Shown here: piece after piece, positions 1-64,000 of the stretch | How the letters are laid out: each line of letters opens with the position of its first letter | Numbering within the stretch: position 1 is the first letter of the stretch | NCBI GenBank assembly: GCA_023665865.1 | Contig: JAMPDC010000001.1 | Location: forward strand, 627,780-691,779 | Direction: 5' to 3' | Length of the DNA: 64,000 nt | DNA from: Staphylococcus sp. | GTDB lineage: Bacteria; Bacteroidota; Bacteroidia; Bacteroidales; Muribaculaceae | The notes under the pieces: generated by a model | What the model was told of the DNA's origin: nothing | Database searches by the model: none | What the model saw: the letters and a program-made list of their open reading frames with translations, nothing else | Program-made: the position numbers and the translations under genes

Positions 1-8
1 TAACTTTG
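1..8 (+). promoter_or_regulatory. -7 promoter box for tRNA-Asp
   Basis: TAACTTTG matches the Bacteroidetes -7 consensus TAnnTTTG exactly. The -33 part would lie before the window. It points at the tRNA-Asp gene 84 bases downstream, with no other gene between. Confidence 0.55.
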
Positions 9-91
9 CACTCGCAAAACAGCGATAACCGCTATGCTTAGCGAAGCATCCACAAAACAGCATTATCGCTTGAGCATCTCACAAAAACCTT

Positions 92-165
92 GGTGTGGTA
101 GTTCAGCTGGTTAGAATACCTGCCTGTCACGCAGGGGGTCGCGGGTTCGAGTCCCGTCCATACCG
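92..165 (+). tRNA. tRNA-Asp (GTC)
   Basis: A full cloverleaf can be folded. The acceptor stem GGTGTGG pairs with CCATACC (one G-U). The anticodon stem CCTGC/GCAGG holds loop CTGTCAC with anticodon GTC at 126-128. A T-loop TTCGAGT is present and the discriminator base is G at 165. CCA is not encoded. It decodes GAC/GAT aspartate codons. Confidence 0.95.
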
Positions 166-178
166 CTGAGGAGAGAGG

Positions 179-230
179 AGAATGAGTAATTGTTTGTTTC
201 TTCGGAAACTTCATTACTCATTCTTTTTTT
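179..230 (+). terminator. Rho-independent terminator after tRNA-Asp
   Basis: A perfect 12-base inverted repeat (AGAATGAGTAAT at 179-190 with ATTACTCATTCT at 213-224) encloses an inner stem GTTTC/GAAAC capped by a UUCG tetraloop. A run of T follows directly. It ends the tRNA-Asp transcript. Confidence 0.85.
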
Positions 231-402
231 GTATATATACTTCCTGCCCACGCCAACATACAGGCCCCCCTGTCAAAAAAAAGAAAATTACCCCGAAGAA
301 GCTCATACCGCTCCTATAGGATAATTGCACAGTCCGCAAATCAGAGGAGCCGGAAATATCGGCAAAAGAGAAGCGGAAAAGATTTGAGGCATTGGCAAAG
401 GC

Positions 403-501
403 TCAGTCCTTATCTGAAAAATAGATGCGGCAAAGGCCAAGCATCGAGTATATGCCCGCTGCCAGAATAAATATGCTTATGAGAGTTCCGAGAATAGTCA
501 T
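403..501 (-). CDS. Possible 32-residue single-span membrane protein
   Basis: The frame starts with ATG at 501-499 and ends with TGA at 405-403. Residues 2-25 form one long hydrophobic stretch rich in Ile, Leu, Ala and Gly, followed by a short polar tail ending SDKD. That is the pattern of a small membrane peptide. I do not recognise the family. No clear ribosome-binding site or -7 box is seen, and the frame is short enough to arise by chance. It lies in the otherwise empty stretch between tRNA-Asp and sufC. Confidence 0.35.
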   Translation of the reverse strand: MTILGTLISIFILAAGIYSMLGLCRIYFSDKD

Positions 502-1019
502 GAGTTATAGCATTAACCGAGTGTAAAAATAGTATATATTTTTTCAAACAACAAACCAAACGACCGAAAAATAGCATCCGACAATACAATTATACCGCCG
601 CAGTGTGGCCGACATCCAAGGATCAATCTTTCCGCCCCATCCACCACACGCGCTGAACTCCAAAGCATATATATAACAATGAAGGCTGTCGATCTCGACA
701 GCCTTCGCAGAAATGTGATAAATCTTTGGTTTTTGTCTACTAAAAAACTATTTTGCAACCGTAAATTTTCGTGTTAAAGGTATTGATTTTATATCTTGTC
801 AGCCGTTCTCCTTCATTGTGGAGTGGCTTGATTGATTTCACGTCACAAAAGTAGAGCGCAGATATTACAGACGTGTTACAATCGCAACACATTATTGTTA
901 CACACCCTAATTTTAACACATATTCACACTATCTAGCCAAAATCCGACATAATTACCACACTTCCCGCTGCAAAGGACTGTAAAGAAAAAGAGATTAAAC
1001 TAAACTCCCATTAAAAATG
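502..1019. other. Non-coding stretch upstream of sufC, with one perfect hairpin
   Basis: No convincing gene is seen. The minus-strand frame at 513-758 has no family features. The one clear structure is a 12-base perfect inverted repeat at 681-692 and 695-706 (GAAGGCTGTCGA with its complement) with a 2-base loop and no T-run. It could be a weak terminator or an RNA end. No sufB remnant could be recognised in either direction. Confidence 0.5.
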
Positions 1020-1051
1020 TTTGGGTAGGTGACAGAAATTGAGTAATTTCG
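1020..1051 (+). promoter_or_regulatory. Promoter of the sufCDS operon
   Basis: TTTG at 1020-1023 and TAATTTCG at 1044-1051 (one mismatch to TAnnTTTG) are separated by exactly 20 bases, the usual Bacteroidetes spacing. The leader to the sufC ATG would be about 48 nt. This makes sufC the first gene of its transcript. Confidence 0.7.
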
Positions 1052-1104
1052 CAATTCAAAACCACAAAAGTAAACCCCAACAACAGCAATATAATTAAAA
1101 CAGG

Positions 1105-1869
1105 ATGAGCAAAAAACTACTTGAAGTGCGCGATCTCCATGCGTCAGTCGACGGCAAGGAGATACTCCGCGGTGTCAATCTCAGCATCAACGAGGGAGAA
1201 GTCCATGCCATCATGGGGCCAAACGGATCAGGCAAGAGCACCCTCTCAGGCGTTCTCGCCGGCAATCCGGCCTACACCGTCACCCAGGGAGAAGCCTTTC
1301 TCCACGGTGTCAATCTGCTTGATCTTTCTCCTGAGGACCGCAGCCACGAAGGTCTGTTCCTCTCATTCCAATATCCGGTGGAAATACCGGGAGTCTCGAT
1401 GGTCAATTTCATGCGCGCAGCCGTCAACGCCAAGCGCAAATATTTCAATGAGGCTCCCCTCAGCGCCAGCGATTTTCTCAAGATGATGCGCCAGAAGCGT
1501 GCCATCGTCGAGCTTGACAACAAGCTCGCATCGCGTTCCGTCAATGAAGGCTTCTCCGGTGGCGAGAAGAAACGCAACGAGATCTTCCAGATGGCGGTGC
1601 TCGAACCCCGCGTTGCGATTCTCGACGAGACCGACTCCGGCCTTGACATCGATGCGCTCCGCATCGTGGCCGGCGGTGTCAACAAACTAAAGACCGACAA
1701 GAACGCAACCATCGTCATTACCCACTACCAGCGTCTGCTCGACTATATCCGCCCCGATTTCGTCCACATCCTCTACAAAGGACGCATCGTAAAAACCGGA
1801 GGTCCCGACCTCGCGCTCGAACTCGAGGAGAAAGGCTACGACTGGATTAAAGAGGAGAACGATCTATGA
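1105..1869 (+). CDS. sufC: SUF system Fe-S cluster assembly ATPase SufC
   Basis: SufC is the ABC-type ATPase of the SUF Fe-S cluster scaffold. It works in the cytosol in complex with SufB and SufD. At 254 residues it is the normal family length. Visible motifs are Walker A GPNGSGKST (38-46), the Q-loop glutamine near 89, signature FSGGEKKR (150-157), Walker B AILDETDSGLD (171-181) and the H-loop His near 207. The ATG lies about 48 nt after a good promoter. The stop overlaps the start of sufD by 4 bases (ATGA), so the two are translationally coupled. The gene normally placed before it, sufB, is not here. Confidence 0.95.
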   Translation: MSKKLLEVRDLHASVDGKEILRGVNLSINEGEVHAIMGPNGSGKSTLSGVLAGNPAYTVTQGEAFLHGVNLLDLSPEDRSHEGLFLSFQYPVEIPGVSMVNFMRAAVNAKRKYFNEAPLSASDFLKMMRQKRAIVELDNKLASRSVNEGFSGGEKKRNEIFQMAVLEPRVAILDETDSGLDIDALRIVAGGVNKLKTDKNATIVITHYQRLLDYIRPDFVHILYKGRIVKTGGPDLALELEEKGYDWIKEENDL

Positions 1870-3215
1870 GCAACGCCCTGACGCAATATATCGACATCTT
1901 TGAGCAAAACCGCGAGACTATCTGCGCTAACTCAGCCGGAAAGCTCAACGAAGTGCGCGACGAGGCTCTCGCCAGCTTACGTGACGCTCGTCTGCCCGAC
2001 AAATCCTGTGAAGGTTTTGAAAAGACATCGATCGACGAGATGTTTGCTCCCGACTACGGAGTCAACATCAGCCGTGTCAATATCCCCGTGGATATCGCAT
2101 CAAGTTTCAAATGCGATGTCCCCTCGCTGTCGACCCTCCTCGGTTTCGTCGTCAACGACGCCTTCCTCCCCACCTCACTGCTCGAATCCAAGCTGCCCGA
2201 GGGCATGTTTTTCGGATCCCTGCGCCGTGCCGCCGGGATCATGCCCGAGATCATCGGTAAATATTACGCGAAAATAGCGCCGATGGGCGAAGCCTCTGTA
2301 GCGCTCAACTCACTCCTAGCCCAGGACGGAGTGCTCATCTACGTCCCCCGCGGAGTGAAGGTAGAGCGACCGCTCCAGCTTGTCAACATCTTCTCCTCGC
2401 CCGTCCCCCTCGCCGCCTTCCGCCGGGTGCTCATAGTCATCGAGCCTGAGGCATCGCTCCAGCTTCTCGTATGCGACCACACGCAGGACAGCGTCAACAG
2501 CTATCTGAATTCACAGATAGCCGAAGTCTTCGTCGGCGAAGGCGCACGCTTCGAAGCCTGCTCGATCGAAGAATCATCAGCCAAAACTTCGCGCTACTCG
2601 CGCATGTTCGTCCGTCAGGAGAGCCACTCGGAGTTCACATTCAACTCCACCACTCTCACCTGTGGCACTACACGCAACGATTTTGAAATCGAACTCCACG
2701 GCGAACACAGTGACACCCATCTGGCCGGCATGGCCATAGGCTCCGACGAGATGCACATCGACAACAACTCCGACATCCGTCACCTCAGACCGCGCTGCCA
2801 CAGCAACCAGCTCTTTAAATATGTCCTCGACGACACCGCCAACGGCGCCTTTGAAGGCAGCATCCTCGTCGCTCCGGGCGCACAGTTCACAGAGGCATAT
2901 CAGAGCAACCGCAACATCCTCGCCTCAACCCGGGCTAAGATGCACTGCAAACCGCAGCTCGAGATCTACAACGATGATGTAAAATGCTCACACGGCGCGA
3001 CCACCGGTCAGCTCGACAACGACGCTCTGTTCTACATGCGTTCACGCGGCATACCCGAAAATGAAGCCAAGACAATGTTGATGCAAGCCTTTATGGTCGA
3101 CGTCATCGACAGTGTCCACATCTCAGGCCTCCGCGAACGGCTGCTCCACCTCGTCGACCGTCGTTTCTCAGGATCGCTCGGCGACTGTGCCTCGTGTCAC
3201 GCCAAAGAGCTTTAA
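1866..3215 (+). CDS. sufD: SUF system scaffold subunit SufD
   Basis: SufD is a beta-helix core protein that pairs with SufB and SufC in the scaffold that builds Fe-S clusters. It is 449 residues long. The C-terminal part carries the SufB/SufD family block CKPQLEIYNDDVKCSHGATT (361-380), including the conserved His near 376, then the LFYMRSRGI segment. The tail holds a CxxC (441-444). SufB was considered, because sufB is missing nearby. The long variable N-terminal region and the form of the C-terminal block fit SufD better. The gene overlaps sufC by 4 bases and is followed by sufS after 57 bases. Confidence 0.92.
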   Translation: MSNALTQYIDIFEQNRETICANSAGKLNEVRDEALASLRDARLPDKSCEGFEKTSIDEMFAPDYGVNISRVNIPVDIASSFKCDVPSLSTLLGFVVNDAFLPTSLLESKLPEGMFFGSLRRAAGIMPEIIGKYYAKIAPMGEASVALNSLLAQDGVLIYVPRGVKVERPLQLVNIFSSPVPLAAFRRVLIVIEPEASLQLLVCDHTQDSVNSYLNSQIAEVFVGEGARFEACSIEESSAKTSRYSRMFVRQESHSEFTFNSTTLTCGTTRNDFEIELHGEHSDTHLAGMAIGSDEMHIDNNSDIRHLRPRCHSNQLFKYVLDDTANGAFEGSILVAPGAQFTEAYQSNRNILASTRAKMHCKPQLEIYNDDVKCSHGATTGQLDNDALFYMRSRGIPENEAKTMLMQAFMVDVIDSVHISGLRERLLHLVDRRFSGSLGDCASCHAKEL

Positions 3216-3272
3216 AAATCCGGACAGTCCCACCCCTCTGCCCCTACCCCACACCAACAGTCTAAGCAAAAA

Positions 3273-4493
3273 ATGGAGGATATAGCAAAAATACGCGCCG
3301 ACTACCCGATTCTCGACCGCAAGATCTACAATCGGCCCCTCGTATATCTCGACAACACCGCAACCTCTCAGACACCCTCGCAGGTTGTCGATTCAATCGT
3401 CTCGGGCTATACCCACAACAAGGCCAATGTCCACCGCGGTGTCCACACCCTGTCAATGGAGGCGACCGAGCTTCAGGAAAGCGCACGCCGCAAAGTCAGG
3501 GAGTTTATCAATGCCGACACTGTTGAGGAAATAATTTTCACCAGAGGGACAACGGAAGCCATAAACCTCGTTGCGGCTGCCTACGGAAACGCCTTCTTCA
3601 AGGATGGCGACGAGATCATCCTCTCCGTCATGGAGCATCACTCCAACATAGTCCCCTGGCAGTTGCTCCGGCAGCGCATCAATCTGAAAATACGCGTGAT
3701 CCCCATCAAGCCCGACGGATCGCTCGACATGGAGGCCTACCGCTCGCTCTTCAACAGCCACACGCGCTTCGTCTCGGTCTGCCACGCCTCAAACGTGCTC
3801 GGGACAGTCAACCCTGTGAAGGAGATCGTCGGGATCGCACACTCCCACGGAGTCCCTGTGTTGATCGACGGCGCCCAGGCAGCACCCCATCTCAAGATCG
3901 ACATCAAGGATATCGACGCCGATTTCTACGCCTTCTCGGCCCACAAGATGTATGGTCCCGCAGGCGTTGGTGTCCTCTTCGGTAAAAAAGAAATGCTGGA
4001 AAAGATGCCGCCATACCAGGGAGGCGGTGAGATGATCGAGACAGTCAGCTTCGAGAAGACAACCTTTGCCGAACTCCCCTATAAATTCGAGGCCGGCACG
4101 CCCGACTTCATCGGGATAGCCGCCCTCCACCAGGCCATCGACTATATGGAGCGCCTCGGCATCGATCAGATAGCGGCACATGAGCATGAACTCCTCGAAT
4201 ACACCACACGCCGCATGGTCGAGGAGATCCCCGGCATACGCATTTTCGGAACAGCTCCAGGCAAATGTGCCATTGTCTCTTTCCTCGTCGACGGCGAGCA
4301 CCACTACGATATGGGAATGCTCCTCGACAAGCTCGGGATCGCCGTGCGCACCGGTCATCACTGTGCCCAGCCGTTGATGCACGCGCTCGGAATCGAAGGC
4401 ACTGTCCGCGCCTCTTTCGCTGTCTACAATACCCTTGAGGAATGTGACCTTTTCATCTCCGCCCTCAAGCGCGTAAGCGAGATGCTCCGCTAA
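3273..4493 (+). CDS. sufS: Cysteine desulfurase SufS
   Basis: SufS is a PLP enzyme that takes sulfur from L-cysteine, forms a persulfide and leaves alanine, feeding the SUF scaffold. It has 406 residues. The PLP lysine lies in SAHKMYG (Lys225) and the catalytic Cys364 in RTGHHCAQPLM. The short loop around this cysteine marks group II (SufS/CsdA) rather than IscS. The upstream NTATSQTP and RGTTEAIN blocks are typical. It is the third gene of sufC-D-S. No SufE or SufU partner gene is adjacent. Confidence 0.95.
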   Translation: MEDIAKIRADYPILDRKIYNRPLVYLDNTATSQTPSQVVDSIVSGYTHNKANVHRGVHTLSMEATELQESARRKVREFINADTVEEIIFTRGTTEAINLVAAAYGNAFFKDGDEIILSVMEHHSNIVPWQLLRQRINLKIRVIPIKPDGSLDMEAYRSLFNSHTRFVSVCHASNVLGTVNPVKEIVGIAHSHGVPVLIDGAQAAPHLKIDIKDIDADFYAFSAHKMYGPAGVGVLFGKKEMLEKMPPYQGGGEMIETVSFEKTTFAELPYKFEAGTPDFIGIAALHQAIDYMERLGIDQIAAHEHELLEYTTRRMVEEIPGIRIFGTAPGKCAIVSFLVDGEHHYDMGMLLDKLGIAVRTGHHCAQPLMHALGIEGTVRASFAVYNTLEECDLFISALKRVSEMLR

Positions 4494-4520
4494 GCCCCCA
4501 TACTATAATCCTACATAATC

Positions 4521-5474
4521 CTACAGACACAACATCCGCACCAACACCCACGTCAACCGCTTGAAGCAGCGGTTGTGGAAATAGACCAGGCGCATCCTGA
4601 GCGGAGAGTCGGTCCGCTGCAACACATGGTCGTAGAGGCGCGACGCCTGCTTGGCCGCATTGAGCGCAGCCGTCCGGTCTGCCGCCGACTTCACCTCCGC
4701 TCTGTACTGCGAAGCGAGCACCATGCGTCTGGCATCGGTCAGGCGCACGAGATGAGCGTCGCCAGCCGAGCGGAAATGGCTCTCCACAAGATCCAGCGAT
4801 TGCTCCCAGCGCTCGGAACAGGCACTGTTGACCGTCCCTGTGATTGACTCGGCAGTGCGGTAGGTCAACACACTCGGAGCCCCTTTGACCGTCATCACTC
4901 TCGCTCCTGCAAGCAGAAGTCTCACCCCAAGTTCATAGTCATCCCACCCGCGCAGATCCTCATTCCAGCCCCCGGCCTCCCTGACAAGCGAGGCTCTGAC
5001 TACAATACGGGCCGTCGACAAGCAACCGCGGAAAATATGATTGAACATCGGAGACCTGTCAGTGAAATAATGCTTGTTGCGACGGCCGTCAAGCTCCTCG
5101 ATCAAGAGGCTGCGGCCGAATATGTCAACTTCATCTCCATAAGCGGCTATAGCCGCCGTGAAGTCACCAACATGGGAAGGAAGCATGACATCGTCCGAAT
5201 CAAAAAACATCACGAAATCCGTCGCCACCTCCCTGAGCCCGCGGTTGCGCGCGGCAGATGCACCCGCCTTAGGCTCACTGACCACACAGACATCAAAACC
5301 GTGGTCCTCCTTAGCCCATTCGTGAAGCACCTCAAGCGTCCCATCTGTCGAATTGTTATCGACAAGCACGACCCCGGCCGGCTTCACTTCCTGCGAAGCT
5401 ATCGAATCGAGCGTACGCCCGACGAGATGTTCCCTGTTATAGACGGGAATTACTATGGTTACCGGTGATTTCAT
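4521..5474 (-). CDS. Family 2 glycosyltransferase
   Basis: A 317-residue GT-A fold glycosyltransferase. It opens TIVIPVYNRE at residue 5, has the NNSTDGT nucleotide-binding segment near 37-43, ASAARNRG near 71-78 and the metal-binding FDSDD near 90-94. Such enzymes move a sugar from a nucleotide donor to a glycan or lipid acceptor. Donor and acceptor cannot be read from the sequence. The domain begins at residue 4, so the start cannot be much later. A -7 box (5480-5487) ends only 6 bases before the ATG, so the mRNA may be leaderless. It is divergent from bcp and convergent with sufS. Confidence 0.88.
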   Translation of the reverse strand: MKSPVTIVIPVYNREHLVGRTLDSIASQEVKPAGVVLVDNNSTDGTLEVLHEWAKEDHGFDVCVVSEPKAGASAARNRGLREVATDFVMFFDSDDVMLPSHVGDFTAAIAAYGDEVDIFGRSLLIEELDGRRNKHYFTDRSPMFNHIFRGCLSTARIVVRASLVREAGGWNEDLRGWDDYELGVRLLLAGARVMTVKGAPSVLTYRTAESITGTVNSACSERWEQSLDLVESHFRSAGDAHLVRLTDARRMVLASQYRAEVKSAADRTAALNAAKQASRLYDHVLQRTDSPLRMRLVYFHNRCFKRLTWVLVRMLCL

Positions 5475-5479
5475 TTCTG

Positions 5480-5487
5480 CAAAGTTA
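5480..5487 (-). promoter_or_regulatory. -7 box for the GT2 gene
   Basis: TAACTTTG on the minus strand, a perfect -7 consensus. It lies 6 bases before the GT2 ATG, so transcription would start at or next to the start codon. No -33 element is found at the standard spacing. It lies 22 bases from the oppositely directed -7 box of bcp. Confidence 0.5.
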
Positions 5488-5508
5488 GCATTATTTTCAC
5501 AAAATCCT

Positions 5509-5516
5509 TATATTTG
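5509..5516 (+). promoter_or_regulatory. -7 box for bcp
   Basis: TATATTTG matches TAnnTTTG and would give a leader of about 25-30 nt before the bcp ATG at 5548. It also argues for that ATG over the longer upstream frame, whose start would precede the promoter. Confidence 0.55.
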
Positions 5517-5547
5517 CCATATCAACAACATTCTAACTAACCCGACA

Positions 5548-6000
5548 ATGAACATAGGCGATAAAATCCCCGAAATCCTCGGCCTTGACAGCAATGGCAA
5601 CGAGGTGAAAAGCTCAGATTTTGACGGCAAGGCCCTCATCATCTATTTCTATCCGAAAGACAACACCCCCGGATGCACGGCCGAAGCATGCTCCCTGCGC
5701 GATTTCAACAGCGAGCTCGAGGCCAAGGGCTACACGACAATCGGCATCAGCAAGGACTCCCCCGCGAGCCACGTGAAGTTTGCCGATAAATTCTCCCTCC
5801 CCTTCATCCTCCTTTCCGACCCCTCAACCGAAGTCAACCAGGCCTTCGGCGTATGGCAGAAGAAGAAAATGGCCGGACGGGAATACATGGGCACAGTGCG
5901 CACGACATTCGTGACCGACACCGACCACCGCATCACCCATATCATCTCAAAAGTCGACACCAAGAAAGCCGGCGAACAGCTCCTCGGCATCATCGGCTGA
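5548..6000 (+). CDS. bcp: Thioredoxin-dependent thiol peroxidase (Bcp/PrxQ)
   Basis: This peroxiredoxin reduces hydrogen peroxide and organic hydroperoxides using thioredoxin. The peroxidatic cysteine is in NTPGCTAEAC (Cys43), with a second cysteine five residues on (Cys48), the PrxQ arrangement for an intramolecular disulfide. It is 150 residues long. The reading frame extends upstream to 5455, but the start at 5548 (MNIGDKIPE) gives family length and lies downstream of the -7 box. It shares a short divergent promoter region with the GT2 gene. Confidence 0.95.
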   Translation: MNIGDKIPEILGLDSNGNEVKSSDFDGKALIIYFYPKDNTPGCTAEACSLRDFNSELEAKGYTTIGISKDSPASHVKFADKFSLPFILLSDPSTEVNQAFGVWQKKKMAGREYMGTVRTTFVTDTDHRITHIISKVDTKKAGEQLLGIIG

Positions 6001-6020
6001 ATCATACGCGCAGAGATAAA

Positions 6021-6062
6021 AAAATGCCGGCCTGAACTGAATCAGACCGGCATTGATTTTTC
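6021..6062. terminator. Bidirectional terminator between bcp and eno
   Basis: AATGCCGG (6023-6030) pairs with CCGGCATT (6047-6054), extended inside by CTGA/TCAG. T-runs follow in both directions: ATTTTTCT on plus, a run of seven T on minus. It serves the two convergent genes. Confidence 0.85.
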
Positions 6063-6079
6063 TATGCTGTCAAGCTCTA

Positions 6080-7393
<1,314 letters not shown>

Positions 7394-7474
7394 CTATATT
7401 GTGATTATAGTTGAGTTTTTTACCTTATTACGAGCCTTTGGACCGAAGTGATTATTCCGCTCTTTATATTGATG

Positions 7475-7506
7475 CAAAATTACTAAATATCGGCAGGCTT
7501 TGCAAC
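7475..7506 (-). promoter_or_regulatory. Promoter of eno
   Basis: On the minus strand the -7 box TAATTTTG (7482-7475) lies 20 bases after GTTG (7506-7503), a variant of the -33 TTTG. The leader would be about 80 nt. It sits in the gap between eno and the end of carB. Confidence 0.6.
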
Positions 7507-7551
7507 AAGTCAGTGTTTAATTTTTATTGTAAAAACTTAGAAAACGCTTCA

Positions 7552-10500
7552 TCAATACTCATCCCAGCTCTTGATCTCGATTTCATCGAGAGGATGGGTG
7601 GTGAAGGCATCGATGTAGGCTGATGCGAGACGCGCATTGGTCAGCAGAGGAATATTGAGGTCGATCGCCGCGCGGCGGATCTTGTAGCCGTTGGTGAGCT
7701 CGGTGGTAGAGAAATTCTTCGGGATATTGACCACCATATCGACGCGGTGCTCATGCAGCAGGTCGATGGCCTGGGGCTGCATGTCGGGCTGAGAGGGCCA
7801 GTAGACCCGGATGGCAGGCACTCCATTGTCGTTGAGATAGGCGTGCGTGCCGCCGGTGGCATAGATAGTGTAGCCTCTGTTGGCAAGCTCATGGGCGGCA
7901 TCGAGAAGGTCGGCCTTCTGCTTGGCAGTACCGGTCGACATAAGCACAGCCTTGGTCGGGATGCGGTTGCCGACAGAGACCATAGCCTTGATGAGCGCTT
8001 CGGCCGAGTCGACGCCGATACAACCCACCTCGCCTGTCGACGCCATGTCGACACCAAGCACCGGGTCGGCGCCCTGCAGACGCGAGAAGCTGAACTGCGA
8101 GGCCTTGATGCCCACATAGTCGAGGTCGAAGGCATTCTTCGACGGCTTCTCGACGGGGAGTCCGAGCATCACACGGGTGGCAAGGTCGATGAAATTGATC
8201 TTGAGCACCTTGGAGACGAAGGGGAAACTGCGCGACGCACGGAGGTTACACTCGATAACCTTGATGTCGTTGTTCTTGGCGAGAAACTGGATGTTGAACG
8301 GGCCGGAGATCTCAAGCGCCTTGGCAATCTGACGCGAGATCTTGCGGATGCGGCGCATGGTCTCGACATAGAGTTTCTGCGGCGGGAACTGGATGGTAGC
8401 ATCACCGGAGTGGACACCGGCATACTCGATATGTTCCGAGATGGCATAGGCAACGATGTCGCCGTTCTGTGCCACGGCGTCCATCTCGATCTCCTTGGCG
8501 CCGGAGATAAACTGCGAGACAACCACAGGGTGCTGCTTGGAGACATTGGCCGCGAGCTGGAGGAAGCGGGTGAGCTGCTCCTGATTGTGGCAGACGTTCA
8601 TCGCTGCGCCCGAAAGCACATAGCTCGGACGGACAAGCACCGGGAAGCCCACCTCGTCGATAAACTCGTTGATATCCTCGAGGCTTGTCAGCTCACGCCA
8701 GCGGGGCTGGTCGATGCCGAGGCGGTCGAGCATGGCCGAGAACTTGTTGCGGTCCTCCGCATTGTCGATGCTCTGGGCTGTGGTGCCGAGGATATTTATA
8801 TTCTGCGCGTCGAGACGGGTCGCAAGGTTGTTGGGGATCTGACCGCCCACCGAGAGGATGGTGCCGTGGGGCTGCTCAAGGTCGAGGATGTCCATGACAC
8901 GCTCGAAAGTGAGCTCGTCGAAATAGAGACGGTCACAGATATCATAGTCGGTCGAGACGGTCTCGGGGTTATAGTTGATCATCACCGAGCGCCAGCCCTC
9001 TTTCTTGACTGTGAGAAGAGCGTTGACCGAACACCAGTCAAACTCGACCGACGATCCGATGCGGTAGGCACCCGAACCGAGCACGACGATCGAACGATGG
9101 TCGTGGAGATACTTCACGTCGTTCTCGCGTCCGTTGTAGGTCAGATAGAGATAGTTGGTCTGCGCGGGATACTCAGCCGCCAGAGTGTCTATCTGCTTCA
9201 CGACGGGGAGCACACCGAGCTTCTTGCGGAACTCACGCACCTCCAGGAGAGCCTTCTCCGGATTGGTCAGCTTCTCCTGATAAACCTCGCGGGCGATCTG
9301 GAAGTCGCTGAAGCCCTGTTCCTTGGCCTGGCGCAACAGCGGCTCGGGGATAGCCTCGATCTCGTTGTAGTCGCTGAGCTCGTGGGCGGTATCGATGATA
9401 TTCTGCAACTTGTAGAGAAACCACTTGTCGATCTTTGTGAGCTCATGGATGCGGTCTACGCTGTAGCCCTTCATGAGAGCCTGGGCGATAGCGAAGATAC
9501 GCTTGTCGGTCGGCTCCTTGAGCGCATGCTCGAGTTCGGGAAGATCGCGCTGATTGTTGCCGACAAATCCGTGCATGCCCTGACCGATCATGCGCAGACC
9601 CTTCTGGATGACCTCCTCAAAGGTGCGGCCGATGGCCATGACCTCGCCGACAGATTTCATCGACGAACCGATCTCGCGGCGCACGCCGTGGAATTTTCCG
9701 AGGTCCCAGCGGGGGATCTTGCAGACGATATAGTCGAGAGCCGGCTCGAAGAAAGCCGAAGTCTCCTTGGTCACGGAGTTCTTAAGATCGAACAGACCGT
9801 AGCCGAGGCCGAGCTTGGCTGCGACGAAAGCGAGCGGATAACCGGTGGCTTTCGAGGCGAGGGCCGACGAGCGGCTCAGACGGGCATTGACCTCGATGAC
9901 GCGATAGTCCATCGAAGTGGGGTCGAAGGCATACTGCACGTTACATTCGCCGACGATGCCGATGTGGCGTATAATCTTGATGGCGAGCTTGCGCAGCCAG
10001 TGGTAATCTTCATTTGAAAGTGTCTGCGAGGGAGCCACGACGATCGACTCTCCGGTGTGGATGCCCAGGGGATCGAAGTTTTCCATGTTGCAGACAGTGA
10101 TACAGTTGTCGAAACGGTCGCGGACAACCTCATATTCGACCTCTTTCCATCCCTTGAGCGACTTCTCGACGAGCACCTGGGGCGAGAAGGCGAGCGCTTT
10201 CTCGACGAGAGCCACAAGCTCCTCCTCGTTGTCGCAGAATCCGCTGCCGAGGCCACCGAGCGCATAGGCCGCACGCACGATCACGGGATAGCCCAGCTGG
10301 GCGGCGGCTGTCTTAGCGTCGGCCACTGAGTTGACAGCCTCGCTCTTGATCGTCTTGACGTCGATCTCATCGAGCTTCCTGACAAAGAGCTCGCGGTCCT
10401 CGGTGTCCATGATAGCCTGGACAGGTGTGCCGAGCACCTCGACGCCATATTTCTCAAGCACTCCGGAGCGATGGAGCTCGACGCCGCAGTTGAGCGCGGT

Positions 10501-10776
10501 CTGACCGCCGAAAGCGAGCAGGATACCGTCGGGCTTCTCCTTGCGGATCACCTTCTCGACAAAATAGGGGGTCACCGGCAGGAAGTAGATCTTGTCGGCA
10601 AAACCGTCGGAGGTCTGCACCGTCGCAATGTTGGGGTTGATGAGGACGGTAGTGATGCCCTCCTCCTTCATGGCCTTGAGTGCCTGCGAGCCGGAATAGT
10701 CAAACTCACCGGCCTCACCGATTTTCAACGCGCCGCTACCAAGCAGCAATACTTTCTTGATGTTCTCGTTACGCAT
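7552..10776 (-). CDS. carB: Carbamoyl-phosphate synthase large subunit
   Basis: CarB makes carbamoyl phosphate from bicarbonate, ammonia supplied by CarA, and two ATP, for arginine and pyrimidine synthesis. It is 1074 residues with two homologous synthetase halves, each with an ATP-grasp fold (about 1-400 and 550-935). The pre-ATP-grasp motifs LLLGSGALKIGEAGEFDYSG (10-29) and VVLGSGAYRIGSSVEFDW in the second half match. An oligomerisation region lies between them and an MGS-like allosteric domain ends the protein (YTIYATGGTHAYL). It follows carA after 32 bases in one operon. A 756-codon open frame on the opposite strand is a composition shadow. Confidence 0.97.
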   Translation of the reverse strand: MRNENIKKVLLLGSGALKIGEAGEFDYSGSQALKAMKEEGITTVLINPNIATVQTSDGFADKIYFLPVTPYFVEKVIRKEKPDGILLAFGGQTALNCGVELHRSGVLEKYGVEVLGTPVQAIMDTEDRELFVRKLDEIDVKTIKSEAVNSVADAKTAAAQLGYPVIVRAAYALGGLGSGFCDNEEELVALVEKALAFSPQVLVEKSLKGWKEVEYEVVRDRFDNCITVCNMENFDPLGIHTGESIVVAPSQTLSNEDYHWLRKLAIKIIRHIGIVGECNVQYAFDPTSMDYRVIEVNARLSRSSALASKATGYPLAFVAAKLGLGYGLFDLKNSVTKETSAFFEPALDYIVCKIPRWDLGKFHGVRREIGSSMKSVGEVMAIGRTFEEVIQKGLRMIGQGMHGFVGNNQRDLPELEHALKEPTDKRIFAIAQALMKGYSVDRIHELTKIDKWFLYKLQNIIDTAHELSDYNEIEAIPEPLLRQAKEQGFSDFQIAREVYQEKLTNPEKALLEVREFRKKLGVLPVVKQIDTLAAEYPAQTNYLYLTYNGRENDVKYLHDHRSIVVLGSGAYRIGSSVEFDWCSVNALLTVKKEGWRSVMINYNPETVSTDYDICDRLYFDELTFERVMDILDLEQPHGTILSVGGQIPNNLATRLDAQNINILGTTAQSIDNAEDRNKFSAMLDRLGIDQPRWRELTSLEDINEFIDEVGFPVLVRPSYVLSGAAMNVCHNQEQLTRFLQLAANVSKQHPVVVSQFISGAKEIEMDAVAQNGDIVAYAISEHIEYAGVHSGDATIQFPPQKLYVETMRRIRKISRQIAKALEISGPFNIQFLAKNNDIKVIECNLRASRSFPFVSKVLKINFIDLATRVMLGLPVEKPSKNAFDLDYVGIKASQFSFSRLQGADPVLGVDMASTGEVGCIGVDSAEALIKAMVSVGNRIPTKAVLMSTGTAKQKADLLDAAHELANRGYTIYATGGTHAYLNDNGVPAIRVYWPSQPDMQPQAIDLLHEHRVDMVVNIPKNFSTTELTNGYKIRRAAIDLNIPLLTNARLASAYIDAFTTHPLDEIEIKSWDEY

Positions 10777-10808
10777 GATGAAAGATATGTCTTGTAAGGG
10801 GGAAGGGA

Positions 10809-11879
10809 TTAAAGCATGTTGATAAACTCGTCAAACAGAAACTCGGTGTCCTTCGGGCCCGAGCTTGCCTCGGGGTGGAACTGGGCCGAGAAAAACGGCT
10901 TCGACTTGTGGCGGATGCCCTCGTTCGTGCCGTCGTTCATATTGACGAAGAGGGGCTCCCACTCTGCGGGCAGCGTCTCGCTGTCGACGGCGAAGCCGTG
11001 GTTTTGCGAGGTGATGAAGCAGGTGTCGGTCCCGACGCGGCGCACAGGCTGGTTGTGGCTGCGGTGGCCGTATTTGAGTTTATAAGTCTTTGCGCCGGCT
11101 GCCTTTGCGAGAAGCTGGTTGCCCATGCAGATGCCGCAGATGGGCTTGCCGATCTCCATCGCCTTGCGGATATTCTTCACAGTCTCCTCGGCCATGTCGG
11201 GGTTGCCTGGACCGTTGGAGATGAAGAGTCCGTCGTAGGGGATGGTAGTGAAGTCATAGTTCCAGGGCACGAGCACCACCTTGACACCGCGGCGCGTCAG
11301 ACAGCGGATGATGTTGTGCTTGACGCCGCAATCCACGAGCACCACCGTCTTGTCACCCTCGCCATGGATCTCTACATCCTTGCAGCTCACCTTGCCGACG
11401 AGATTTTCAAGATTGGGGTCATAAAAATCGACATCGTCACATCCATCAATGATAATCTTGCCGAGCATTGAGCCATGTTCGCGGAGATGCTTGGTCAGTT
11501 GACGGGTGTCGATGCCGTAAATTCCGGGGATTTTTTCTTCTTTCAGCCATTGGGCCAGGGAGCGGTCGGCCTGCCAGTGGGAGTGGTCATACGAATAGTC
11601 CTGGGCTACGATGGCCTGACAATGGATCTTGTCGCTTTCGTAATACTCACTGACGTCATCTTTCTCGCGCCGCGGAGGGACTCCGTAGTTGCCGAGAATA
11701 GGATAAGTGGTGACGAGAATCTGACCTTCATACGAAGGATCCGTCAAACTTTCGGGATAGCCGGTCATGGCGGTGTTAAACACCACTTCGCCGGCGGTAG
11801 AGGCTTCATAGCCAAAGGATTTTCCTTCAAAAGTGGTGCCGTCTTCGAGGATAAGGACGGCGCGCTTAAACTGTCGCAT
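10809..11879 (-). CDS. carA: Carbamoyl-phosphate synthase small subunit
   Basis: CarA hydrolyses glutamine and channels ammonia to CarB. It is 356 residues: an N-terminal CPSase domain (1-150), then a class I glutamine amidotransferase domain. The nucleophile is in GICMGNQLL (Cys251) and the other triad residues are in FHPEAS (His335, Glu337). SNGPGNP (221-227) and the HNQPV segment are also typical. It is the first gene of carA-carB, with a -7 box about 50 bases upstream. Confidence 0.97.
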   Translation of the reverse strand: MRQFKRAVLILEDGTTFEGKSFGYEASTAGEVVFNTAMTGYPESLTDPSYEGQILVTTYPILGNYGVPPRREKDDVSEYYESDKIHCQAIVAQDYSYDHSHWQADRSLAQWLKEEKIPGIYGIDTRQLTKHLREHGSMLGKIIIDGCDDVDFYDPNLENLVGKVSCKDVEIHGEGDKTVVLVDCGVKHNIIRCLTRRGVKVVLVPWNYDFTTIPYDGLFISNGPGNPDMAEETVKNIRKAMEIGKPICGICMGNQLLAKAAGAKTYKLKYGHRSHNQPVRRVGTDTCFITSQNHGFAVDSETLPAEWEPLFVNMNDGTNEGIRHKSKPFFSAQFHPEASSGPKDTEFLFDEFINML

Positions 11880-11928
11880 GCGATGGAATGGTTTATGAAG
11901 TTTGGTGAGAGCACACTGCTCCCCGCTG

Positions 11929-11936
11929 CAAAGTTA
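11929..11936 (-). promoter_or_regulatory. -7 box of carA-carB
   Basis: TAACTTTG on the minus strand, 50 bases before the carA ATG. No -33 element is clear at the usual spacing. No attenuator or riboswitch-like leader is visible in the short 5' region. Confidence 0.5.
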
Positions 11937-11980
11937 CTACTTTTTTGCAACATATTCAGCCAAATCCCCACATTTTCCCG

Positions 11981-12017
11981 AAAAAAAGAAGCGCGCCCCG
12001 ATGTGGAGACGCGCTTC
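11981..12017 (-). terminator. Terminator of the 714-residue lipoprotein gene
   Basis: On the minus strand GAAGCGCG (12017-12010) pairs with CGCGCTTC (11995-11988) and is followed by seven T (11987-11981). It lies 24 bases after the lipoprotein stop codon and just before the carA promoter. Confidence 0.8.
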
Positions 12018-12040
12018 CGATATTCATCAGAATAATGTTT

Positions 12041-14185
12041 TTATCTTTTGTTAAGTTTGAACACCTGGATGCCATCTTCACCAAATGCCACATAAATCTT
12101 ATCATTATGCAATGCAATATAGTTAGCTGACTTTTCAGATGCTGCGTGGTAATGAGTCACCTCGTTCATATTCTTATCAAGAACATAGACAAAGCTACCC
12201 ATGGCGACATAGATATAATTTGCATCAATCGCCACACCATTGGCCGGTACGCGACTGTTTTCACCTGCATGGAATTCCTTACCGTCATTAAGACGCTTCA
12301 GGCCTCCATGTCCGAGACATGCATAGATGTTTTCACCATCGATTGCAACAACATTCTTACCGTCAATCGGTGAAATTGTTCCGGCTTGATAAGTAGATGT
12401 TACATTACTGAAGGTATAATCATCTGCGCCATACACATTTACAGTTGATTCCGAAGAAGCGCCCGTAAATGAATTGAGTGAGAGAATCACAGTCTTGCCA
12501 TTTTCAACAGCCACATGCTTGGAAGAGCCGGTAGTCGGATGGAATGAGCCTTCAACCTTAGAGAAGTCAAGATTCAAAGCGCCATAGCCTCTGTAAGTAT
12601 TGACATAATAGTAGTTGCCCTGACGGATGATGCAGTTTCCATCACCGGCGTTCTTGTAACCTGCTTTGATCGGACCATTCTTGCCATCGGTATAAATCAC
12701 TTCGTCAGTTGTAAGTTCTTTAACCTTGAAATCATCACGGACACCTTCGCTCGCTGCGAAATCAATCGGGAGAGCACCTACAAAAGCGCCCTTATCAACG
12801 TGATTACCAACAGGGATAATAGTATTACCATCTACGATAACATGGTTGAAGTCATAGTCGGGAGAAATCATGTAGGAAAGAAGACTAAGTTTATTGCCAT
12901 TGTCTTCGATAACCTCAATGCAACCCTTCTGACCTTCGCCACGGAGATGGTAGGAAGCATAGGCTTTATCTCCTGCAAAAGTGATGCAAGTTGCCGAGAT
13001 GATACCGTGGTCATGGTCAGGATCCAGAGGATCGATATCGGTAATCTTCTCAATAATGATTTCAGGCTCGGGAGTGGGGTCGGGAGTAGGGTCAGGAGTA
13101 GAACCGCCACCGGGATATGCGTCATGGCAACCCGCTGCAGGTACAGAAGCCTGAAGATTATCGTTGCTGATAGTCAACTCAAGATCATTAACAGGACATT
13201 CCTTTTCATCATTTCCAATCAAAACCTTCTCAATGTCACAGATAAATCCTGCACCAATCGACTGTTTCGGCCATTCGATATTATTAGTCTTAAACACCTT
13301 CGCAGCAAATACGGCTTTATTACCATTCACTGTAAGACGAGTGTCAGCATTTGAGAACAAAGCCTCATTTGCCTCAACAAGGCCATTATCATCAAGTTCA
13401 ATCGAGCCTCCGTGCATCACAAGTTCGTTAGCCTTGAAATATGAAGCTTTAAAAGACCCAGCGTTAAATGTTATTTTTTCTTCTGCCACAAATGAACATG
13501 CAACTGCAGTTCCATTGAGACGAATCTCTCTGGCCTCAATAGACTCTTTGCTGAAGAATTCAGCTCCGGCATTAACTCCAAGGACATCACAAGAAATAGG
13601 CTGCGAAGAATAGAGTTTATCGCCCTCGCCGAGAGTGATACCTGTGATATCAAGCTCTCCATAATTGTATATATCAAGTTTCGGAACGATAGTGCTGCTA
13701 TATGTTATCTTACCAGTTCCAAGTACATAGATAGTACATCTACCTGCATCTTCAGCAGCACCTTTTAACCATTGAAGATTCAAAGTACCACCAACATAGA
13801 TTGTAATATCACCGGCGGCTAAATTAAGACCAGTTTCTAAAACTTCTCCTTCATTAAGATAGTAAGAACCGGTTGATAATGTGCCATAATTAATATTCTC
13901 GACCAATGAAATTGCCTCTGCGGGGATTGAAGGGCAAGCGGGCATTTCAAATGAAGATGCCGCTTCAGAACGAGAGGTAGCGGGAGTATAATTGATGATA
14001 CGGGATGCATCACTTGTTTTAACAGTGTATGATGCTGCTGTCTGGCCAGGTTGGGGCACATCATTTCCGTTATCGGGAGCATCGTCGCTACAAGCGGACA
14101 AAGATGCGAGGGCAAGCGCCACGACTCCTATGCCGAGCACATTGCGCACCTTTTGTGAATGAAAATCAAAAAATTTCTTTTCCAT
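12041..14185 (-). CDS. Large surface lipoprotein, beta-rich N-half and propeller-like C-half
   Basis: I do not recognise the family. The 714-residue protein has a lipoprotein signal with lipobox SLSAC (Cys32), followed by acidic SDD, which in Bacteroidetes favours surface export. Residues about 90-345 hold short beta-rich repeats like those of right-handed beta-helices. A Pro/Asp linker built on PDPTPDPTPEPE (364-375) separates them from a C-terminal half. There, repeats of the type VAIDxxxIYxxxG recur (for example VAIDGENIYACLG and VAIDANYIYVAMG), which suggests a beta-propeller. Base composition is visibly more AT-rich than the flanking core genes. It is monocistronic with its own terminator. 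Ligand binding or adhesion is possible but not shown. Confidence 0.75.
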   Translation of the reverse strand: MEKKFFDFHSQKVRNVLGIGVVALALASLSACSDDAPDNGNDVPQPGQTAASYTVKTSDASRIINYTPATSRSEAASSFEMPACPSIPAEAISLVENINYGTLSTGSYYLNEGEVLETGLNLAAGDITIYVGGTLNLQWLKGAAEDAGRCTIYVLGTGKITYSSTIVPKLDIYNYGELDITGITLGEGDKLYSSQPISCDVLGVNAGAEFFSKESIEAREIRLNGTAVACSFVAEEKITFNAGSFKASYFKANELVMHGGSIELDDNGLVEANEALFSNADTRLTVNGNKAVFAAKVFKTNNIEWPKQSIGAGFICDIEKVLIGNDEKECPVNDLELTISNDNLQASVPAAGCHDAYPGGGSTPDPTPDPTPEPEIIIEKITDIDPLDPDHDHGIISATCITFAGDKAYASYHLRGEGQKGCIEVIEDNGNKLSLLSYMISPDYDFNHVIVDGNTIIPVGNHVDKGAFVGALPIDFAASEGVRDDFKVKELTTDEVIYTDGKNGPIKAGYKNAGDGNCIIRQGNYYYVNTYRGYGALNLDFSKVEGSFHPTTGSSKHVAVENGKTVILSLNSFTGASSESTVNVYGADDYTFSNVTSTYQAGTISPIDGKNVVAIDGENIYACLGHGGLKRLNDGKEFHAGENSRVPANGVAIDANYIYVAMGSFVYVLDKNMNEVTHYHAASEKSANYIALHNDKIYVAFGEDGIQVFKLNKR

Positions 14186-14465
14186 TAGTTAGGTGAGAGT
14201 TTAAATGATATTGTTTTATTATTTGTTTTTATACGTAGTTTATTATACCAAAAAGGATAGTTTCTTCCGCGATGAAAAAAACTATATAGGGGAATTGGTC
14301 AGTGATGGGAATAGATGGTGTAGGGTTGTAGGGGAACGGTCAGTATTAAAAAGACAATGTTAGATCTATTCGATGGTACACAATTAAAGGTTCACAAGAA
14401 TATGGCTGGCCATATTCACAAACGAGAAATTAAATAACGTTAACGAATAGGTTTGCATGTATTTT
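14186..14465 (-). other. Long leader of the lipoprotein gene
   Basis: No coding region is seen. If transcription starts from the -7 box at 14471-14478, the lipoprotein mRNA has a leader of about 280 nt. The stretch is AT-rich and no known riboswitch motif was recognised. Confidence 0.35.
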
Positions 14466-14470
14466 CACGA

Positions 14471-14478
14471 CAAAGATA
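14471..14478 (-). promoter_or_regulatory. Possible -7 box for the lipoprotein gene
   Basis: TATCTTTG on the minus strand matches TAnnTTTG. No -33 match is seen at 19-21 bases, so this is a single-element call. Confidence 0.4.
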
Positions 14479-14639
14479 GTAAACTTTTCTATAAAAACCG
14501 CATGATTGTGCTAAAAATTAACATTTTACCCCTAAAAAAAATTCCACCCCTCAACAGAAAGCACTCTATTGGGGGGTGGCTTATGCTCTGAAATCCGACA
14601 AAAAAGTTCTCCCGAAAGCAAGCCACCGAAAGACGAGAC

Positions 14640-14726
14640 GCCTCTCCGAGGCTTATATATTTCCCCTCACCCTATCCCCAAGCCATGCCTGGGGCTTCAT
14701 CATAACTTCTCTGCCTCCGGCAGAGC
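14640..14726 (-). repeat. Palindromic composite repeat, copy 1 (inverted)
   Basis: Read on the minus strand this copy has the same order as copies 2 and 3. A hairpin CTCTGCC-GGA-GGCAGAG (14725-14709) comes first, then ATGATGAA, then a CCCCA/TGGGG palindrome (14694-14676) and a spacer. The hairpin GCCTC-GGA-GAGGC (14652-14640) ends it. No protein is encoded. Confidence 0.8.
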
Positions 14727-14807
14727 ATATGCCGAGCACCACACATACACCCACAGAGCATATACCGAGCACCACCCACACCCCATCGGAGTGGCATGAA
14801 AAAAAAA
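14727..14807. repeat. Short direct repeats between palindromic copies 1 and 2
   Basis: An AGAGCATAT(G/A)CCGAGCACCAC segment occurs twice (from about 14722 and 14755). The second is followed by CACCCCATCGGAGTGGCATGA (about 14779-14799), and a related version recurs at about 14920-14959 between copies 2 and 3. The CCATCGGAGTGG part is itself an imperfect palindrome around GGA. Confidence 0.6.
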
Positions 14808-14896
14808 GCTCTACCGGAGGTAGAGCAGTCATGATGAAACCCCAGACAGGGTCTGGGGGACGGACAAACACCCTCATTAAAAAGCCTCGGAGAGGC
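14808..14896 (+). repeat. Palindromic composite repeat, copy 2
   Basis: Three hairpins in fixed order: GCTCTACC-GGA-GGTAGAGC (14808-14826), CCCCAGAC-AGG-GTCTGGGG (14840-14858) and GCCTC-GGA-GAGGC (14884-14896). ATGATGAAA stands before the second. Against copy 3 the first stem carries a compensated change (T-A instead of G-C), so the pairing is conserved although the sequence differs. Confidence 0.85.
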
Positions 14897-14964
14897 TGAC
14901 CGAGACCGCACCCTCCCGCAGAGCATATGCCGAGACCACACCCCATCGGAATGGCATGAAAAAA

Positions 14965-15052
14965 GCTCTGCCGGAGGCAGAGCAGTCGTGATGAAACCCC
15001 AGACAAGGTCTGGGGACTAATGCCCACCCTGTAAAAACAGCCTCGGAGAGGC
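14965..15052 (+). repeat. Palindromic composite repeat, copy 3
   Basis: Same order as copy 2: GCTCTGCC-GGA-GGCAGAGC (14965-14983), CCCCAGAC-AAG-GTCTGGGG (14997-15015) and GCCTC-GGA-GAGGC (15040-15052). It ends 115 bases past the relA/spoT stop codon and could also stop or stabilise that mRNA, as REP elements do elsewhere. Confidence 0.85.
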
Positions 15053-15167
15053 ATGAAAGACCTGCCCGAGCATGACATACAAATCATAAATGACAGAAAT
15101 AACAAAAGAATATATCTCAATCCATTTGTTATTTCCGTCAATTCTGAATTTCTATATCTCCTGAGAG

Positions 15168-17462
15168 CTATTTCTCGCCCTCCTCGTAGATGCGGACGCG
15201 GTCGGCCTTGCGGACACCGTCGATCTTCAGGATACTCTTGCATAGCTCCGTCACAGCGGCCGTGTTGGATACGAGCACACTCAGGTCGCAGCTGAACACC
15301 TCCTTGTCGGCCTCGATGTTGAGACTGCGGATGTCGATGTTGAGCGCTGTCGAGATCATGCGCGTCAACTCCTGCAGGATCCCGTGGCGGTCTATGCCCT
15401 CGATGCGGACATTGGCGAGGAAGCTGCCCGCCACCTCATCCCAGCGGGTGGCGAGGATGCGGGGGCCGAAGCTCGCCTTGAGCACCTGGGCGCGCGGACA
15501 GGTGAGAGAGTGGACCTCGACGGTACCCTCATCGGTGATGAAACCCATGACTTCGTCGCCTGGTATCGGGCGGCAACATTCGGCAAAGGCAAAGTTGCTC
15601 TCCTTGTCGTTAAACTTCAGCACATAGGTCTCCTTACGGTTGATGGCAGGGTGAGGCGTCTCCGGCTCCTCATCCGACCGTCCGATGGCCGAGCTGAGGA
15701 GCTTCTTGGCGCTCTGCTTCTTCTTGTCGCCGCCAAAGCCGAGGCGGAAGAGGCGCGAGACGAGCGAGCGGGCTCCACGCGAGGTGTTGACGTTGAGATA
15801 GTCGTCGATCGAGACCTCGCCGCTGCCCAGTTTATAGAAGAGCTCCTCGCGCGAGGCCACGTGGTAGGTGCCGAGGATCTTGGTCATCACACTGTTGTTG
15901 AGTATGATGTCGTTCTGCACGAGGAAATCGTCGAAAATCTTCTTGCCCTCCTCGATGACGGGTTGCTGGATGCGTCGCAGCTCCTTGCGGAGGCGGGTCT
16001 TGGCCTTGGCGGTTGCGAGAAAGCCCATCCACTCAGGCTTTGGCGCCTGGGAGTGGGAGGTGAGCACCTCCACCTGGTCGCCCGAGTTGAGGCGGTGGGA
16101 GAGCGGGACGAGTTTATGGTTGACCTTGCCGGCTATGCAGTGGATGCCGAGCTGCGAGTGGAGCGTGAAGGCCACATCGAGCACCGTCGCCCCCGCCGGG
16201 AGGGTCAGCAGCTCACCCTTGGGAGTGAAGACTACAATCTCCGTTGCGAAGAGATTGAGCTTGAGGGTATCGAGGAAGTCGATGGCGTTTGGCGTCGGAT
16301 CGTCGAGGATATCCTTGATGGTCTTCAGCCATACGTTGAGCTCACTCTCCTCCTCATGCTCCCCTATCTTGTATTTCCAATGGGCGGCAAAACCCTTCTC
16401 GGCTATCTCATCCATGCGGCGCGAGCGTATCTGCACCTCGATCCAGTTTCCGTCGGGCCCCATGAGGGTGACGTGGAGCGCCTGATAGCCGTTGGCCTTC
16501 GGATTGGTGATCCAGTCACGGGTGCGGTCGGGGTGCGGACGGTAGAGGTCGGTCAGGGCGGAGTAGATCTTGAAACACATCTCCTTTTCCGAGATCCCCT
16601 CCGGCTCGTCGAAGATGATTCGCATGGCATAGAGATCGTAGACCTCCTCAAAGGGGATATGCTTGGTGTCCATCTTACGCCAGATGGAATAGATGGATTT
16701 CAGACGGGCCTTGGCCTCATATTTCAGCCCCATGGAGTCAAGACGCTTGAGGATCGGGGTGGCGAAGTCGTTGTAGACCATCTCGCGTCCGGCCTCGCTC
16801 TGGGAGATGAGCTTGCCGATGCGCTCGTATTCCGTCGGATGCTCATATTTGAAGCTCAGATCCTCAAGCTCCGTCTTGATGGCGAAGAGTCCGAGGCGAT
16901 GGGCGAGCGGAGCGTAGATATAGAGGGTCTCGCCGGCAATCTTATACTGCTTGTTGGGAGCCATTGAGCCGAGGGTGCGCATGTTGTGAAGGCGGTCGGC
17001 CATCTTGATGAGCACCACCCGGATATCCTCGCTCATGGTCAGCAGGAGCTTGCGGAAGTTCTCGGCCTGGGCCGAAGCTTTGTCACCGAAGATGCCGCCG
17101 GATATCTTTGTGAGTCCCTCGACAATACGTGCGATCTTACGCCCGAAATGCTTCTCGATATCCTCGACGGTATATTCGGTGTCCTCGACGACATCGTGGA
17201 GCAAAGCCGCGCAGATCGATGTGGAGCCGAGGCCAATCTCCTGTGAGGCTATCTTGGCTACGGCTATCGGGTGGAGTATATAGGGTTCTCCCGAACGGCG
17301 GCGCACTCCTTTGTGGGCTTCTTTGGCGAAGCGGAATGCACGCTCGATGATGTCGACTTTCTTGCGGTGGTTGCTGGCGAGATAGCCGTCAAGCAAATCA
17401 CGGAATTGCTGCTCGACGTGAGCTTCCTCCTGCTCTGGGGTAAGACTATATTCTTCCTGCAT
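15168..17462 (-). CDS. RelA/SpoT family (p)ppGpp synthetase/hydrolase
   Basis: A 764-residue long-form RSH enzyme that makes and probably degrades the stringent-response alarmone (p)ppGpp. Domains in order: HD hydrolase (about 30-190, with LLHDVVEDTE containing His89-Asp90), synthetase (about 240-370, with KANGYQALHVTL), TGS (about 400-460), a helical and zinc-finger-like region (AECCRPIPGDE) and a C-terminal ACT domain. The HD motif is intact, and the synthetase region carries the basic WRKMD motif rather than the acidic form of monofunctional RelA. Both suggest a bifunctional enzyme. It follows the mannose-1-phosphate guanylyltransferase gene after 70 bases. The palindromic repeats lie just downstream. 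Confidence 0.95.
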   Translation of the reverse strand: MQEEYSLTPEQEEAHVEQQFRDLLDGYLASNHRKKVDIIERAFRFAKEAHKGVRRRSGEPYILHPIAVAKIASQEIGLGSTSICAALLHDVVEDTEYTVEDIEKHFGRKIARIVEGLTKISGGIFGDKASAQAENFRKLLLTMSEDIRVVLIKMADRLHNMRTLGSMAPNKQYKIAGETLYIYAPLAHRLGLFAIKTELEDLSFKYEHPTEYERIGKLISQSEAGREMVYNDFATPILKRLDSMGLKYEAKARLKSIYSIWRKMDTKHIPFEEVYDLYAMRIIFDEPEGISEKEMCFKIYSALTDLYRPHPDRTRDWITNPKANGYQALHVTLMGPDGNWIEVQIRSRRMDEIAEKGFAAHWKYKIGEHEEESELNVWLKTIKDILDDPTPNAIDFLDTLKLNLFATEIVVFTPKGELLTLPAGATVLDVAFTLHSQLGIHCIAGKVNHKLVPLSHRLNSGDQVEVLTSHSQAPKPEWMGFLATAKAKTRLRKELRRIQQPVIEEGKKIFDDFLVQNDIILNNSVMTKILGTYHVASREELFYKLGSGEVSIDDYLNVNTSRGARSLVSRLFRLGFGGDKKKQSAKKLLSSAIGRSDEEPETPHPAINRKETYVLKFNDKESNFAFAECCRPIPGDEVMGFITDEGTVEVHSLTCPRAQVLKASFGPRILATRWDEVAGSFLANVRIEGIDRHGILQELTRMISTALNIDIRSLNIEADKEVFSCDLSVLVSNTAAVTELCKSILKIDGVRKADRVRIYEEGEK

Positions 17463-17532
17463 GGCGTTTTGTCTAAGGTGTAGGGGTGATTATACTGTAT
17501 ATATTTATATATTGTGTGTGCTTATATGAGGA

Positions 17533-18624
17533 TCAGAGATATTTGTCGCCGAAGGCGAGTTTGGCATCGTTGACCATCTGCTTGATGCGCTGCTCTTCCG
17601 ATTTGGGGCAGATGAGGAGCACATCGTCAGCATCGGCGATAATGTAGTCTTTCAGCCCGTGGACCACAACGAGCTTGTCGGGACGCTGCACGGCAAACAT
17701 ATTTCCGGTGCTCTCGTAGGCAAGGATATTGCAGTTCTGCGCCACGTTTTTCTCCTCGTTGCGTGGCGAATTGTCATAGAGCGCGCTCCAGGTACCGAGA
17801 TCATTCCAGCCGAAGCTCACACACTCGACATAGACATTGTCGGCCTTCTCCATGACGGCATAGTCGATGGAGTTGGGAGGACAGGAGGTGAAATTGGCCG
17901 AGATAAACGCGTTCTCCTTGTCGGTGCCGAAGTCGCTGAGCCCTTTGTCGAAGAGACAGGTCAGGTCGGGATCATACTTATGGAGGGCGTCGATGATGGC
18001 CGATGCTTTCCAGAGGAAGATGCCTGAGTTCCAGAAAAATTCTCCGGAATCGAGGAAGACTTTCGCCAGCTCAAGGTTAGGCTTCTCGGTAAAGGTCTTC
18101 ACCTTGAGGATGTCGCGCTCCACTTCCTGCCCGATCTGGATGTAGCCGTAGCCGGTCTCGGGGCGTGTCGGTGTGATGCCGAGAGTGAGGAGGGCGTCGC
18201 GGGTCTCCACGAAGTCGAAACCGTGGCTGACGCAGTCCTGGAAAACATTGTCGCGGGTGATGAGGTGGTCGCTCGGCGTGACTATCATCGAGGCTTCGGG
18301 ATCGAGCGCCGCGATGTGGTAGGCCGCCCATGCGATGCAGGGAGCCGTGTTGCGGCGGGCAGGTTCGAGGAGGATATTGGACGGAAGTATGTCGGGAAGC
18401 TGCTCGCGGATGAGCGAGGCATATTTAGCGTTGGTGACAACAATGATGTTCTCCTTCGGGACGAGAGGGAGGATGCGGTCGTAGGACATCTGCAACAGCG
18501 AGCGGCCTGTGCCGAGGAAGTCGATGAACTGTTTGGGGCAGTCCTCGCGCGAATAGGGCCAGAAACGGCTTCCGACGCCGCCACACATGATGACACAATA
18601 TCTATGGGTCGAAGGGGTTGACAT
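17533..18624 (-). CDS. Mannose-1-phosphate guanylyltransferase
   Basis: Makes GDP-mannose from GTP and mannose-1-phosphate, a precursor for GDP-fucose and surface glycans. At 363 residues it is the short form, lacking the C-terminal isomerase half of bifunctional ManC. The nucleotidyltransferase signature runs from CGGVGSRFWPYSRE (14-27) to the catalytic PKQF (29-32). EPARRNTAPC, PSDH (near 137) and FTEKP (near 178) also match. It lies between the LolE-like permease and relA/spoT on one strand and may share their transcript. Confidence 0.93.
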   Translation of the reverse strand: MSTPSTHRYCVIMCGGVGSRFWPYSREDCPKQFIDFLGTGRSLLQMSYDRILPLVPKENIIVVTNAKYASLIREQLPDILPSNILLEPARRNTAPCIAWAAYHIAALDPEASMIVTPSDHLITRDNVFQDCVSHGFDFVETRDALLTLGITPTRPETGYGYIQIGQEVERDILKVKTFTEKPNLELAKVFLDSGEFFWNSGIFLWKASAIIDALHKYDPDLTCLFDKGLSDFGTDKENAFISANFTSCPPNSIDYAVMEKADNVYVECVSFGWNDLGTWSALYDNSPRNEEKNVAQNCNILAYESTGNMFAVQRPDKLVVVHGLKDYIIADADDVLLICPKSEEQRIKQMVNDAKLAFGDKYL

Positions 18625-18746
18625 GATGTTTTTTAATTGATAAATAGGTGAAATTGTTGTGAAGTTAGATTTTTAACGCCCTCTAAATTACAAATTTTAT
18701 AGTCAACAGCCAAAATTATGGCTTAGGTTTTGGCAAATTTTTCCCG

Positions 18747-19970
18747 TCAGCCGGCTCTGAACGGTGGCCTGACTGCACGCGAGGAGATGAAGCCGGAGAT
18801 GAAGCCGATGACGAGCACCACAGCGGCTGTCACGAAGACGTCGGTCAGACGGAGCACGCAGGGATAGGTGACGATCGACATCTGAGAGTGGTCACCGCCG
18901 AGGGTGATGAACCCGTAGTGTTGCTGCGCCAGGCAGAGGGCCACGCCTATGAGGATGCCGATGGCTCCGCCGGCGGTGGCGACCAGGACTCCCTGGTCAA
19001 GGAAGATGCGCCGCAACATGCTGTCGGGCGCACCGATGGAGCTGAGTATCATCAGGCTCTCCTCCTTCTCGATGATGAGCATCGAGAGCGACGAGAGAAT
19101 GTTGAACGATGCCATCACAAGCACAAAGACGAGCATCAGGAAGGTGATCCACTTCTCGACCGAAATCATCCGGAAAGAGTGGGATTCCTGACGCAGGCGG
19201 TCGGCCACGAGATAGCTGTCGCCAAGCTTGTCGCTGAGACGGCCGACGATGGTGCCCACATCCTGACCCTCCGAGACTCCGATCTCAATGGCACTCGCCT
19301 CGGTCGTGTAGTCGAGCAGATTGCGTGCGCGGTCGAGGGGAATGACGATGCGGTTGTTGTCGAGCTCGGTCTGGTTTGTACGGTAGACACCGCTGACAAG
19401 CAGCGTGTCGGTGGTAAACGCGGCCATCGGGAAGGCGGGGTTGATGCGCCCCAGGCGCCGCGGGACGGTCAGGAGCAGACTGCGTTCGACCGACGGGCGT
19501 GCATTCATCTGCACGGCTGTCCCCACACCGAGGACCGCCCCACCCATGGCGTAGGTGGTATTGTTCATCTCTCCGTCGATGACAAGAGAATTGAGCGCCG
19601 ATATCTCCCCATAGCCACAGGGGACCCCAAGGATATTGACCGGGAGCTGGGCATCGACGTAGATTGCGAGAGCCTCTCCTGAAAGCGTGGGAAGCGCAGA
19701 CCTCACACCCGGAACGCGCAGCAACTCCCGGGCCAGAGAGTCGGCATTGCTGATCACCCTGGCGCCGGTGCTGGTCACCTTGATGTCCGGATCGACCATC
19801 GACAGGCGCTCCGAAGCAAGGTCGGAGAAACCGTTGAACACAGAGAGCACACAGACCATCGCCATTGCAGCGACAGCTATACCGGCCATCGAGATGTAGG
19901 AGATGACGTTGACGGCGGTGTGGCTTTTTCGGGCTAAAAGATAGCGGACAGCAATCCGGAAAGCGGGCAT
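18747..19970 (-). CDS. FtsX-like permease, lipoprotein-release (LolC/LolE) type
   Basis: A 407-residue inner-membrane ABC permease. It has an N-terminal membrane segment (about 18-45) after the RYLLARK start typical of LolC/E proteins. A large periplasmic domain follows (about 50-265), then three membrane segments in the last 140 residues (near 275-300, 325-350 and 372-398). This layout fits lipoprotein release from the inner membrane. The ATPase partner is not here. The start is the ATG at 19970, since the codon before it is TTG. It lies 73 bases after rbfA and is probably co-transcribed with it. Confidence 0.88.
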   Translation of the reverse strand: MPAFRIAVRYLLARKSHTAVNVISYISMAGIAVAAMAMVCVLSVFNGFSDLASERLSMVDPDIKVTSTGARVISNADSLARELLRVPGVRSALPTLSGEALAIYVDAQLPVNILGVPCGYGEISALNSLVIDGEMNNTTYAMGGAVLGVGTAVQMNARPSVERSLLLTVPRRLGRINPAFPMAAFTTDTLLVSGVYRTNQTELDNNRIVIPLDRARNLLDYTTEASAIEIGVSEGQDVGTIVGRLSDKLGDSYLVADRLRQESHSFRMISVEKWITFLMLVFVLVMASFNILSSLSMLIIEKEESLMILSSIGAPDSMLRRIFLDQGVLVATAGGAIGILIGVALCLAQQHYGFITLGGDHSQMSIVTYPCVLRLTDVFVTAAVVLVIGFISGFISSRAVRPPFRAG

Positions 19971-20043
19971 CAAGAAATGTTTGGATGTATGGGGGTGATG
20001 ATTGGGTGGAAGATAAGCGCCGGCGGAGGGAGAGAAGAACGGC

Positions 20044-20379
20044 TTATTTTGTCAGCAGCTTGTCGATATTGTCGATATAGTCGAGCGAGTCATCGAGGTA
20101 GAAGCTGAGATCGGGACACTTGCGGAGCTGGAAACGCACCTTCTGCGCGAGTTCGTAGCGGATGGTCTTCGAGCTTTCGCGGATTCCCTCGAGAATCTCC
20201 TGCGATCTCTCGGAGGGGAAAATCGAGAGATAGACTTTGGCTATGCTGAGGTCGGGCGAGACGCGGACTATGCTCACCGACACGAGGGTGCCGTGGGTCT
20301 TTGCGGTCTGCTGACGGAATATTTCACTGAGCTCCTTCTGAAGAAGGCGCGATATTTTGGCTTGACGGGTTGATTCCAT
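20044..20379 (-). CDS. rbfA: 30S ribosome-binding factor A
   Basis: RbfA is a KH-type protein that helps mature the 16S rRNA 5' end and assists growth in the cold. It is 111 residues and begins ESTRQAKISRLLQKELSEIF, the family N-terminus. SIVRVSPDLSIAKVYLSIFP and the C-terminal FRLRKCPDLSFYLDDS-type segment follow. It probably leads the rbfA-permease transcript. An imperfect -7 box (AAACTTTG on minus, 20431-20424) lies about 45 bases upstream. Confidence 0.95.
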   Translation of the reverse strand: MESTRQAKISRLLQKELSEIFRQQTAKTHGTLVSVSIVRVSPDLSIAKVYLSIFPSERSQEILEGIRESSKTIRYELAQKVRFQLRKCPDLSFYLDDSLDYIDNIDKLLTK

Positions 20380-20453
20380 AGTTGATTCTTTTGTTTGTTA
20401 TCTTAAAAACACTTCCCGAGCCGCAAAGTTTGGCTCAGCGGGGGAATGACAGG

Positions 20454-20514
20454 AAAACGAGACAGGATGCGGGCCGGCGGGAGACTCTAAGATTCCCGGC
20501 CACCGCATCCTGTC
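20454..20514 (-). terminator. Terminator of the yqeY-serS operon
   Basis: GACAGGATGCGG (20461-20472) pairs perfectly with CCGCATCCTGTC (20503-20514), extended inside by GCCGG/CCGGC. On the minus strand the stem is followed by TCGTTTTCCT. It lies 33 bases after the serS stop. Confidence 0.8.
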
Positions 20515-20546
20515 GGTTCATTTCACGGATTCAGGCGCTGACCGTA

Positions 20547-21818
20547 TCAGTCGATGATGTCAAATCCGGTGTATTTACGGAGACATTCCGGCACGACGAT
20601 GCCCTGGGGAGTCTGGTTGTTCTCAAGGAGGGCAGCCATGATGCGCGGAAGGGCGAGAGCCGAGCCGTTGAGCGTGTGGCAGAGATGTGTTTTCTTATCC
20701 TCGCCACGGTAGCGGCATTTGAGGCGGTTGGCCTGGTAGGTCTCGAAGTTGGAGACTGACGAAACCTCGAGCCAGCGGCCCTGTGCGGCTGAATAGACTT
20801 CGAAGTCAAAGGTTATGGCCGAGGTGAAGCTCATGTCGCCGCCGCAGAGACGGAGGATGTGCCAGGGAAGACCGAGTTTTTCAAGGAGACCCTGCACGTG
20901 GTCTTTCATCTCCTCGAGAGCGGCATAGGAGTTTTCGGGCTTCTCGATGCGCACGATCTCCACTTTGTCAAATTGGTGGAGACGGTTGAGGCCGCGGACA
21001 TCCTTGCCATACGAGCCTGCTTCGCGGCGGAAGCATGCCGAGTATGCGCAGTTCTTGATGGGAAGCTGGTCGGCGGGGATGATGACGTCGCGGTAGAGGT
21101 TGGTGACAGGCACTTCGGCTGTCGGGATGAGATAGAGCTTGTCTTCGTTGATGAAATACATCTGGCCCTCCTTGTCGGGGAGCTGGCCTGTGCCGTAGCC
21201 CGAAGCCTCGTTGACCACGTAGGGGGGCTGGATCTCAAGATAGCCGGCTGCAGAGGCTTCGTCGAGGAAGAACTGGATGAGCGCGCGCTGCAACTTGGCA
21301 CCCTTGCCCATGTAGACGGGGAAACCCGGGCCGGTGATCTTCACACCGAGGTCGAAGTTGATGAGATTGTATTTCTTGGCGAGTTCCCAGTGAGGGAGCG
21401 CATCTGCGGGGAGGTCAGGCATCGGGCCGCCGTCTTTCTCAACCACATTGTCCTCAGCGGTCTTGCCTTCGGGCACAGCGTCGCAGGGGACGTTGGGCAT
21501 GCCGAGGAGAATATCACGGATGGCATTCTCGGTGACGGTGAGACGGTCAGCGATCTCTTTCTGCTGGGCCTTGATCTCGGCCACTTCCTTCTTGGCTTTC
21601 TCGGCCTCGTCGCGGCGCCCCTCTTTCATCAGGCGGCCGATGGCATCGGCCTGCTTCTTGAGCTCGGCTGCGAGTGTATCGTTCTGAAACTGAAGGCTAC
21701 GGCGTTCGTCATCGAAATCAATCACGTCGTTGACTCCCTGCTTTCCGTCAAAGCCTTTGACGGCGAGGCGCGCAATGATGCGTTCGGGATCCTCTTTTAT
21801 TTGCTGTAGGGTAAGCAT
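20547..21818 (-). CDS. serS: Seryl-tRNA synthetase
   Basis: Charges tRNA-Ser. It has 423 residues, with an N-terminal coiled-coil arm (about 30-105, rich in Lys/Glu/Ala heptads) and a class II catalytic core. Motif 2 is seen in CFRREAGSYGKDVRGLNRLH (267-286) and motif 3 in LNGSALALPRIMAALLE near the C-terminus. TAEVPVTNLYRD is the usual serine-site segment. It follows yqeY by 36 bases. Confidence 0.98.
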   Translation of the reverse strand: MLTLQQIKEDPERIIARLAVKGFDGKQGVNDVIDFDDERRSLQFQNDTLAAELKKQADAIGRLMKEGRRDEAEKAKKEVAEIKAQQKEIADRLTVTENAIRDILLGMPNVPCDAVPEGKTAEDNVVEKDGGPMPDLPADALPHWELAKKYNLINFDLGVKITGPGFPVYMGKGAKLQRALIQFFLDEASAAGYLEIQPPYVVNEASGYGTGQLPDKEGQMYFINEDKLYLIPTAEVPVTNLYRDVIIPADQLPIKNCAYSACFRREAGSYGKDVRGLNRLHQFDKVEIVRIEKPENSYAALEEMKDHVQGLLEKLGLPWHILRLCGGDMSFTSAITFDFEVYSAAQGRWLEVSSVSNFETYQANRLKCRYRGEDKKTHLCHTLNGSALALPRIMAALLENNQTPQGIVVPECLRKYTGFDIID

Positions 21819-21854
21819 ATTTTTCTTTGTGGAATTGTCGTGTGTGTGGGGGGA

Positions 21855-22304
21855 TTAGTTGAGAAGTTCCTTTACTTTGGCAGAGATGACCTTGCCGTCA
21901 GCACGGCCGGCGAGCGCCTTGGAAGCGACACCCATCACCTTGCCCATCTCTTTGGGTGAGGTGGCGCCGACCTGCTCGATGATCTTCTTGAGCTCGGCGG
22001 TGAGCTCTTCGTCGCTGAGTTGCTTGGGGAGGTATTCTTCAATCACCACAGCCTCTGCGAGCTCATTGTCGCGGAGCTCCGGACGGTTCTGCTCGTCGTA
22101 GATCTTCGCTGTCTCACGGCGCTGCTTCGCCATCTTTGCAAGAATCTTGGTAGCTGCCTCATCGCTGAGCGAGCCGTCGCCACCCTTGGCTGTCTTTGCT
22201 TCAAGAAACTCTTTCTTTATGCCACGGAGCGTCTCCAGACGCACTTTCTCGCGGGCGAGCATGGCGCTCTTTATGTCGGCTGAGATTTTGTCAAATAAAT
22301 CCAT
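21855..22304 (-). CDS. GatB/YqeY domain protein
   Basis: A 149-residue protein of the YqeY family, which shares its helical fold with the tRNA-binding tail of GatB. It shows the typical KSAMLAREKVRLETLRGIK start and the ASPKEMGKVMGVASKAL-type C-terminal segment (here TSPKEMGKVMGVASKALAGR, about 116-135). Its exact role is not settled in the family. It is the first gene of a yqeY-serS pair with its own promoter, so a translation-related job is plausible. Confidence 0.92.
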   Translation of the reverse strand: MDLFDKISADIKSAMLAREKVRLETLRGIKKEFLEAKTAKGGDGSLSDEAATKILAKMAKQRRETAKIYDEQNRPELRDNELAEAVVIEEYLPKQLSDEELTAELKKIIEQVGATSPKEMGKVMGVASKALAGRADGKVISAKVKELLN

Positions 22305-22377
22305 GTCTTGATGATATATAGTTTTCTTAATTAAAAGCGTGAGGAGGGAAAAAGTTTAAACAACTCTTATATCCCTG

Positions 22378-22408
22378 CAAAGTTACATAGAAATTTGATG
22401 ATTACAAC
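22378..22408 (-). promoter_or_regulatory. Promoter of yqeY-serS
   Basis: The -7 box TAACTTTG (22385-22378) lies 19 bases after GTTG (22408-22405) on the minus strand. The leader to the yqeY ATG is about 70 nt. Confidence 0.65.
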
Positions 22409-22420
22409 GCTACCACTCAC

Positions 22421-22488
22421 AAAAAAATGTCGCTCCTGCTCCTGCCGGGGCGATTTGCAATCTGCCGGCAGGAGGGGGCGACGGGGTT
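22421..22488 (-). terminator. Terminator of the sulfhydrylase gene
   Basis: On the minus strand TCCTGCCGG (22473-22465) pairs with CCGGCAGGA (22448-22440). The stem extends outward through GC-rich segments ending GTCGC/GCGAC. Seven T follow directly (22427-22421). Confidence 0.85.
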
Positions 22489-22509
22489 TTCACTGACGTT
22501 ATAAAAAGT

Positions 22510-23799
22510 CTACACTTTCTCAAGTGCCTGTGAAAGGTCGGCGATGATGTCGTCGATATGCTCGGTGCCTATGCTCAGGCGCACGGTGGACGGTGTGATG
22601 TGCTGACGCTCGAGCTCTTCGGGCGAGAGCTGTGAATGAGTGGTGGTGTACGGGTGGATGACGAGGCTCTTGACATCGGCCACGTTGGCGAGCAGGGAGA
22701 AGATCCTGAGCGCGTCGATGAAACACCATGCCTCTTCCCGGCCCCCTTTGATCTCAAACGTGAAGATGCTGCCGGCCCCCTGAGGGTAGAGCTGCTTGTA
22801 GAGCTCATGGTCGGGATGGTCTGAGAGCGAGGGATGATTTACCTTGGAAACTTTAGGATGTGAGGCGAGGAAGCCGACCACTTTGAGTGCATTTTCCACG
22901 TGGCGCTCGACGCGCAGCGAGAGTGTCTCCACTCCCTGGAGAAGCAGGAAGGCGTTGAATGGCGAGATGGCGGCGCCGGTGTCGCGGAGCAAGACGGCAC
23001 GGATACGGGTGACAAAGGCTGCCGGGCCTGCGACATCTGCGAAAACAGCACCGTGATAGCTCGGATCCGGCTTGGCGAGTGTCGGATATTTGTCAGGATT
23101 GGCCTTCCAGTCAAAGCTGCCGCCGTCGACGATGATGCCGCCGAGACTTGTGCCGTGACCGCCAAGGAATTTTGTCGCTGAATGGACGACCACATCGGCC
23201 CCGTGCTCGAGAGGACGGATGAGATAGGGAGTGCCGAAGGTATTGTCGACCACCAGTGGGATCCGGTGTCGGTGGGCAATCTCCGCGAGCCTGCCGATGT
23301 CGGTGACATCGCAGTTGGGATTACCGAATGTCTCGACGAAGAGCACCTTGGTGTTCGGTCTGATCGAGCGCTCGACGAGACCGAAGTCCCTGACATCGAC
23401 AAAGGTGCTCCCTATGCCCCGGGGAGCGAAAGTGTGGGCTATCAGGTTGTAACTACCGCCATAGAGATTATCGGCCGCGAGGATATGGTCGCCGCCCTGC
23501 AGGAGATTCTCGAGCGCATAGCTGATGGCAGCCGCACCGCTGGCCACGGCAAGGGCCACGACTCCTCCCTCAAGAGCGGCGACCCGCTCTTCCAATACAC
23601 CCTGGGTGGAATTGGTCAGGCGGCCGTAGATATTGCCGGCGTCGCGCAGGCCGAAACGGTCGGCGGCGTGCCGGGAGTCACGAAATACGTAGGAAGTCGT
23701 CTGGTAGATGGGCACTGCGCGCGCATCGGTTGCGGGATCGGGGGTCTCCTGGCCTACATGGAGCTGGAGTGTCTCGAAGTGGAGTTTTTCTGTTGCCAT
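22510..23799 (-). CDS. O-acetylhomoserine sulfhydrylase / aminocarboxypropyltransferase
   Basis: A PLP enzyme of the Cys/Met metabolism family, 429 residues. It most likely joins O-acetylhomoserine and sulfide to form homocysteine for methionine synthesis. The HVGQETPDPATDARAVPIYQ start is typical of MetY, and the PLP lysine lies in HSATKFLGGHGTSLGG (near residue 200). The frame opens nine codons earlier at 23826, but the promoter -7 box at 23831-23838 would start transcription about there. The internal ATG at 23799 is therefore the real start. A divergent Lrp-type regulator suggests control by an amino acid. A related cystathionine synthase or lyase is less likely. Confidence 0.93.
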   Translation of the reverse strand: MATEKLHFETLQLHVGQETPDPATDARAVPIYQTTSYVFRDSRHAADRFGLRDAGNIYGRLTNSTQGVLEERVAALEGGVVALAVASGAAAISYALENLLQGGDHILAADNLYGGSYNLIAHTFAPRGIGSTFVDVRDFGLVERSIRPNTKVLFVETFGNPNCDVTDIGRLAEIAHRHRIPLVVDNTFGTPYLIRPLEHGADVVVHSATKFLGGHGTSLGGIIVDGGSFDWKANPDKYPTLAKPDPSYHGAVFADVAGPAAFVTRIRAVLLRDTGAAISPFNAFLLLQGVETLSLRVERHVENALKVVGFLASHPKVSKVNHPSLSDHPDHELYKQLYPQGAGSIFTFEIKGGREEAWCFIDALRIFSLLANVADVKSLVIHPYTTTHSQLSPEELERQHITPSTVRLSIGTEHIDDIIADLSQALEKV

Positions 23800-23830
23800 A
23801 ATATCATTGGTTTTGTTTTTTGTCATGATG

Positions 23831-23861
23831 CAAAATTACCGCTGCCCAAAATTCTTTCCAA
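23831..23861 (-). promoter_or_regulatory. Promoter of the sulfhydrylase gene
   Basis: The -7 box TAATTTTG (23838-23831) lies 20 bases after ATTG (end 23859) on the minus strand. Transcription would begin near 23825, giving a leader of about 26 nt to the ATG at 23799. Confidence 0.65.
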
Positions 23862-23889
23862 TAAAATCAAATTATTTAGAAAATTACAC

Positions 23890-23897
23890 TATTTTTG
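23890..23897 (+). promoter_or_regulatory. -7 box for the Lrp/AsnC regulator
   Basis: TATTTTTG matches TAnnTTTG. It lies 82 bases before the regulator ATG and 51 bases from the opposed sulfhydrylase -7 box. The shared gap is AT-rich, as Lrp-type binding sites often are. Confidence 0.45.
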
Positions 23898-23979
23898 CGC
23901 ATCAAACAATAAATAATTATGCTTTCAACGGCTATTATCCTCACAATAGCAGAATATTATTCCCATTGACATCATCGAC

Positions 23980-24483
23980 ATGAAAACGACCTCCGGCCTC
24001 GACATCACCGACATCGCCCTCCTGCGCGCTTTGCAAGACAATTCCCGCCTGACAATCAAAGAACTTGCCGCAAAGATCCATCTCTCGACCACCCCGACAT
24101 TCGAGCGCGTCCGCCGACTCGAGAAGGAGGGCTACATCACAAAATATATGGCCGTCCTCGATGCCGAGAAAATCGACTGCGGTTTCGTCGCTTTCTGTTA
24201 TCTGAAAATGAAGCAGCACACCTATGAAAACAGCATCCGCATCATGGAGGCTGTCAAAAACATCCCCGAGATAGCCGAATGTTACAATATCTCGGGCGAC
24301 TATGACTTCCTCCTCAAGATATATACCAGCAATATGAAAGCCTATCAGAAATTTATCCTCCGCATCCTCGGCGACCTCGACTGCATCGGCTCGCTCAACA
24401 GCTCCTTCGTGCTCGGAGAGGTGAAAAACACCCATCAGCTCCCCCTGCCCGCCATCTCCGCCGGCGACAATACCGCCGGATGA
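23980..24483 (+). CDS. Lrp/AsnC family transcriptional regulator
   Basis: A 167-residue feast/famine regulator. Residues about 8-66 form the AsnC-type helix-turn-helix (LDITDIALLRALQDNSRLTI, then LAAKIHLSTTPTFERVRRLE). Residues about 70-150 form the RAM ligand-binding domain, with the conserved GDYDFLLKI near 107-115. A short Ala/Gly-rich tail extends past the usual end. It is divergent from the sulfhydrylase gene, so sulfur amino acid control is a fair guess, but the ligand is unknown. Confidence 0.93.
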   Translation: MKTTSGLDITDIALLRALQDNSRLTIKELAAKIHLSTTPTFERVRRLEKEGYITKYMAVLDAEKIDCGFVAFCYLKMKQHTYENSIRIMEAVKNIPEIAECYNISGDYDFLLKIYTSNMKAYQKFILRILGDLDCIGSLNSSFVLGEVKNTHQLPLPAISAGDNTAG

Positions 24484-24499
24484 CCCGGCGCCCGGCTGC

Positions 24500-24985
24500 T
24501 TACCTCGTCCAGCGTAGCAATCGCTTGGCGAGACGCCGTTGTTCCTGCTCCTGACGACGGCGCTCCCGGCGGTTGCCGATAAACCCACTCACCGCTACCG
24601 GCAGTTCCGGTGCAGGCTCCGGCCCATCATCCGACAGAGGCTCAATAGCCACAGCCACCCTCTCGTCCATCCCGATGCTTTCCTGACAGGGAGTCTCAGC
24701 CGCCCGGGCCCTGCGGCGGCTCCTCGCTGCGGCAGAGCGTGCCATGGCTTTATCGATTTCCGGCTTGAGGAGGGTCAATATGAGCATCAGCTCGACGCTT
24801 TCTCCCGAGGGGAGCACTCCCTCGTTGATATACGCATCAACGGCCAGCATCACGTTGGTGCCAAGAAGAGGTTTCCCGGCGACATTGGCTGCTGCCATGG
24901 CGCGTTCGTTGAGTGATTTATAGAACTTTTCAGAAACCGGGCGTAGATTTTTCTTAGTTGCACCCTTTGTGTTTTGTCTTTTCAT
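24500..24985 (-). CDS. Hypothetical basic protein, 161 residues
   Basis: Not recognised. The frame opens at 25018, but a -7 box lies over that start, so the ATG at 24985 (MKRQNTKGATKK) is taken. Residues about 12-85 look like a folded helical domain (VSEKFYKSLNERAMAAANVA, then a long Leu-rich helix). A strongly basic run RSAAARSRRRARAA follows, then an acidic Pro-rich linker and a second Arg-rich tail. This suggests nucleic acid contact, but no named domain is seen. It is convergent with the Lrp-type regulator, 16 bases apart. Confidence 0.65.
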   Translation of the reverse strand: MKRQNTKGATKKNLRPVSEKFYKSLNERAMAAANVAGKPLLGTNVMLAVDAYINEGVLPSGESVELMLILTLLKPEIDKAMARSAAARSRRRARAAETPCQESIGMDERVAVAIEPLSDDGPEPAPELPVAVSGFIGNRRERRRQEQEQRRLAKRLLRWTR

Positions 24986-25015
24986 TTCAATCTGGATATT
25001 TTTGTGATTACGATG

Positions 25016-25023
25016 CAAATTTA
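25016..25023 (-). promoter_or_regulatory. -7 box for the 161-residue protein
   Basis: TAAATTTG on the minus strand matches TAnnTTTG and lies 31 bases before the chosen ATG. It covers the first codon of the longer frame, which argues against the longer start. No -33 element fits the usual spacing. Confidence 0.45.
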
Positions 25024-25123
25024 ATCACCCGCACCCCCCGAAAAGGTGCGATAATACAAATCGGTCTCAAAAAAACACACCCTACTTTTGAACCCCTGAG
25101 CTCGAAATCTCACACTTTTTGAC

Positions 25124-25131
25124 TAACTTTG
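25124..25131 (+). promoter_or_regulatory. -7 box upstream of DUF4494
   Basis: TAACTTTG, a perfect match, 108 bases before the DUF4494 ATG. It probably drives the whole plus-strand run of genes that follows. No -33 match at normal spacing. Confidence 0.5.
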
Positions 25132-25239
25132 CACTCTTGACAACAAAAGTCACCCCTGTGTACCGGCCACTCCGTCTGAGCCGGCCACACATTTATATAA
25201 ATATAAATCATTAGGAAATACACATAATTATTTTTAGCA

Positions 25240-25689
25240 ATGGCAAATTGGTTTGAGACAAAAGTCCGCTACGATAAGACTATGGACAATGGTTCCATCA
25301 AGAAAGTAACTGAAGCATATATGGTCGATGCCCTCTCTTTTACCGAGGCAGAAGCCCGTATCTCAGAAGAAATCGCCCACTTCACTTCAGAATTTTCAGT
25401 TTCAGCCGTCAAGCGCACCAAAATCGCCGAGATTTTCCGCGAGCGCACAGGCGACAAATGGTATCTCGTCAAAGTGGCCTTCATCACACTCGATGAGAAG
25501 ACAGCCGTCGAAAAGAAATCCATATCCCAGATCCTCGTCGCAGCCGACAGCTTCAAGGAGGCATACGACAACTTCATGGAAGGCATGAAGGGAACCATGG
25601 CCGACTTCGAGATCAACACCATACAGGAAACTCTCATCATGGATGTCTACGACGCCAACCTCGGTGGCGAAAGCTCAAAGGAGGCTTGA
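25240..25689 (+). CDS. DUF4494 family protein
   Basis: A 149-residue protein of a family found mainly in Bacteroidetes. It starts ANWFETKVRYDKTMDNG and carries the conserved VTEAYMVDALSFTEAEARI segment (23-41), later KWYLVKVAFITLDEKT. No catalytic motif is visible and the function is unknown. The fold appears to be alpha/beta. It comes first in a plus-strand run with yggS after 43 bases. Confidence 0.88.
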   Translation: MANWFETKVRYDKTMDNGSIKKVTEAYMVDALSFTEAEARISEEIAHFTSEFSVSAVKRTKIAEIFRERTGDKWYLVKVAFITLDEKTAVEKKSISQILVAADSFKEAYDNFMEGMKGTMADFEINTIQETLIMDVYDANLGGESSKEA

Positions 25690-25732
25690 TCATAAGTCAT
25701 ATTTTTCCAACCCCCAACCGCCCCCTATCACA

Positions 25733-26407
25733 ATGACAAGCTCTGTCAGCACCCGACTTCTCCAACTGCGCGAGTCAATCCCCGCCGGGGTTGAACTCGT
25801 CGCCGTTTCCAAATTTCATCCGGCCGAAGCTCTGATGGAAGCATACTCTGCCGGACAGCGCATCTTCGGCGAGAGTCGCGCGATGGAGCTTGAGGCGAAA
25901 GCCTCACAGCTTCCCGCCGACATCAAGTGGCATTTCATCGGCCATCTCCAGACCAACAAGGTGCGCAAGGTGGTGGCCCATGCGTCGATGATCCACAGCG
26001 TCGACTCCGAGCGTCTGCTCCGGGCCATTGACGACGAAGCCGCCCGGGCCGGCAGGCGTGTCGACGTGCTGCTGCAGCTCCATGTCGCCAAAGAGGAGAC
26101 CAAATTCGGATTCACCCCCGACGAGCTCCTCGCTTTCGTCACCCCCGGCCTTCTTGACTCGCTCAAAGCTGTCGACATCCGAGGCGTGATGGGTATGGCC
26201 TCAAATGTCGATGATGACGGACGCATACGGGCTGATTTCCGCGAGATCCGCGAGACGTTCGACAGTCTCAGGACCGGGGTAATGGCCGGCCGCGATAATT
26301 TTTCAGTCATCAGCATGGGCATGAGCCACGACTGGCCTATCGCAGTCGGAGAAGGTGGCAATATGATCCGCGTCGGCACCTCGATCTTCGGCGAAAGAGA
26401 ATATTGA
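25733..26407 (+). CDS. YggS/PROSC family PLP homeostasis protein
   Basis: A single-domain alanine-racemase-like barrel that binds PLP and keeps vitamin B6 and amino acid pools in balance. It is 224 residues from the ATG at 25733. The frame is open to 25643, but that would overlap DUF4494 by 47 bases and add a non-family extension. The PLP lysine lies in LVAVSKFHP (near residue 27). WHFIGHLQTNKVR, HSVDSERL and the C-terminal SMGMSHDWPIAVGEGGNMIR phosphate-binding segment are present. Confidence 0.93.
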   Translation: MTSSVSTRLLQLRESIPAGVELVAVSKFHPAEALMEAYSAGQRIFGESRAMELEAKASQLPADIKWHFIGHLQTNKVRKVVAHASMIHSVDSERLLRAIDDEAARAGRRVDVLLQLHVAKEETKFGFTPDELLAFVTPGLLDSLKAVDIRGVMGMASNVDDDGRIRADFREIRETFDSLRTGVMAGRDNFSVISMGMSHDWPIAVGEGGNMIRVGTSIFGEREY

Positions 26408-26431
26408 CAACAGCATAATGACGAGACTCCA

Positions 26432-27613
26432 ATGACACCACCGAGGAAGATTGCAATCGCCACCGGCACACGGGCCGACTGGGGACTCCTGAGCGGTATC
26501 GCCCGGGCGCTTGACGCGCGTCCTGACTGCGATGTCAGCATCATCGCCACCAACATGCACCTGAGCGGGCGCTACGGCCACACCATCGACGAGATCATAG
26601 CCGACGGCTTCCCCACCCCTCTCACTGTCCCCATGCCCGACACCACCGACTCTCCCGCCGGAACGGTAAAGGCCATGGCCGCATGTATGGAAGGGATGGC
26701 AGACTGTCTCAGCCAAATCTCACCCGACCTCATCGTCATCCTCGGCGACCGCTTCGAGATGCTCGCAACGGCAACCGCCGCGCTCATGCTCCGCATCCCC
26801 ATAGTCCACATCGCAGGCGGGGAGATTTCGGAGGGCGCTGTCGACGACAGCATCCGCCATGCCATCACCAAGATGGCGTCGCTCCATCTCACTGCGACCG
26901 AGCCCTACCGCAAGCGCGTCATAGCCATGGGCGAGGAGCCGGCGCGTGTCATCAACACCGGAGCCATCGGCGTCTACAACATCATTCATGAACCACTGTT
27001 GGATCGCCGTGAGCTTGAAGAGTCGATCGGTCTCGCGCTTCCCGAGGGTTCACTGCTCGTGACCTACCACCCCGCCACGCTCGACGACGAAGACCCCGGC
27101 CGCCACTGCGATGCCCTGCTTGAGGCCCTTGACCGCTTCCCGGATTCAAACATAGTCATCACCTACCCCAACAACGACTCACGCGGGCGTGTGATCATCG
27201 ACCGCATTGAAGCCTACGGTGCCAGCAACCCAGGTCGTGTGAAAGTCATCCCCTCGCTCGGCAAGAAACGCTATCTTTCAGCACTGCGTTGCGTGAGCGC
27301 CGTCGTCGGCAACTCCTCAAGCGGCATTGTCGAAGTCCCTTCAATGAAAATCCCCACCGTCGACATCGGCATCAGGCAGCGTGGACGCCTCTGCGGAAAA
27401 TCGGTCATCCATTGCGGTGATTCAGCCGATGAAATCGCCGGAGCCATCGCCTTCGCATTATCTGACGAAGGGCAGCGCCTCGCGCGGGAATCAGAAAACC
27501 CATATTTCCGCGACAACACTCTCGACATGATCACGCAGGCTATCGCCTTGACTCCTCTGGCTACCATCCGCAGCAAAAAATTTCACGACATAAACCCGTC
27601 AGCCAATGAGTAA
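26432..27613 (+). CDS. UDP-GlcNAc 2-epimerase (hydrolysing), NeuC/LegG type
   Basis: A 393-residue enzyme of the NeuC branch. These remove the nucleotide from a UDP- or GDP-linked aminosugar with epimerisation at C2, giving the hexose precursor of a nonulosonic acid. ATGTRADWG near the start, LGDRFEM (111-117), HIAGGEISEGAVDDSIRHAI (132-151) and GNSSSGIVEVPS near 297 are family blocks. It sits 24 bases after yggS and overlaps the CMP-sugar synthetase start by 8 bases. The guanylyltransferase two genes on suggests a GDP-linked substrate, as in legionaminic acid synthesis. Plain NeuC activity cannot be excluded. Confidence 0.88.
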   Translation: MTPPRKIAIATGTRADWGLLSGIARALDARPDCDVSIIATNMHLSGRYGHTIDEIIADGFPTPLTVPMPDTTDSPAGTVKAMAACMEGMADCLSQISPDLIVILGDRFEMLATATAALMLRIPIVHIAGGEISEGAVDDSIRHAITKMASLHLTATEPYRKRVIAMGEEPARVINTGAIGVYNIIHEPLLDRRELEESIGLALPEGSLLVTYHPATLDDEDPGRHCDALLEALDRFPDSNIVITYPNNDSRGRVIIDRIEAYGASNPGRVKVIPSLGKKRYLSALRCVSAVVGNSSSGIVEVPSMKIPTVDIGIRQRGRLCGKSVIHCGDSADEIAGAIAFALSDEGQRLARESENPYFRDNTLDMITQAIALTPLATIRSKKFHDINPSANE

Positions 27614-28292
27614 AGAGCTGTTCATCATACCTGCCCGCGGCGGCAGCAAAGGGATTCCGCGCAAGAACATCAAACCTCTGTGCGGGCGCCCGCTGATCCA
27701 CTACTCCATCGACGTGGCACGCACGCTCGCTCCCGACTCCCACATCATCGTCTCGACCGACGACGAGGAGATACGCCGGGTGGCCGGACAGACGGGACTC
27801 CCCGTGCCCTACACGCGTCCCGACTATCTCGGTGGCGACACGGTTGGCTCACGCGAAGTCATCCTCGACGCCATGGATTGGGCCGACCGTCAGGGGATAG
27901 ACTATGACAAGGTGGTGCTTCTTCAGCCCACCTCCCCGATGCGCACGGCCGACGATGTCGCCGCCTGCATCTCGCTCTTCACCCCCGGCACCGACATGGT
28001 GGTCTCCGTCACCGAAGCCGCCTGCAATCCCTACTATGACTGCTTCGAGACCTCGGCCGACGGTTCGCTCCACATATCAAAGGGGGATGGCAAATATACC
28101 CGCCGCCAGGATGCCCCCAAGGCCTGGCAATACAACGGTGCGGTCTACGTCATCAACCCCGAATCCATCCGCAGGATGCCCCTCGGCAGCTTCCCGCGCC
28201 GCATACCTTTCGAGATGCCCCGCTCGCGCTCTGTCGACCTCGACACTCCCCTCGACTGGATCATAACCGAGCACCTCATGTCGCAACAATAA
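27606..28292 (+). CDS. CMP-nonulosonic acid synthetase (LegF/NeuA type)
   Basis: Activates a nonulosonic (sialic-acid-like) sugar with CTP to give the CMP-sugar used by glycosyltransferases. It is 228 residues long. The signature IIPARGGSKGIPRKN (7-21) binds CTP, and LLQPTSPMR (104-112) and RRQDAPKAWQYNGAVY (about 162-177) are typical. Its length suits LegF/PseF-type single-domain enzymes. It is translationally coupled to the epimerase by overlap. The exact sugar is inferred from neighbours only. Confidence 0.9.
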   Translation: MSKELFIIPARGGSKGIPRKNIKPLCGRPLIHYSIDVARTLAPDSHIIVSTDDEEIRRVAGQTGLPVPYTRPDYLGGDTVGSREVILDAMDWADRQGIDYDKVVLLQPTSPMRTADDVAACISLFTPGTDMVVSVTEAACNPYYDCFETSADGSLHISKGDGKYTRRQDAPKAWQYNGAVYVINPESIRRMPLGSFPRRIPFEMPRSRSVDLDTPLDWIITEHLMSQQ

Positions 28293-28317
28293 AACCTCCC
28301 ACACCTCATCAATCCTC

Positions 28318-29373
28318 ATGCAGATCGACCGCCACATAATAGATGCCAATTCCCCCCTCATCGACGCCCTCGCCCGCCTCAACGAGCTATCGGGAGGAGT
28401 CATGACCCTTCTTGTCACAGATTCGGACGGACGGATGTGTGGCACTCTCACCGACGGAGATGTCCGCCGGGCGCTCCTGCGCGGCATCAGCCTCCGGTCG
28501 GTCGTAGCCGAAGCCATGTTCCGCGACTTCCGCCACCTCCGCGCAGGCCAGATCACCCCCGACGCCCTGCGCGAGCTCCGGCGCCACCGCCTCTCCCTCA
28601 TCCCTGTGCTTGACGAAGACCGACACATTGTCAGCGTCATCGACACGCGCAGGACCAAGACAATCCTGCCCGTCAGCGCCATCCTCATGGCCGGAGGCAA
28701 GGGCGAACGTCTGCGTCCCATGACCCTGACCACACCCAAACCGCTCCTCACCATCGGCGACAAAGCCATCATCGACTACAATATCGAGGCTCTAGCCTCA
28801 GTAGGTGTCGATGACATCTCTGTCACCGTCAACTATCTCGCCGAGCAGATCGAATCGCACTTCGCCACCCCTGTCGGCGGAGTCAAAGTGAAATGCGTGC
28901 GCGAGACCACGCCGCTCGGCACCATCGGCTCCGCGACGCTCGTCGACATCCCAGACGAAGGCGACACTATCGTGATGAACTCCGATCTTCTCACGACCAT
29001 CTCGTTTGAAGACCTCTATCTCCACCACCGCTCGCAGCAGGCCGATGTGACCATCGCAGCTGTCCCCTACAATGTCTCGGTGCCCTACGCCATCCTCGAC
29101 ACCGACGGGCCGCTGGTCACTGCTCTCGAAGAAAAACCATCCTATTCCTACTATGCCAACGCCGGCATCTACATTTTCTCCAACCGGCTCCTCCACTCCC
29201 TGACTCCCGGCGAACGCACTGACGCAACCGACCTCATCGAACGCGCTATAGCCGACGGCAAGCGTGTCAGCTACTTCCCCATCAACGGCACCTGGATCGA
29301 CATAGGCTCCCCGGTCGACTTCGCCCACGCCCGTGAACTCATCAGACACCTCCGCCAGACGACGGATCTATAA
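28318..29373 (+). CDS. Sugar-1-phosphate nucleotidyltransferase with CBS pair (PtmE-like)
   Basis: 351 residues: two CBS repeats (about 5-120) fused to a nucleotidyltransferase domain. The latter has the signature LMAGGKGERLRPMTLTTPKP (123-142) and the later EEKPSYSYYANAGIY block. This fusion is the layout of PtmE, which in Campylobacter makes GDP-glucosamine and opens the legionaminic acid route. The neighbouring NeuC-like and CMP-synthetase genes support that reading. A generic glucose- or mannose-1-phosphate transferase is the alternative. It ends the cluster, 78 bases before obgE. Confidence 0.85.
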   Translation: MQIDRHIIDANSPLIDALARLNELSGGVMTLLVTDSDGRMCGTLTDGDVRRALLRGISLRSVVAEAMFRDFRHLRAGQITPDALRELRRHRLSLIPVLDEDRHIVSVIDTRRTKTILPVSAILMAGGKGERLRPMTLTTPKPLLTIGDKAIIDYNIEALASVGVDDISVTVNYLAEQIESHFATPVGGVKVKCVRETTPLGTIGSATLVDIPDEGDTIVMNSDLLTTISFEDLYLHHRSQQADVTIAAVPYNVSVPYAILDTDGPLVTALEEKPSYSYYANAGIYIFSNRLLHSLTPGERTDATDLIERAIADGKRVSYFPINGTWIDIGSPVDFAHARELIRHLRQTTDL

Positions 29374-29451
29374 TCCTTTCGGCAACCACAGGTGTTATAA
29401 TTATAATCACCAACTATTTTTCTTTATAATCGTCAACAAACGTCCGCTGCT

Positions 29452-30642
29452 ATGGCTGATTCCAATTTTATAGACTATGTGAAAGTCCTTTGCCGCTCGG
29501 GCAAAGGCGGTGCCGGCTCAAGGCATTTCTATCGTGCGAAATATGTCCCCAAGGGTGGCCCTGACGGCGGCGACGGCGGTCGCGGCGGCCACATCATACT
29601 CCGGGGCAATTCCCACATGTGGACACTGCTCCCGCTGCGCTACCGCCGCCACATCTTCGCCGGCAACGGCCAGAGCGGCTCCGGTGGACGGTCATTTGGC
29701 AAAGATGGAGAAGATGTGATTGTCGACGTCCCCTGCGGCACTGTGGTCTTCGATGCCGAAACAGGCGAGTTTCTCTGTGAAGTGACAGCCGACGGCGAGG
29801 AGATCAAGCTCCTCCGCGGCGGTCGCGGCGGTCTGGGCAACTGGCACTTCAAAAGCGCCACGAACCGCACACCGCGCTACGCACAGCCCGGCGAACCGGC
29901 AATCGAGAAAAGCATCATCATGGAGCTCAAGCTCCTTGCCGACGTAGGTCTCGTGGGCTTCCCCAACGCAGGCAAGTCAACCCTCCTCTCGTCGATCTCC
30001 GCGGCACGCCCGAAAATAGCCGACTACCCCTTCACCACAATGGAACCCCAGCTCGGCATCGTCTCCTACCGCGGCGACCAATCGTTTGTGATGGCCGACA
30101 TCCCCGGCATCATCGAGGGAGCGAGCGAAGGAAAGGGGCTCGGACTGCGCTTCCTCCGCCACATCGAGCGCAACGCCGTGCTCCTCTTCATGGTTCCCGC
30201 CGATGCCGACGACATCAAGGCGCAATACGACATACTCGTCGGGGAGCTCGAACGCTTCAATCCGCAGCTTTCCGACAAGCCCCGCGTGCTCGCAATATCC
30301 AAGAGCGACATGCTCGACGAGGAACTGATGAAAGAAATAGAGCACACCCTCCCCGAAGGTGTCCCCCACATCTTCATCTCAGCCGTGACCGGAATGGGAC
30401 TCACCGAACTCAAGGATATGCTCTGGCGTGAGATCACCGACGAGCGCAACCGCATCGATGTCTCACCCATCACCCACCGTCCGCTCGACGGGCATCACCG
30501 TGTGCGCGAAGAAGATGAATTCATATTCGAAAACGTACCCGCCATGCCCGAAGACGACGAGGAGGAATATCCCGACAACGAAGACTTCGACGGAGAGGAC
30601 TACGGCTACCGTATGCTCGACGAGGACGAATACGAAGGATAA
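29452..30642 (+). CDS. obgE: GTPase Obg/CgtA
   Basis: A conserved GTPase that joins 50S ribosome assembly to growth and stress. It has 396 residues. The glycine-rich Obg domain fills 1-158 ([15 protein letters not shown], 34-48). The G domain has Walker [10 protein letters not shown] (166-174), PFTTMEP (switch I), DIPGIIEGA (switch II) and SKSDML. The C-terminus is very acidic (Asp/Glu-rich from about 365), as in many Obg proteins. yraN follows after 14 bases. Confidence 0.96.
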
Positions 30643-30656
30643 GCCCCATCATCCGC

Positions 30657-31025
30657 ATGGCAAGCCACAACGAACTCGGCCGCTGGGGTGAGGAGATAGC
30701 GCGTGAGCATCTCCTCACCCTCGGCTATGCCATCAGCGGCGAAAACATGCGCATCGCCGGAGTGGAGATCGACTTCATAGCCATGAAAGATGATGTCATA
30801 GCCTTTGTCGAGGTCAAGACACGTGCAAACGATTTCACCGATCCGGCCGACGCGATCGACTCACGCAAGCGCAGGCGTCTCGTCAAAGCCGCCGATACCT
30901 ACATGCGGTCCTACAACCTGCCCCACGAACCACGTTTCGATATCGTACTCATCATAGGCAATCCACTACATTATGAAATAGAACACATTCCCGACGCTTT
31001 CCTGCCTGAGCTCGACAACCGATGA
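30657..31025 (+). CDS. YraN/UPF0102 family nuclease-fold protein
   Basis: A 122-residue protein with a restriction-endonuclease-like fold. Visible are the LGRWGEEIAREHLLTLGY start, then the active-site pattern with VEIDFIAM (Asp36) and FVEVKTR (Glu50, Lys52). The cellular role is not firmly known; Holliday-junction or DNA repair activity has been proposed for relatives. It is co-transcribed with obgE. Confidence 0.92.
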   Translation: MASHNELGRWGEEIAREHLLTLGYAISGENMRIAGVEIDFIAMKDDVIAFVEVKTRANDFTDPADAIDSRKRRRLVKAADTYMRSYNLPHEPRFDIVLIIGNPLHYEIEHIPDAFLPELDNR

Positions 31026-31066
31026 TTTTTTCTGCATAATTGCAGCTTTTTTGACAAATATTATTG

Positions 31067-31074
31067 TATCTTTG
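31067..31074 (+). promoter_or_regulatory. -7 box for the DUF805 gene
   Basis: TATCTTTG matches TAnnTTTG and gives a leader of about 40 nt. A TTTTTTG run lies upstream but only 13 bases away, shorter than usual. Confidence 0.45.
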
Positions 31075-31119
31075 CACATATAACTTTTGTCTAACCCTTA
31101 TAAATACTAACATCTACCT

Positions 31120-31503
31120 ATGTATCAACGACAAGTTTCATTCAGCGAGGCTGTCAGATCGGCTCTTACTGTCAACTATTGCAATTTCAACGGCCGTGCC
31201 TCACGCTCTGAATACTGGTGGTTCGCGCTATTCGCATTCATTGTAAGCATCGTCATCTCAGTGGCCTTTTGCTGGAGCGATACTATTGAGTATATCGTAA
31301 GCGGCATTTTCTCCCTCGCCGTGCTCCTCCCGAGCCTTGGTCTCGCAGTCCGCCGCCTCCATGACACCGGTCGCTCCGGATGGTGGATTTTCATCAACCT
31401 GATTCCCATCGTCGGCTCCCTCATATTCCTCTACTTCATGATTGTCGACAGCCAGAATGTCCCCAACCAGTGGGGTGGCGTCCCCAATCTTGTCGAGCGC
31501 TGA
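31120..31503 (+). CDS. DUF805 family membrane protein
   Basis: A 127-residue inner-membrane protein of the DUF805 family (YhaH-like). It has the NFNGRASRSEYWWFALF block (23-39), then membrane segments near 36-57, 61-79 and 94-114, with LAVRRLHDTGRSGWW (about 84-98) between the last two. The function is unknown. It is a single gene with its own -7 box and terminator. Confidence 0.93.
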   Translation: MYQRQVSFSEAVRSALTVNYCNFNGRASRSEYWWFALFAFIVSIVISVAFCWSDTIEYIVSGIFSLAVLLPSLGLAVRRLHDTGRSGWWIFINLIPIVGSLIFLYFMIVDSQNVPNQWGGVPNLVER

Positions 31504-31530
31504 GAAAACGACAAGCCATAGAAACCAACA

Positions 31531-31575
31531 AAAACCCGCGCTGAAAAAACCATTTTTTCGCGCGGGTTTATTTTG
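31531..31575 (+). terminator. Terminator of the DUF805 gene
   Basis: AAACCCGCG (31532-31540) pairs with CGCGGGTTT (31561-31569). Inside, A6 and T6 can also pair around CCA. ATTTT follows. Confidence 0.8.
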
Positions 31576-31649
31576 ACGCTTTTTCTCTGATACATCAGAC
31601 TTTTCGATAACCGCACCCCCCATCGGAACCCTCCACAGGCGGCCGGACA

Positions 31650-31681
31650 GTTGCGGATTCTGAGTTTTTTGACTAATTTTG
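31650..31681 (+). promoter_or_regulatory. Promoter of the DUF3822-rsmD operon
   Basis: GTTG (31650-31653) and TAATTTTG (31674-31681) are 20 bases apart. Transcription near 31687 excludes the TTG start at 31651 and supports the ATG at 31702 with a very short leader of about 15 nt. Confidence 0.65.
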
Positions 31682-31701
31682 TAGCTCCTAAACCCGAGTC
31701 A

Positions 31702-32526
31702 ATGGCAAACGTAATACTAAACGAGCGAATTGAGAATCCCGAAATGTGGAACCTCCTGCTGCGTCTGAGCGACAGTGAGGTGCATGTCGTGATCTACTCT
31801 ATCGTCGAGGACAATTCGCTGGTCCATGAGCGTTTTGACCTTGACACGGCCTCCACGCCCTGGATCACGGCTGTCGAAAACGTCATCTACGACCATCCCG
31901 CCCTCCTCAGCGACTTCCGCAGGGTCTATTGCGTCGTCGGCACAGTCGACTATACAATCGTCCCACTCGAATGTAGGGAGAGAGAGGTGGCGTCTGTGCT
32001 CTTCAACACAGCTTTCCCGGCGACACACCTTGAAATGTCGTGCGACGACACCGGCACGCGCAACGCACTCGTGCTGATGGGCATCGAGCCCGAACTCCGG
32101 GGCTTCATCAACCGCACTTTCCAGCATGCCACCATCGTCAGCCACATAGCTTCGCTGTGCCGCTACGCCTCGGCAAAGGCCGATCAGGGAAACAAGGTGA
32201 AAATGATAGCCAACGTCCATCAATCGTCGCTCGACGTCGTCGTCACCGACGGACGGACACTGCTCATGGCCAACACCTTCGCCTTCACTGACATTGACGA
32301 TGCCGTCTACTATCTCCTCGCCTCGCGCTCGCGCCTCGGCCTTGACCAGACCAACGACGAGATCCTGCTCGCCGGCGACCAGCAGACCCGCGAGAAACTC
32401 ACTCCGGCCCTGCGCACCTACATCTCACGCGTGATGCCCATGATATTCCCGCCACAGATGTTTAAGGCCGGCAAAGATGCCCTCACAGCCCCATTCGACC
32501 TCATAATCACTCCCCTATGCGAATAA
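31702..32526 (+). CDS. DUF3822 family protein
   Basis: A 274-residue protein of a Bacteroidetes family placed almost always before rsmD. It has an actin/ASKHA-like feel: NVHQSSLDVVVTDGRTLLMA (about 172-191) resembles the start of a second subdomain, then AVYYLLASRSRLGLDQTNDE. The function is unknown. The start was set by the promoter. Its last 10 bases overlap rsmD. Confidence 0.85.
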   Translation: MANVILNERIENPEMWNLLLRLSDSEVHVVIYSIVEDNSLVHERFDLDTASTPWITAVENVIYDHPALLSDFRRVYCVVGTVDYTIVPLECREREVASVLFNTAFPATHLEMSCDDTGTRNALVLMGIEPELRGFINRTFQHATIVSHIASLCRYASAKADQGNKVKMIANVHQSSLDVVVTDGRTLLMANTFAFTDIDDAVYYLLASRSRLGLDQTNDEILLAGDQQTREKLTPALRTYISRVMPMIFPPQMFKAGKDALTAPFDLIITPLCE

Positions 32527-33059
32527 TCAGAGGAAAATACGGACGCCGACGCTTCAACGTCCCCACAAATATCACCGCACGCCCGACCACCGACTTCGCA
32601 CGCGAAAACATATTCAACGTCATCGAGAATATGGTCGACATCGAAGGTCTCAAATGTCTCGACCTTTTCGCCGGCACCGGCGCTGTCAGTTTCGAACTCC
32701 TGTCGCGCGAAGCCGCTTCGGTCACCTCTGTCGAAAAATCGGCGACCCAGGCCCGGTTTATCGAAAAGGTGAAGCAAGAGCTCAATGACCGCAATCTCCA
32801 TCTTCTGCGCACAGACGCCCTGCGCTTCATCCGCGAATCGTCGACATCTTTTGATTTCGTCTTCGCCGATCCCCCCTACGATCTCGACGGATTCGGAGAG
32901 ATCCCCGGGATGGTGCTCAACTCCAGACTCCTCCATCCCGGAAGCATCTTCATCATCGAACACTCTAAGAAATACGATTTCTCATCGCTGCCCCACTTCG
33001 TCGACCATCGTGCCTACGGCTCGGTCAATTTCAGCATCTTCGAGATCCCTGAAGAGTGA
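32517..33059 (+). CDS. rsmD: 16S rRNA (guanine-N2) methyltransferase RsmD
   Basis: Methylates G966 of 16S rRNA (E. coli numbering) on the assembled small subunit. It has 180 residues: MRIIRGKYGRRRF start, ARPTTDFARENIFNVI (21-36), SAM-binding LDLFAGTGAVSFELLSR (49-65) and the catalytic DPPYD (near 119-123). The start overlaps DUF3822, so the pair is coupled. Confidence 0.95.
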   Translation: MRIIRGKYGRRRFNVPTNITARPTTDFARENIFNVIENMVDIEGLKCLDLFAGTGAVSFELLSREAASVTSVEKSATQARFIEKVKQELNDRNLHLLRTDALRFIRESSTSFDFVFADPPYDLDGFGEIPGMVLNSRLLHPGSIFIIEHSKKYDFSSLPHFVDHRAYGSVNFSIFEIPEE

Positions 33060-33078
33060 GGACTATCGAGATACGGAT

Positions 33079-33122
33079 AAACGACAGAGGCTTCCATCAC
33101 ACGATGGAAGCCTCTGTCGTTT
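33079..33122. terminator. Strong bidirectional terminator between rsmD and tonB
   Basis: A perfect 20-base inverted repeat (33079-33098 with 33103-33122) and a 4-base ACAC loop. The stem itself ends in AAA/TTT. It separates convergent operons. Confidence 0.85.
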
Positions 33123-33139
33123 ATGATATTTGATATGTA

Positions 33140-33949
33140 TTATTTGAAATTATAAGTGATAGTACCTGTCTGTGAGGCCGGAGCGTCATTGTCGACGGAG
33201 AACTGCGAGCGCCTTGCAGCCGCCACGCAACTCTGACGCGCCGACTGGCTTGCGGCGGCAGCTCCTGTGCCAGACAGATAGCTCGCACTCGTCACCTTGC
33301 CCTGACGGTTGACTGTCACACGGACGGTGATGGTGCCGAGGGGGGCTGAGGCGGGACGGTGCCAATCGGCCAGGGTGCGACCTTTCAGATTGAAACCGGG
33401 ACTGCCGCTGACAGCTCCCACCGTCGAGTTGCCGTTAGGACTTCCGGCATTACCGGCGCCACTGCCACCGGTGCCCTGCTGCCCGAATTTCACCTTTCCG
33501 GCGATGGCCTGACGTGTTTCCTCCTCACGCTTGGCTTTGGCGGCAGCCTCAAGCTCGGCTTTTGTCGGGCCGGTCTTCTCAGGCGCGGGCTTTTTCTCAA
33601 CCTTGGCAGGCGACGGACGCTCTGTCGAGATCACGGGGGCAGGTTCAGCCGGTTCACCGGCGTTTTCCAAAGCCTCGGCCTGTGGTGAGGGCACAGCCTC
33701 CGCCTCGACAGCCGAGGGAGCCGGTTCGCCGGTGTTCTCAGCGATCTCAGGGCGGTCACCTATCATGACATACTCTCCGCCAAACAGCACTTCAGAGGAG
33801 TCGACCGGAGGCCATGTACGCACTTCATCGGCCGATCCCGGATAGCGGAGATAAAGCGTGAGGAGCACAACCACCACTGCCACATGGAAAATGATGGTTA
33901 CAAACAGAGCTATGAGACGGTGACGGTTGTCACTCTGTGATTCTGCCAT
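33140..33949 (-). CDS. TonB-family energy transducer
   Basis: A 269-residue periplasm-spanning protein: one membrane segment (about 12-34), a long Pro/Ala/Glu-rich spacer with a Lys/Ala/Glu helix (about 125-150), and a C-terminal TonB-like domain from about 195 (PLGTITVRVTVNRQGKVTSA). It would carry inner-membrane proton energy to outer-membrane SusC-type transporters. It is last in the pdxJ-exbB-exbD-tonB operon. A TolA-like role is the alternative, since exbB/exbD and tolQ/tolR are hard to tell apart. Confidence 0.9.
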   Translation of the reverse strand: MAESQSDNRHRLIALFVTIIFHVAVVVVLLTLYLRYPGSADEVRTWPPVDSSEVLFGGEYVMIGDRPEIAENTGEPAPSAVEAEAVPSPQAEALENAGEPAEPAPVISTERPSPAKVEKKPAPEKTGPTKAELEAAAKAKREEETRQAIAGKVKFGQQGTGGSGAGNAGSPNGNSTVGAVSGSPGFNLKGRTLADWHRPASAPLGTITVRVTVNRQGKVTSASYLSGTGAAAASQSARQSCVAAARRSQFSVDNDAPASQTGTITYNFK

Positions 33950-33999
33950 GAACTGAATGGGAAATCAAGAAGTTGGAGGTATAGTAGTGTTAAAAGTGA

Positions 34000-34449
34000 T
34001 CACTCCTGGGCTACAGGACGGGCCGAAGCGGGTGCAGGCTTTGTGGCGAGTACCATCTTCAGATTGTTTTGCGCTCCGAGGTCGAGGACTTTCACGAGGG
34101 TGCCATAAGTCACATCCTCGTCGGCATAGACAGCGATATAGTCATCGCTACCCTCAGCCGCAGCCTTGGTGGCCTGCATCTGAAGGAAAGCGAGGAGCGC
34201 ATCCATGTCCATCATCGCCGGTTCGGTCTCGTCGGCGGTGGCATAGATGGCACCCTCCTTGTCGATATAGACTCGGGTAGCCGGCTTCAGCGCAGTCTGC
34301 TTTGAGCTCTGGGGGAGATTGATCTCAAGAGCTGTCGGGAATACAAAGGTCGATGTGACCATGAAAAATATCAGCAGCAGGAAGATGACATCGGTCATCG
34401 ATGCCATCGAAAATGCCGCCATCATGGTGTTTTGTCGTTTCAGGGCCAT
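34000..34449 (-). CDS. ExbD/TolR biopolymer transport protein
   Basis: A 149-residue partner of the ExbB channel, with a cytoplasmic stub, one membrane helix (about 15-36) and a periplasmic domain. The helix contains the key proton-path Asp in SMTDVIFLLLIFFMV (Asp20). It sits between exbB and tonB, 21 and 50 bases away. Confidence 0.93.
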   Translation of the reverse strand: MALKRQNTMMAAFSMASMTDVIFLLLIFFMVTSTFVFPTALEINLPQSSKQTALKPATRVYIDKEGAIYATADETEPAMMDMDALLAFLQMQATKAAAEGSDDYIAVYADEDVTYGTLVKVLDLGAQNNLKMVLATKPAPASARPVAQE

Positions 34450-34470
34450 AGTGCTATGGAATAAGGATTG

Positions 34471-35178
34471 TTATGCGGGCTCGTTGAGGAGATCCATAAA
34501 CTCCATTGTCTTCGCCTCGAGAGCGTTCATCACCTTGTTGATACGTGCGACGAGATAGTTGTAGGCAAACAGGGCGATGATACCTACGATCAGACCTGCG
34601 ACCGTGGTGACAAGAGCGGCATAGATACCGTCGGCCAACACGGCGATGTTTGCGCTTGATCCTGCCGACGCGAGGTTGAAGAAAGCGTTGACCATACCGA
34701 TCACTGTGCCGAGGAAGCCGATCATCGGGCCGCCGGCCGCAGTGGTGGCGAGCCAGGGGAGGCCTTTCTCAAGTGTTGCGATCTCGATATTGCCGGTATT
34801 CTCGATTGTAACGAGCACATCGTTCATCGGACGACCGATGCGGCTGATGCCCTTGCCGATGAGACGGGCGTAGGGAGTATCGGTCTTGGCACAGAGGCGA
34901 CGGGCGCTCTCGATCTCGCCGTCGTGGATATACTCACGGATACGGTCCATGAATGAATTGTCTTCCTTCTGGGCGCGGCGAAGCACGATGCAACGCTCGA
35001 CGAAGATGTAGACACACACCAGCGACAAGATGGCCAGAGGAATCATGATCCAGCCGCCACGCATGGTGAGGTCCCAGACTGAAAGTTCCTGTGCGACAGT
35101 CTGGGCCTGTGCCTGCACAGCGTCATTGTAGTTCATGGCTGCCGTGGCCACGGTATCGACAAACTCCTGTTGTAACAT
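34471..35178 (-). CDS. MotA/TolQ/ExbB proton channel protein
   Basis: A 235-residue inner-membrane channel with three membrane helices (about 42-64, 138-165 and 178-204). The conserved region runs from GLPWLATTAAGGPMIGFLGT (about 139-158) to VTTVAGLIVGIIALFAYN. With ExbD it uses the proton gradient to drive TonB. It lies 59 bases after pdxJ, an association common in Bacteroidales. Confidence 0.93.
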   Translation of the reverse strand: MLQQEFVDTVATAAMNYNDAVQAQAQTVAQELSVWDLTMRGGWIMIPLAILSLVCVYIFVERCIVLRRAQKEDNSFMDRIREYIHDGEIESARRLCAKTDTPYARLIGKGISRIGRPMNDVLVTIENTGNIEIATLEKGLPWLATTAAGGPMIGFLGTVIGMVNAFFNLASAGSSANIAVLADGIYAALVTTVAGLIVGIIALFAYNYLVARINKVMNALEAKTMEFMDLLNEPA

Positions 35179-35237
35179 GTTGTTGTGTTGAGATGTAATG
35201 ATGATGAATTTCTATGATTAGTGTTGAAGCCGTTTTT

Positions 35238-35951
35238 TTAGCGCAGACACTCCTTGTATTCATGGATCGTCTTTTCCAGGCCGAGATAGAGCGCGTCGCA
35301 GATCAGGGCATGGCCGATCGAGACTTCACTCAGACGCGGGATGCTGCGGTGGAAAAATTCGAGATTGACCAGGCTGAGGTCATGGCCTGCGTTGACTCCG
35401 AGACCGGCCGAGAACGCCACATGGGCAGCCTCGACAAAGGGGGCCACAGCTCCCTCAGGATCTTTCGGATAGAGGTCGGCGTAGGGTTTCGTGTAGAGCT
35501 CGATGCGGTCGGCACCAGCACGGGCTGCGAGAAGGATATTGTCGGCATCGGTGCCCACGAAAATCGACGAACGGATACCTGCCTCGCGCAGACGGTCGAC
35601 AATCGAAGTCAGAAACTCCATGTTGCCGCCGACATCCCATCCGGCACTCGACGTGAGTGCGCCGGGAGCGTCGGGGACGAGAGTCACCTGCTCAGGCTTC
35701 ACCTGCAGCACGAGTTCCATGAACTCCGGGCTTGGGTAGCCCTCGATATTGAACTCGGTCTTGACAAGCGGACGCAGACGATAGACGTCGTCACGCTTGA
35801 TATGGCGCTCATCAGGGCGGGGATGCACCGTGATGCCGTCCGCTCCGAATGTCTCACAGTCGGCGGCCACCTTAAGGAGGTCGGGGACATTCTCACCACG
35901 CGCGTTGCGCAGAGTGGCGATCTTGTTGATATTTACACTGAGATTTGTCAT
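35238..35951 (-). CDS. pdxJ: Pyridoxine 5'-phosphate synthase
   Basis: Joins 1-deoxyxylulose 5-phosphate and 3-amino-2-oxopropyl phosphate in the DXP-dependent vitamin B6 pathway. It has 237 residues in a TIM barrel. The family start [15 protein letters not shown] (3-17), [12 protein letters not shown] (39-50), [11 protein letters not shown] and the C-terminal [11 protein letters not shown] phosphate loop are present. It leads the exbB-exbD-tonB operon. Confidence 0.96.
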
Positions 35952-36012
35952 TTTTCCTTGCGCTGAAATCTTTTTGTCGGGACGAGAGGTTCTATATATA
36001 AAGGATTATTAC

Positions 36013-36020
36013 TAATTTTG
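36013..36020 (+). promoter_or_regulatory. -7 box for the nadK-side transcript
   Basis: TAATTTTG on the plus strand matches the -7 consensus. It faces and crosses the opposed -7 box at 36048-36055, so the two transcripts overlap at their 5' ends. Confidence 0.45.
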
Positions 36021-36040
36021 TCAATCATTCCGGCAATTTT

Positions 36041-36469
36041 GTGTATGCAAAATTAGTCAGAAAAACTAAAACGAGAAACATTTTGCTCCGAAAAGAAGAC
36101 ACATCTGTTCAAAACGTCGGCCTGACCCCCTCTCCGAGGGTCAGACTTGAGCGTCTCTTCCCTCCGGTCGAGGAAAGCTGCACGATTTTGCTCTCCTGCC
36201 TGAGGGGTGACTACAGCGCATCGCGCATCGCCCGCGCGGTCGAGGACTGCGACGCCCATCTGCTGAATCTCAATGTCACCTCCGACAGCGAGGAGGCCGA
36301 CAATCGCATCGTCGCCGAGCTGCGTGTCAGCCACCGCAACCCGGAGTCGGTCTGCCGCTCCCTCGAGCGCTATGGCTACGCGGTCATCGACGCCGACGGT
36401 GCCCCTCTGCCCGACGATTCCCTCCTCCGCTCGCGCTACGACGAACTGATGCTCTATCTCAATCTCTAA
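36041..36469 (+). CDS. ACT-like domain protein before nadK, start uncertain
   Basis: The open frame has no ATG near its start. The GTG at 36041 or the TTG at 36083 are the options. Residues about 45-140 form an ACT-like regulatory domain (TILLSCLRGDYSASRIARAV, then two-strand segments ending LMLYLNL). In Bacteroides the equivalent gene, as I recall it, is longer and has CBS domains before this part. Here the CBS part is absent and the promoter reads straight into the ACT part, so it may be a shortened version. nadK follows after 28 bases. Confidence 0.6.
   Translation: MYAKLVRKTKTRNILLRKEDTSVQNVGLTPSPRVRLERLFPPVEESCTILLSCLRGDYSASRIARAVEDCDAHLLNLNVTSDSEEADNRIVAELRVSHRNPESVCRSLERYGYAVIDADGAPLPDDSLLRSRYDELMLYLNL
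36048..36055 (-). promoter_or_regulatory. -7 box for pdxJ-exbB-exbD-tonB
   Basis: TAATTTTG on the minus strand, about 97 bases before the pdxJ ATG. It lies inside the 5' end of the plus-strand frame at 36041, so the promoters are divergent and overlapping. Confidence 0.45.
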
Positions 36470-36497
36470 GTTTCATCACCAAAAAGATTTCACTCCA

Positions 36498-37388
36498 TTG
36501 AAGATTGCCATCTTTGGCAAACGGCGTCAGAGCCACGACGACGTCTGCCACATCACCGACCTCCTTGCCCATCTCTCGTCGCTCGGCATATTCACCGCTG
36601 TCGACCGCCCGTTTTTCGAAGCATTGTCGCGCATGACCGATGACATTATTGAGGCCGATGACGTGTTTGAAGATGACGATTTCACAGCCGATTTCTGTTT
36701 CAGCTTCGGCGGCGACGGCACCTTCCTCCGCACCGCCCGCCGTGTCGGGGCAAAGGAGATACCCATCATCGGATTCAACACCGGCCATCTGGGATTTCTC
36801 GCCGAGCAATCGGTCTCCGACGCCAAGGCGATGGTCGGGCGCCTGCTCGACGGCGACTACACCATCGAGTCGCGCTCGCTCCTCGAAGGCAAGGGGATCG
36901 GCGACAAGGTAAAGGCCGGAGTCTCGGGCTGGGGCTTCGCGCTCAACGAGATCGGGATCCTGCGTCAGGACACAGCTTCGATGATCACCGTCAACACTAT
37001 GCTCGACGGCATGCCTGTCGCATCCTATCAGGGTGACGGGCTCATCGTCTGCACTCCTACCGGATCGACAGCCTACAATCTGTCGGTCGGCGGCCCCATA
37101 GTCCAACCGACAGCCCCCTGCTGGGTGCTCAGCCCCATCGCACCCCACTCGCTGACCATGCGTCCACTCGTCGTGGCCGACAGCCACATTATAGATATAT
37201 CCGTCGAATCGCGCACCGACACCTATCGCGTCACCCTCGACGGCCGCTCGCTCATCCTGCCCATCGACGTGAAGCTCCGTCTGCGCCGCGCATCCTTTGT
37301 CACCAAGATAGTCCACACTCCGGCCCACAATTTCATCGACACTCTGCGGACCAAATTGCTCTGGGGCATCTCGAAGCGCGACGAATGA
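36498..37388 (+). CDS. nadK: NAD kinase
   Basis: Phosphorylates NAD to NADP. It has 296 residues. The start codon is TTG at 36498, chosen because MKIAIFGKRR is the family N-terminus and no ATG lies nearby. The kinase motif is GGDGTFLRT (71-79), NE is at 150-151, and DGLIVCTPTGSTAYNLSVGG (180-199) is the NAD-binding block. It sits between the ACT-like gene and a YgjP-type gene, and overlaps the latter by 4 bases. Confidence 0.95.
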   Translation: MKIAIFGKRRQSHDDVCHITDLLAHLSSLGIFTAVDRPFFEALSRMTDDIIEADDVFEDDDFTADFCFSFGGDGTFLRTARRVGAKEIPIIGFNTGHLGFLAEQSVSDAKAMVGRLLDGDYTIESRSLLEGKGIGDKVKAGVSGWGFALNEIGILRQDTASMITVNTMLDGMPVASYQGDGLIVCTPTGSTAYNLSVGGPIVQPTAPCWVLSPIAPHSLTMRPLVVADSHIIDISVESRTDTYRVTLDGRSLILPIDVKLRLRRASFVTKIVHTPAHNFIDTLRTKLLWGISKRDE

Positions 37389-38110
37389 GCACCTATACCA
37401 TCACCCATCCCCGTTTCGGTCAGGTCACCGTCACCGAGCGCCGGGGATCGACCAAATTTTCAGCCCGATGGAAGGAGGGGCGCCTCTTCATCAACATCCC
37501 GGCCCACTGCGGCAGCCTGCGCGAAATCTCAGCGCGCATCGACAGCGTCGCCGACGAGATCGAACGCATCAGGCCAAGATCGTTTTACCGCGACGGGACT
37601 CTCATCTCCATCGATTCAGCCAGTCCTGTCAGCATCAGGATTGCCACCGGCCCGGTCACTACCCTCACGCCGACGGTCAACACCAACGACGGCCACACCG
37701 ATTTCACCATCATCGCCCCGCTTTCCACCGACTTTTCCGACCCCGATATCCAGCGGCGCATCAACACGGCCGTCCACCTGATCGGGCGGCGCCTCGCAGC
37801 GTCGATCCTCCTCCCGCGCGCCACCGCGCTCGCCGCAGCTCTCGGCCTGCGGGTCGACAAATGGGAGATAGCCCACGGCCGCAACGTCCTCGGCACCTGC
37901 TATCCCACCCAGCGCCGCATACGCCTGTCATATCTCAACGTATTCCTCACGCCCGAGCTGCGCGACTACATCATCTGTCACGAGCTCGCCCACCTCACAG
38001 AGAGCGGCCACACCGACCGATTTCACACCCTCTGTGACCGCTACTGCAACGGCCGCGAGGCCGCGCTCATCAGGCTTCTCCGCTCCTACCCCTGGCCGAT
38101 CATGCGCTGA
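37385..38110 (+). CDS. YgjP-type metal-dependent hydrolase (DUF45)
   Basis: A 241-residue member of the YgjP/SprT-like family. The zinc motif HELAHLTESGHTDRFH (199-214) gives HExxH plus a third His. The KWEIAHGRNVLGTCYPTQ-type segment precedes it (LRVDKWEIAHGRNVLGTCYP, near 159-178). The family is annotated as a metallopeptidase, and a UTP pyrophosphatase role is proposed for some members, so the substrate is open. The start overlaps the nadK stop (ATGA). Confidence 0.88.
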   Translation: MSTYTITHPRFGQVTVTERRGSTKFSARWKEGRLFINIPAHCGSLREISARIDSVADEIERIRPRSFYRDGTLISIDSASPVSIRIATGPVTTLTPTVNTNDGHTDFTIIAPLSTDFSDPDIQRRINTAVHLIGRRLAASILLPRATALAAALGLRVDKWEIAHGRNVLGTCYPTQRRIRLSYLNVFLTPELRDYIICHELAHLTESGHTDRFHTLCDRYCNGREAALIRLLRSYPWPIMR

Positions 38111-38259
38111 GCCCGTGACAGCCCCATGAATCCGCCGCCCCATCCGGCAAAAAAAGTTCACCACCTCCATCCGTAGAGCCGTTTTTTCCCGACAACAGGC
38201 CATACATTTCTCTGCAAAACACGATTTTCCCGACGGGACCCACATTTTCCACTAAAATA
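38111..38259. other. Gap between the nadK operon and the sus promoter
   Basis: About 150 bases with no gene and no clean terminator hairpin. The stretch is rich in short T and A runs near the promoter. Confidence 0.4.
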
Positions 38260-38291
38260 TTTGAAGAAGTCAAAATATTGTTTTATATTTG
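38260..38291 (+). promoter_or_regulatory. Promoter of the SusCDEF-like operon
   Basis: TTTG (38260-38263) and TATATTTG (38284-38291) are 20 bases apart, a complete consensus pair. No second promoter was found nearer to the susC-like ATG. Confidence 0.75.
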
Positions 38292-38296
38292 CCTCA

Positions 38297-38758
38297 GATT
38301 TCAGCCCGGAGCTTTGCGAGAGTTGAAATCCACCCCCATCCAACCACCTGCGGAGTCCCACTCTCCGCCGGAATGTAGAGAGAGAAATAAGATTGAATTA
38401 AAGGAACATTTTTATTTACCGTTTGTAGAGATTTTTTCAGCAAGCAGGCGTGACAGCCATGGGAGCTTAAAACCTCTCCCTGTGGCCTGACATCAAGCCG
38501 ACACCACCGTCGTGTGACAAATCTATCATGCACCGCCCGGCTATCCGGTCATACCAACCGGCCCCCCTACTTGCCTTAAACCTTACCGTGATTTAGAAGT
38601 CACCTCCTTATTTCAGCATTTTTTTCAATCTGCACGCCGCCCCGTCAGGAAGGTGAGCCGCCGCCCCACGCTTCAACATCAGTTCTATCATTACTACTAC
38701 GCTAATTTATAAATTCGAGATTATCATATTTACTTTAATTTTTCTAAACAATTCGTGC
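38297..38758 (+). other. Long 5' leader of the susC-like mRNA
   Basis: About 460 nt with no convincing gene. The predicted 5' end begins with GATTTCA (38297-38303), which pairs with TGAAATC (38324-38330). A further stem GCGGAG/CTCCGC lies near 38354-38373. The rest has several GC-rich islands and an AT-rich last 80 bases. No B12, TPP or SAM riboswitch core was recognised. A regulatory leader or an sRNA target is possible. Confidence 0.45.
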
Positions 38759-41700
38759 ATGAAGAACATTTGTTTTCAAATGACTCGGAAAGTATGGCTC
38801 GTAGCTTTCATGGCTCTCTGTGCCGCTTTCCCCGCTTTCGCGCAAACGATTACAGTCAAAGGTACTGTAATTGACAAAGAGGGTGAACCTCTGATTGGTG
38901 CAAGTGTTGTGGTGCAGGGCGAGACCCTCGGCACAGCAACCGACATTGACGGACAGTTTACCATCTCAGCTCCCACCAACGGCACACTCATCGTGTCCTA
39001 TGTAGGCTACGAAACTCAGGAAGTCGCCGTCAACGGCCGCACTGAAATCGAGATCGTCCTCTCAGAAAACACCGTGATGCTCGGCGAAGTCGTAGCCATC
39101 GGTTACGGTACCGTCAAAAAGAGCGACGCCACAGGCTCAGTAGCGACGATCAAACCTTCAGAAATCGAAGCCGGCCTCGCCACCTCAGCCCAGGATCTCC
39201 TCGTAGGCGCCTCGCCCGGTGTTGTCGTGACCACCTCCGGTAACCCCTCGTCGGGTGGCGACATCCAGATCCGTGGTGGAGCATCGCTCGCCGCTTCCAA
39301 TGCACCTCTTATCGTCATCGACGGTGTGCCCATGGACACAAAGGGCATCGTAGGTTCCTCAAACCCACTCGCGCTCGTATCTCCTGAAAACGTCGAGTCA
39401 ATGACCATCCTCAAGGATGCCTCGGCGACAGCCATCTACGGTAGCCGCGCGTCAAACGGTGTCATCATCATCACCACAAAGGCCGGTGCAAAGGGCAAAC
39501 CCCAGGTGACATTCACCATGAACGGCTATGTCAACACTACCAAGAATTATCTCGACATGATGAGCGCCGGCGAATTCCGCCAGTTCATCCTCAGCGAGTA
39601 TGGCGAAGGTTCCGCTCAGGCCGGTCAGCTCGGCACTTACAACACCGAATGGCAGAAGGAGCTCACCCGCACCACTTTCTCGTCTGACTACAGCCTCAGC
39701 GTCGGCGGCACTTACAAGTGGCTCCCCTACCGTGTCGCCATCGCCTATACTGACAACAACGGTATCATCAAGAACACCGATATGGACCGCGTCACCGCGT
39801 CGGTCAACCTCACTCCCAAGTTCTTCAATGACCTTCTCTCAGTCAACGCCAATGTCAAGGGTGCCTACATCACCAACACCTACGGCTCAAACACTCTCCG
39901 TGCGTCGGCAGGCATGAACCCGACTCTTCCTGTCAAGGATCCCAATGGTTCACCCCTCTTCGGCTACTATACATCATACGTCAACGGCGGTATCCTCGCC
40001 GGTCCCGATGCCATCGGCTCGACTATCGACTCAACCACATCGCCCCTCAACCCGATCGCCGACAACGAAGCGCAGATCTCAAAGGGTAAGGCTTACCAGT
40101 CAGTCGGCAATCTCCAGCTCGACCTCAAGATGCCCTTCCTCACCGATCTCCGCGCCAACCTCAACCTCGGCTATGACTATCAGCACGGTGAAAACCACTC
40201 CAATCCTTTAGTAAACACTCCTATCGCCTGGAACAACGGCTTCACTGTCCTCGACAACGGCAACCGTATCAACATCAAGGACGGTGGCGTCAGCCGCAAA
40301 TATGAGTTCCAGACCCGTGTCAACCTCCTCCTCGACTTCTACCTCAACTACAACCACACTTTCGGCGAAGCATCAACACTCGACGTGACCGCCGGCTACT
40401 CCTGGCAGAAGTTCCACAACAAGAAGCGCGACTATAGCCGCGTGTTCCAGGTCGTTGACACTGAAAATGAGAAATATCTCGGCAATCAGGCCGACCCGAC
40501 CAACATCACCATCCATCCCCACCAGCTCGTCTCATTCTTCGGCCGTGTGAACTACACACTCCTCGACAAATATCTCTTCACCGCCACCGTACGTCGTGAC
40601 GGCACCTCACGCTTCTCCAAGGATCACCGCTGGGGTACCTTCCCCTCTGTGGCTCTCGGCTGGAAGCTCCTTGAGGAAAACTTCATGGAAGGCGCACGCG
40701 ACGTGATGAACGAACTCAAACTCCGTGCAGGCTACGGTGTGACCGGCCAGCAGGACCTCGGCGATGACTACTTCCCCTACCTCCCCGTCTACAACCAGTG
40801 GACCGGCGGTGGCGCAGTCTATCCCTCGATCACAGGCCAGGGAACCGGTACCTATCCCATCTATGCGGCATCCTACAATGCTGACCTCAAATGGGAGGAG
40901 ACCCACACCTGGAATGCCGGCGTTGACTTCGGCTTCCTCAACAACCGCATCCTCGGTAGCGTTGACTTCTACCAGCGCAAGACCAAGGACCTCCTCACCC
41001 GCTCGCCCTATCCCGCCGGATCAAACATCACCAACAATGGCCCGATGAACCTCGGTGACCTTGAGAATATCGGTCTCGAATTCAACATCACTGCCCGTCC
41101 CATCGTCAACGACGTGTTCCGCTGGACTTCCGCTTTCAACATCGCCTGGAACAAGAACAAGATCACCCGTCTCGCCGACGGCGCTGACACCGTGGTAAGC
41201 GACTCTGATATCTCACTCGGTAGAGGCAACAAGATCCAGAAGCACCAGGTAGGCTATCCTGCATTCAGCTTCTATGTCTATGAGCAGGTCTATGATGCCG
41301 ACGGCAACCCGATGGAAGGTGTGTTCGTTGACCAGAACGGTGACGGTGAGATCAATGCCGCCGACAAGATAATCTACCACAGCAAGGATCCCAAGGTGAC
41401 AATGAACTGGTCGAACACCTTCAACTACAAGAACTGGGACTTCGGTATCACTCTCCGCGCAAGCCTCGGCAACTGGGTCTACAACGACGCACAGGCCAGC
41501 ACCGCGGTCAAGGAAGTCAACAACTCCCTTCCCCTTGCCAACCTCAACACCAACTCGTTCCTCTTCAACACGACCACCAATGAGCTTGCCTGCAGCAGCT
41601 ACTTCGTGCAGAACGCATCGTTCCTCCGCTGCGACAATATCACCATCGGCTACACCTGGGACAATCTCCTCAACGACAATCTCCGTCTCCGCCTCTACGG

Positions 41701-41827
41701 TGCATGCCAGAACCCGTTCGTGATCACTAAATACAAGGGCCTTGATCCGGAAATCTTCTCCGGTATCGACAACAACGTCTATCCCCACCCCTTGACATTC
41801 TCCTTCGGTATCGTGGCTTCATTCTAA
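38759..41827 (+). CDS. SusC/RagA family TonB-dependent outer-membrane transporter
   Basis: A 1022-residue outer-membrane importer. It has a signal peptide (1-28, ending AFPAFAQ) and an N-terminal carboxypeptidase-regulatory-like domain (about 31-115, TVKGTVIDKEGEPLIGASVV). A plug domain (about 120-240) carries the SusC mark KDASATAIYGSRASNGVII (223-241). A large beta-barrel ends in FGIVASF. With the SusD-like lipoprotein it would form a lid-and-barrel complex for a glycan, powered by TonB. It opens a four-gene operon with an unusually long leader. The glycan is unknown. Confidence 0.96.
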   Translation: MKNICFQMTRKVWLVAFMALCAAFPAFAQTITVKGTVIDKEGEPLIGASVVVQGETLGTATDIDGQFTISAPTNGTLIVSYVGYETQEVAVNGRTEIEIVLSENTVMLGEVVAIGYGTVKKSDATGSVATIKPSEIEAGLATSAQDLLVGASPGVVVTTSGNPSSGGDIQIRGGASLAASNAPLIVIDGVPMDTKGIVGSSNPLALVSPENVESMTILKDASATAIYGSRASNGVIIITTKAGAKGKPQVTFTMNGYVNTTKNYLDMMSAGEFRQFILSEYGEGSAQAGQLGTYNTEWQKELTRTTFSSDYSLSVGGTYKWLPYRVAIAYTDNNGIIKNTDMDRVTASVNLTPKFFNDLLSVNANVKGAYITNTYGSNTLRASAGMNPTLPVKDPNGSPLFGYYTSYVNGGILAGPDAIGSTIDSTTSPLNPIADNEAQISKGKAYQSVGNLQLDLKMPFLTDLRANLNLGYDYQHGENHSNPLVNTPIAWNNGFTVLDNGNRINIKDGGVSRKYEFQTRVNLLLDFYLNYNHTFGEASTLDVTAGYSWQKFHNKKRDYSRVFQVVDTENEKYLGNQADPTNITIHPHQLVSFFGRVNYTLLDKYLFTATVRRDGTSRFSKDHRWGTFPSVALGWKLLEENFMEGARDVMNELKLRAGYGVTGQQDLGDDYFPYLPVYNQWTGGGAVYPSITGQGTGTYPIYAASYNADLKWEETHTWNAGVDFGFLNNRILGSVDFYQRKTKDLLTRSPYPAGSNITNNGPMNLGDLENIGLEFNITARPIVNDVFRWTSAFNIAWNKNKITRLADGADTVVSDSDISLGRGNKIQKHQVGYPAFSFYVYEQVYDADGNPMEGVFVDQNGDGEINAADKIIYHSKDPKVTMNWSNTFNYKNWDFGITLRASLGNWVYNDAQASTAVKEVNNSLPLANLNTNSFLFNTTTNELACSSYFVQNASFLRCDNITIGYTWDNLLNDNLRLRLYGACQNPFVITKYKGLDPEIFSGIDNNVYPHPLTFSFGIVASF

Positions 41828-41858
41828 AAATCCATACTCCCCTTAAAGAAGAATCAAA

Positions 41859-43409
41859 ATGAAATTATCAAAATATATCGTTCTCGGTGCAATAGCCCTC
41901 ACTGCTCCCGCTTTCGTGGCCTGTGTAGGTGACCTTGATGTGAAGCCGGAGAACCCTACCACCAAAACAGAAATTACATCTGCCGAGGAGCTCTACAGCG
42001 AGCTTGCCGGCATCTACGGCGGTCTCGTGTTTGAAGGAGGCATCACTGTCGACGACGGCGGTGCAGGTGTCTACTCCCGTCAGCTCTGGAACCTCCAGGA
42101 GCTCTGTACCGACGAGACCCTCATCGGCTCCAACTGGGGCGACGCAGGTATCAACGAGCTCGTCTACTCGACATGGTCGACCGACAACCACTGGCTCTAC
42201 GAGTGCTTCTCGCGCTTCAACTACCAGATTGCGATCGTCAACCAATTTCTCCGCGACCTCCACACCTACGGCAACCTCCTCCCGGGAACCGACAATCTCT
42301 CCGTCGAGGTGTTTGACGCCGAGGCCCGCACACTCCGCGCACTCTCCTACTACCACATGATCGACATCTTCGGCCGCGGTCCCTGGACCACAGAGTCGTC
42401 GACAGTAGGTGCGACCCCTCCCACCTATGACCGCGCCCAGCTCTTCGAAGCAGTCGTCGCCGACCTCGAGGCAGCTATCCCCAACCTTGTGCCCGCAGCC
42501 AAGCAGATCTATGGCCGTGTGTCGCGTGAGGCCGGCTACATGCTCCTTGCCAAGCTCTACCTCAACGCCGAAGTCTACACCGGCACCGCACGCTGGCAGG
42601 ATTGTGCCAATGCCTGCAACAAGATCCGAGAGACTATCGACAATCTCGCTCCCACATACAAGTATCTCTTCTGTGCTACCAACGACAAGTATGTCGGCAA
42701 CGGTGAAATCCTCTGGGGTATTCCTCAGGACGCGACAACACTCACTACCTACGGCGGCACCACCTACCTCTCAGGCGGTAGCTACCGTGGCGACTCCGAC
42801 CTCCTCAAGACTCTCGGTGTAGCCGTTTCGGGTTGGGAAGGTCCCCGTGTGCGTGAGGAACTCTCGAAGGCTCTCGCGTCAAACGATGACCGCCGCCTCA
42901 TCTATGAAGGAGAATATACCGAGGACATCAAAGACCTCAGCGACAAGAACCAGGGCTATATGTGTATCAAGTATGTCTACACCCCTGAGGATGACTACAA
43001 GAACGAAAAGCAGGAAGCACCCTACTGCAACACAGTCTTCAATCCTGCCGACTTCCCCCTGTTCCGTCTCGCCGACGTCTACCTGATGCTTGCCGAGTGT
43101 GAACTCAACGGAGCCACAAACTGCGACGGTCTCAACATGATCAACAAAGTACGCGAACGTGCGAAACTGTCCAAACTCACCCAGAACCAGTTCACAAAAG
43201 AGAATCTTCTCAAAGAGCGCATGTGTGAACTCTACTGGGAAGGCCACCGCCGCTCCGACCTCGTCCGCTTCGGCAAATTCGCAGGCGCCAACTACGTATG
43301 GTCATGGAAGGGTGCCAATGCTACAGGCGCGGCTACCTCAGAGACCCGCAATCTCTATGCGATCCCCACTCAGTTCATCTCGACCCTGGGTCAGAATCCC
43401 GGCTACTAA
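41859..43409 (+). CDS. SusD/RagB family surface glycan-binding lipoprotein
   Basis: A 516-residue lipoprotein with lipobox in FVACVGD (Cys22). It has the SusD helical fold: AEARTLRALSYYHMIDIFGRGP (about 149-170), the TPR-like GRVSREAGYMLLAKLYLNAEVY segment near 215-236, and the C-terminal CELYWEGHRRSDLVRFGKF block. It is the lid of the SusC barrel and binds the glycan at the cell surface. It follows the susC-like gene by 31 bases. Confidence 0.95.
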   Translation: MKLSKYIVLGAIALTAPAFVACVGDLDVKPENPTTKTEITSAEELYSELAGIYGGLVFEGGITVDDGGAGVYSRQLWNLQELCTDETLIGSNWGDAGINELVYSTWSTDNHWLYECFSRFNYQIAIVNQFLRDLHTYGNLLPGTDNLSVEVFDAEARTLRALSYYHMIDIFGRGPWTTESSTVGATPPTYDRAQLFEAVVADLEAAIPNLVPAAKQIYGRVSREAGYMLLAKLYLNAEVYTGTARWQDCANACNKIRETIDNLAPTYKYLFCATNDKYVGNGEILWGIPQDATTLTTYGGTTYLSGGSYRGDSDLLKTLGVAVSGWEGPRVREELSKALASNDDRRLIYEGEYTEDIKDLSDKNQGYMCIKYVYTPEDDYKNEKQEAPYCNTVFNPADFPLFRLADVYLMLAECELNGATNCDGLNMINKVRERAKLSKLTQNQFTKENLLKERMCELYWEGHRRSDLVRFGKFAGANYVWSWKGANATGAATSETRNLYAIPTQFISTLGQNPGY

Positions 43410-43430
43410 TATCTTAATATGATTTTATCA

Positions 43431-44729
43431 ATGAAACAGTTATATATTTTAGCATCACTTGCAGTAGCCGCCGCAACCTTTACCTCGTGTGAGGCGGACA
43501 AGGAGCCGGTCTACTATGCTCCCGATCCTGCGACATTTGTACTCAACACCCCTCCTTTCGCCAACCAGACCTACATCCTGGAGACAGGCGGCGATGTGCA
43601 GCTCACCACCTCGCAGCCCGACTACGGCATCGCAACAGTGACCAACTACTCTGTCGACGTCACTCTCGCCGATGATTTCGTGGAGGCTGCCGAAGGAACT
43701 GAGGCTAACTATATCACTCTCACGCCCAAATCGCCTACCCAGGCTAAGATCGACATTGAAGCGAAAGCTCTTGATGAAGCTATCTGCAAACTCATGGGCA
43801 TCACATCCTTTGCCCAGTATCCTGAGGAAGGTCTCGATCCTGTCAAGCTGACAGTCCGCGCACACGCATGGATCACAAACGTGGCCTCAAGCGAATGTGT
43901 GTCAAACAACATCGTGCTTGAATCCGTCCAGCCCTACAATCCCTTCCCCGAAACCGGCCGAACTATCTACATCGTAGGCTCATTTACCGGCTGGGGTGTG
44001 GACAGCGCTACCCCCGACAGCTACTCTATGTGGGGACTTGATGAAACCGGAGTCGGAACCAATGTCTATGTCGGTGCATTCGACATACCCAAGGGTGTCC
44101 AGACATTCCGCTTCTACACCGAGCTCGGCGACTGGGGCGGTGACGGCAAACTCCCGTCAATCGGTCCCAAGCCCAACGACGGCGACAATGTCAACATCGA
44201 CTTCTCCGACGAGGCCACAACCATCTCGGCTGTGCCCGGCAAGGGTTCATGGCAGACGACAGACACCTGGCAGGGTGGATTTGTCACCTTCACTATCGAT
44301 ATGAACGATCCCGACGCCATCACCGTCACCACACGCGAAGGCAACTGGGATACAAGCAAACTCAAATTCATCTATCTTGTCGGCGACTGCTCGGCATGGA
44401 GCGTATCCGAAGGCAATGCCGAGGAAATATATGCTGATTTCAAGCTCTATGACTGGGACAACAACGGCATCTACTCCAACACATTCAACGTTGCCGAAGG
44501 CAAAGCCACTTTCCGCTTCTACACCGAGCTCGGCAACTGGGACACGGGCAGCCTCGGCTCTCAGGTTGACGACAATCCTCTTGAAGTCGCTATGACCGAC
44601 GGTGTCTACTCAGGAGGCTTCGTTGAAGGCAAGGGCAGCTGGAAGTTCCCCGACTGGGCCGGCGGAGAGATGAAGATGATTGTGAACACCAACGACAACA
44701 CAGTCTCATTCAGCACCGCAGCAGAATAA
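43431..44729 (+). CDS. SusE-like surface glycan-binding lipoprotein
   Basis: A 432-residue lipoprotein with lipobox TFTSC (Cys20). An N-terminal SusE-type domain (about 30-160, LNTPPFANQTYILETGGDVQ) is followed by two similar beta-sandwich repeats (about 175-295 and 305-425). Both repeats contain an FRFYTELG core. Such repeats in SusE/SusF bind starch. The upstream ATG at 43419 is possible, but the lipoprotein signal starts best at 43431. It lies 21 bases after the susD-like gene. Confidence 0.85.
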   Translation: MKQLYILASLAVAAATFTSCEADKEPVYYAPDPATFVLNTPPFANQTYILETGGDVQLTTSQPDYGIATVTNYSVDVTLADDFVEAAEGTEANYITLTPKSPTQAKIDIEAKALDEAICKLMGITSFAQYPEEGLDPVKLTVRAHAWITNVASSECVSNNIVLESVQPYNPFPETGRTIYIVGSFTGWGVDSATPDSYSMWGLDETGVGTNVYVGAFDIPKGVQTFRFYTELGDWGGDGKLPSIGPKPNDGDNVNIDFSDEATTISAVPGKGSWQTTDTWQGGFVTFTIDMNDPDAITVTTREGNWDTSKLKFIYLVGDCSAWSVSEGNAEEIYADFKLYDWDNNGIYSNTFNVAEGKATFRFYTELGNWDTGSLGSQVDDNPLEVAMTDGVYSGGFVEGKGSWKFPDWAGGEMKMIVNTNDNTVSFSTAAE

Positions 44730-44758
44730 TCCACTAAAAGAATTCAATCCTTCCTCAA

Positions 44759-44794
44759 TTCCGATCCTGCCTCATCACGGTGGCGGGATCGGAA
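44759..44794 (+). other. Hairpin between the SusE- and SusF-like genes
   Basis: TTCCGATCC (44759-44767) pairs with GGATCGGAA (44786-44794), extended inside by GCC/GGC around a 10-base loop. No T-run follows, so it is more likely an mRNA processing or partial stop element than a full terminator. Confidence 0.5.
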
Positions 44795-44829
44795 ATCAGG
44801 AAGACTAAACATCAAGACTATATTTCATA

Positions 44830-46293
44830 ATGAAAAAAATATCTTTAATGTTGTTGTCGGTCCTGGGCATGGGATTTGTTGCCTGCGACAATGACTTTGA
44901 CTTCCCCAACCCTCCGGGTCAGTCCAATCCGCAGGAACCGATTTTCGAGAACGCCAATCTTGACATGGCATCGGCTGTCGAAGGAACCATCAATCTTGAC
45001 CAGGCCAACAACGAGAATGCGCTTGTCTCTGTCGCCGATATAAAATCGATCGAAAATCTTCCCGAAGGCTATGAACTTTCATTTGTCGGCCAGATGGCGG
45101 CAGACGAATCATTTGCCTCACCGGCAGAATTCGGCACTTCAATCGCCGACAACAAGGTTTATGCCGATCCCGATGATCTTGATGCAGCATTCCACGAAAT
45201 ATTCAAGACTATCGACCCCGCGGCCAAAAAGGCCAACATCCGCTACAAGGCATACGCCGTCAACGGCTCGGCAACCATCCGTCTCGGAGGTGAAAACGTC
45301 TACTACTGCCCGATGACCGCGACCATGACCCCCTTCAACCCCGGATTTACCGTTGAAGAGGAGTATTACCTCATCGGCACCTGCACCAACGGCGCCATCG
45401 ACGCCTCGACAGCTATCAAGATGAACAACAGCGGCGTGAGCCCCTACGATGATCCTAAGTTCTCAGCCGTCGTCGAGATCACAGGCGACCAGGCAGCCGC
45501 AGGCTACCAGTGGGCAGTAGTCCCCCGCTCAACCCTCACCGCCGGTTCAGGCCTCGTGATGGGTGTGACCGATGCTGAGCTCGCCTCTGACCCCAGCGGC
45601 TACCTCATGGGCTACACCTCAAACCCCATCTTCGGTGTCATCAAGGTAGGCAACACCCACATGATAGAAGTCAACGTCCGTCCTGACGAAGATGGCCTCT
45701 ACAGCTACAATGTCCAGCTCACCATCTCCAACCTCTGGACTCCCGGTCCGGCCAACGGATGGGATTGCGAAGCCTCACAGCAGCTCTACACCGAGAACTA
45801 CACCAACTACATGGGCTACGTCCACGTCGACGGCGAATTCAAGTTCACCTCGGCTCCCGACTGGGACCACACCAACTTCGGCTTTGCTGAAGCAGGCAAG
45901 CTCACCACCGACGGTGGCGCCGGCAACATCAAGGTAACTCCCGCCGGCGACGCTCTCACCAACGGTCTCTACTGGTGTACCGCCAACATCGTCGCTCTCA
46001 CCTATGACACCACTCCTGTCCAGACCATCGGCATCATCGGCGACGGCACCGCAGGCGGTTGGGATGCAGAGACTGTGATGACTCCCTCCGAGGACTTCCT
46101 CACCTGGACTCTCAAAACCACTCTCAAGGAAGGCTCCTTCAAGTTCCGCGCCAACAATGGCTGGGACATCAACCTCGGCGGCATCCTTGAGGATCTCCGT
46201 CAGAACGGCAACAACATCACCGTTCCGAAAACCGGCGAAGTGACCATCACTCTTGATCTGAGCAAGCTCCCCTACACTGCCACTATCAAATAA
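44830..46293 (+). CDS. SusF/SusE-family surface glycan-binding lipoprotein
   Basis: A 487-residue lipoprotein with lipobox GFVAC (Cys19). Immunoglobulin-like N-terminal domains are followed by a starch-binding-type module near the C-terminus (about 405-485, IGIIGDGTAGGWDAETVMTP, then FKFRANNGWDINLGG). This last block is close to the carbohydrate-binding modules of SusE/SusF. It is the fourth gene of the operon, after a 100-base gap with a hairpin. Alpha-glucan is a fair guess for the ligand. Confidence 0.87.
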   Translation: MKKISLMLLSVLGMGFVACDNDFDFPNPPGQSNPQEPIFENANLDMASAVEGTINLDQANNENALVSVADIKSIENLPEGYELSFVGQMAADESFASPAEFGTSIADNKVYADPDDLDAAFHEIFKTIDPAAKKANIRYKAYAVNGSATIRLGGENVYYCPMTATMTPFNPGFTVEEEYYLIGTCTNGAIDASTAIKMNNSGVSPYDDPKFSAVVEITGDQAAAGYQWAVVPRSTLTAGSGLVMGVTDAELASDPSGYLMGYTSNPIFGVIKVGNTHMIEVNVRPDEDGLYSYNVQLTISNLWTPGPANGWDCEASQQLYTENYTNYMGYVHVDGEFKFTSAPDWDHTNFGFAEAGKLTTDGGAGNIKVTPAGDALTNGLYWCTANIVALTYDTTPVQTIGIIGDGTAGGWDAETVMTPSEDFLTWTLKTTLKEGSFKFRANNGWDINLGGILEDLRQNGNNITVPKTGEVTITLDLSKLPYTATIK

Positions 46294-46314
46294 GCCCCTT
46301 TATTTCAATCTGAA

Positions 46315-46374
46315 GGCCGCCCGACACAAGCCCTCCCCGATGCGGGAGACTGTGTGCCGGGCGGCCATATTTTT
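46315..46374 (+). terminator. Terminator of the SusCDEF-like operon
   Basis: GGCCGCCCG (46315-46323) pairs with CGGGCGGCC (46358-46366), and ACACA/TGTGT extends the stem with a 2-base bulge. ATATTTTTGTTT follows. It may also serve the convergent GH28 gene. Confidence 0.85.
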
Positions 46375-46402
46375 GTTTACTTTTATGTCAGAGCGGTGGA
46401 AA

Positions 46403-47845
46403 TCAGTTCACCTTCTGTCCGTTGATCGAGAGATTTGAGAAACGGACATCCTGAGCCTGACCGTTGAGACGGAAAGCACCGGTCTCGACGCCGTTGAAGT
46501 TTGAATTCTTCACCTCTATGTTGCTGACATTGCAACGGTCATCGTATGCGTCGATGAAGACACCATATTTGCTCTTGTTGCAGTTGACATTGTCGAGGAA
46601 GACGTTGCGGACAACAGGAGCGTAGGCACGGTTGCAGATCTCTTTCTGATCGTAGATGAGATTGATCTTCAGGACAGCTTCCTTGCATTGACCGACCTCG
46701 ACGTTGCGCACGTAGATATTCTCGATGATACCGCCGCGGCAGTTGTTGGTCTTGATTCGGATGACGCGGTCGAGTTTGGGAGAATCCATGCGGCAGTTCT
46801 CGACAAAGAGGTTGCGGTAGCCGCCTGAGATCTCACTGCCGACAACGACGCCGCCGTGACCGTTTTTCATCTGGCAGTTGCGGACGATGATATTCTCGGA
46901 GGGTCGGCCGTCACGACCGTCGCGGTTGCGTCCGCTCTTGATAGCGATGCAGTCGTCGCCGGTGTCGAAGTAGCAACCTTCGATGAGCACATTCTTGCAG
47001 GCATCAGGGTCGCAGCCGTCACCGTTGGGGCCATCGTTCTGCACATGGACATTGCGGACGATCACATTGTCGCAGAGAGCGGGATGGATCACCCAGAAGG
47101 GAGAACGGAGCATGGTGACACCCTCGATGAGCACATTCTTACACATCATCGGGTTGACGAGCTGCACGCGCATGCCATAGCCGTCACCGAGACGACGCTG
47201 CTCGACGGGCACACCCTTCTCATTCCATTCGAGGAGCACCGGGCGACCGATGCGCTGGGAGACGATCCCCTCTTTCCAGCCGAAGTGGACAGCGCCACAC
47301 ATGGCCCACCAGTTCTCGCGTGTGCCTCCGCCGTCGAGAGTGCCTTTGCCCGTGATGGCGATGTTTTCCTGCTCATAGGCATAGACCATCGGCTGATAGT
47401 TGTAGCAGTCGACGCCTTCCCAACGGGTACGCACGACGGGATATTCCTTCAGGTCGGAGGTGAAAAGCAGCGTGGCGCCCTCCTCGAGATGGAGGTTGAC
47501 ATTGCTCTTGAGAGTGATCGGACCTGTGAGCCATGTTCCGGCAGGGATGATCACACGGCCACCGCCCTCACGCGAACAGCGGTCGATCACCTTGTTGATA
47601 AGCTCAGTGTAGAGATAGCCCTTGGTATCAGACTTCTTGCCATATTTGAAGATGGGATAGTCCTTGTCGCGGAACTCCGGAGCCTTGATCATTTTTTCAA
47701 TCTCAGGATAGAGTTCCGACCAGGCGTTAGCGGCCTGCTGCGCCTGCTGCGCCTGCTTCTCTTTGGCAGTGACCTGCGCTGTCGCTACTCCGGAGCTTCC
47801 TCCGACAGCACACAGCAACATAAGGGCGATGAATGATTTTCTCAT
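46403..47845 (-). CDS. Glycoside hydrolase family 28 (polygalacturonase type)
   Basis: A secreted 480-residue right-handed beta-helix enzyme that would cut galacturonic acid links in pectin. It has a signal peptide (1-23, ending GVATA). The GH28 motifs are complete: NGD (274-276), DD in DTGDDC (297-298), GHG (329-331) and RIK (363-365). The frame runs 67 codons further upstream. A complete promoter at 47932-47963 and the signal peptide both fix the ATG at 47845. No pectin SusCD pair is adjacent, so it may act alone. Exo- or rhamnogalacturonan activity is possible. Confidence 0.93.
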   Translation of the reverse strand: MRKSFIALMLLCAVGGSSGVATAQVTAKEKQAQQAQQAANAWSELYPEIEKMIKAPEFRDKDYPIFKYGKKSDTKGYLYTELINKVIDRCSREGGGRVIIPAGTWLTGPITLKSNVNLHLEEGATLLFTSDLKEYPVVRTRWEGVDCYNYQPMVYAYEQENIAITGKGTLDGGGTRENWWAMCGAVHFGWKEGIVSQRIGRPVLLEWNEKGVPVEQRRLGDGYGMRVQLVNPMMCKNVLIEGVTMLRSPFWVIHPALCDNVIVRNVHVQNDGPNGDGCDPDACKNVLIEGCYFDTGDDCIAIKSGRNRDGRDGRPSENIIVRNCQMKNGHGGVVVGSEISGGYRNLFVENCRMDSPKLDRVIRIKTNNCRGGIIENIYVRNVEVGQCKEAVLKINLIYDQKEICNRAYAPVVRNVFLDNVNCNKSKYGVFIDAYDDRCNVSNIEVKNSNFNGVETGAFRLNGQAQDVRFSNLSINGQKVN

Positions 47846-47931
47846 GGTTGTGATATTAATAATGTATAAAAAAATTAAAAAAATGCGACAAGTGATGGCG
47901 AAATATGTTGAAACGCGGGTCAACATTTCTG

Positions 47932-47963
47932 CAAAGATAGGGATAATAGGCCGAAATAGCAAA
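47932..47963 (-). promoter_or_regulatory. Promoter of the GH28 gene
   Basis: TTTG (47963-47960) and TATCTTTG (47939-47932) on the minus strand are exactly 20 bases apart. The leader to the ATG is about 80 nt. Confidence 0.75.
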
Positions 47964-48051
47964 ACAGGGCTCCTGTGGGGCGCCGGGAGACCGCGTCGCA
48001 ACCCTCTCTGACGTGTCCCGACGGGGGGTGTGACACCATTTTTCATGTATC

Positions 48052-48084
48052 TTGCTGATATTTACAAAAAAATGCGTATCTTTG
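48052..48084 (+). promoter_or_regulatory. Promoter of the glycogen synthase gene
   Basis: CTTG (48052-48055) and TATCTTTG (48077-48084) are 21 bases apart. The leader is about 25 nt. It is divergent from the GH28 promoter, with about 90 bases between. Confidence 0.6.
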
Positions 48085-48114
48085 CACCTCTGTAAATGAT
48101 AATATCTAAGTAAA

Positions 48115-49836
48115 ATGATGGACACTACAGCTGCTGCTCCCGGTGTCGACCTCCTCTTTGAGGTCAGCTGGGAGGTTTGTAACAAGATTGGTGGGATCTA
48201 CACCGTCCTGTCCACTAAAGCAAAGACGCTTCAGAAGCTTTACAACGACAAAACAATATTCATCGGACCGGACGTATGGACTGCCGACAACCCGTCGCCA
48301 TGGTTCAAAGAGTGTAACATCGAAGGCTTGACGTCATGGTCAAAGAGCGCGAAGCTCCCTGCCGGAGTCAGTGTCAGAGTAGGCCGGTGGGAGATCCCCG
48401 GACGACCGATCGCAGTGCTCGTCAAATTTGACGGCATGTATGATGTCAAAGACGAATTTTATGGCGAGATGTGGAACCGTTTCGGTGTCGACTCGCTCCA
48501 CGCCTATGGAGACTATGACGAAGGGTGTGCTTTCGCCCACGCATCAGGAATAGTCATCGAATCGATTATCGCAAGCGGCTACGGCGCCAATCTCACCCCC
48601 AAGGGCCGCATCTCACGCAAAAACCCCACCCGCATAGTAGCCCACTTCGACGAATGGACCACAGGCATGGGTCTGCTCTATGTGAAATGGAAACTGCCAC
48701 AGGTAGCCACCGTCTTCACGACCCACGCCACAAGCATCGGCCGCAGCATCTGCGGCAACAACAAGCCCCTCTACGACTACATGAAAGGCTACAACGGCGA
48801 CCAGATGGCCCGTGAGCTCAACATGGAGGCGAAACATTCGCTCGAGAAGCGTGCGGCTCATGCCGCCGACGCTTTCACCACTGTCAGCGACATCACAGCC
48901 GCCGAGTGTGAGCAGCTCCTCGAACGCCGTCCCGATGTGGTCACCCCCAACGGATTTGAAAAAAACTTCGTCCCCTCGGCCGCAAAGCTCCCCGCAGCCC
49001 GTCAGGCCGCCCGCGACAAGATGCTCACCGTGGCCTCGGCTCTCACCGGCAAGCACTTCGACAATAATTCATTCATCGTCATCACGAGCGGACGCTGCGA
49101 GTATCGCAACAAGGGTCTCGACATGTTTCTCGACATGGCCGACAAGCTCCGCCACCTCAAGACCTGCCGCAACATCCTCGCTTTCGTAATGGTCCCCGCC
49201 TGGCCCAAGGAAGCCCGCACCGACCTCAAGGAGCGCATGACCACCATGAATGGCAAGCCTTATATCGAGGACCGCGATGCTCTCCAGGATCCCGTGATCA
49301 CCCATTGGCTCAACAATCCCGACAGCGATGCCGTCAACTGCCGCATCCACCAGCTCAATTTCGGGATGAGCGATCCCCGTGTGACTGTCATCTACGTCCC
49401 CTGCTACCTCAACGGATCAGACGGAATCTTCGACATGGCCTACTATGATCTCCTTCCCGGAGCCGATGCCACTGTCTTCCCTTCATATTACGAACCCTGG
49501 GGCTACACCCCCCTCGAGAGTGTCGCCTTCGGTGTCCCCACCGTCACCACCTCGCTCTCCGGCTTCGGCCAGTGGGTGCTCCGCACATCCGAGAACTATT
49601 TCGACGAGTGTGGCGTCAACGTCATCGGACGTGGTGACTCCAACTACGATTTCGTGGTTGAAAACATAGCCCACGGCATCGAATATCTCAGTTGTGTCGA
49701 CAGTAAGGAGGAGAAAAAGATCCGTAAGGCAGCGATGCAGACCGCAGCCGACGCTGCATGGTCGAAATTCATGGTCTACTACGACGAAGCCTATGCGATA
49801 GCTCTCGCAAAGGCTGCCGAACGCATCAAGAAGTAA
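48115..49836 (+). CDS. Glycogen synthase, GT3 (eukaryote-like) type
   Basis: A 573-residue alpha-glucan synthase of family GT3, the type usual in Bacteroidetes, rather than the GT5 GlgA of enterobacteria. LLFEVSWEVCNKIGGIYTVL (13-32) holds the K-x-G-G sugar-nucleotide-binding motif. The C-terminal domain has FPSYYEPWGYTPLES (about 455-469) with the catalytic Glu. It probably uses UDP-glucose. The start could be either of two adjacent ATGs. The glucan phosphorylase gene follows 112 bases on. Confidence 0.93.
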   Translation: MMDTTAAAPGVDLLFEVSWEVCNKIGGIYTVLSTKAKTLQKLYNDKTIFIGPDVWTADNPSPWFKECNIEGLTSWSKSAKLPAGVSVRVGRWEIPGRPIAVLVKFDGMYDVKDEFYGEMWNRFGVDSLHAYGDYDEGCAFAHASGIVIESIIASGYGANLTPKGRISRKNPTRIVAHFDEWTTGMGLLYVKWKLPQVATVFTTHATSIGRSICGNNKPLYDYMKGYNGDQMARELNMEAKHSLEKRAAHAADAFTTVSDITAAECEQLLERRPDVVTPNGFEKNFVPSAAKLPAARQAARDKMLTVASALTGKHFDNNSFIVITSGRCEYRNKGLDMFLDMADKLRHLKTCRNILAFVMVPAWPKEARTDLKERMTTMNGKPYIEDRDALQDPVITHWLNNPDSDAVNCRIHQLNFGMSDPRVTVIYVPCYLNGSDGIFDMAYYDLLPGADATVFPSYYEPWGYTPLESVAFGVPTVTTSLSGFGQWVLRTSENYFDECGVNVIGRGDSNYDFVVENIAHGIEYLSCVDSKEEKKIRKAAMQTAADAAWSKFMVYYDEAYAIALAKAAERIKK

Positions 49837-49948
49837 CAATCCATCAAGTAGCATACATATACAATCAACTCCGATTTAGTTGTGTCAGAGAGATAGGCGA
49901 TATCATCTTACACAAACGATAAAAAAAGGAAACATAAATTTAACCAAT

Positions 49949-52510
49949 ATGAAACTGCCCGTAAGCAAGACAAATGCCCCCGTGTGGCGCGACATCACAG
50001 TGAAGTCCGTCCTTCCCGAGGCATTAAAACCACTCGAAACTCTTTCACGTAACCTTTGGTGGGTTTGGAACAGCGCAGCCAAAAACCTCTTCCGTGATCT
50101 CGATCAGGATCTCTGGCGCGCCACCGGCGAAAACCCCGTGATGCTCCTCCAGCAGCTCTCGACCGAGCGCCTTGAGGAAATCATGAACGACGAGGAAATG
50201 ATGGAACGCATCAAGGTCGTCTTCGACATGTTTAACGACTATATGGCGAAGCCCATGCGCAAAGACATCCCCTCAGTGTCATATTTCTCAATGGAATATG
50301 GTCTCTGCAACTGCCTTAAGATATACTCAGGCGGTCTCGGTGTCCTCGCCGGCGACTACATCAAGGAAGCATCCGACAGCTGTGTCGATATGACTGCAAT
50401 CGGTTTCCTCTACCGCTACGGTTACTTCACCCAGTCGCTCAGCGTCGACGGTCAGCAGATCGCCAACTATGAGCCCCAGAACTTCAACCAGCTCCCCATC
50501 GAGCAGGTGACCGACGGCAATGGCCATCCCCTCATCCTCGAAGTGCCCTTCCCCGGCCGCATCATCTATAGCCATATCTGGCGCGTCAACGTAGGCCGCA
50601 TGAAGCTCTTCCTCCTCGACACTGACTTCGACATGAACAGCGAGTTTGACCGTTCTATCACCCACCAGCTCTACGGTGGTGACTGGGAAAACCGCATCAA
50701 GCAGGAATATCTCCTCGGCATCGGTGGTGTGCTCGCCCTCAAGAAACTCGGCATCCACCACACCATCTATCATGCCAACGAAGGCCACGCAGCGCTCCTC
50801 AACCTTCAGCGCCTCGTCGACTACGTAGAGAAGGGTCTTGACTTCACCACAGCTCTCGAGCTCGTGCGCTCTTCAAGCCTCTACACTGTCCACACTCCCG
50901 TGCCCGCAGGCCACGACTACTTCGACGAAGGTCTCGCACACAAATATCTCAACGAATTCCCCGGCCGTCTCGGCATCTCCTGGCAGGATCTCATGAACAT
51001 GGGCCGCGAGAACCCCGACAGCCAGGACCGCTTCTCGATGAGCGTCTTCGCTCTCAACACCTGCCAGGAAGCAAACGGCGTCAGCTGGCTCCACGGCGAG
51101 GTGTCAAAGAAGATGTTTGCAGGCGTTTGGAAAGGCTACTCTTGGGAGGAAAGCCATGTAGGCTACGTCACCAACGGCGTCCACATGCCCACATGGGCCG
51201 CAAGCGAATGGAAATCATTCTACACCGAAAAGCTCGGCGACCAGATCTTTGACCACCAGAGCGATCCCAAGGCTTGGGAAGGTATCTTCAAAGTGAAAGA
51301 CGAGGAGATCTGGAACATGCGCACCATGATGAAAAACAAATTCATCAACTTCGTCAAGCGTGATTTCAAGGCCAAGTGGCTCGCAAACCAGGGCGATCCC
51401 TCCGCCGTGATCAAGATTCTCGAGCGCATCAACCCCAACGCCCTCATCATCGGTTTCGCACGCCGCTTCGCAACCTACAAGCGCGCCCACCTTCTCTTCA
51501 CTGACCTCGACCGTCTCGCCCGTATCGTCAACAACGAGCAGTTCCCCGTGCAGTTCATCTTCTCGGGTAAGGCACACCCCGCCGACGGCGCAGGCCAGGG
51601 CCTCATCAAGCGCATCACCGAGATCTCACGCATGCCGCAGTTCCAGGGCAAGATCATCTTCCTCGAGGACTACAACATGATCGTCGCCAAGCGTCTCGTC
51701 ACCGGTGTCGACATCTGGCTCAACACCCCGACCCGTCCCCTCGAGGCATCGGGCACATCGGGCGAGAAAGCCGAGATGAACGGTGTGCTCAACTTCTCAG
51801 TGCTCGACGGATGGTGGTATGAAGGCTACAAGCTCGATGAGAAAGCCGGCTGGGCTCTCACCGACAAGCGTACGTTCACCGACCAGAGCCAGCAGGACAA
51901 GCTCGATGCCGCTACCATCTACTCTATGCTCGAAAACGAGATCATCCCCCTCTACTTCGCAAAGAACTCAAAGGGCTATTCTCCCGAGTGGATCCAGTAT
52001 ATCAAGCGCTCGATTGGCCACATCGCTCCCCAGTACACCATGCAGCGCATGATCGAGGACTACATCGAACGCTTCTACGAGCCCGAGGCAAAACGCTTCG
52101 ACAAGCTCGCAGCCGACAACTCCAAGCTCGCCAAGGAAATCGCAGCCTGGAAGGAGAAAGTGGCTGCCGCCTGGGATGGCATCAAGGTTCTTGAAGTCAC
52201 CACTGACCGCGACTTCAGCCAGAACACCCAGCAGAGCGGTGAAAACTTCGTCACCACTATCAAGATCGATGCCAACGGTCTCGCAGATGATCTCGGTCTC
52301 GAACTCGTCATCGACAAGGTTCACGACAACCAGGGCCAGCGCGTGGCCAGCATCCCCTTCAAGGTTATCGCCAAGGACGGCAACATCGTGACCTTCCAGC
52401 TCTCTGACAAGCTCCGCGATCCGGGCGTGTTCCGCTTCAGCTACCGTCTCTACCCGAGCAACCCGCTCCTGCCCCACCGTCAGGACTTCGCTTTCGTACG
52501 CTGGATCTAA
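49949..52510 (+). CDS. Alpha-glucan phosphorylase, GT35
   Basis: Releases glucose-1-phosphate from glycogen or maltodextrin. It has 853 residues and belongs to the shorter phosphorylase branch with an N-terminal DUF3417 domain ([20 protein letters not shown], about 29-48). The PLP lysine lies in [20 protein letters not shown] (Lys near 606), where most relatives have GMK. The ATG at 49949 is chosen over the open frame from 49880 because family similarity starts there. With the synthase before it, this forms a glycogen build-and-use pair. Confidence 0.94.
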
Positions 52511-52557
52511 AATCCAACGGTCGGAAACGATCGACATATCCCCACACTCATTCAGCG

Positions 52558-52607
52558 GTCCCCGCAGTTCTGCATGTCACTTGCAGTCTGCGGGGACTTT
52601 CTTTTTG
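52558..52607 (+). terminator. Terminator of the glycogen gene pair
   Basis: GTCCCCGCAG (52558-52567) pairs perfectly with CTGCGGGGAC (52588-52597). TTTCTTTTTG follows. Confidence 0.9.
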
Positions 52608-52782
52608 TGGGCGTTATCTCTGCCATAGAGGCTATAGATGTTAAAGAACATATAAATTGCTTAAACTTTTATAGAGGAGGTTGGTTAGTTATTGTATAAG
52701 AACGATCGATACCATTACCTGACCGTTTGGAAAACATTCAGAACAACACACTTACCTACTAAAAACTAAACACACTTCCCTC

Positions 52783-53613
52783 ATGAAGACTCTACACGTT
52801 TCAACACTCCGCACCGCAGCCTGCACACTCTTCCTCGCAGTCGCAACCACATTCGCCTTTGCCCAGCAAGAGACAAGCGCCAAGAAAATCAAGGACCATA
52901 GAACCAACCCCGAAGTGTTCTTCCTCCAGGAAGGCGACGTGGCCAACAGCTATCTTCTGCTCCCGCCTCCTCCCGACGGCGCATCAATCACTTTCCTTAA
53001 TGACCAGGCCCGCTACACTTGGGGAAAAACCATGCGCAACACTCCGCGCGGTGACCAGGCCGTCAGCGATGCCCGCGTCGAAGGCGATGGTGTCCCCCAG
53101 GCATTCTCTGAAGCCTTCGGCATAGAAATCAATGCAGAAGAGACTCCGGAAATCCACCGGCTGATCGTCGGGATGCGTGAAGATGCCGGTGATCTCGGCA
53201 CACGCGAGGCAAAGAACTACTACAACCGTACGCGCCCCTTCTCATTCTACGGCGAAGACACCTGCAATCCCGAACAGCAGGAGGAGCTCTCAACCAACGG
53301 CTCATATCCCTCGGGCCATACCTCCATCGGCTGGGCGACGGCTCTTGTCCTCTCAGAGATCAATCCCGAACGACAGAACGAGATACTCAAACGCGGCTAT
53401 GAGATGGGTGAAAGCCGTGTCATCTGCGGCTATCACTTCCAGAGCGATGTCGATGCCGGACGCATCACAGGCGCTGTGACCGTCGCACGCCTCCACGCCG
53501 ACCCGCAGTTCCAGGCTCAGCTCGAAAAAGCCAAGAAAGAGTTCAAACAGCTCAAGAAGCAAGGTAAAGTGGCCAAGGGTACTCCGGTGCCGACCCCGAC
53601 CACTACCGACTAA
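52783..53613 (+). CDS. Secreted class A acid phosphatase (PAP2 superfamily)
   Basis: A 276-residue periplasmic phosphatase with a signal peptide (1-27, ending TFAFA). The PAP2 catalytic triple is complete: KNYYNRTRPF (143-152), PSGHT (174-178) and SRVICGYHFQSD (about 210-221). These enzymes free phosphate from a range of phosphomonoesters. The C-terminus is Lys-rich and ends with a Pro/Thr tail. The porin-like gene follows after 40 bases. No promoter box was recognised in the 270-base upstream gap. Confidence 0.93.
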   Translation: MKTLHVSTLRTAACTLFLAVATTFAFAQQETSAKKIKDHRTNPEVFFLQEGDVANSYLLLPPPPDGASITFLNDQARYTWGKTMRNTPRGDQAVSDARVEGDGVPQAFSEAFGIEINAEETPEIHRLIVGMREDAGDLGTREAKNYYNRTRPFSFYGEDTCNPEQQEELSTNGSYPSGHTSIGWATALVLSEINPERQNEILKRGYEMGESRVICGYHFQSDVDAGRITGAVTVARLHADPQFQAQLEKAKKEFKQLKKQGKVAKGTPVPTPTTTD

Positions 53614-53653
53614 TCCATCATCTTTACTTACTACAAAACTATTTTACACCGCT

Positions 53654-54832
53654 ATGAAAGCTCTAATGATTGCACTTGCGGCTGTCTCCCTGTGTGCCCT
53701 CACGTCGATGGCCGATGATGATAACGCTCCGAAATTCACTGTCAAACCGACAGGCCGAATCCTCATGGACGGCGCCGCATATCTCGGCGGCAACGGAGGC
53801 ATAGATGAAGAATTGGAAGACCATGACACCAAATTTGTCAGCGGTGTGGCCATCCCCGATCTCCGCCTGGGAGTGAAAGCGAGCTACGGCCAGTGGAAAG
53901 CCAAGGTCGACGTCGGCTTCGGCTATGGCAAAGTCGGTCTGAAGGACACCTATCTCGAATATGACTTCAATCCTGAAAATCTTATCCGCGTCGGCTATTT
54001 TGTGCCGCAATGGGGCTTGAATTCAGAGACCAGCTCCTCGATGAAGCAGACCTATGAGGAGCCGACGTCAAATGAATTCTTCTACGCCAATCCCCGTATG
54101 CTCGCCGCAATGTGGGTCTATGACAAAGGTCAGTATTTCGCCGGCACCTCGGTCTTTGCCGAAGCCGCAGCCATGACCAACAATGCCACAACGATGGGTA
54201 AGCAGGGCTGGGGGGCACAGACGCGCCTCGTATGGCGTCCGCGCCACAGCGACGGAGATGTGGTCCAGATAGGTTCTTCGTTCAACTATTCGTCGCCTAC
54301 TGCCGACGACCACACCGGATTTGACTACAAAGCCAACTTCCCCTCCAGAGTGTCAAAGGTGCCTTTGCTGTCGTCCAACATCTCCCACGCGCGAGGACTC
54401 TTCAAGATGTCGCCCGAACTTCTCCTCATCAAAAGCAACTGGGCTTTTGAGGCTCAATACTACTACATGAACGTGGCCCGCAAGGAGGATTTCAAGAACT
54501 ACACCGCCTGGGGTGCATACGGTATGGTGCGCACTCTGCTCATCGGATCGCAATATACCTACTCACACGCTGACGCCGGCGTGGCTACTCCAGCCAAGGG
54601 CTCTCTTGAAGTAGTGGTGGGCTATAACTACACCAACGCCTCCGATTCGAAGGCACAGGTGATGGGCGGTATCATGCACGATGTCAACTGCACGTTCAAC
54701 TACTACATCAATTCATGGATGCTCGCCCGTCTGCGCTACTCCTACACAACCGTGAGCGACCGAGTGGTTGAGAACCTTCTCCCCAAGCGTCACGTCAACA
54801 CTATCGAGGCACGCCTCCAGATCATATTCTGA
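53654..54832 (+). CDS. Phosphate-selective porin (OprO/OprP-like)
   Basis: A 392-residue outer-membrane beta-barrel protein: signal peptide (1-20, ending TSMA), many alternating beta strands with aromatic ends, and a terminal strand ending ARLQIIF. DLRLGVKASYGQWKAKVDVG (about 74-93) and NLIRVGYFVPQWGLNSETSS (about 112-131) resemble the porin O/P family. Its place directly after an acid phosphatase fits phosphate uptake. The anion choice is inferred from family and context only. Confidence 0.85.
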   Translation: MKALMIALAAVSLCALTSMADDDNAPKFTVKPTGRILMDGAAYLGGNGGIDEELEDHDTKFVSGVAIPDLRLGVKASYGQWKAKVDVGFGYGKVGLKDTYLEYDFNPENLIRVGYFVPQWGLNSETSSSMKQTYEEPTSNEFFYANPRMLAAMWVYDKGQYFAGTSVFAEAAAMTNNATTMGKQGWGAQTRLVWRPRHSDGDVVQIGSSFNYSSPTADDHTGFDYKANFPSRVSKVPLLSSNISHARGLFKMSPELLLIKSNWAFEAQYYYMNVARKEDFKNYTAWGAYGMVRTLLIGSQYTYSHADAGVATPAKGSLEVVVGYNYTNASDSKAQVMGGIMHDVNCTFNYYINSWMLARLRYSYTTVSDRVVENLLPKRHVNTIEARLQIIF

Positions 54833-54867
54833 CATTACTTTCAAAAAAGGTATATATATCCAAGCAT

Positions 54868-54914
54868 TATCGCCGGGTATGCTCCGCCACAACAGAGGAG
54901 CATACCCGGCGATA
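54868..54914. terminator. Hairpin terminator between convergent genes
   Basis: A perfect 18-base inverted repeat (54868-54885 with 54897-54914) with an 11-base loop, between the porin gene and the minus-strand desulfidase gene. T-rich sequence follows on the minus side only further out. Confidence 0.75.
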
Positions 54915-54932
54915 GTCTGTAGATGATTCCGG

Positions 54933-56216
54933 CTATTTCGACGTCATGATGCGCAGAACGAGCCTGTCGGTCTCATTCATGGCCTCGCGTCCGATGGACG
55001 TCAGATTGTGGATGGTCGCATCCACGTCCTCACTGATGATACCCTCGGTCGAGGTGACACATTTTCCGTTCATGGCAAGCATCGCCGACATCATGGCTGT
55101 CGATACTCCGGATGAGATCTTGAGCGCACATGAGGGCTTGGCTCCGTCGCAGATCATGCCGGTAAGGTTGGCCACCATATTCTTGACAGACGCGCAGACC
55201 TCTCCGAAACCGCCACCCATGAGGTAGACAATCGCTGCAGAGGCGCCCGTTGAGGCCACCACGCAGCCACACAGAGCCGAGAGGCGTCCGAGACTCTGCT
55301 TGATATATATGCTCGTGAGATGGCTGAGGATAAGGGCCCGTATGGTCTGCTCCTCGGTCGCGCCCATGTCTGCCGCAAAGCTGACGACAGGCATCGTCGC
55401 CGTGATTCCCTGATTGCCGCTACCGGAATTTGACATCACCGCTACGGGTGCGCCCCCCATACGGGCATCGCAGGCAGCGGACGTGTAGGAGATCATGTGT
55501 TCGACGGGCGTATCGCCGTAATATTTCAATCCATAGTTGCGTATTGTCGCGCCCAGTGAGTGTCCGTAGTCACCGGAGAGCGCGGTCTGAGCGGCAGCCA
55601 TGTTGAGGCGCTTGGCTTCAAGAATAAAGGAAATCTCATCGAGAGGCGTGTCGATGGCAAATTCGTAGACCGTCGCCAGATCAAGGGCGATATCATCGGT
55701 ATTGTCCGCAGCATCCCCCGCCGCCTCATCGCTGAGAAGCGTCTCCCCGTTTTTCTGAAGCAGGATGAAGTGGGTATGTTCGCATGAGATCACCGCTCTG
55801 GCTGAGTTTCCTTCATCATCGCGGACCGTCACGTCAATGTGAAGCTTCGAAGGTGCGGTCTCGTCGTGGGCAATAGAGATCTTCCCCTCCGAGATGAAAC
55901 GGCGTCCCTGCTCCACGGCCTCCGGGGTCACATCGCGGAGCACTTCAAGTCCATATTCCGACTTGCCTACGAGAGCGCCGAGCGCCATAGCTATAGGGAG
56001 ACCGATCATGCCGGTGCCGGGGATGCCGACACCCATGGCATTTTTGAGCATGTTGCTGCTCAGAGCCACTTCGATCCCCGATGGAACGGAACCGAGCAAT
56101 TCCTTGGCCTTGGCCACACATAGGGCCACGGCGACCGGCTCTGTGCAGCCTATCGCCGGGACGACCTCACGCTTGATGAGAGCAATTATTTTTTCTCGCT
56201 TAGATTCATTGACCAT
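54933..56216 (-). CDS. L-cysteine desulfidase / serine dehydratase-like protein (UPF0597)
   Basis: A 427-residue member of the YhaM/CyuA family, related to the alpha chain of Fe-S serine dehydratase. It likely breaks cysteine to pyruvate, ammonia and sulfide with a 4Fe-4S cluster. GCTEP (23-27), SNSGSGNQGITATMPVVSFA (260-279) and the Cys-bearing GMICDGAKPSCALK segment (about 357-370) match the family. It is a single gene with its own promoter. Cysteine versus serine preference cannot be told from sequence. Confidence 0.9.
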   Translation of the reverse strand: MVNESKREKIIALIKREVVPAIGCTEPVAVALCVAKAKELLGSVPSGIEVALSSNMLKNAMGVGIPGTGMIGLPIAMALGALVGKSEYGLEVLRDVTPEAVEQGRRFISEGKISIAHDETAPSKLHIDVTVRDDEGNSARAVISCEHTHFILLQKNGETLLSDEAAGDAADNTDDIALDLATVYEFAIDTPLDEISFILEAKRLNMAAAQTALSGDYGHSLGATIRNYGLKYYGDTPVEHMISYTSAACDARMGGAPVAVMSNSGSGNQGITATMPVVSFAADMGATEEQTIRALILSHLTSIYIKQSLGRLSALCGCVVASTGASAAIVYLMGGGFGEVCASVKNMVANLTGMICDGAKPSCALKISSGVSTAMMSAMLAMNGKCVTSTEGIISEDVDATIHNLTSIGREAMNETDRLVLRIMTSK

Positions 56217-56245
56217 ATCTGAGTATTAAATCAAGGTTATAGCCA

Positions 56246-56277
56246 CAAAGTTACATGTTTTAAATCTTTTGGCCAAC
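56246..56277 (-). promoter_or_regulatory. Promoter of the desulfidase gene
   Basis: GTTG (56277-56274) and TAACTTTG (56253-56246) on the minus strand are 20 bases apart. The leader is about 25 nt. Confidence 0.65.
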
Positions 56278-56319
56278 TTCCGGTAATGGTAAATTGTTTC
56301 AGTGGGGAATAATGACAGC

Positions 56320-56360
56320 AAGTCCGGCCTGCGATGACTGAGGTGTCGCAGGCCGGACTT
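56320..56360 (-). terminator. Terminator after era
   Basis: A perfect 15-base inverted repeat (AAGTCCGGCCTGCGA at 56320-56334 with its complement at 56346-56360), 48 bases after the era stop. The T-run is weak. Confidence 0.75.
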
Positions 56361-56408
56361 GGTTTACTGTTTTATTTAAGCCGGAGTCTATAATCAAGCC
56401 ATATTCCC

Positions 56409-57293
56409 TTACTCTATATAGCCGAAGGAACGGAGCTTGTTCTCGCGGTTACGCCAGTTTGGCTCGACTTTAACGAAGAGTTCGAGGAAGACACTCTTGT
56501 CAAAGAATTTCTCGATATCCTTGCGTGCTTCCATGCCGACTTTTTTGATCTTGCTGCCCTGGTGGCCTATGATGATGCCCTTCTGGGAGTCGCGCTCGAC
56601 ATAGATGACGGCCATGATATGGATCGACTTTTCCTTTTCCTCAAATTTTTCGACGATGACTTCGACCGAGTAGGGAATTTCCTTATCGTAGAGGGTCAGG
56701 ATCTTCTCACGGATGATCTCTGTGACGAAGAAACGGGCAGGCTTGTCGGTCAGCGCGTCCTTACCGAAATAGGGAGCGGAGACGGGAAGGAGCTCGACGA
56801 TACGCTTCATGAGATTGTCGATGTTGAAGCCTTCCATGGCTGAGATCGGGAAGATTTCGGCATTGGGGAGGATGCCGTGCCACTTCTCGGTGAGTTCCTC
56901 AAGCTGGGCCTGATCCTTGACGAGATCGATCTTGTTGATGACGAGCAGCACGGGGATTTTTTCCTTTGCCACTTTAGCGAGGAAGTCGGCGTTTTTCGAT
57001 GGATCCTCGACCACATCGGTCACGTAGAGTAGGATATCGGCGTCGACGAGAGCCCCTTCGCTGAAGTTGAGCATGCTCTCCTGGAGTTTATATTTAGGCT
57101 GGAGCACTCCCGGGGTGTCGGAAAAGACGATCTGATAGTCGGGTGTGTTGACGATGCCCATGATGCGGTGGCGCGTTGTCTGGGCCTTTGAGGTAATGAT
57201 GCTGACGCGCTCGCCGACGAGATGATTCATCAGGGTCGATTTTCCCACGTTTGGGTTGCCCACGATATTGACAAAACCTGCTTTATGTTCCAT
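56409..57293 (-). CDS. era: GTPase Era
   Basis: An essential GTPase that binds the 3' end of 16S rRNA during small-subunit assembly. It has 294 residues from the ATG at 57293 (MEHKAGFVNIVGNPNVGKST). The longer frame to 57362 adds a hydrophobic non-family extension. G1 is GNPNVGKST (12-20), G3 is DTPGV and G4 is NKID. The C-terminal KH domain has IIIGHQGSKIKKVGMEARKD. It follows fabH by 113 bases. Confidence 0.96.
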   Translation of the reverse strand: MEHKAGFVNIVGNPNVGKSTLMNHLVGERVSIITSKAQTTRHRIMGIVNTPDYQIVFSDTPGVLQPKYKLQESMLNFSEGALVDADILLYVTDVVEDPSKNADFLAKVAKEKIPVLLVINKIDLVKDQAQLEELTEKWHGILPNAEIFPISAMEGFNIDNLMKRIVELLPVSAPYFGKDALTDKPARFFVTEIIREKILTLYDKEIPYSVEVIVEKFEEKEKSIHIMAVIYVERDSQKGIIIGHQGSKIKKVGMEARKDIEKFFDKSVFLELFVKVEPNWRNRENKLRSFGYIE

Positions 57294-57406
57294 ATTGCTA
57301 ATTTTCGTATATGAGATGTATGTATAAATTTCACAGCTATAATAAATAAACAAAAATAGCACCTAAAAAGATGCTATTTCCGTTTAAAAATTCATAGCCG
57401 GCAGGC

Positions 57407-58390
57407 TTAGAGATCCCAGATGATATACATGGCACCCCATGTGAAGCCGGCACCGAAAGCGGTGAGGATGAGGCGGTCGCCCTTCTTAAGACGATCCTGA
57501 TATTCATCAAGACACAGGGGGATTGATGCGGCTGAGGTGTTGCCATATTTTTCAATATTGACAAGAACCTTGTCGGTATCAATGCCGAGACGCGAGCCTA
57601 CTGCCTCGATGATGCGGAGGTTGGCCTGATGGGAGACAAACCAGTTGATGTTGTCGACAGTCAGGTCGTTGCGCTTCATCACTTCGAGCGATGACTCGAG
57701 CATGTCGGTCACGGCGTTCTTGTAGACGTTGCGGCCGTCCTGGATGACGAAGTGCTGCTGTGCGTCGACAGTTTCGTGTGATGCGGGGAGCACAGAACCG
57801 CCTGCGGGCATCCAGAGATGTTCGAGGCCCTCACCATCGACATGGAACACGCCGTCGATCACACCGACATTCTCCTCGGTAGGTTCGAGAAGCATGGCTC
57901 CGGCACCGTCGCCAAAGAGGGGACAGGTGGCGCGGTCCTGATAGTTTGTCATAGATGACATCTTCTCGGCTGCGACGACCACGACTTTTTTGCGAAGGCC
58001 GGAACGGACATAGGCTGAACCATCCTCGAGCGCTACGAGGAAGCCGGCACAAGCGGCCTGGATATCGTAGGCATAGGCGTTTTTAAGTCCGAGCTGATGT
58101 GCGATCACCGATCCGGTCGAGGGGAAACGGTAGTCGGGGTTTGAGGTGGCACAGATGAGAAGATCAACCTCCTCGGGCTTTGTGCCTGTGCGTTCAAGAA
58201 GTTTCTCGACGGCTTTGATGCCGAGATATGACGAGCCTTTACTCGGCTCGCGGAGGATTCGGCGCTCTTTGATGCCCACGCGGGTGGTGATCCACTCGTC
58301 GTTGGTATCTACCATCTTCGAGAGCATCTCGTTGTCGAGAATGTCGTCGGGAGCATAGGAGGCGAGTCCTGAAATTCGTGCATGAAGCAT
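57407..58390 (-). CDS. fabH: 3-oxoacyl-ACP synthase III
   Basis: Starts fatty acid synthesis by joining an acyl-CoA primer to malonyl-ACP. It has 327 residues in a thiolase fold. The catalytic cysteine is in QAACAGFLVAL (Cys114), the His in WFVSHQANLRI (about 249) and the Asn in YGNTSAASIP (about 279). ISGLASYAPDDILDN at the start is typical. It belongs to yceD-rpmF-fabH-era, but a 250-base gap separates it from rpmF. Confidence 0.96.
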   Translation of the reverse strand: MLHARISGLASYAPDDILDNEMLSKMVDTNDEWITTRVGIKERRILREPSKGSSYLGIKAVEKLLERTGTKPEEVDLLICATSNPDYRFPSTGSVIAHQLGLKNAYAYDIQAACAGFLVALEDGSAYVRSGLRKKVVVVAAEKMSSMTNYQDRATCPLFGDGAGAMLLEPTEENVGVIDGVFHVDGEGLEHLWMPAGGSVLPASHETVDAQQHFVIQDGRNVYKNAVTDMLESSLEVMKRNDLTVDNINWFVSHQANLRIIEAVGSRLGIDTDKVLVNIEKYGNTSAASIPLCLDEYQDRLKKGDRLILTAFGAGFTWGAMYIIWDL

Positions 58391-58644
58391 AGCTGATATT
58401 CTTTTTAGTAATAGCAGACGGAGAGATTCTTCATCCTTGTGCGGAGCCGCCGGTAATCATGCCTGTATCATAAACGAACCACGCGCGGTCCCGGCTGACT
58501 ACTGACAGATGAATCCTCCTGTTGAAAAATAAGGAGCTTTGAGGGGAGAGTCTTGTCTGGGGCGATAGCCCTTGGAAACGTCCAATCTCCCGATTCATCC
58601 CGCAAGTCTGCCGGAGCCGCGCGAGATCTTCAGTCCGCTTTGAT
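58391..58644 (-). other. Gap of 254 bases between rpmF and fabH
   Basis: No gene is supported. On the minus strand there are several GC-rich imperfect stems. No clear -7 box for fabH was found, so it may be read from the yceD promoter or from an unseen one. plsX, which sits here in many bacteria, is absent. Confidence 0.4.
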
Positions 58645-58830
58645 TTAGACTGCAGCTGTCTTTTCGATAGCGATGCGGCCGCGATAGTAGCCACATTCAC
58701 CACATACGGTGTGATAGAGATGCCATGCACCGCAGTTGGGGCAAAGAGCGAGGGTGGGGACTACAGCTTTGTCATGAGTACGACGCTTAGCTGTGCGGGT
58801 CTTTGATTGCTTTCGTTTAGGATGTGCCAT
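58645..58830 (-). CDS. rpmF: 50S ribosomal protein L32
   Basis: A 61-residue L32: MAHPKRKQSKTRTAKRRTHD start, then a zinc-binding pair of CxxC motifs (CPNCG and CGECG, about 30-47), the zinc-containing form. It follows yceD by 59 bases, the usual linkage. Confidence 0.97.
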   Translation of the reverse strand: MAHPKRKQSKTRTAKRRTHDKAVVPTLALCPNCGAWHLYHTVCGECGYYRGRIAIEKTAAV

Positions 58831-58889
58831 GATTTATTATTATTTTTTGTTTTTCTTGATGAAATGTGAAAACGTATATCGTATAAATT

Positions 58890-59501
58890 CTATTCTTCTT
58901 TAGTCTTATTGTCGTCGGCGAGCTTCTTGAGGGCATCCCAGCGCGAATCGGTCCGTGCGGGGGCCTCGTCAGCGACTTCGGGGGCGGCCTCCATGGAGTC
59001 CATCTCTTCCATCAGCTGGTCGGTCAGCTCTGCATCCTCGTCGTCGAGCTTGGTGGCCCGGTGCTTGCGCAGGAGGGCGCTCATCGCACGGTTGCATTTC
59101 CCGAGGGGATGCACATGCTTGACGGGGATGGCAAGCGAGGCGGTGTCAAATATCATGTATGACACGTTGAGCCAATTATCACTCTCGGGGATGATGAGAA
59201 GCTCATCAGTCTCCGAATAGTCATCGCCATACTTGACAGCGATGTCATAAGTCGCATCAATCGGCTGGATGAGGTCATCGAGACAACGGTCACAGATAAG
59301 TGTGACAGTGCCGGTGACGTGGAAAGCAAGATCATAAATGTCATGCTTGTGTGTCACCGTCAGTTTGACCGTCAAGTCGGCGTCATGTATGTCGGCACTC
59401 TCCATGTTGACGAAAAACTGCTTCCCAAGATGGTATTCAAACTCCTGAACACCCTCGGGGATGTTTTTCAATGGAAGGCGGAATTCTGAAAATTTTCCCA
59501 C
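58890..59501 (-). CDS. YceD/DUF177 family protein
   Basis: A 203-residue protein linked to L32 in most bacteria; a role in ribosomal RNA maturation is proposed for relatives. The family block is VTGTVTLICDRCLDDLIQPI (about 62-81) with CxxC. A long acidic C-terminal tail (about 145-203) is rich in Asp, Glu and Met. It leads the rpmF-fabH-era group from a good promoter. Confidence 0.9.
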   Translation of the reverse strand: MGKFSEFRLPLKNIPEGVQEFEYHLGKQFFVNMESADIHDADLTVKLTVTHKHDIYDLAFHVTGTVTLICDRCLDDLIQPIDATYDIAVKYGDDYSETDELLIIPESDNWLNVSYMIFDTASLAIPVKHVHPLGKCNRAMSALLRKHRATKLDDEDAELTDQLMEEMDSMEAAPEVADEAPARTDSRWDALKKLADDNKTKEE

Positions 59502-59526
59502 GACAATATTGGTTGAAAAAACTGCG

Positions 59527-59557
59527 CAAAGGTAGTCAAAAAGTTTTATAATTCAAA
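59527..59557 (-). promoter_or_regulatory. Promoter of yceD-rpmF
   Basis: TTTG (59557-59554) and TACCTTTG (59534-59527) on the minus strand are 19 bases apart. The leader is about 20 nt. Confidence 0.75.
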
Positions 59558-59675
59558 ACAAAACAGTCCAAAACTAATCCTCGCACCGCGATATTGCTCT
59601 CTTTTGGTCCTCTTCGAGGGCTCAATGCTGACCCAAGCGCCTCTTTTGCGGGCTTCTGAAAGCATACCATAAGAG

Positions 59676-59715
59676 AAAGAGGGCTTAACTCTGCGAGTTA
59701 GACCCTCTTTTTTAG
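59676..59715. terminator. Terminator after tRNA-Pro
   Basis: AAAGAGGG and its extension (59676-59691) pair with GAGTTAGACCCTCTTT (59695-59710) with one mismatch and a 3-base loop. TTTCTCTT follows on the minus strand, where tRNA-Pro is read. Confidence 0.75.
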
Positions 59716-59717
59716 TG

Positions 59718-59790
59718 TCGGGGTGAGAAGACTCGAACTTCCGACCTCCACGTCCCGAACGTGGCGCGCTGCCAACTGTGCTACACCCCG
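59718..59790 (-). tRNA. tRNA-Pro (CGG)
   Basis: On the minus strand the acceptor stem CGGGGTG/CACCCCG, the anticodon stem CCACG/CGTGG with loop TTCGGGA (anticodon CGG) and a T-loop TTCGAGT fold properly. The discriminator base is A. No CCA is encoded. It reads CCG proline codons. Confidence 0.93.
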
Positions 59791-59822
59791 AACATAATGC
59801 GTAACTTGGCATTTTGCGAGCA

Positions 59823-59854
59823 CAAAGGTAAGGACTTTTTCTGTATCCACCAAA
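59823..59854 (-). promoter_or_regulatory. Promoter of tRNA-Pro
   Basis: TTTG (59854-59851) and TACCTTTG (59830-59823) on the minus strand are 20 bases apart. The tRNA begins about 27 bases past the expected start. Confidence 0.7.
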
Positions 59855-59992
59855 AAAATCCGCCATGGATTTATCAAGATTTTTTTGAGATGGCGATAAA
59901 CCGCCATGCGAGCAGAAGTGTTCTATTGGTACTACTAAAAAACTATTGAGTCAAGCAACCGAACATATCCACCTCAACACACACGAAACATT

Positions 59993-60166
59993 ATGGCACC
60001 TCTCGACGAACGCACTCTTCTGTTATGGTTAGGAATTGTAATCCTTGTGGTCATCGTATCTGTCACCGGAATGTTGATCAACCGCGCTTTCATCTACCGT
60101 TCACACCGACGGGCATTGAATGAATATCGCGCCCAGCGCGTCGCCAATCAAGCCCGGACGCTCTGA
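59993..60166 (+). CDS. Small single-span membrane protein, 57 residues
   Basis: ATG at 59993, TGA at 60164-60166. Residues about 9-30 form one strongly hydrophobic helix (LLLWLGIVILVVIVSVTGML), followed by a basic tail (YRSHRRALNEYRAQRVANQA). The charge pattern suggests the tail stays in the cytosol. I do not recognise the family. The codons look like those of neighbours and the frame is tidy between tRNA-Pro and recO, which supports a real gene. No -7 box was identified. Confidence 0.6.
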   Translation: MAPLDERTLLLWLGIVILVVIVSVTGMLINRAFIYRSHRRALNEYRAQRVANQARTL

Positions 60167-60187
60167 CGGAGCCACTCTGTATTTTCC

Positions 60188-60907
60188 CTACAGGAGCGAG
60201 CGCACTACTTCGAGGGAGCGCAACTGGCGCAGGGAGACGTAGTGGATGGAATAGTATTCCAATATCTTGTCGAGTATCTCGTTGCGCTGTCGGCGGTTGA
60301 AGCGGAACCGCCCCATGTTGGCATAGGTCATCCGCGACAGCCGGAAAGCGGCCGCTGCTTCGTCGGGCAGAAGATAACCGCGGTTGAGGGGCGCACTGCG
60401 GCGCCACCGGCCATCGGCCATGTCGAGGATCGCCCCCGCCGAATAGGTCGAGACGTCAGGCTCTATCCCGAGATGCCGCCCGAGATTGAAGAGGAAGCAG
60501 AGATGAAAGTTGGCCGTGCGCGGGCCATCGGCTTCATCAAGGATCTGTATGCTATCCGACAGGAAGTCAAACAGAGCGCCGTCGGGCTCCGCACCCTGAA
60601 GCACCACAGTCAGAATCTCCGCGAGAAACATCGCCATCATCTGTTTCACCGTATCGCTGTGCAATGAGGCCATAGCCAGACTCCGGCCCACCTGACGCAT
60701 CGGCATGATCTCACGGCCGGCACGACGCTCCCCCATACACTCTATCACGCTCAGCGGCATAGTCAGCGCACGCATGCGTGCCGCCGCCTTGCCGGTGCCT
60801 GAAGGCAATGAGAGCGACACCCTCCCTTGCTCACGGCTGTAGGCCGTCAGTATGGTCTGAGTGTCGCTATATTTTATTGTCTTCAGAGCTATGAGATGGA
60901 GGATCAT
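60188..60907 (-). CDS. recO: DNA repair protein RecO
   Basis: RecO helps load RecA at gapped DNA with RecF/RecR and anneals single strands. It has 239 residues from the ATG at 60907 (MILHLIALKTIKYSDTQTIL), the family start. The frame extends to 60964, overlapping the gene before it. An OB-fold occupies about 1-80 (TAYSREQGRVSLSL), followed by a helical domain. The zinc-finger cysteines of some RecO proteins are not present. It follows the outer-membrane protein gene by 20 bases and may be co-transcribed. Confidence 0.9.
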   Translation of the reverse strand: MILHLIALKTIKYSDTQTILTAYSREQGRVSLSLPSGTGKAAARMRALTMPLSVIECMGERRAGREIMPMRQVGRSLAMASLHSDTVKQMMAMFLAEILTVVLQGAEPDGALFDFLSDSIQILDEADGPRTANFHLCFLFNLGRHLGIEPDVSTYSAGAILDMADGRWRRSAPLNRGYLLPDEAAAAFRLSRMTYANMGRFRFNRRQRNEILDKILEYYSIHYVSLRQLRSLEVVRSLL

Positions 60908-60927
60908 TCCGCTCAAGAGATAAATGG

Positions 60928-61695
60928 TCAGAAAATCTTGCCTGTCAGACGGAATGTCAGACACGGATAGACTTTGAGATACTTGATGACATCCTTAAAA
61001 TCATTGTCGGCAGCCTCGCCGGTGACTGTGGTGACCTCGCCGGCATCTGAATAGACCTTCGGCTTGCCCTGGATCTGCACACCAAGTTCAACATTGAAGT
61101 TGAGCAGGCGGCGGGGTATCGCGCGCCCCCAGCCAAGACCGAGATAAGGGCGGAAACCATTGACTTTCAGTCCGCCGCTGATATTGCCATCGGCATCGAC
61201 AGGAATACCGTAGTCACCGATATTGACTGTGCCCTGGCCGGCAAACTCATCGAAATGGCCTTTCACTTTCAGCAACTTGCCACCGCCGAAATACGCGCCG
61301 GCAGCGATAAAGAACGAGCCTGAGGGGAAAGGATACACGTTGAAGATCAATGATCCCTGGGTGCGTCCGAGGTTGAAGTCGGCATCCAGGCCTGACTCGG
61401 TGAAAGCGTCAGCTCCGTAACGGCTCGCATCAACCTCAGCGCTAAACTTGATACCGGGCATGACATGCACTCCGGCACGGACAGAGACAAAACGAGTGAT
61501 AGGAGTGGCAGCCTCAACACTGATACCGTTGGTGCCGACACCGAGCCCGACACCGAGATGATTGAAGATTCCGAGCGTGGATTTCGCACAGGAGGCAGAG
61601 CTCTTGCAGCATGACGAGTCAGAACTATCTGCCGCATTCATAACAAAGCCTAACGAAAGAACTAAAACAAGCAGTGATGTAAGTATTCGTTTCAT
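60928..61695 (-). CDS. Outer-membrane beta-barrel protein, function unknown
   Basis: 255 residues with a signal peptide (1-21, ending VMNAA). A short Ser/Cys-rich stretch (about 23-37, four Cys) follows, then amphipathic beta strands (LGVGLGVGTNGISVEAATPI) ending in LTFRLTGKIF, typical of a barrel end. The family was not identified. The cysteine cluster just after the signal peptide is unusual for an outer-membrane barrel. It has its own promoter. Confidence 0.75.
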   Translation of the reverse strand: MKRILTSLLVLVLSLGFVMNAADSSDSSCCKSSASCAKSTLGIFNHLGVGLGVGTNGISVEAATPITRFVSVRAGVHVMPGIKFSAEVDASRYGADAFTESGLDADFNLGRTQGSLIFNVYPFPSGSFFIAAGAYFGGGKLLKVKGHFDEFAGQGTVNIGDYGIPVDADGNISGGLKVNGFRPYLGLGWGRAIPRRLLNFNVELGVQIQGKPKVYSDAGEVTTVTGEAADNDFKDVIKYLKVYPCLTFRLTGKIF

Positions 61696-61843
61696 AAATA
61701 AAATAGAACTGTAAATAAAAATGATTGGTATGAATATTTAATCTATTGTGTATGCAAAACTGGTGTAAAAACCGGCATCTCCAACCACCTATTTTATATA
61801 AAGAAACAATAACGCCGGGTGGCCATTAACGCCATATTTATTG

Positions 61844-61875
61844 CAAAAATAGACAATTTGGGGCAGAATATCAAA
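61844..61875 (-). promoter_or_regulatory. Promoter of the outer-membrane protein gene
   Basis: TTTG (61875-61872) and TATTTTTG (61851-61844) on the minus strand are 20 bases apart. The leader is about 140 nt. Confidence 0.65.
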
Positions 61876-61890
61876 AAATTTCTTAAAAAA

Positions 61891-61922
61891 TTTGCTTGAT
61901 TCAAAAATAGTGCCTAACTTTG
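61891..61922 (+). promoter_or_regulatory. Promoter of tRNA-Glu-rpsT-tRNA-Glu
   Basis: TTTG (61891-61894) and TAACTTTG (61915-61922) are exactly 20 bases apart. It is divergent from the outer-membrane protein promoter 16 bases away. Confidence 0.8.
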
Positions 61923-61938
61923 CAATCGCTTTTGGAAA

Positions 61939-62010
61939 GGCCCATTCGTCTATCGGCTAGGACGCAAGATTTTCATTCTTGAAAGAGGAGTTCGATTCTC
62001 CTATGGGCTA
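61939..62010 (+). tRNA. tRNA-Glu (TTC), copy 1
   Basis: Acceptor GGCCCAT/ATGGGCT (first pair G-U), anticodon stem CAAGA/TCTTG with loop TTTTCAT (anticodon TTC), T-loop TTCGATT, discriminator A. No CCA encoded. It is identical over 72 bases to the copy at 62362. Confidence 0.95.
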
Positions 62011-62052
62011 CAAAGAAGACTTAATCAAGAACAAAAGAATTTAGATTAACCG

Positions 62053-62310
62053 ATGGCAAATCATAAATCATCATTAAAGAGAATTCGTCAGATCGAATCA
62101 CGTAGACTTCGCAACCGTTACTATGCAAAGACTGCCCGCAACGCCGTTCGCAATCTTCGCAAACTGACTGACAAGGCTGAAGCTGAAGCAGCTTTCCGCA
62201 AGGTAGGCGCCATGCTCGACCGTCTTGCTTCGAAGAACTCTATCTCTAAGAACAAAGCCGCTAACCTCAAGAGCAAGCTTGCTCATCACATTGCCAAGCT
62301 CGCTGCTTAA
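62053..62310 (+). CDS. rpsT: 30S ribosomal protein S20
   Basis: An 85-residue S20: [20 protein letters not shown] start, many basic residues and a three-helix pattern, ending in [17 protein letters not shown]. It lies between two identical tRNA-Glu genes, 42 bases after the first, and probably shares their transcript. Confidence 0.98.
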
Positions 62311-62361
62311 TCCGGAAGGCTTCACGAAGATTTTTCCGATAAGCTATCTTGGTTAAGGAAT

Positions 62362-62433
62362 GGCCCATTCGTCTATCGGCTAGGACGCAAGATTTTCATT
62401 CTTGAAAGAGGAGTTCGATTCTCCTATGGGCTA
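62362..62433 (+). tRNA. tRNA-Glu (TTC), copy 2
   Basis: Identical to copy 1 across all 72 bases. It lies 51 bases after rpsT and just before a hairpin. No separate -7 box is seen, so it is likely processed from the rpsT transcript. Confidence 0.95.
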
Positions 62434-62436
62434 CAT

Positions 62437-62477
62437 GAAAGTCCCGATGTCAGAAATAATCCGACATCGGGACTTTC
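62437..62477 (+). terminator. Hairpin terminator after the second tRNA-Glu
   Basis: A perfect 14-base inverted repeat, AAAGTCCCGATGTC (62438-62451) with GACATCGGGACTTT (62463-62476). The following T-run is short. Confidence 0.75.
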
Positions 62478-62585
62478 TGCGTCTATACCCGCGCCAGCGG
62501 TTTGCACATTTATATATCCATCTGTGCAGAAATGACCTCTCATACTCTTCATGACAGGCTGTAATTAAAAATATTTCGCGGATTT

Positions 62586-62617
62586 TTTGTGTTTTACAAC
62601 ATATTATCGTATTTTTG
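62586..62617 (+). promoter_or_regulatory. Promoter of ilvD
   Basis: TTTG (62586-62589) and TATTTTTG (62610-62617) are exactly 20 bases apart. The leader is about 30 nt. No leader-peptide attenuator is visible. Confidence 0.75.
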
Positions 62618-62653
62618 CGGATATTTTTAACAAATTCATAGGTTCGAAGCATC

Positions 62654-64000
62654 ATGAGTTTCCCATTGAAAAGCGCAGCAAGTACCGAGGGCAGGCGAAT
62701 GGCCGGTGCCCGTGCACTTTGGCGCGCCAACGGCATGAAGGAAGAGCAGTTTGGCAAACCGATAATAGCAATAGTAAATTCCTTCACTCAATTTGTACCA
62801 GGCCACACCCATCTCCATGAGGTCGGCCAGATCGTCAAACAGGAAATCGAGAAGCAGGGATGCTTCGCCGCCGAATTCAACACCATCGCTATCGACGACG
62901 GTATCGCCATGGGCCACGACGGCATGCTCTATTCCCTGCCCTCACGCGATATGATCGCAGACTCCATCGAATATATGGTCAATGCCCACAAAGCCGATGC
63001 GATGGTCTGCATCTCCAACTGCGACAAAGTCACCCCCGGCATGCTCATGGCCGCTATGCGCCTCAACATACCTGCGATCTTCGTCTCGGGAGGCCCTATG
63101 GAGGCCGGCGATGTCAACGGTCGCGCAGTCGACCTCATCGACATCATGATCGATGCCGCCGACACCTCTGTCAGCGCCTCAGACGTGACCGAGCTGGAGA
63201 AAAAAGGCTGCCCCACCTGCGGCTCATGCTCAGGCATGTTTACCGCCAACTCAATGAACTCGCTCAACGAGGCTATCGGCATGGCTCTCCCCGGCAACGG
63301 CACCATCGTGGCCACCCACATCAACCGTCTCGAACTTTTCAAAAAGGCAGCTGACCAGATCGTCAAAAACACCTATGCCTACTACCGCGACGGCGACGAG
63401 AGTGTGCTCCCGCGCAACATAGCCACACGTCAGGCCATGCTCAACGCCATGACCCTCGACATCGCTATGGGCGGTTCGACCAATACGGTGCTCCACCTCC
63501 TCGCCGTGGCCCACGAAGCCGGCGCAGACTTCACGATGGACGACATCGACAAGCTCTCGCGCAAGACTCCGGTGCTCTGCAAGGTGGCCCCCAACTCCCA
63601 CTACCACATCCAGGATGTCAACCGCGCAGGCGGCATCCTCTCTATAATGAAGATCCTTGCCGAGGCAGGTCTCGTCGACAGCACTGTCAACCGCGTCGAC
63701 GGCATGACGCTCGGACAGGCGATAGACCGCTTTGCCATCGGAGGAAAGGATTTCGACGACAAGGCTGACGAGCTATGGAAAAGCGCTCCGGGCATGAAGC
63801 GCACCACAGAGCTCGGCAAACAGATGGCGTATTACAGTGACCTTGACACCGACCGTGCCAACGGCTGCATCCGCGACATGGAGCATGCCTATGTGAAGGA
63901 CGGCGGTCTCGCTGTCCTCAAAGGCAACATTGCTCTCGACGGCTGCGTGGTCAAGACTGCCGGCGTCGACGAAAGCATCTTCCGCTTCAGTGGCCCGGCC
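62654..64000 (+). CDS. ilvD: Dihydroxy-acid dehydratase, 3' end cut by the window
   Basis: An Fe-S enzyme that dehydrates dihydroxy acids to the keto acids that precede valine and isoleucine. The first 449 codons are here; the rest lies beyond the window. It starts [20 protein letters not shown], then [20 protein letters not shown] (about 36-55). The cluster-binding cysteines are in [13 protein letters not shown] (about 118-130) and [18 protein letters not shown] (about 186-203). It is the first gene after its own promoter, presumably of a branched-chain amino acid operon. Confidence 0.97.

Follow-up and report, generated by a model that had tools for sequence, protein, structure and literature searches.

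We propose that a ~90-bp repeat carrying three hairpins, found in three copies beside the relA/spoT gene of a Muribaculaceae genome, is a REPIN-like, non-autonomous mobile element of a Y1 transposase resembling TnpA-Y1 subclass 1.2, a reading to which we assign a probability of about 75%. The copies are dispersed, their stems covary, they tend to pair convergently, a Y1 gene lies between convergent units in relatives, and units are present in some relatives and absent from the corresponding places in others. In the 2018 survey that describes subclass 1.2 (PMC6006769), Table 1 lists no REP partner for these enzymes, and the units provide a candidate DNA partner that can be tested at the bench.

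Structure of the three-hairpin unit

The relA/spoT gene occupies positions 15168–17462 on the minus strand of the 64-kb stretch of DNA analysed (the window), and the intergenic stretch at its 3′ side carries the cluster, with 113 bp between the end of unit 3 and the relA/spoT stop codon (15168). An earlier note, made from the sequence alone, had described three copies of a composite palindromic repeat here, one inverted and two direct, and our repeat and hairpin search of the window recovered the same three units of ~90 bp with three hairpins each in a fixed order (Table 1). Read 5′ to 3′, each unit consists of HP1, whose stem ends in C-GGA-G, followed by ~12 bases, a GAAA or GAAG tetranucleotide, HP2, ~25 bases and HP3. 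In all three, HP2 follows the pattern CCCC-x-GGGG and HP3 reads AGCCTC-GGA-GAGGC (core GCCTC-GGA-GAGGC), and the C-GGA-G tip that the note had assigned to the first and third hairpins is found in every unit. The compensated change that it had seen in HP1 is also real, a G-C to A-T exchange that separates GCTCTGCC-GGA-GGCAGAGC from GCTCTACC-GGA-GGTAGAGC. Short repeats occupy the spaces between units, and the cluster is overlapped by mechanical ORFs only (89–196 aa), in line with the note's statement that no protein is encoded.

Table 1. Positions in the window of the units, hairpins and short repeats of the relA/spoT cluster
Feature	Position	Strand	Basis
Three-hairpin unit 1	14638..14727	- (HP1-HP2-HP3 order on - strand)	covariance model R1, 87.2 bits, E 3e-21
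HP1 of unit 1, CTCTGCC-GGA-GGCAGAG on - strand	14709..14725	-	sequence
HP2 of unit 1, CCCC..GGGG stem with one G-T pair	14676..14694	-	sequence and covariance model
HP3 of unit 1, GCCTC-GGA-GAGGC	14640..14652	-	sequence
Three-hairpin unit 2	14807..14898	+	covariance model R1, 84.0 bits, E 2e-20
HP1 of unit 2, GCTCTACC-GGA-GGTAGAGC, compensated change relative to units 1 and 3	14808..14826	+	sequence
GAAA foot (proposed guide, role inferred) and HP2 of unit 2, CCCCAGACAGGGTCTGGGG	14836..14858	+	sequence and covariance model
HP3 of unit 2	14884..14896	+	sequence
Three-hairpin unit 3	14964..15054	+	covariance model R1, 88.0 bits, E 2e-21
HP1 of unit 3, GCTCTGCC-GGA-GGCAGAGC	14965..14983	+	sequence
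GAAA foot (proposed guide, role inferred) and HP2 of unit 3	14993..15015	+	sequence and covariance model
HP3 of unit 3	15040..15052	+	sequence
Two CAGAGCATATGCCGAG-type short repeats (at 14721 and, with 1 mismatch, 14754), which overlap unit 1 at its end and extend towards unit 2	14721..14769	+	repeat search
Third CAGAGCATATGCCGAG repeat, between units 2 and 3	14919..14934	+	repeat search

Covariance model R1 scores the cluster units at 84–88 bits and the next full-length match in the window at 17 bits; since R1 was built from the genome's copies, including these three, the scores are no independent test, and the repeats were found without the model too. The HP1 pattern with up to three mismatches gave four matches at three places (one place on both strands) where shuffles predict 0.01, and ATGATGAAACCCCAGAC gave three matches inside units and one elsewhere where 0.21 are expected. 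The 13-base HP3 core, with two mismatches allowed, matched four times against 2.6 expected, which is not significant; the three matches within units are exact. Between the relA/spoT stop codon and the cluster lies an AT-rich inverted repeat (15081–15150; 31-base arms, 81% complementary, 8-base spacer) that may belong to another repeat family or be a terminator, and a palindrome resembling it adjoins a unit cluster elsewhere (L048:1718–1795). A weak match to the unit model on the minus strand at 36126–36202 (17.4 bits, E 0.005) is possibly a decayed unit.

The earlier note took the compensated change as a sign of selection on structure, and covariation exceeds that of shuffles in each of three alignments. 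Among the genome's own 39 copies, 96.4% of pair cells hold standard pairs, compared with 89.8% in shuffles, and the covariation score is 0.228, compared with 0.095 when shuffled and at most 0.056 in slid controls. The score rises to 0.632 (shuffled 0.187) for 56 units from 14 genomes and to 0.753 (shuffled 0.212, slid controls at most 0.103) for 93 units from 41 named-genome loci, both being alignments that were fitted to the model structure and therefore lean towards it. A weaker control counted the pairs that had changed at both positions: 4 of 500 shuffles of the 56-unit set, and 19 of 500 of the 93-unit set, reached the observed number. The named-genome alignment started from 43 of 80 loci, all with hits, of which 41 gave units; it left out L220, L222 and L241, which come from training genomes, and some weaker or one-sided loci such as L219. 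The structure of the unit is under selection.

While the stems vary, the tips stay constant: a GGA loop closes HP1 in 36 and HP3 in 38 of the 39 own copies, and in the named-genome set of 93 units HP1 has a GNA triloop in 63 of 92 cases and HP3 in 61 of 93, with GGA, GAA and GTA frequent and GCA rare. Stems of G-C pairs capped by a GNA loop are reported to form DNA mini-hairpins of extraordinary stability (PMC4686876), and the recurrent C-GNA-G tips argue, at the level of sequence, for folded DNA and not RNA as the functional form. DNA folding energy was uninformative as a pointer to the GGA strand, the two strands differing by 0 to 0.6 kcal/mol. The four bases 5′ of HP2 are GAAA in 25 and GAAG in 9 of the 38 own copies scored, with no GTAG, and the GT[AG]G of canonical REPs is absent from this genome's units, a point at which the REP likeness claimed by the note does not hold. 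In the 93 named-genome units this foot is mostly NTAA or NTAG, and GTAG occurs in seven, as counted among the 16 commonest feet listed.

Dispersal in the source genome and its relatives

The earlier note had reasoned that a mobile family would show as many dispersed intergenic copies with compensated stems in this genome and its relatives, and this is what we observed. A BLAST search with window positions 14780–15060 against the 2.69-Mb assembly returned 67 matches at E ≤ 10, among which 27 have E < 0.001 (own place included), and a covariance model from 39 copies located 41 strong units (E ≤ 7e-13) in 21 clusters together with weaker and partial ones. The 17 neighbouring pairs within 300 bp of each other comprise 13 convergent pairs, with their HP3s inside and gaps of 13–56 bp, three divergent pairs and one direct pair, and 26 of the 41 strong units belong to convergent pairs. 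The direct pair and one of the three divergent pairs belong to the relA/spoT cluster itself. Arrays of short GAGTCGTGAGTC or ACTCTCGACTC repeats flank the unit clusters of loci L034, L035, L036, L043, L044 and L045.

Across the family, model R2 (E ≤ 1e-4) detects units in 110 of 247 genomes and in 27 of 30 genera; at most 17 unit candidates were scored per genome in this search, making the counts per genome lower bounds. Occurrence in 110 of the 247 gut Muribaculaceae searched makes the units an unrecognised source of differences between genes. Units and Y1 genes occur together more often than expected in Fisher tests that ignore kinship and for which several thresholds were tried: with any Y1 match (E ≤ 1e-3), 75 genomes have both, 35 units only, 50 Y1 only and 87 neither (p 1e-6), and with a close Y1 match (E ≤ 1e-58) the numbers are 31, 79, 1 and 136 (p 1.8e-11), so that 79 of the 110 unit-bearing genomes are without a close Y1. 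Eight genomes, the source genome and seven others, hold at least 10 units with no Y1 match, and five of the Y1-less, unit-rich genomes are at least 95% complete (G020, G065, G098, G106 and G145), which means that units can persist after the loss of a recognisable enzyme or exist without one. The source assembly (88.75% complete) contains no recognisable Y1, its best PF01797 match having an E value of 0.2, below the cut-off, and the profile of flanked enzymes matching nothing; the note's remark that the window holds no transposase thus extends to the whole assembly. The units of the source genome resemble a population whose enzyme has been lost or lies in the unassembled part.

Relatives differ in the presence of units at corresponding places. 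G020 and G012 share 95% identity around relA; where G012 has 11 bp, G020 has a segment of 239 bp that carries one unit. This segment, downstream of a gene that we take from its sequence to be aroB, also holds a partial duplication of the end of that gene and is therefore no clean single insertion; its ends share AAATATC, a possible 7–8 bp shared end at a site that the duplication complicates, and which may or may not be target-related. G019 carries a 1.67-kb composite segment, including a Y1 element (L086), that G006 lacks, as does G001 according to the match list. Beside this element lies another repeated stretch (L086:1605–2234), parts of which are 92% identical in G001 and G021. L047 was set aside as an empty-site test, its spacer measuring 208 bp in G008 and 242 bp here between comparable ends and being longer in G005 and G021. 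From these differences in presence and absence between relatives we infer movement.

At the relA/spoT locus itself, a readable relA end was available in 13 of 14 loci, and four relatives (G018, G008, G020 and G012) were seen to have carA next to relA, with a spacer of 151–223 bp that contains neither units nor a C-GNA-G hairpin. In the source genome a lipoprotein-like gene and the units lie between relA/spoT and carA, an arrangement that is lineage-specific and no clean insertion of units. The lipoprotein-like ORF (714 aa, minus strand, window positions 12041–14185) is absent from that place in all four relatives.

The Y1 transposase between convergent units

The earlier note had named a Y1-type transposase with the same hairpins on its flanks as the mark of a mobile REP-like family, and in relatives such genes are found beside hairpins of this kind. 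Among 61 genomes searched, unit and PF01797 matches lie side by side in at least four (G003, G016, G032 and G035), and reading of Y1 loci in relatives showed genes of ~147 aa between two convergent three-hairpin units. We read 30 Muribaculaceae Y1 loci, part of a longer list of Y1 matches from the 247 family genomes, and found convergent units on both sides in 28, on one side in one and on neither in one; for the 21 loci whose genomes contributed no rows to model R2, the corresponding numbers are 19, one and one. A profile scan of named genomes gave at least 576 confirmed Y1 relatives, and among the best 80 of these units flank the gene on both sides in 36, on one side in 18 and on neither in 26 (R2, E ≤ 0.05, within 300 bp and on the expected strands). 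By eye, about 13 of 14 inspected loci of the 26 without hits carry such hairpin units on at least one side, which, as a judgement by eye, makes it probable that the model undercounts.

Within 300 bp of the named Y1 genes, hits on the left are on the plus strand in 45 cases and the minus strand in 2, and hits on the right are on the minus strand in 49 and the plus strand in 11. Hits are also concentrated near the gene, with 107 in 46 kb near Y1 compared with 28 in 368 kb farther away, and a control of 173 kb, made up of 44 loci from the genus that had been retrieved because of other genes, gave none (E ≤ 0.05). Loci flanked on both sides include one from a strain rather than a metagenome-assembled genome (MAG), Algoriphagus yeomjeoni DSM 23446 (L260), and MAGs labelled Verrucomicrobia (L239, L294), Planctomycetes (L292, and L293 under the name Fimbriiglobus), Spirochaetaceae (L258) and Deltaproteobacteria (L250), labels that may reflect contamination.

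By its sequence, the flanked enzyme belongs with the IS200/IS605-like TnpA proteins, bears the subclass 1.2 signature and is not a REP transposase. All 21 aligned proteins match the NCBIfam IS200 model NF033573 and PF01797 (E ≤ 0.001), and 20 of the 21 match the REP transposase model more weakly; one member scores 67.6 bits with the former (cut-off 55) and 27.4 bits with the latter (cut-off 80). The best PDB match of the flanked enzymes is the IS608 TnpA, and the other solved matches are transposases of the same kind. The Y---Q--HH motif, which is the signature of subclass 1.2 (PMC6006769), is present in 77 of 78 readable proteins from the 80 named loci and in all 29 read from the 30 Muribaculaceae loci, the two sets having a few genes in common. 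Subclass 2.6 was our first guess for the driver and was dropped on reading this motif, and a canonical RAYT is ruled out by the NCBIfam models, the PDB profile and the Y motif. In a tree, 106 Y1 rows split from five other Y1 rows (SH-aLRT 99), and flanked and unflanked rows intermingle, as seen in a quick tree with few columns and poor resolution. Given this mixture we claim no single flanked clade; it is consistent with an old and general association between Y1 and units.

The comparison that the earlier note had drawn with REP/BIME elements moved by RAYT transposases holds in part, and the class of enzyme has to be corrected. As with REP, BIME and REPIN sequences and their RAYTs (TnpA-REP, classes 2.2–2.8), the palindromes are dispersed between genes, often as inverted pairs, flank a Y1 HUH gene, vary in their stems between genomes together with the enzyme, and carry a tetranucleotide at the foot of one hairpin. 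However, a REP is one palindrome of 20–40 bp with a GT[AG]G foot, whereas these units hold three hairpins in fixed order over ~90 bp with a foot of mostly GAAA/GAAG or NTAR, and RAYTs are class 2 TnpA proteins (Y---NP), whereas the flanked enzyme is IS200-like with Y---Q--HH. We judge that the system works like REP/REPIN while lacking two defining features, the GT[AG]G foot and the class 2 enzyme.

Subclass 1.2 as described in the survey agrees in length (~148 aa), in the motifs xH[IV]H and Y---Q--HH, in its occurrence in Bacteroidetes and in its few copies per genome (PMC6006769). It differs in the entry ‘no’ for REP in Table 1 of that survey, whereas units lie on at least one side at 54 of the 80 named loci and convergently in 28 of the 30 Muribaculaceae loci, and in the WQ motif of the same table, which is absent from all 12 flanked Muribaculaceae proteins aligned; these have an invariant W followed by A, G or C, and WQ is present in L089. 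Subclass 2.6 of Bacteroidetes is likewise described with ‘atypical secondary structures’ on the flanks of its Y1 genes, further copies of which occur in other parts of the genome, but its enzyme is given as YIH[QN]NP and ~179 aa (PMC6006769); the layout of those structures may overlap with the present one. IS608 and its IS200/IS605 relatives provide the closest solved structures and have hairpin ends with guide tetranucleotides (PMC8266576), but these ends are described as palindromic and as forming no terminal inverted repeat (PMC2817692, PMC8266576), whereas the present units place three hairpins in inverted repeats of ~90 bp. TIRYTs (subclass 2.1) also have a Y1 gene between inverted repeats, but their enzyme is described as class 2 with an HTH tail and their flanks as GGGG[AT][CG]A[CG] (PMC6006769). 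A search of titles and abstracts, with most subscription journals and all preprints outside it, found none on a three-hairpin repeat or on a REP-like partner of an IS200-like or subclass 1.2 Y1.

Proposed mechanism and alternatives

We suggest that the active element would consist of two ~90-bp three-hairpin units in convergent orientation, with the HP3s inside and the HP1s outside, enclosing either a ~147-aa Y1 (HUH) gene from the IS200/IS605 side or a short spacer (13–56 bp here). The enzyme would recognise, bind and cleave the folded strand when the DNA becomes single-stranded. In IS200/IS605 elements a guide tetranucleotide 5′ of the palindrome chooses the cleavage sites, and the GTAG of REPs may act alike (PMC8266576); HP2 with its 5′ tetranucleotide (mostly GAAA or GAAG in this genome, frequently NTAA or NTAG in more distant bacteria) could be the corresponding guide-bearing palindrome, as in IS608 and REPs. 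HP1 and HP3, usually with C-GNA-G triloops, may serve as extra binding hairpins that are recognised by their GNA tips and mark the ends. A convergent pair would provide two ends of opposite strand, as in REPINs, and the short elements would be mobilised in trans and persist at landing sites downstream of genes.

On a broader view, which we hold with somewhat less confidence, IS200-like class 1 transposases gave rise, apart from the RAYT lineage, to a REPIN-like system of their own: a broad Y1 branch of Bacteroidota (with Planctomycetes, Verrucomicrobia and Spirochaetaceae labels as well), a conserved three-hairpin code in which two C-GNA-G single-stranded DNA hairpins surround a guide-bearing palindrome in inverted pairs, and short elements maintained as populations in the genomes of many gut and environmental bacteria. 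REP-like parasitism of single-stranded DNA would then have arisen in the IS200 branch as well.

The strongest competitor, though we think it distinctly less probable, is that the units are the ends of a classical IS200-type insertion sequence, so that the whole Y1 element moves, the dispersed pairs are internally deleted copies (MITEs), and no domesticated, REPtron-like state exists. The Y1 gene of L086 in G019 does lie between exact 101-bp inverted three-hairpin repeats, G157 and G232 each have two Y1 copies of equal score on one contig, and the proteins match the IS200 model, one member scoring above its cut-off. The copy numbers point the other way, with 1–9 Y1 matches per genome, mostly 1–4, against up to 51 units among the counts listed. 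Moreover, IS200/IS605 elements are described without terminal inverted repeats (PMC2817692), and subclass 1.2 is reported to have a mean of 1.7 copies and a mean identity of 36.2%, and to lack IS properties (PMC6006769).

We consider it improbable that selection keeps the units as RNA structures for gene regulation, for instance as terminators or 3′-end stabilisers, and that their repetition is only incidental. Their gene context is what such a role would predict, since all 19 of the 21 clusters examined with a simple ORF caller lie between tandem (13) or convergent (6) genes and none between divergent ones; the window also holds six terminator-like sites where 1.4 are expected, among them the HP1s of units 2 and 3, each followed by a T-run on the minus, relA/spoT strand. 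That the repeat ends relA/spoT mRNA, a role raised in the earlier note, may hold here, but it does not generalise: the A-tract needed at HP1 is present in only 4 of the 39 own copies, for which reason we rejected the units as general intrinsic terminators. Nor would RNA function account for the units standing symmetrically around Y1 genes in distant bacteria, or for their absence, by our search, from 15 of 27 genomes of the genus, eight of them at least 93% complete. Of eight Rfam matches reported for the six loci searched, none reaches the gathering threshold.

Least probable by our estimate are host-selected chromosome-structure sites (cruciform, gyrase or nucleoid-protein sites) spread by gene conversion rather than transposition. 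Convergent pairs could in principle extrude long cruciforms, and the clusters are unevenly placed on the source contig (C1 of G000; empty arcs at 1.80–2.50 Mb and 2.50–0.50 Mb; 44 of 20,000 random placements as uneven), but neither the Y1 gene inside pairs nor the patchy occurrence among relatives would be explained. At one place on this contig (L299, C1 1005450–1006030), tandem repeats of ~148 bp each contain an HP1-like CCTGTCGGAGACAGG hairpin (once CTGAG), and the last of them runs on into a complete unit.
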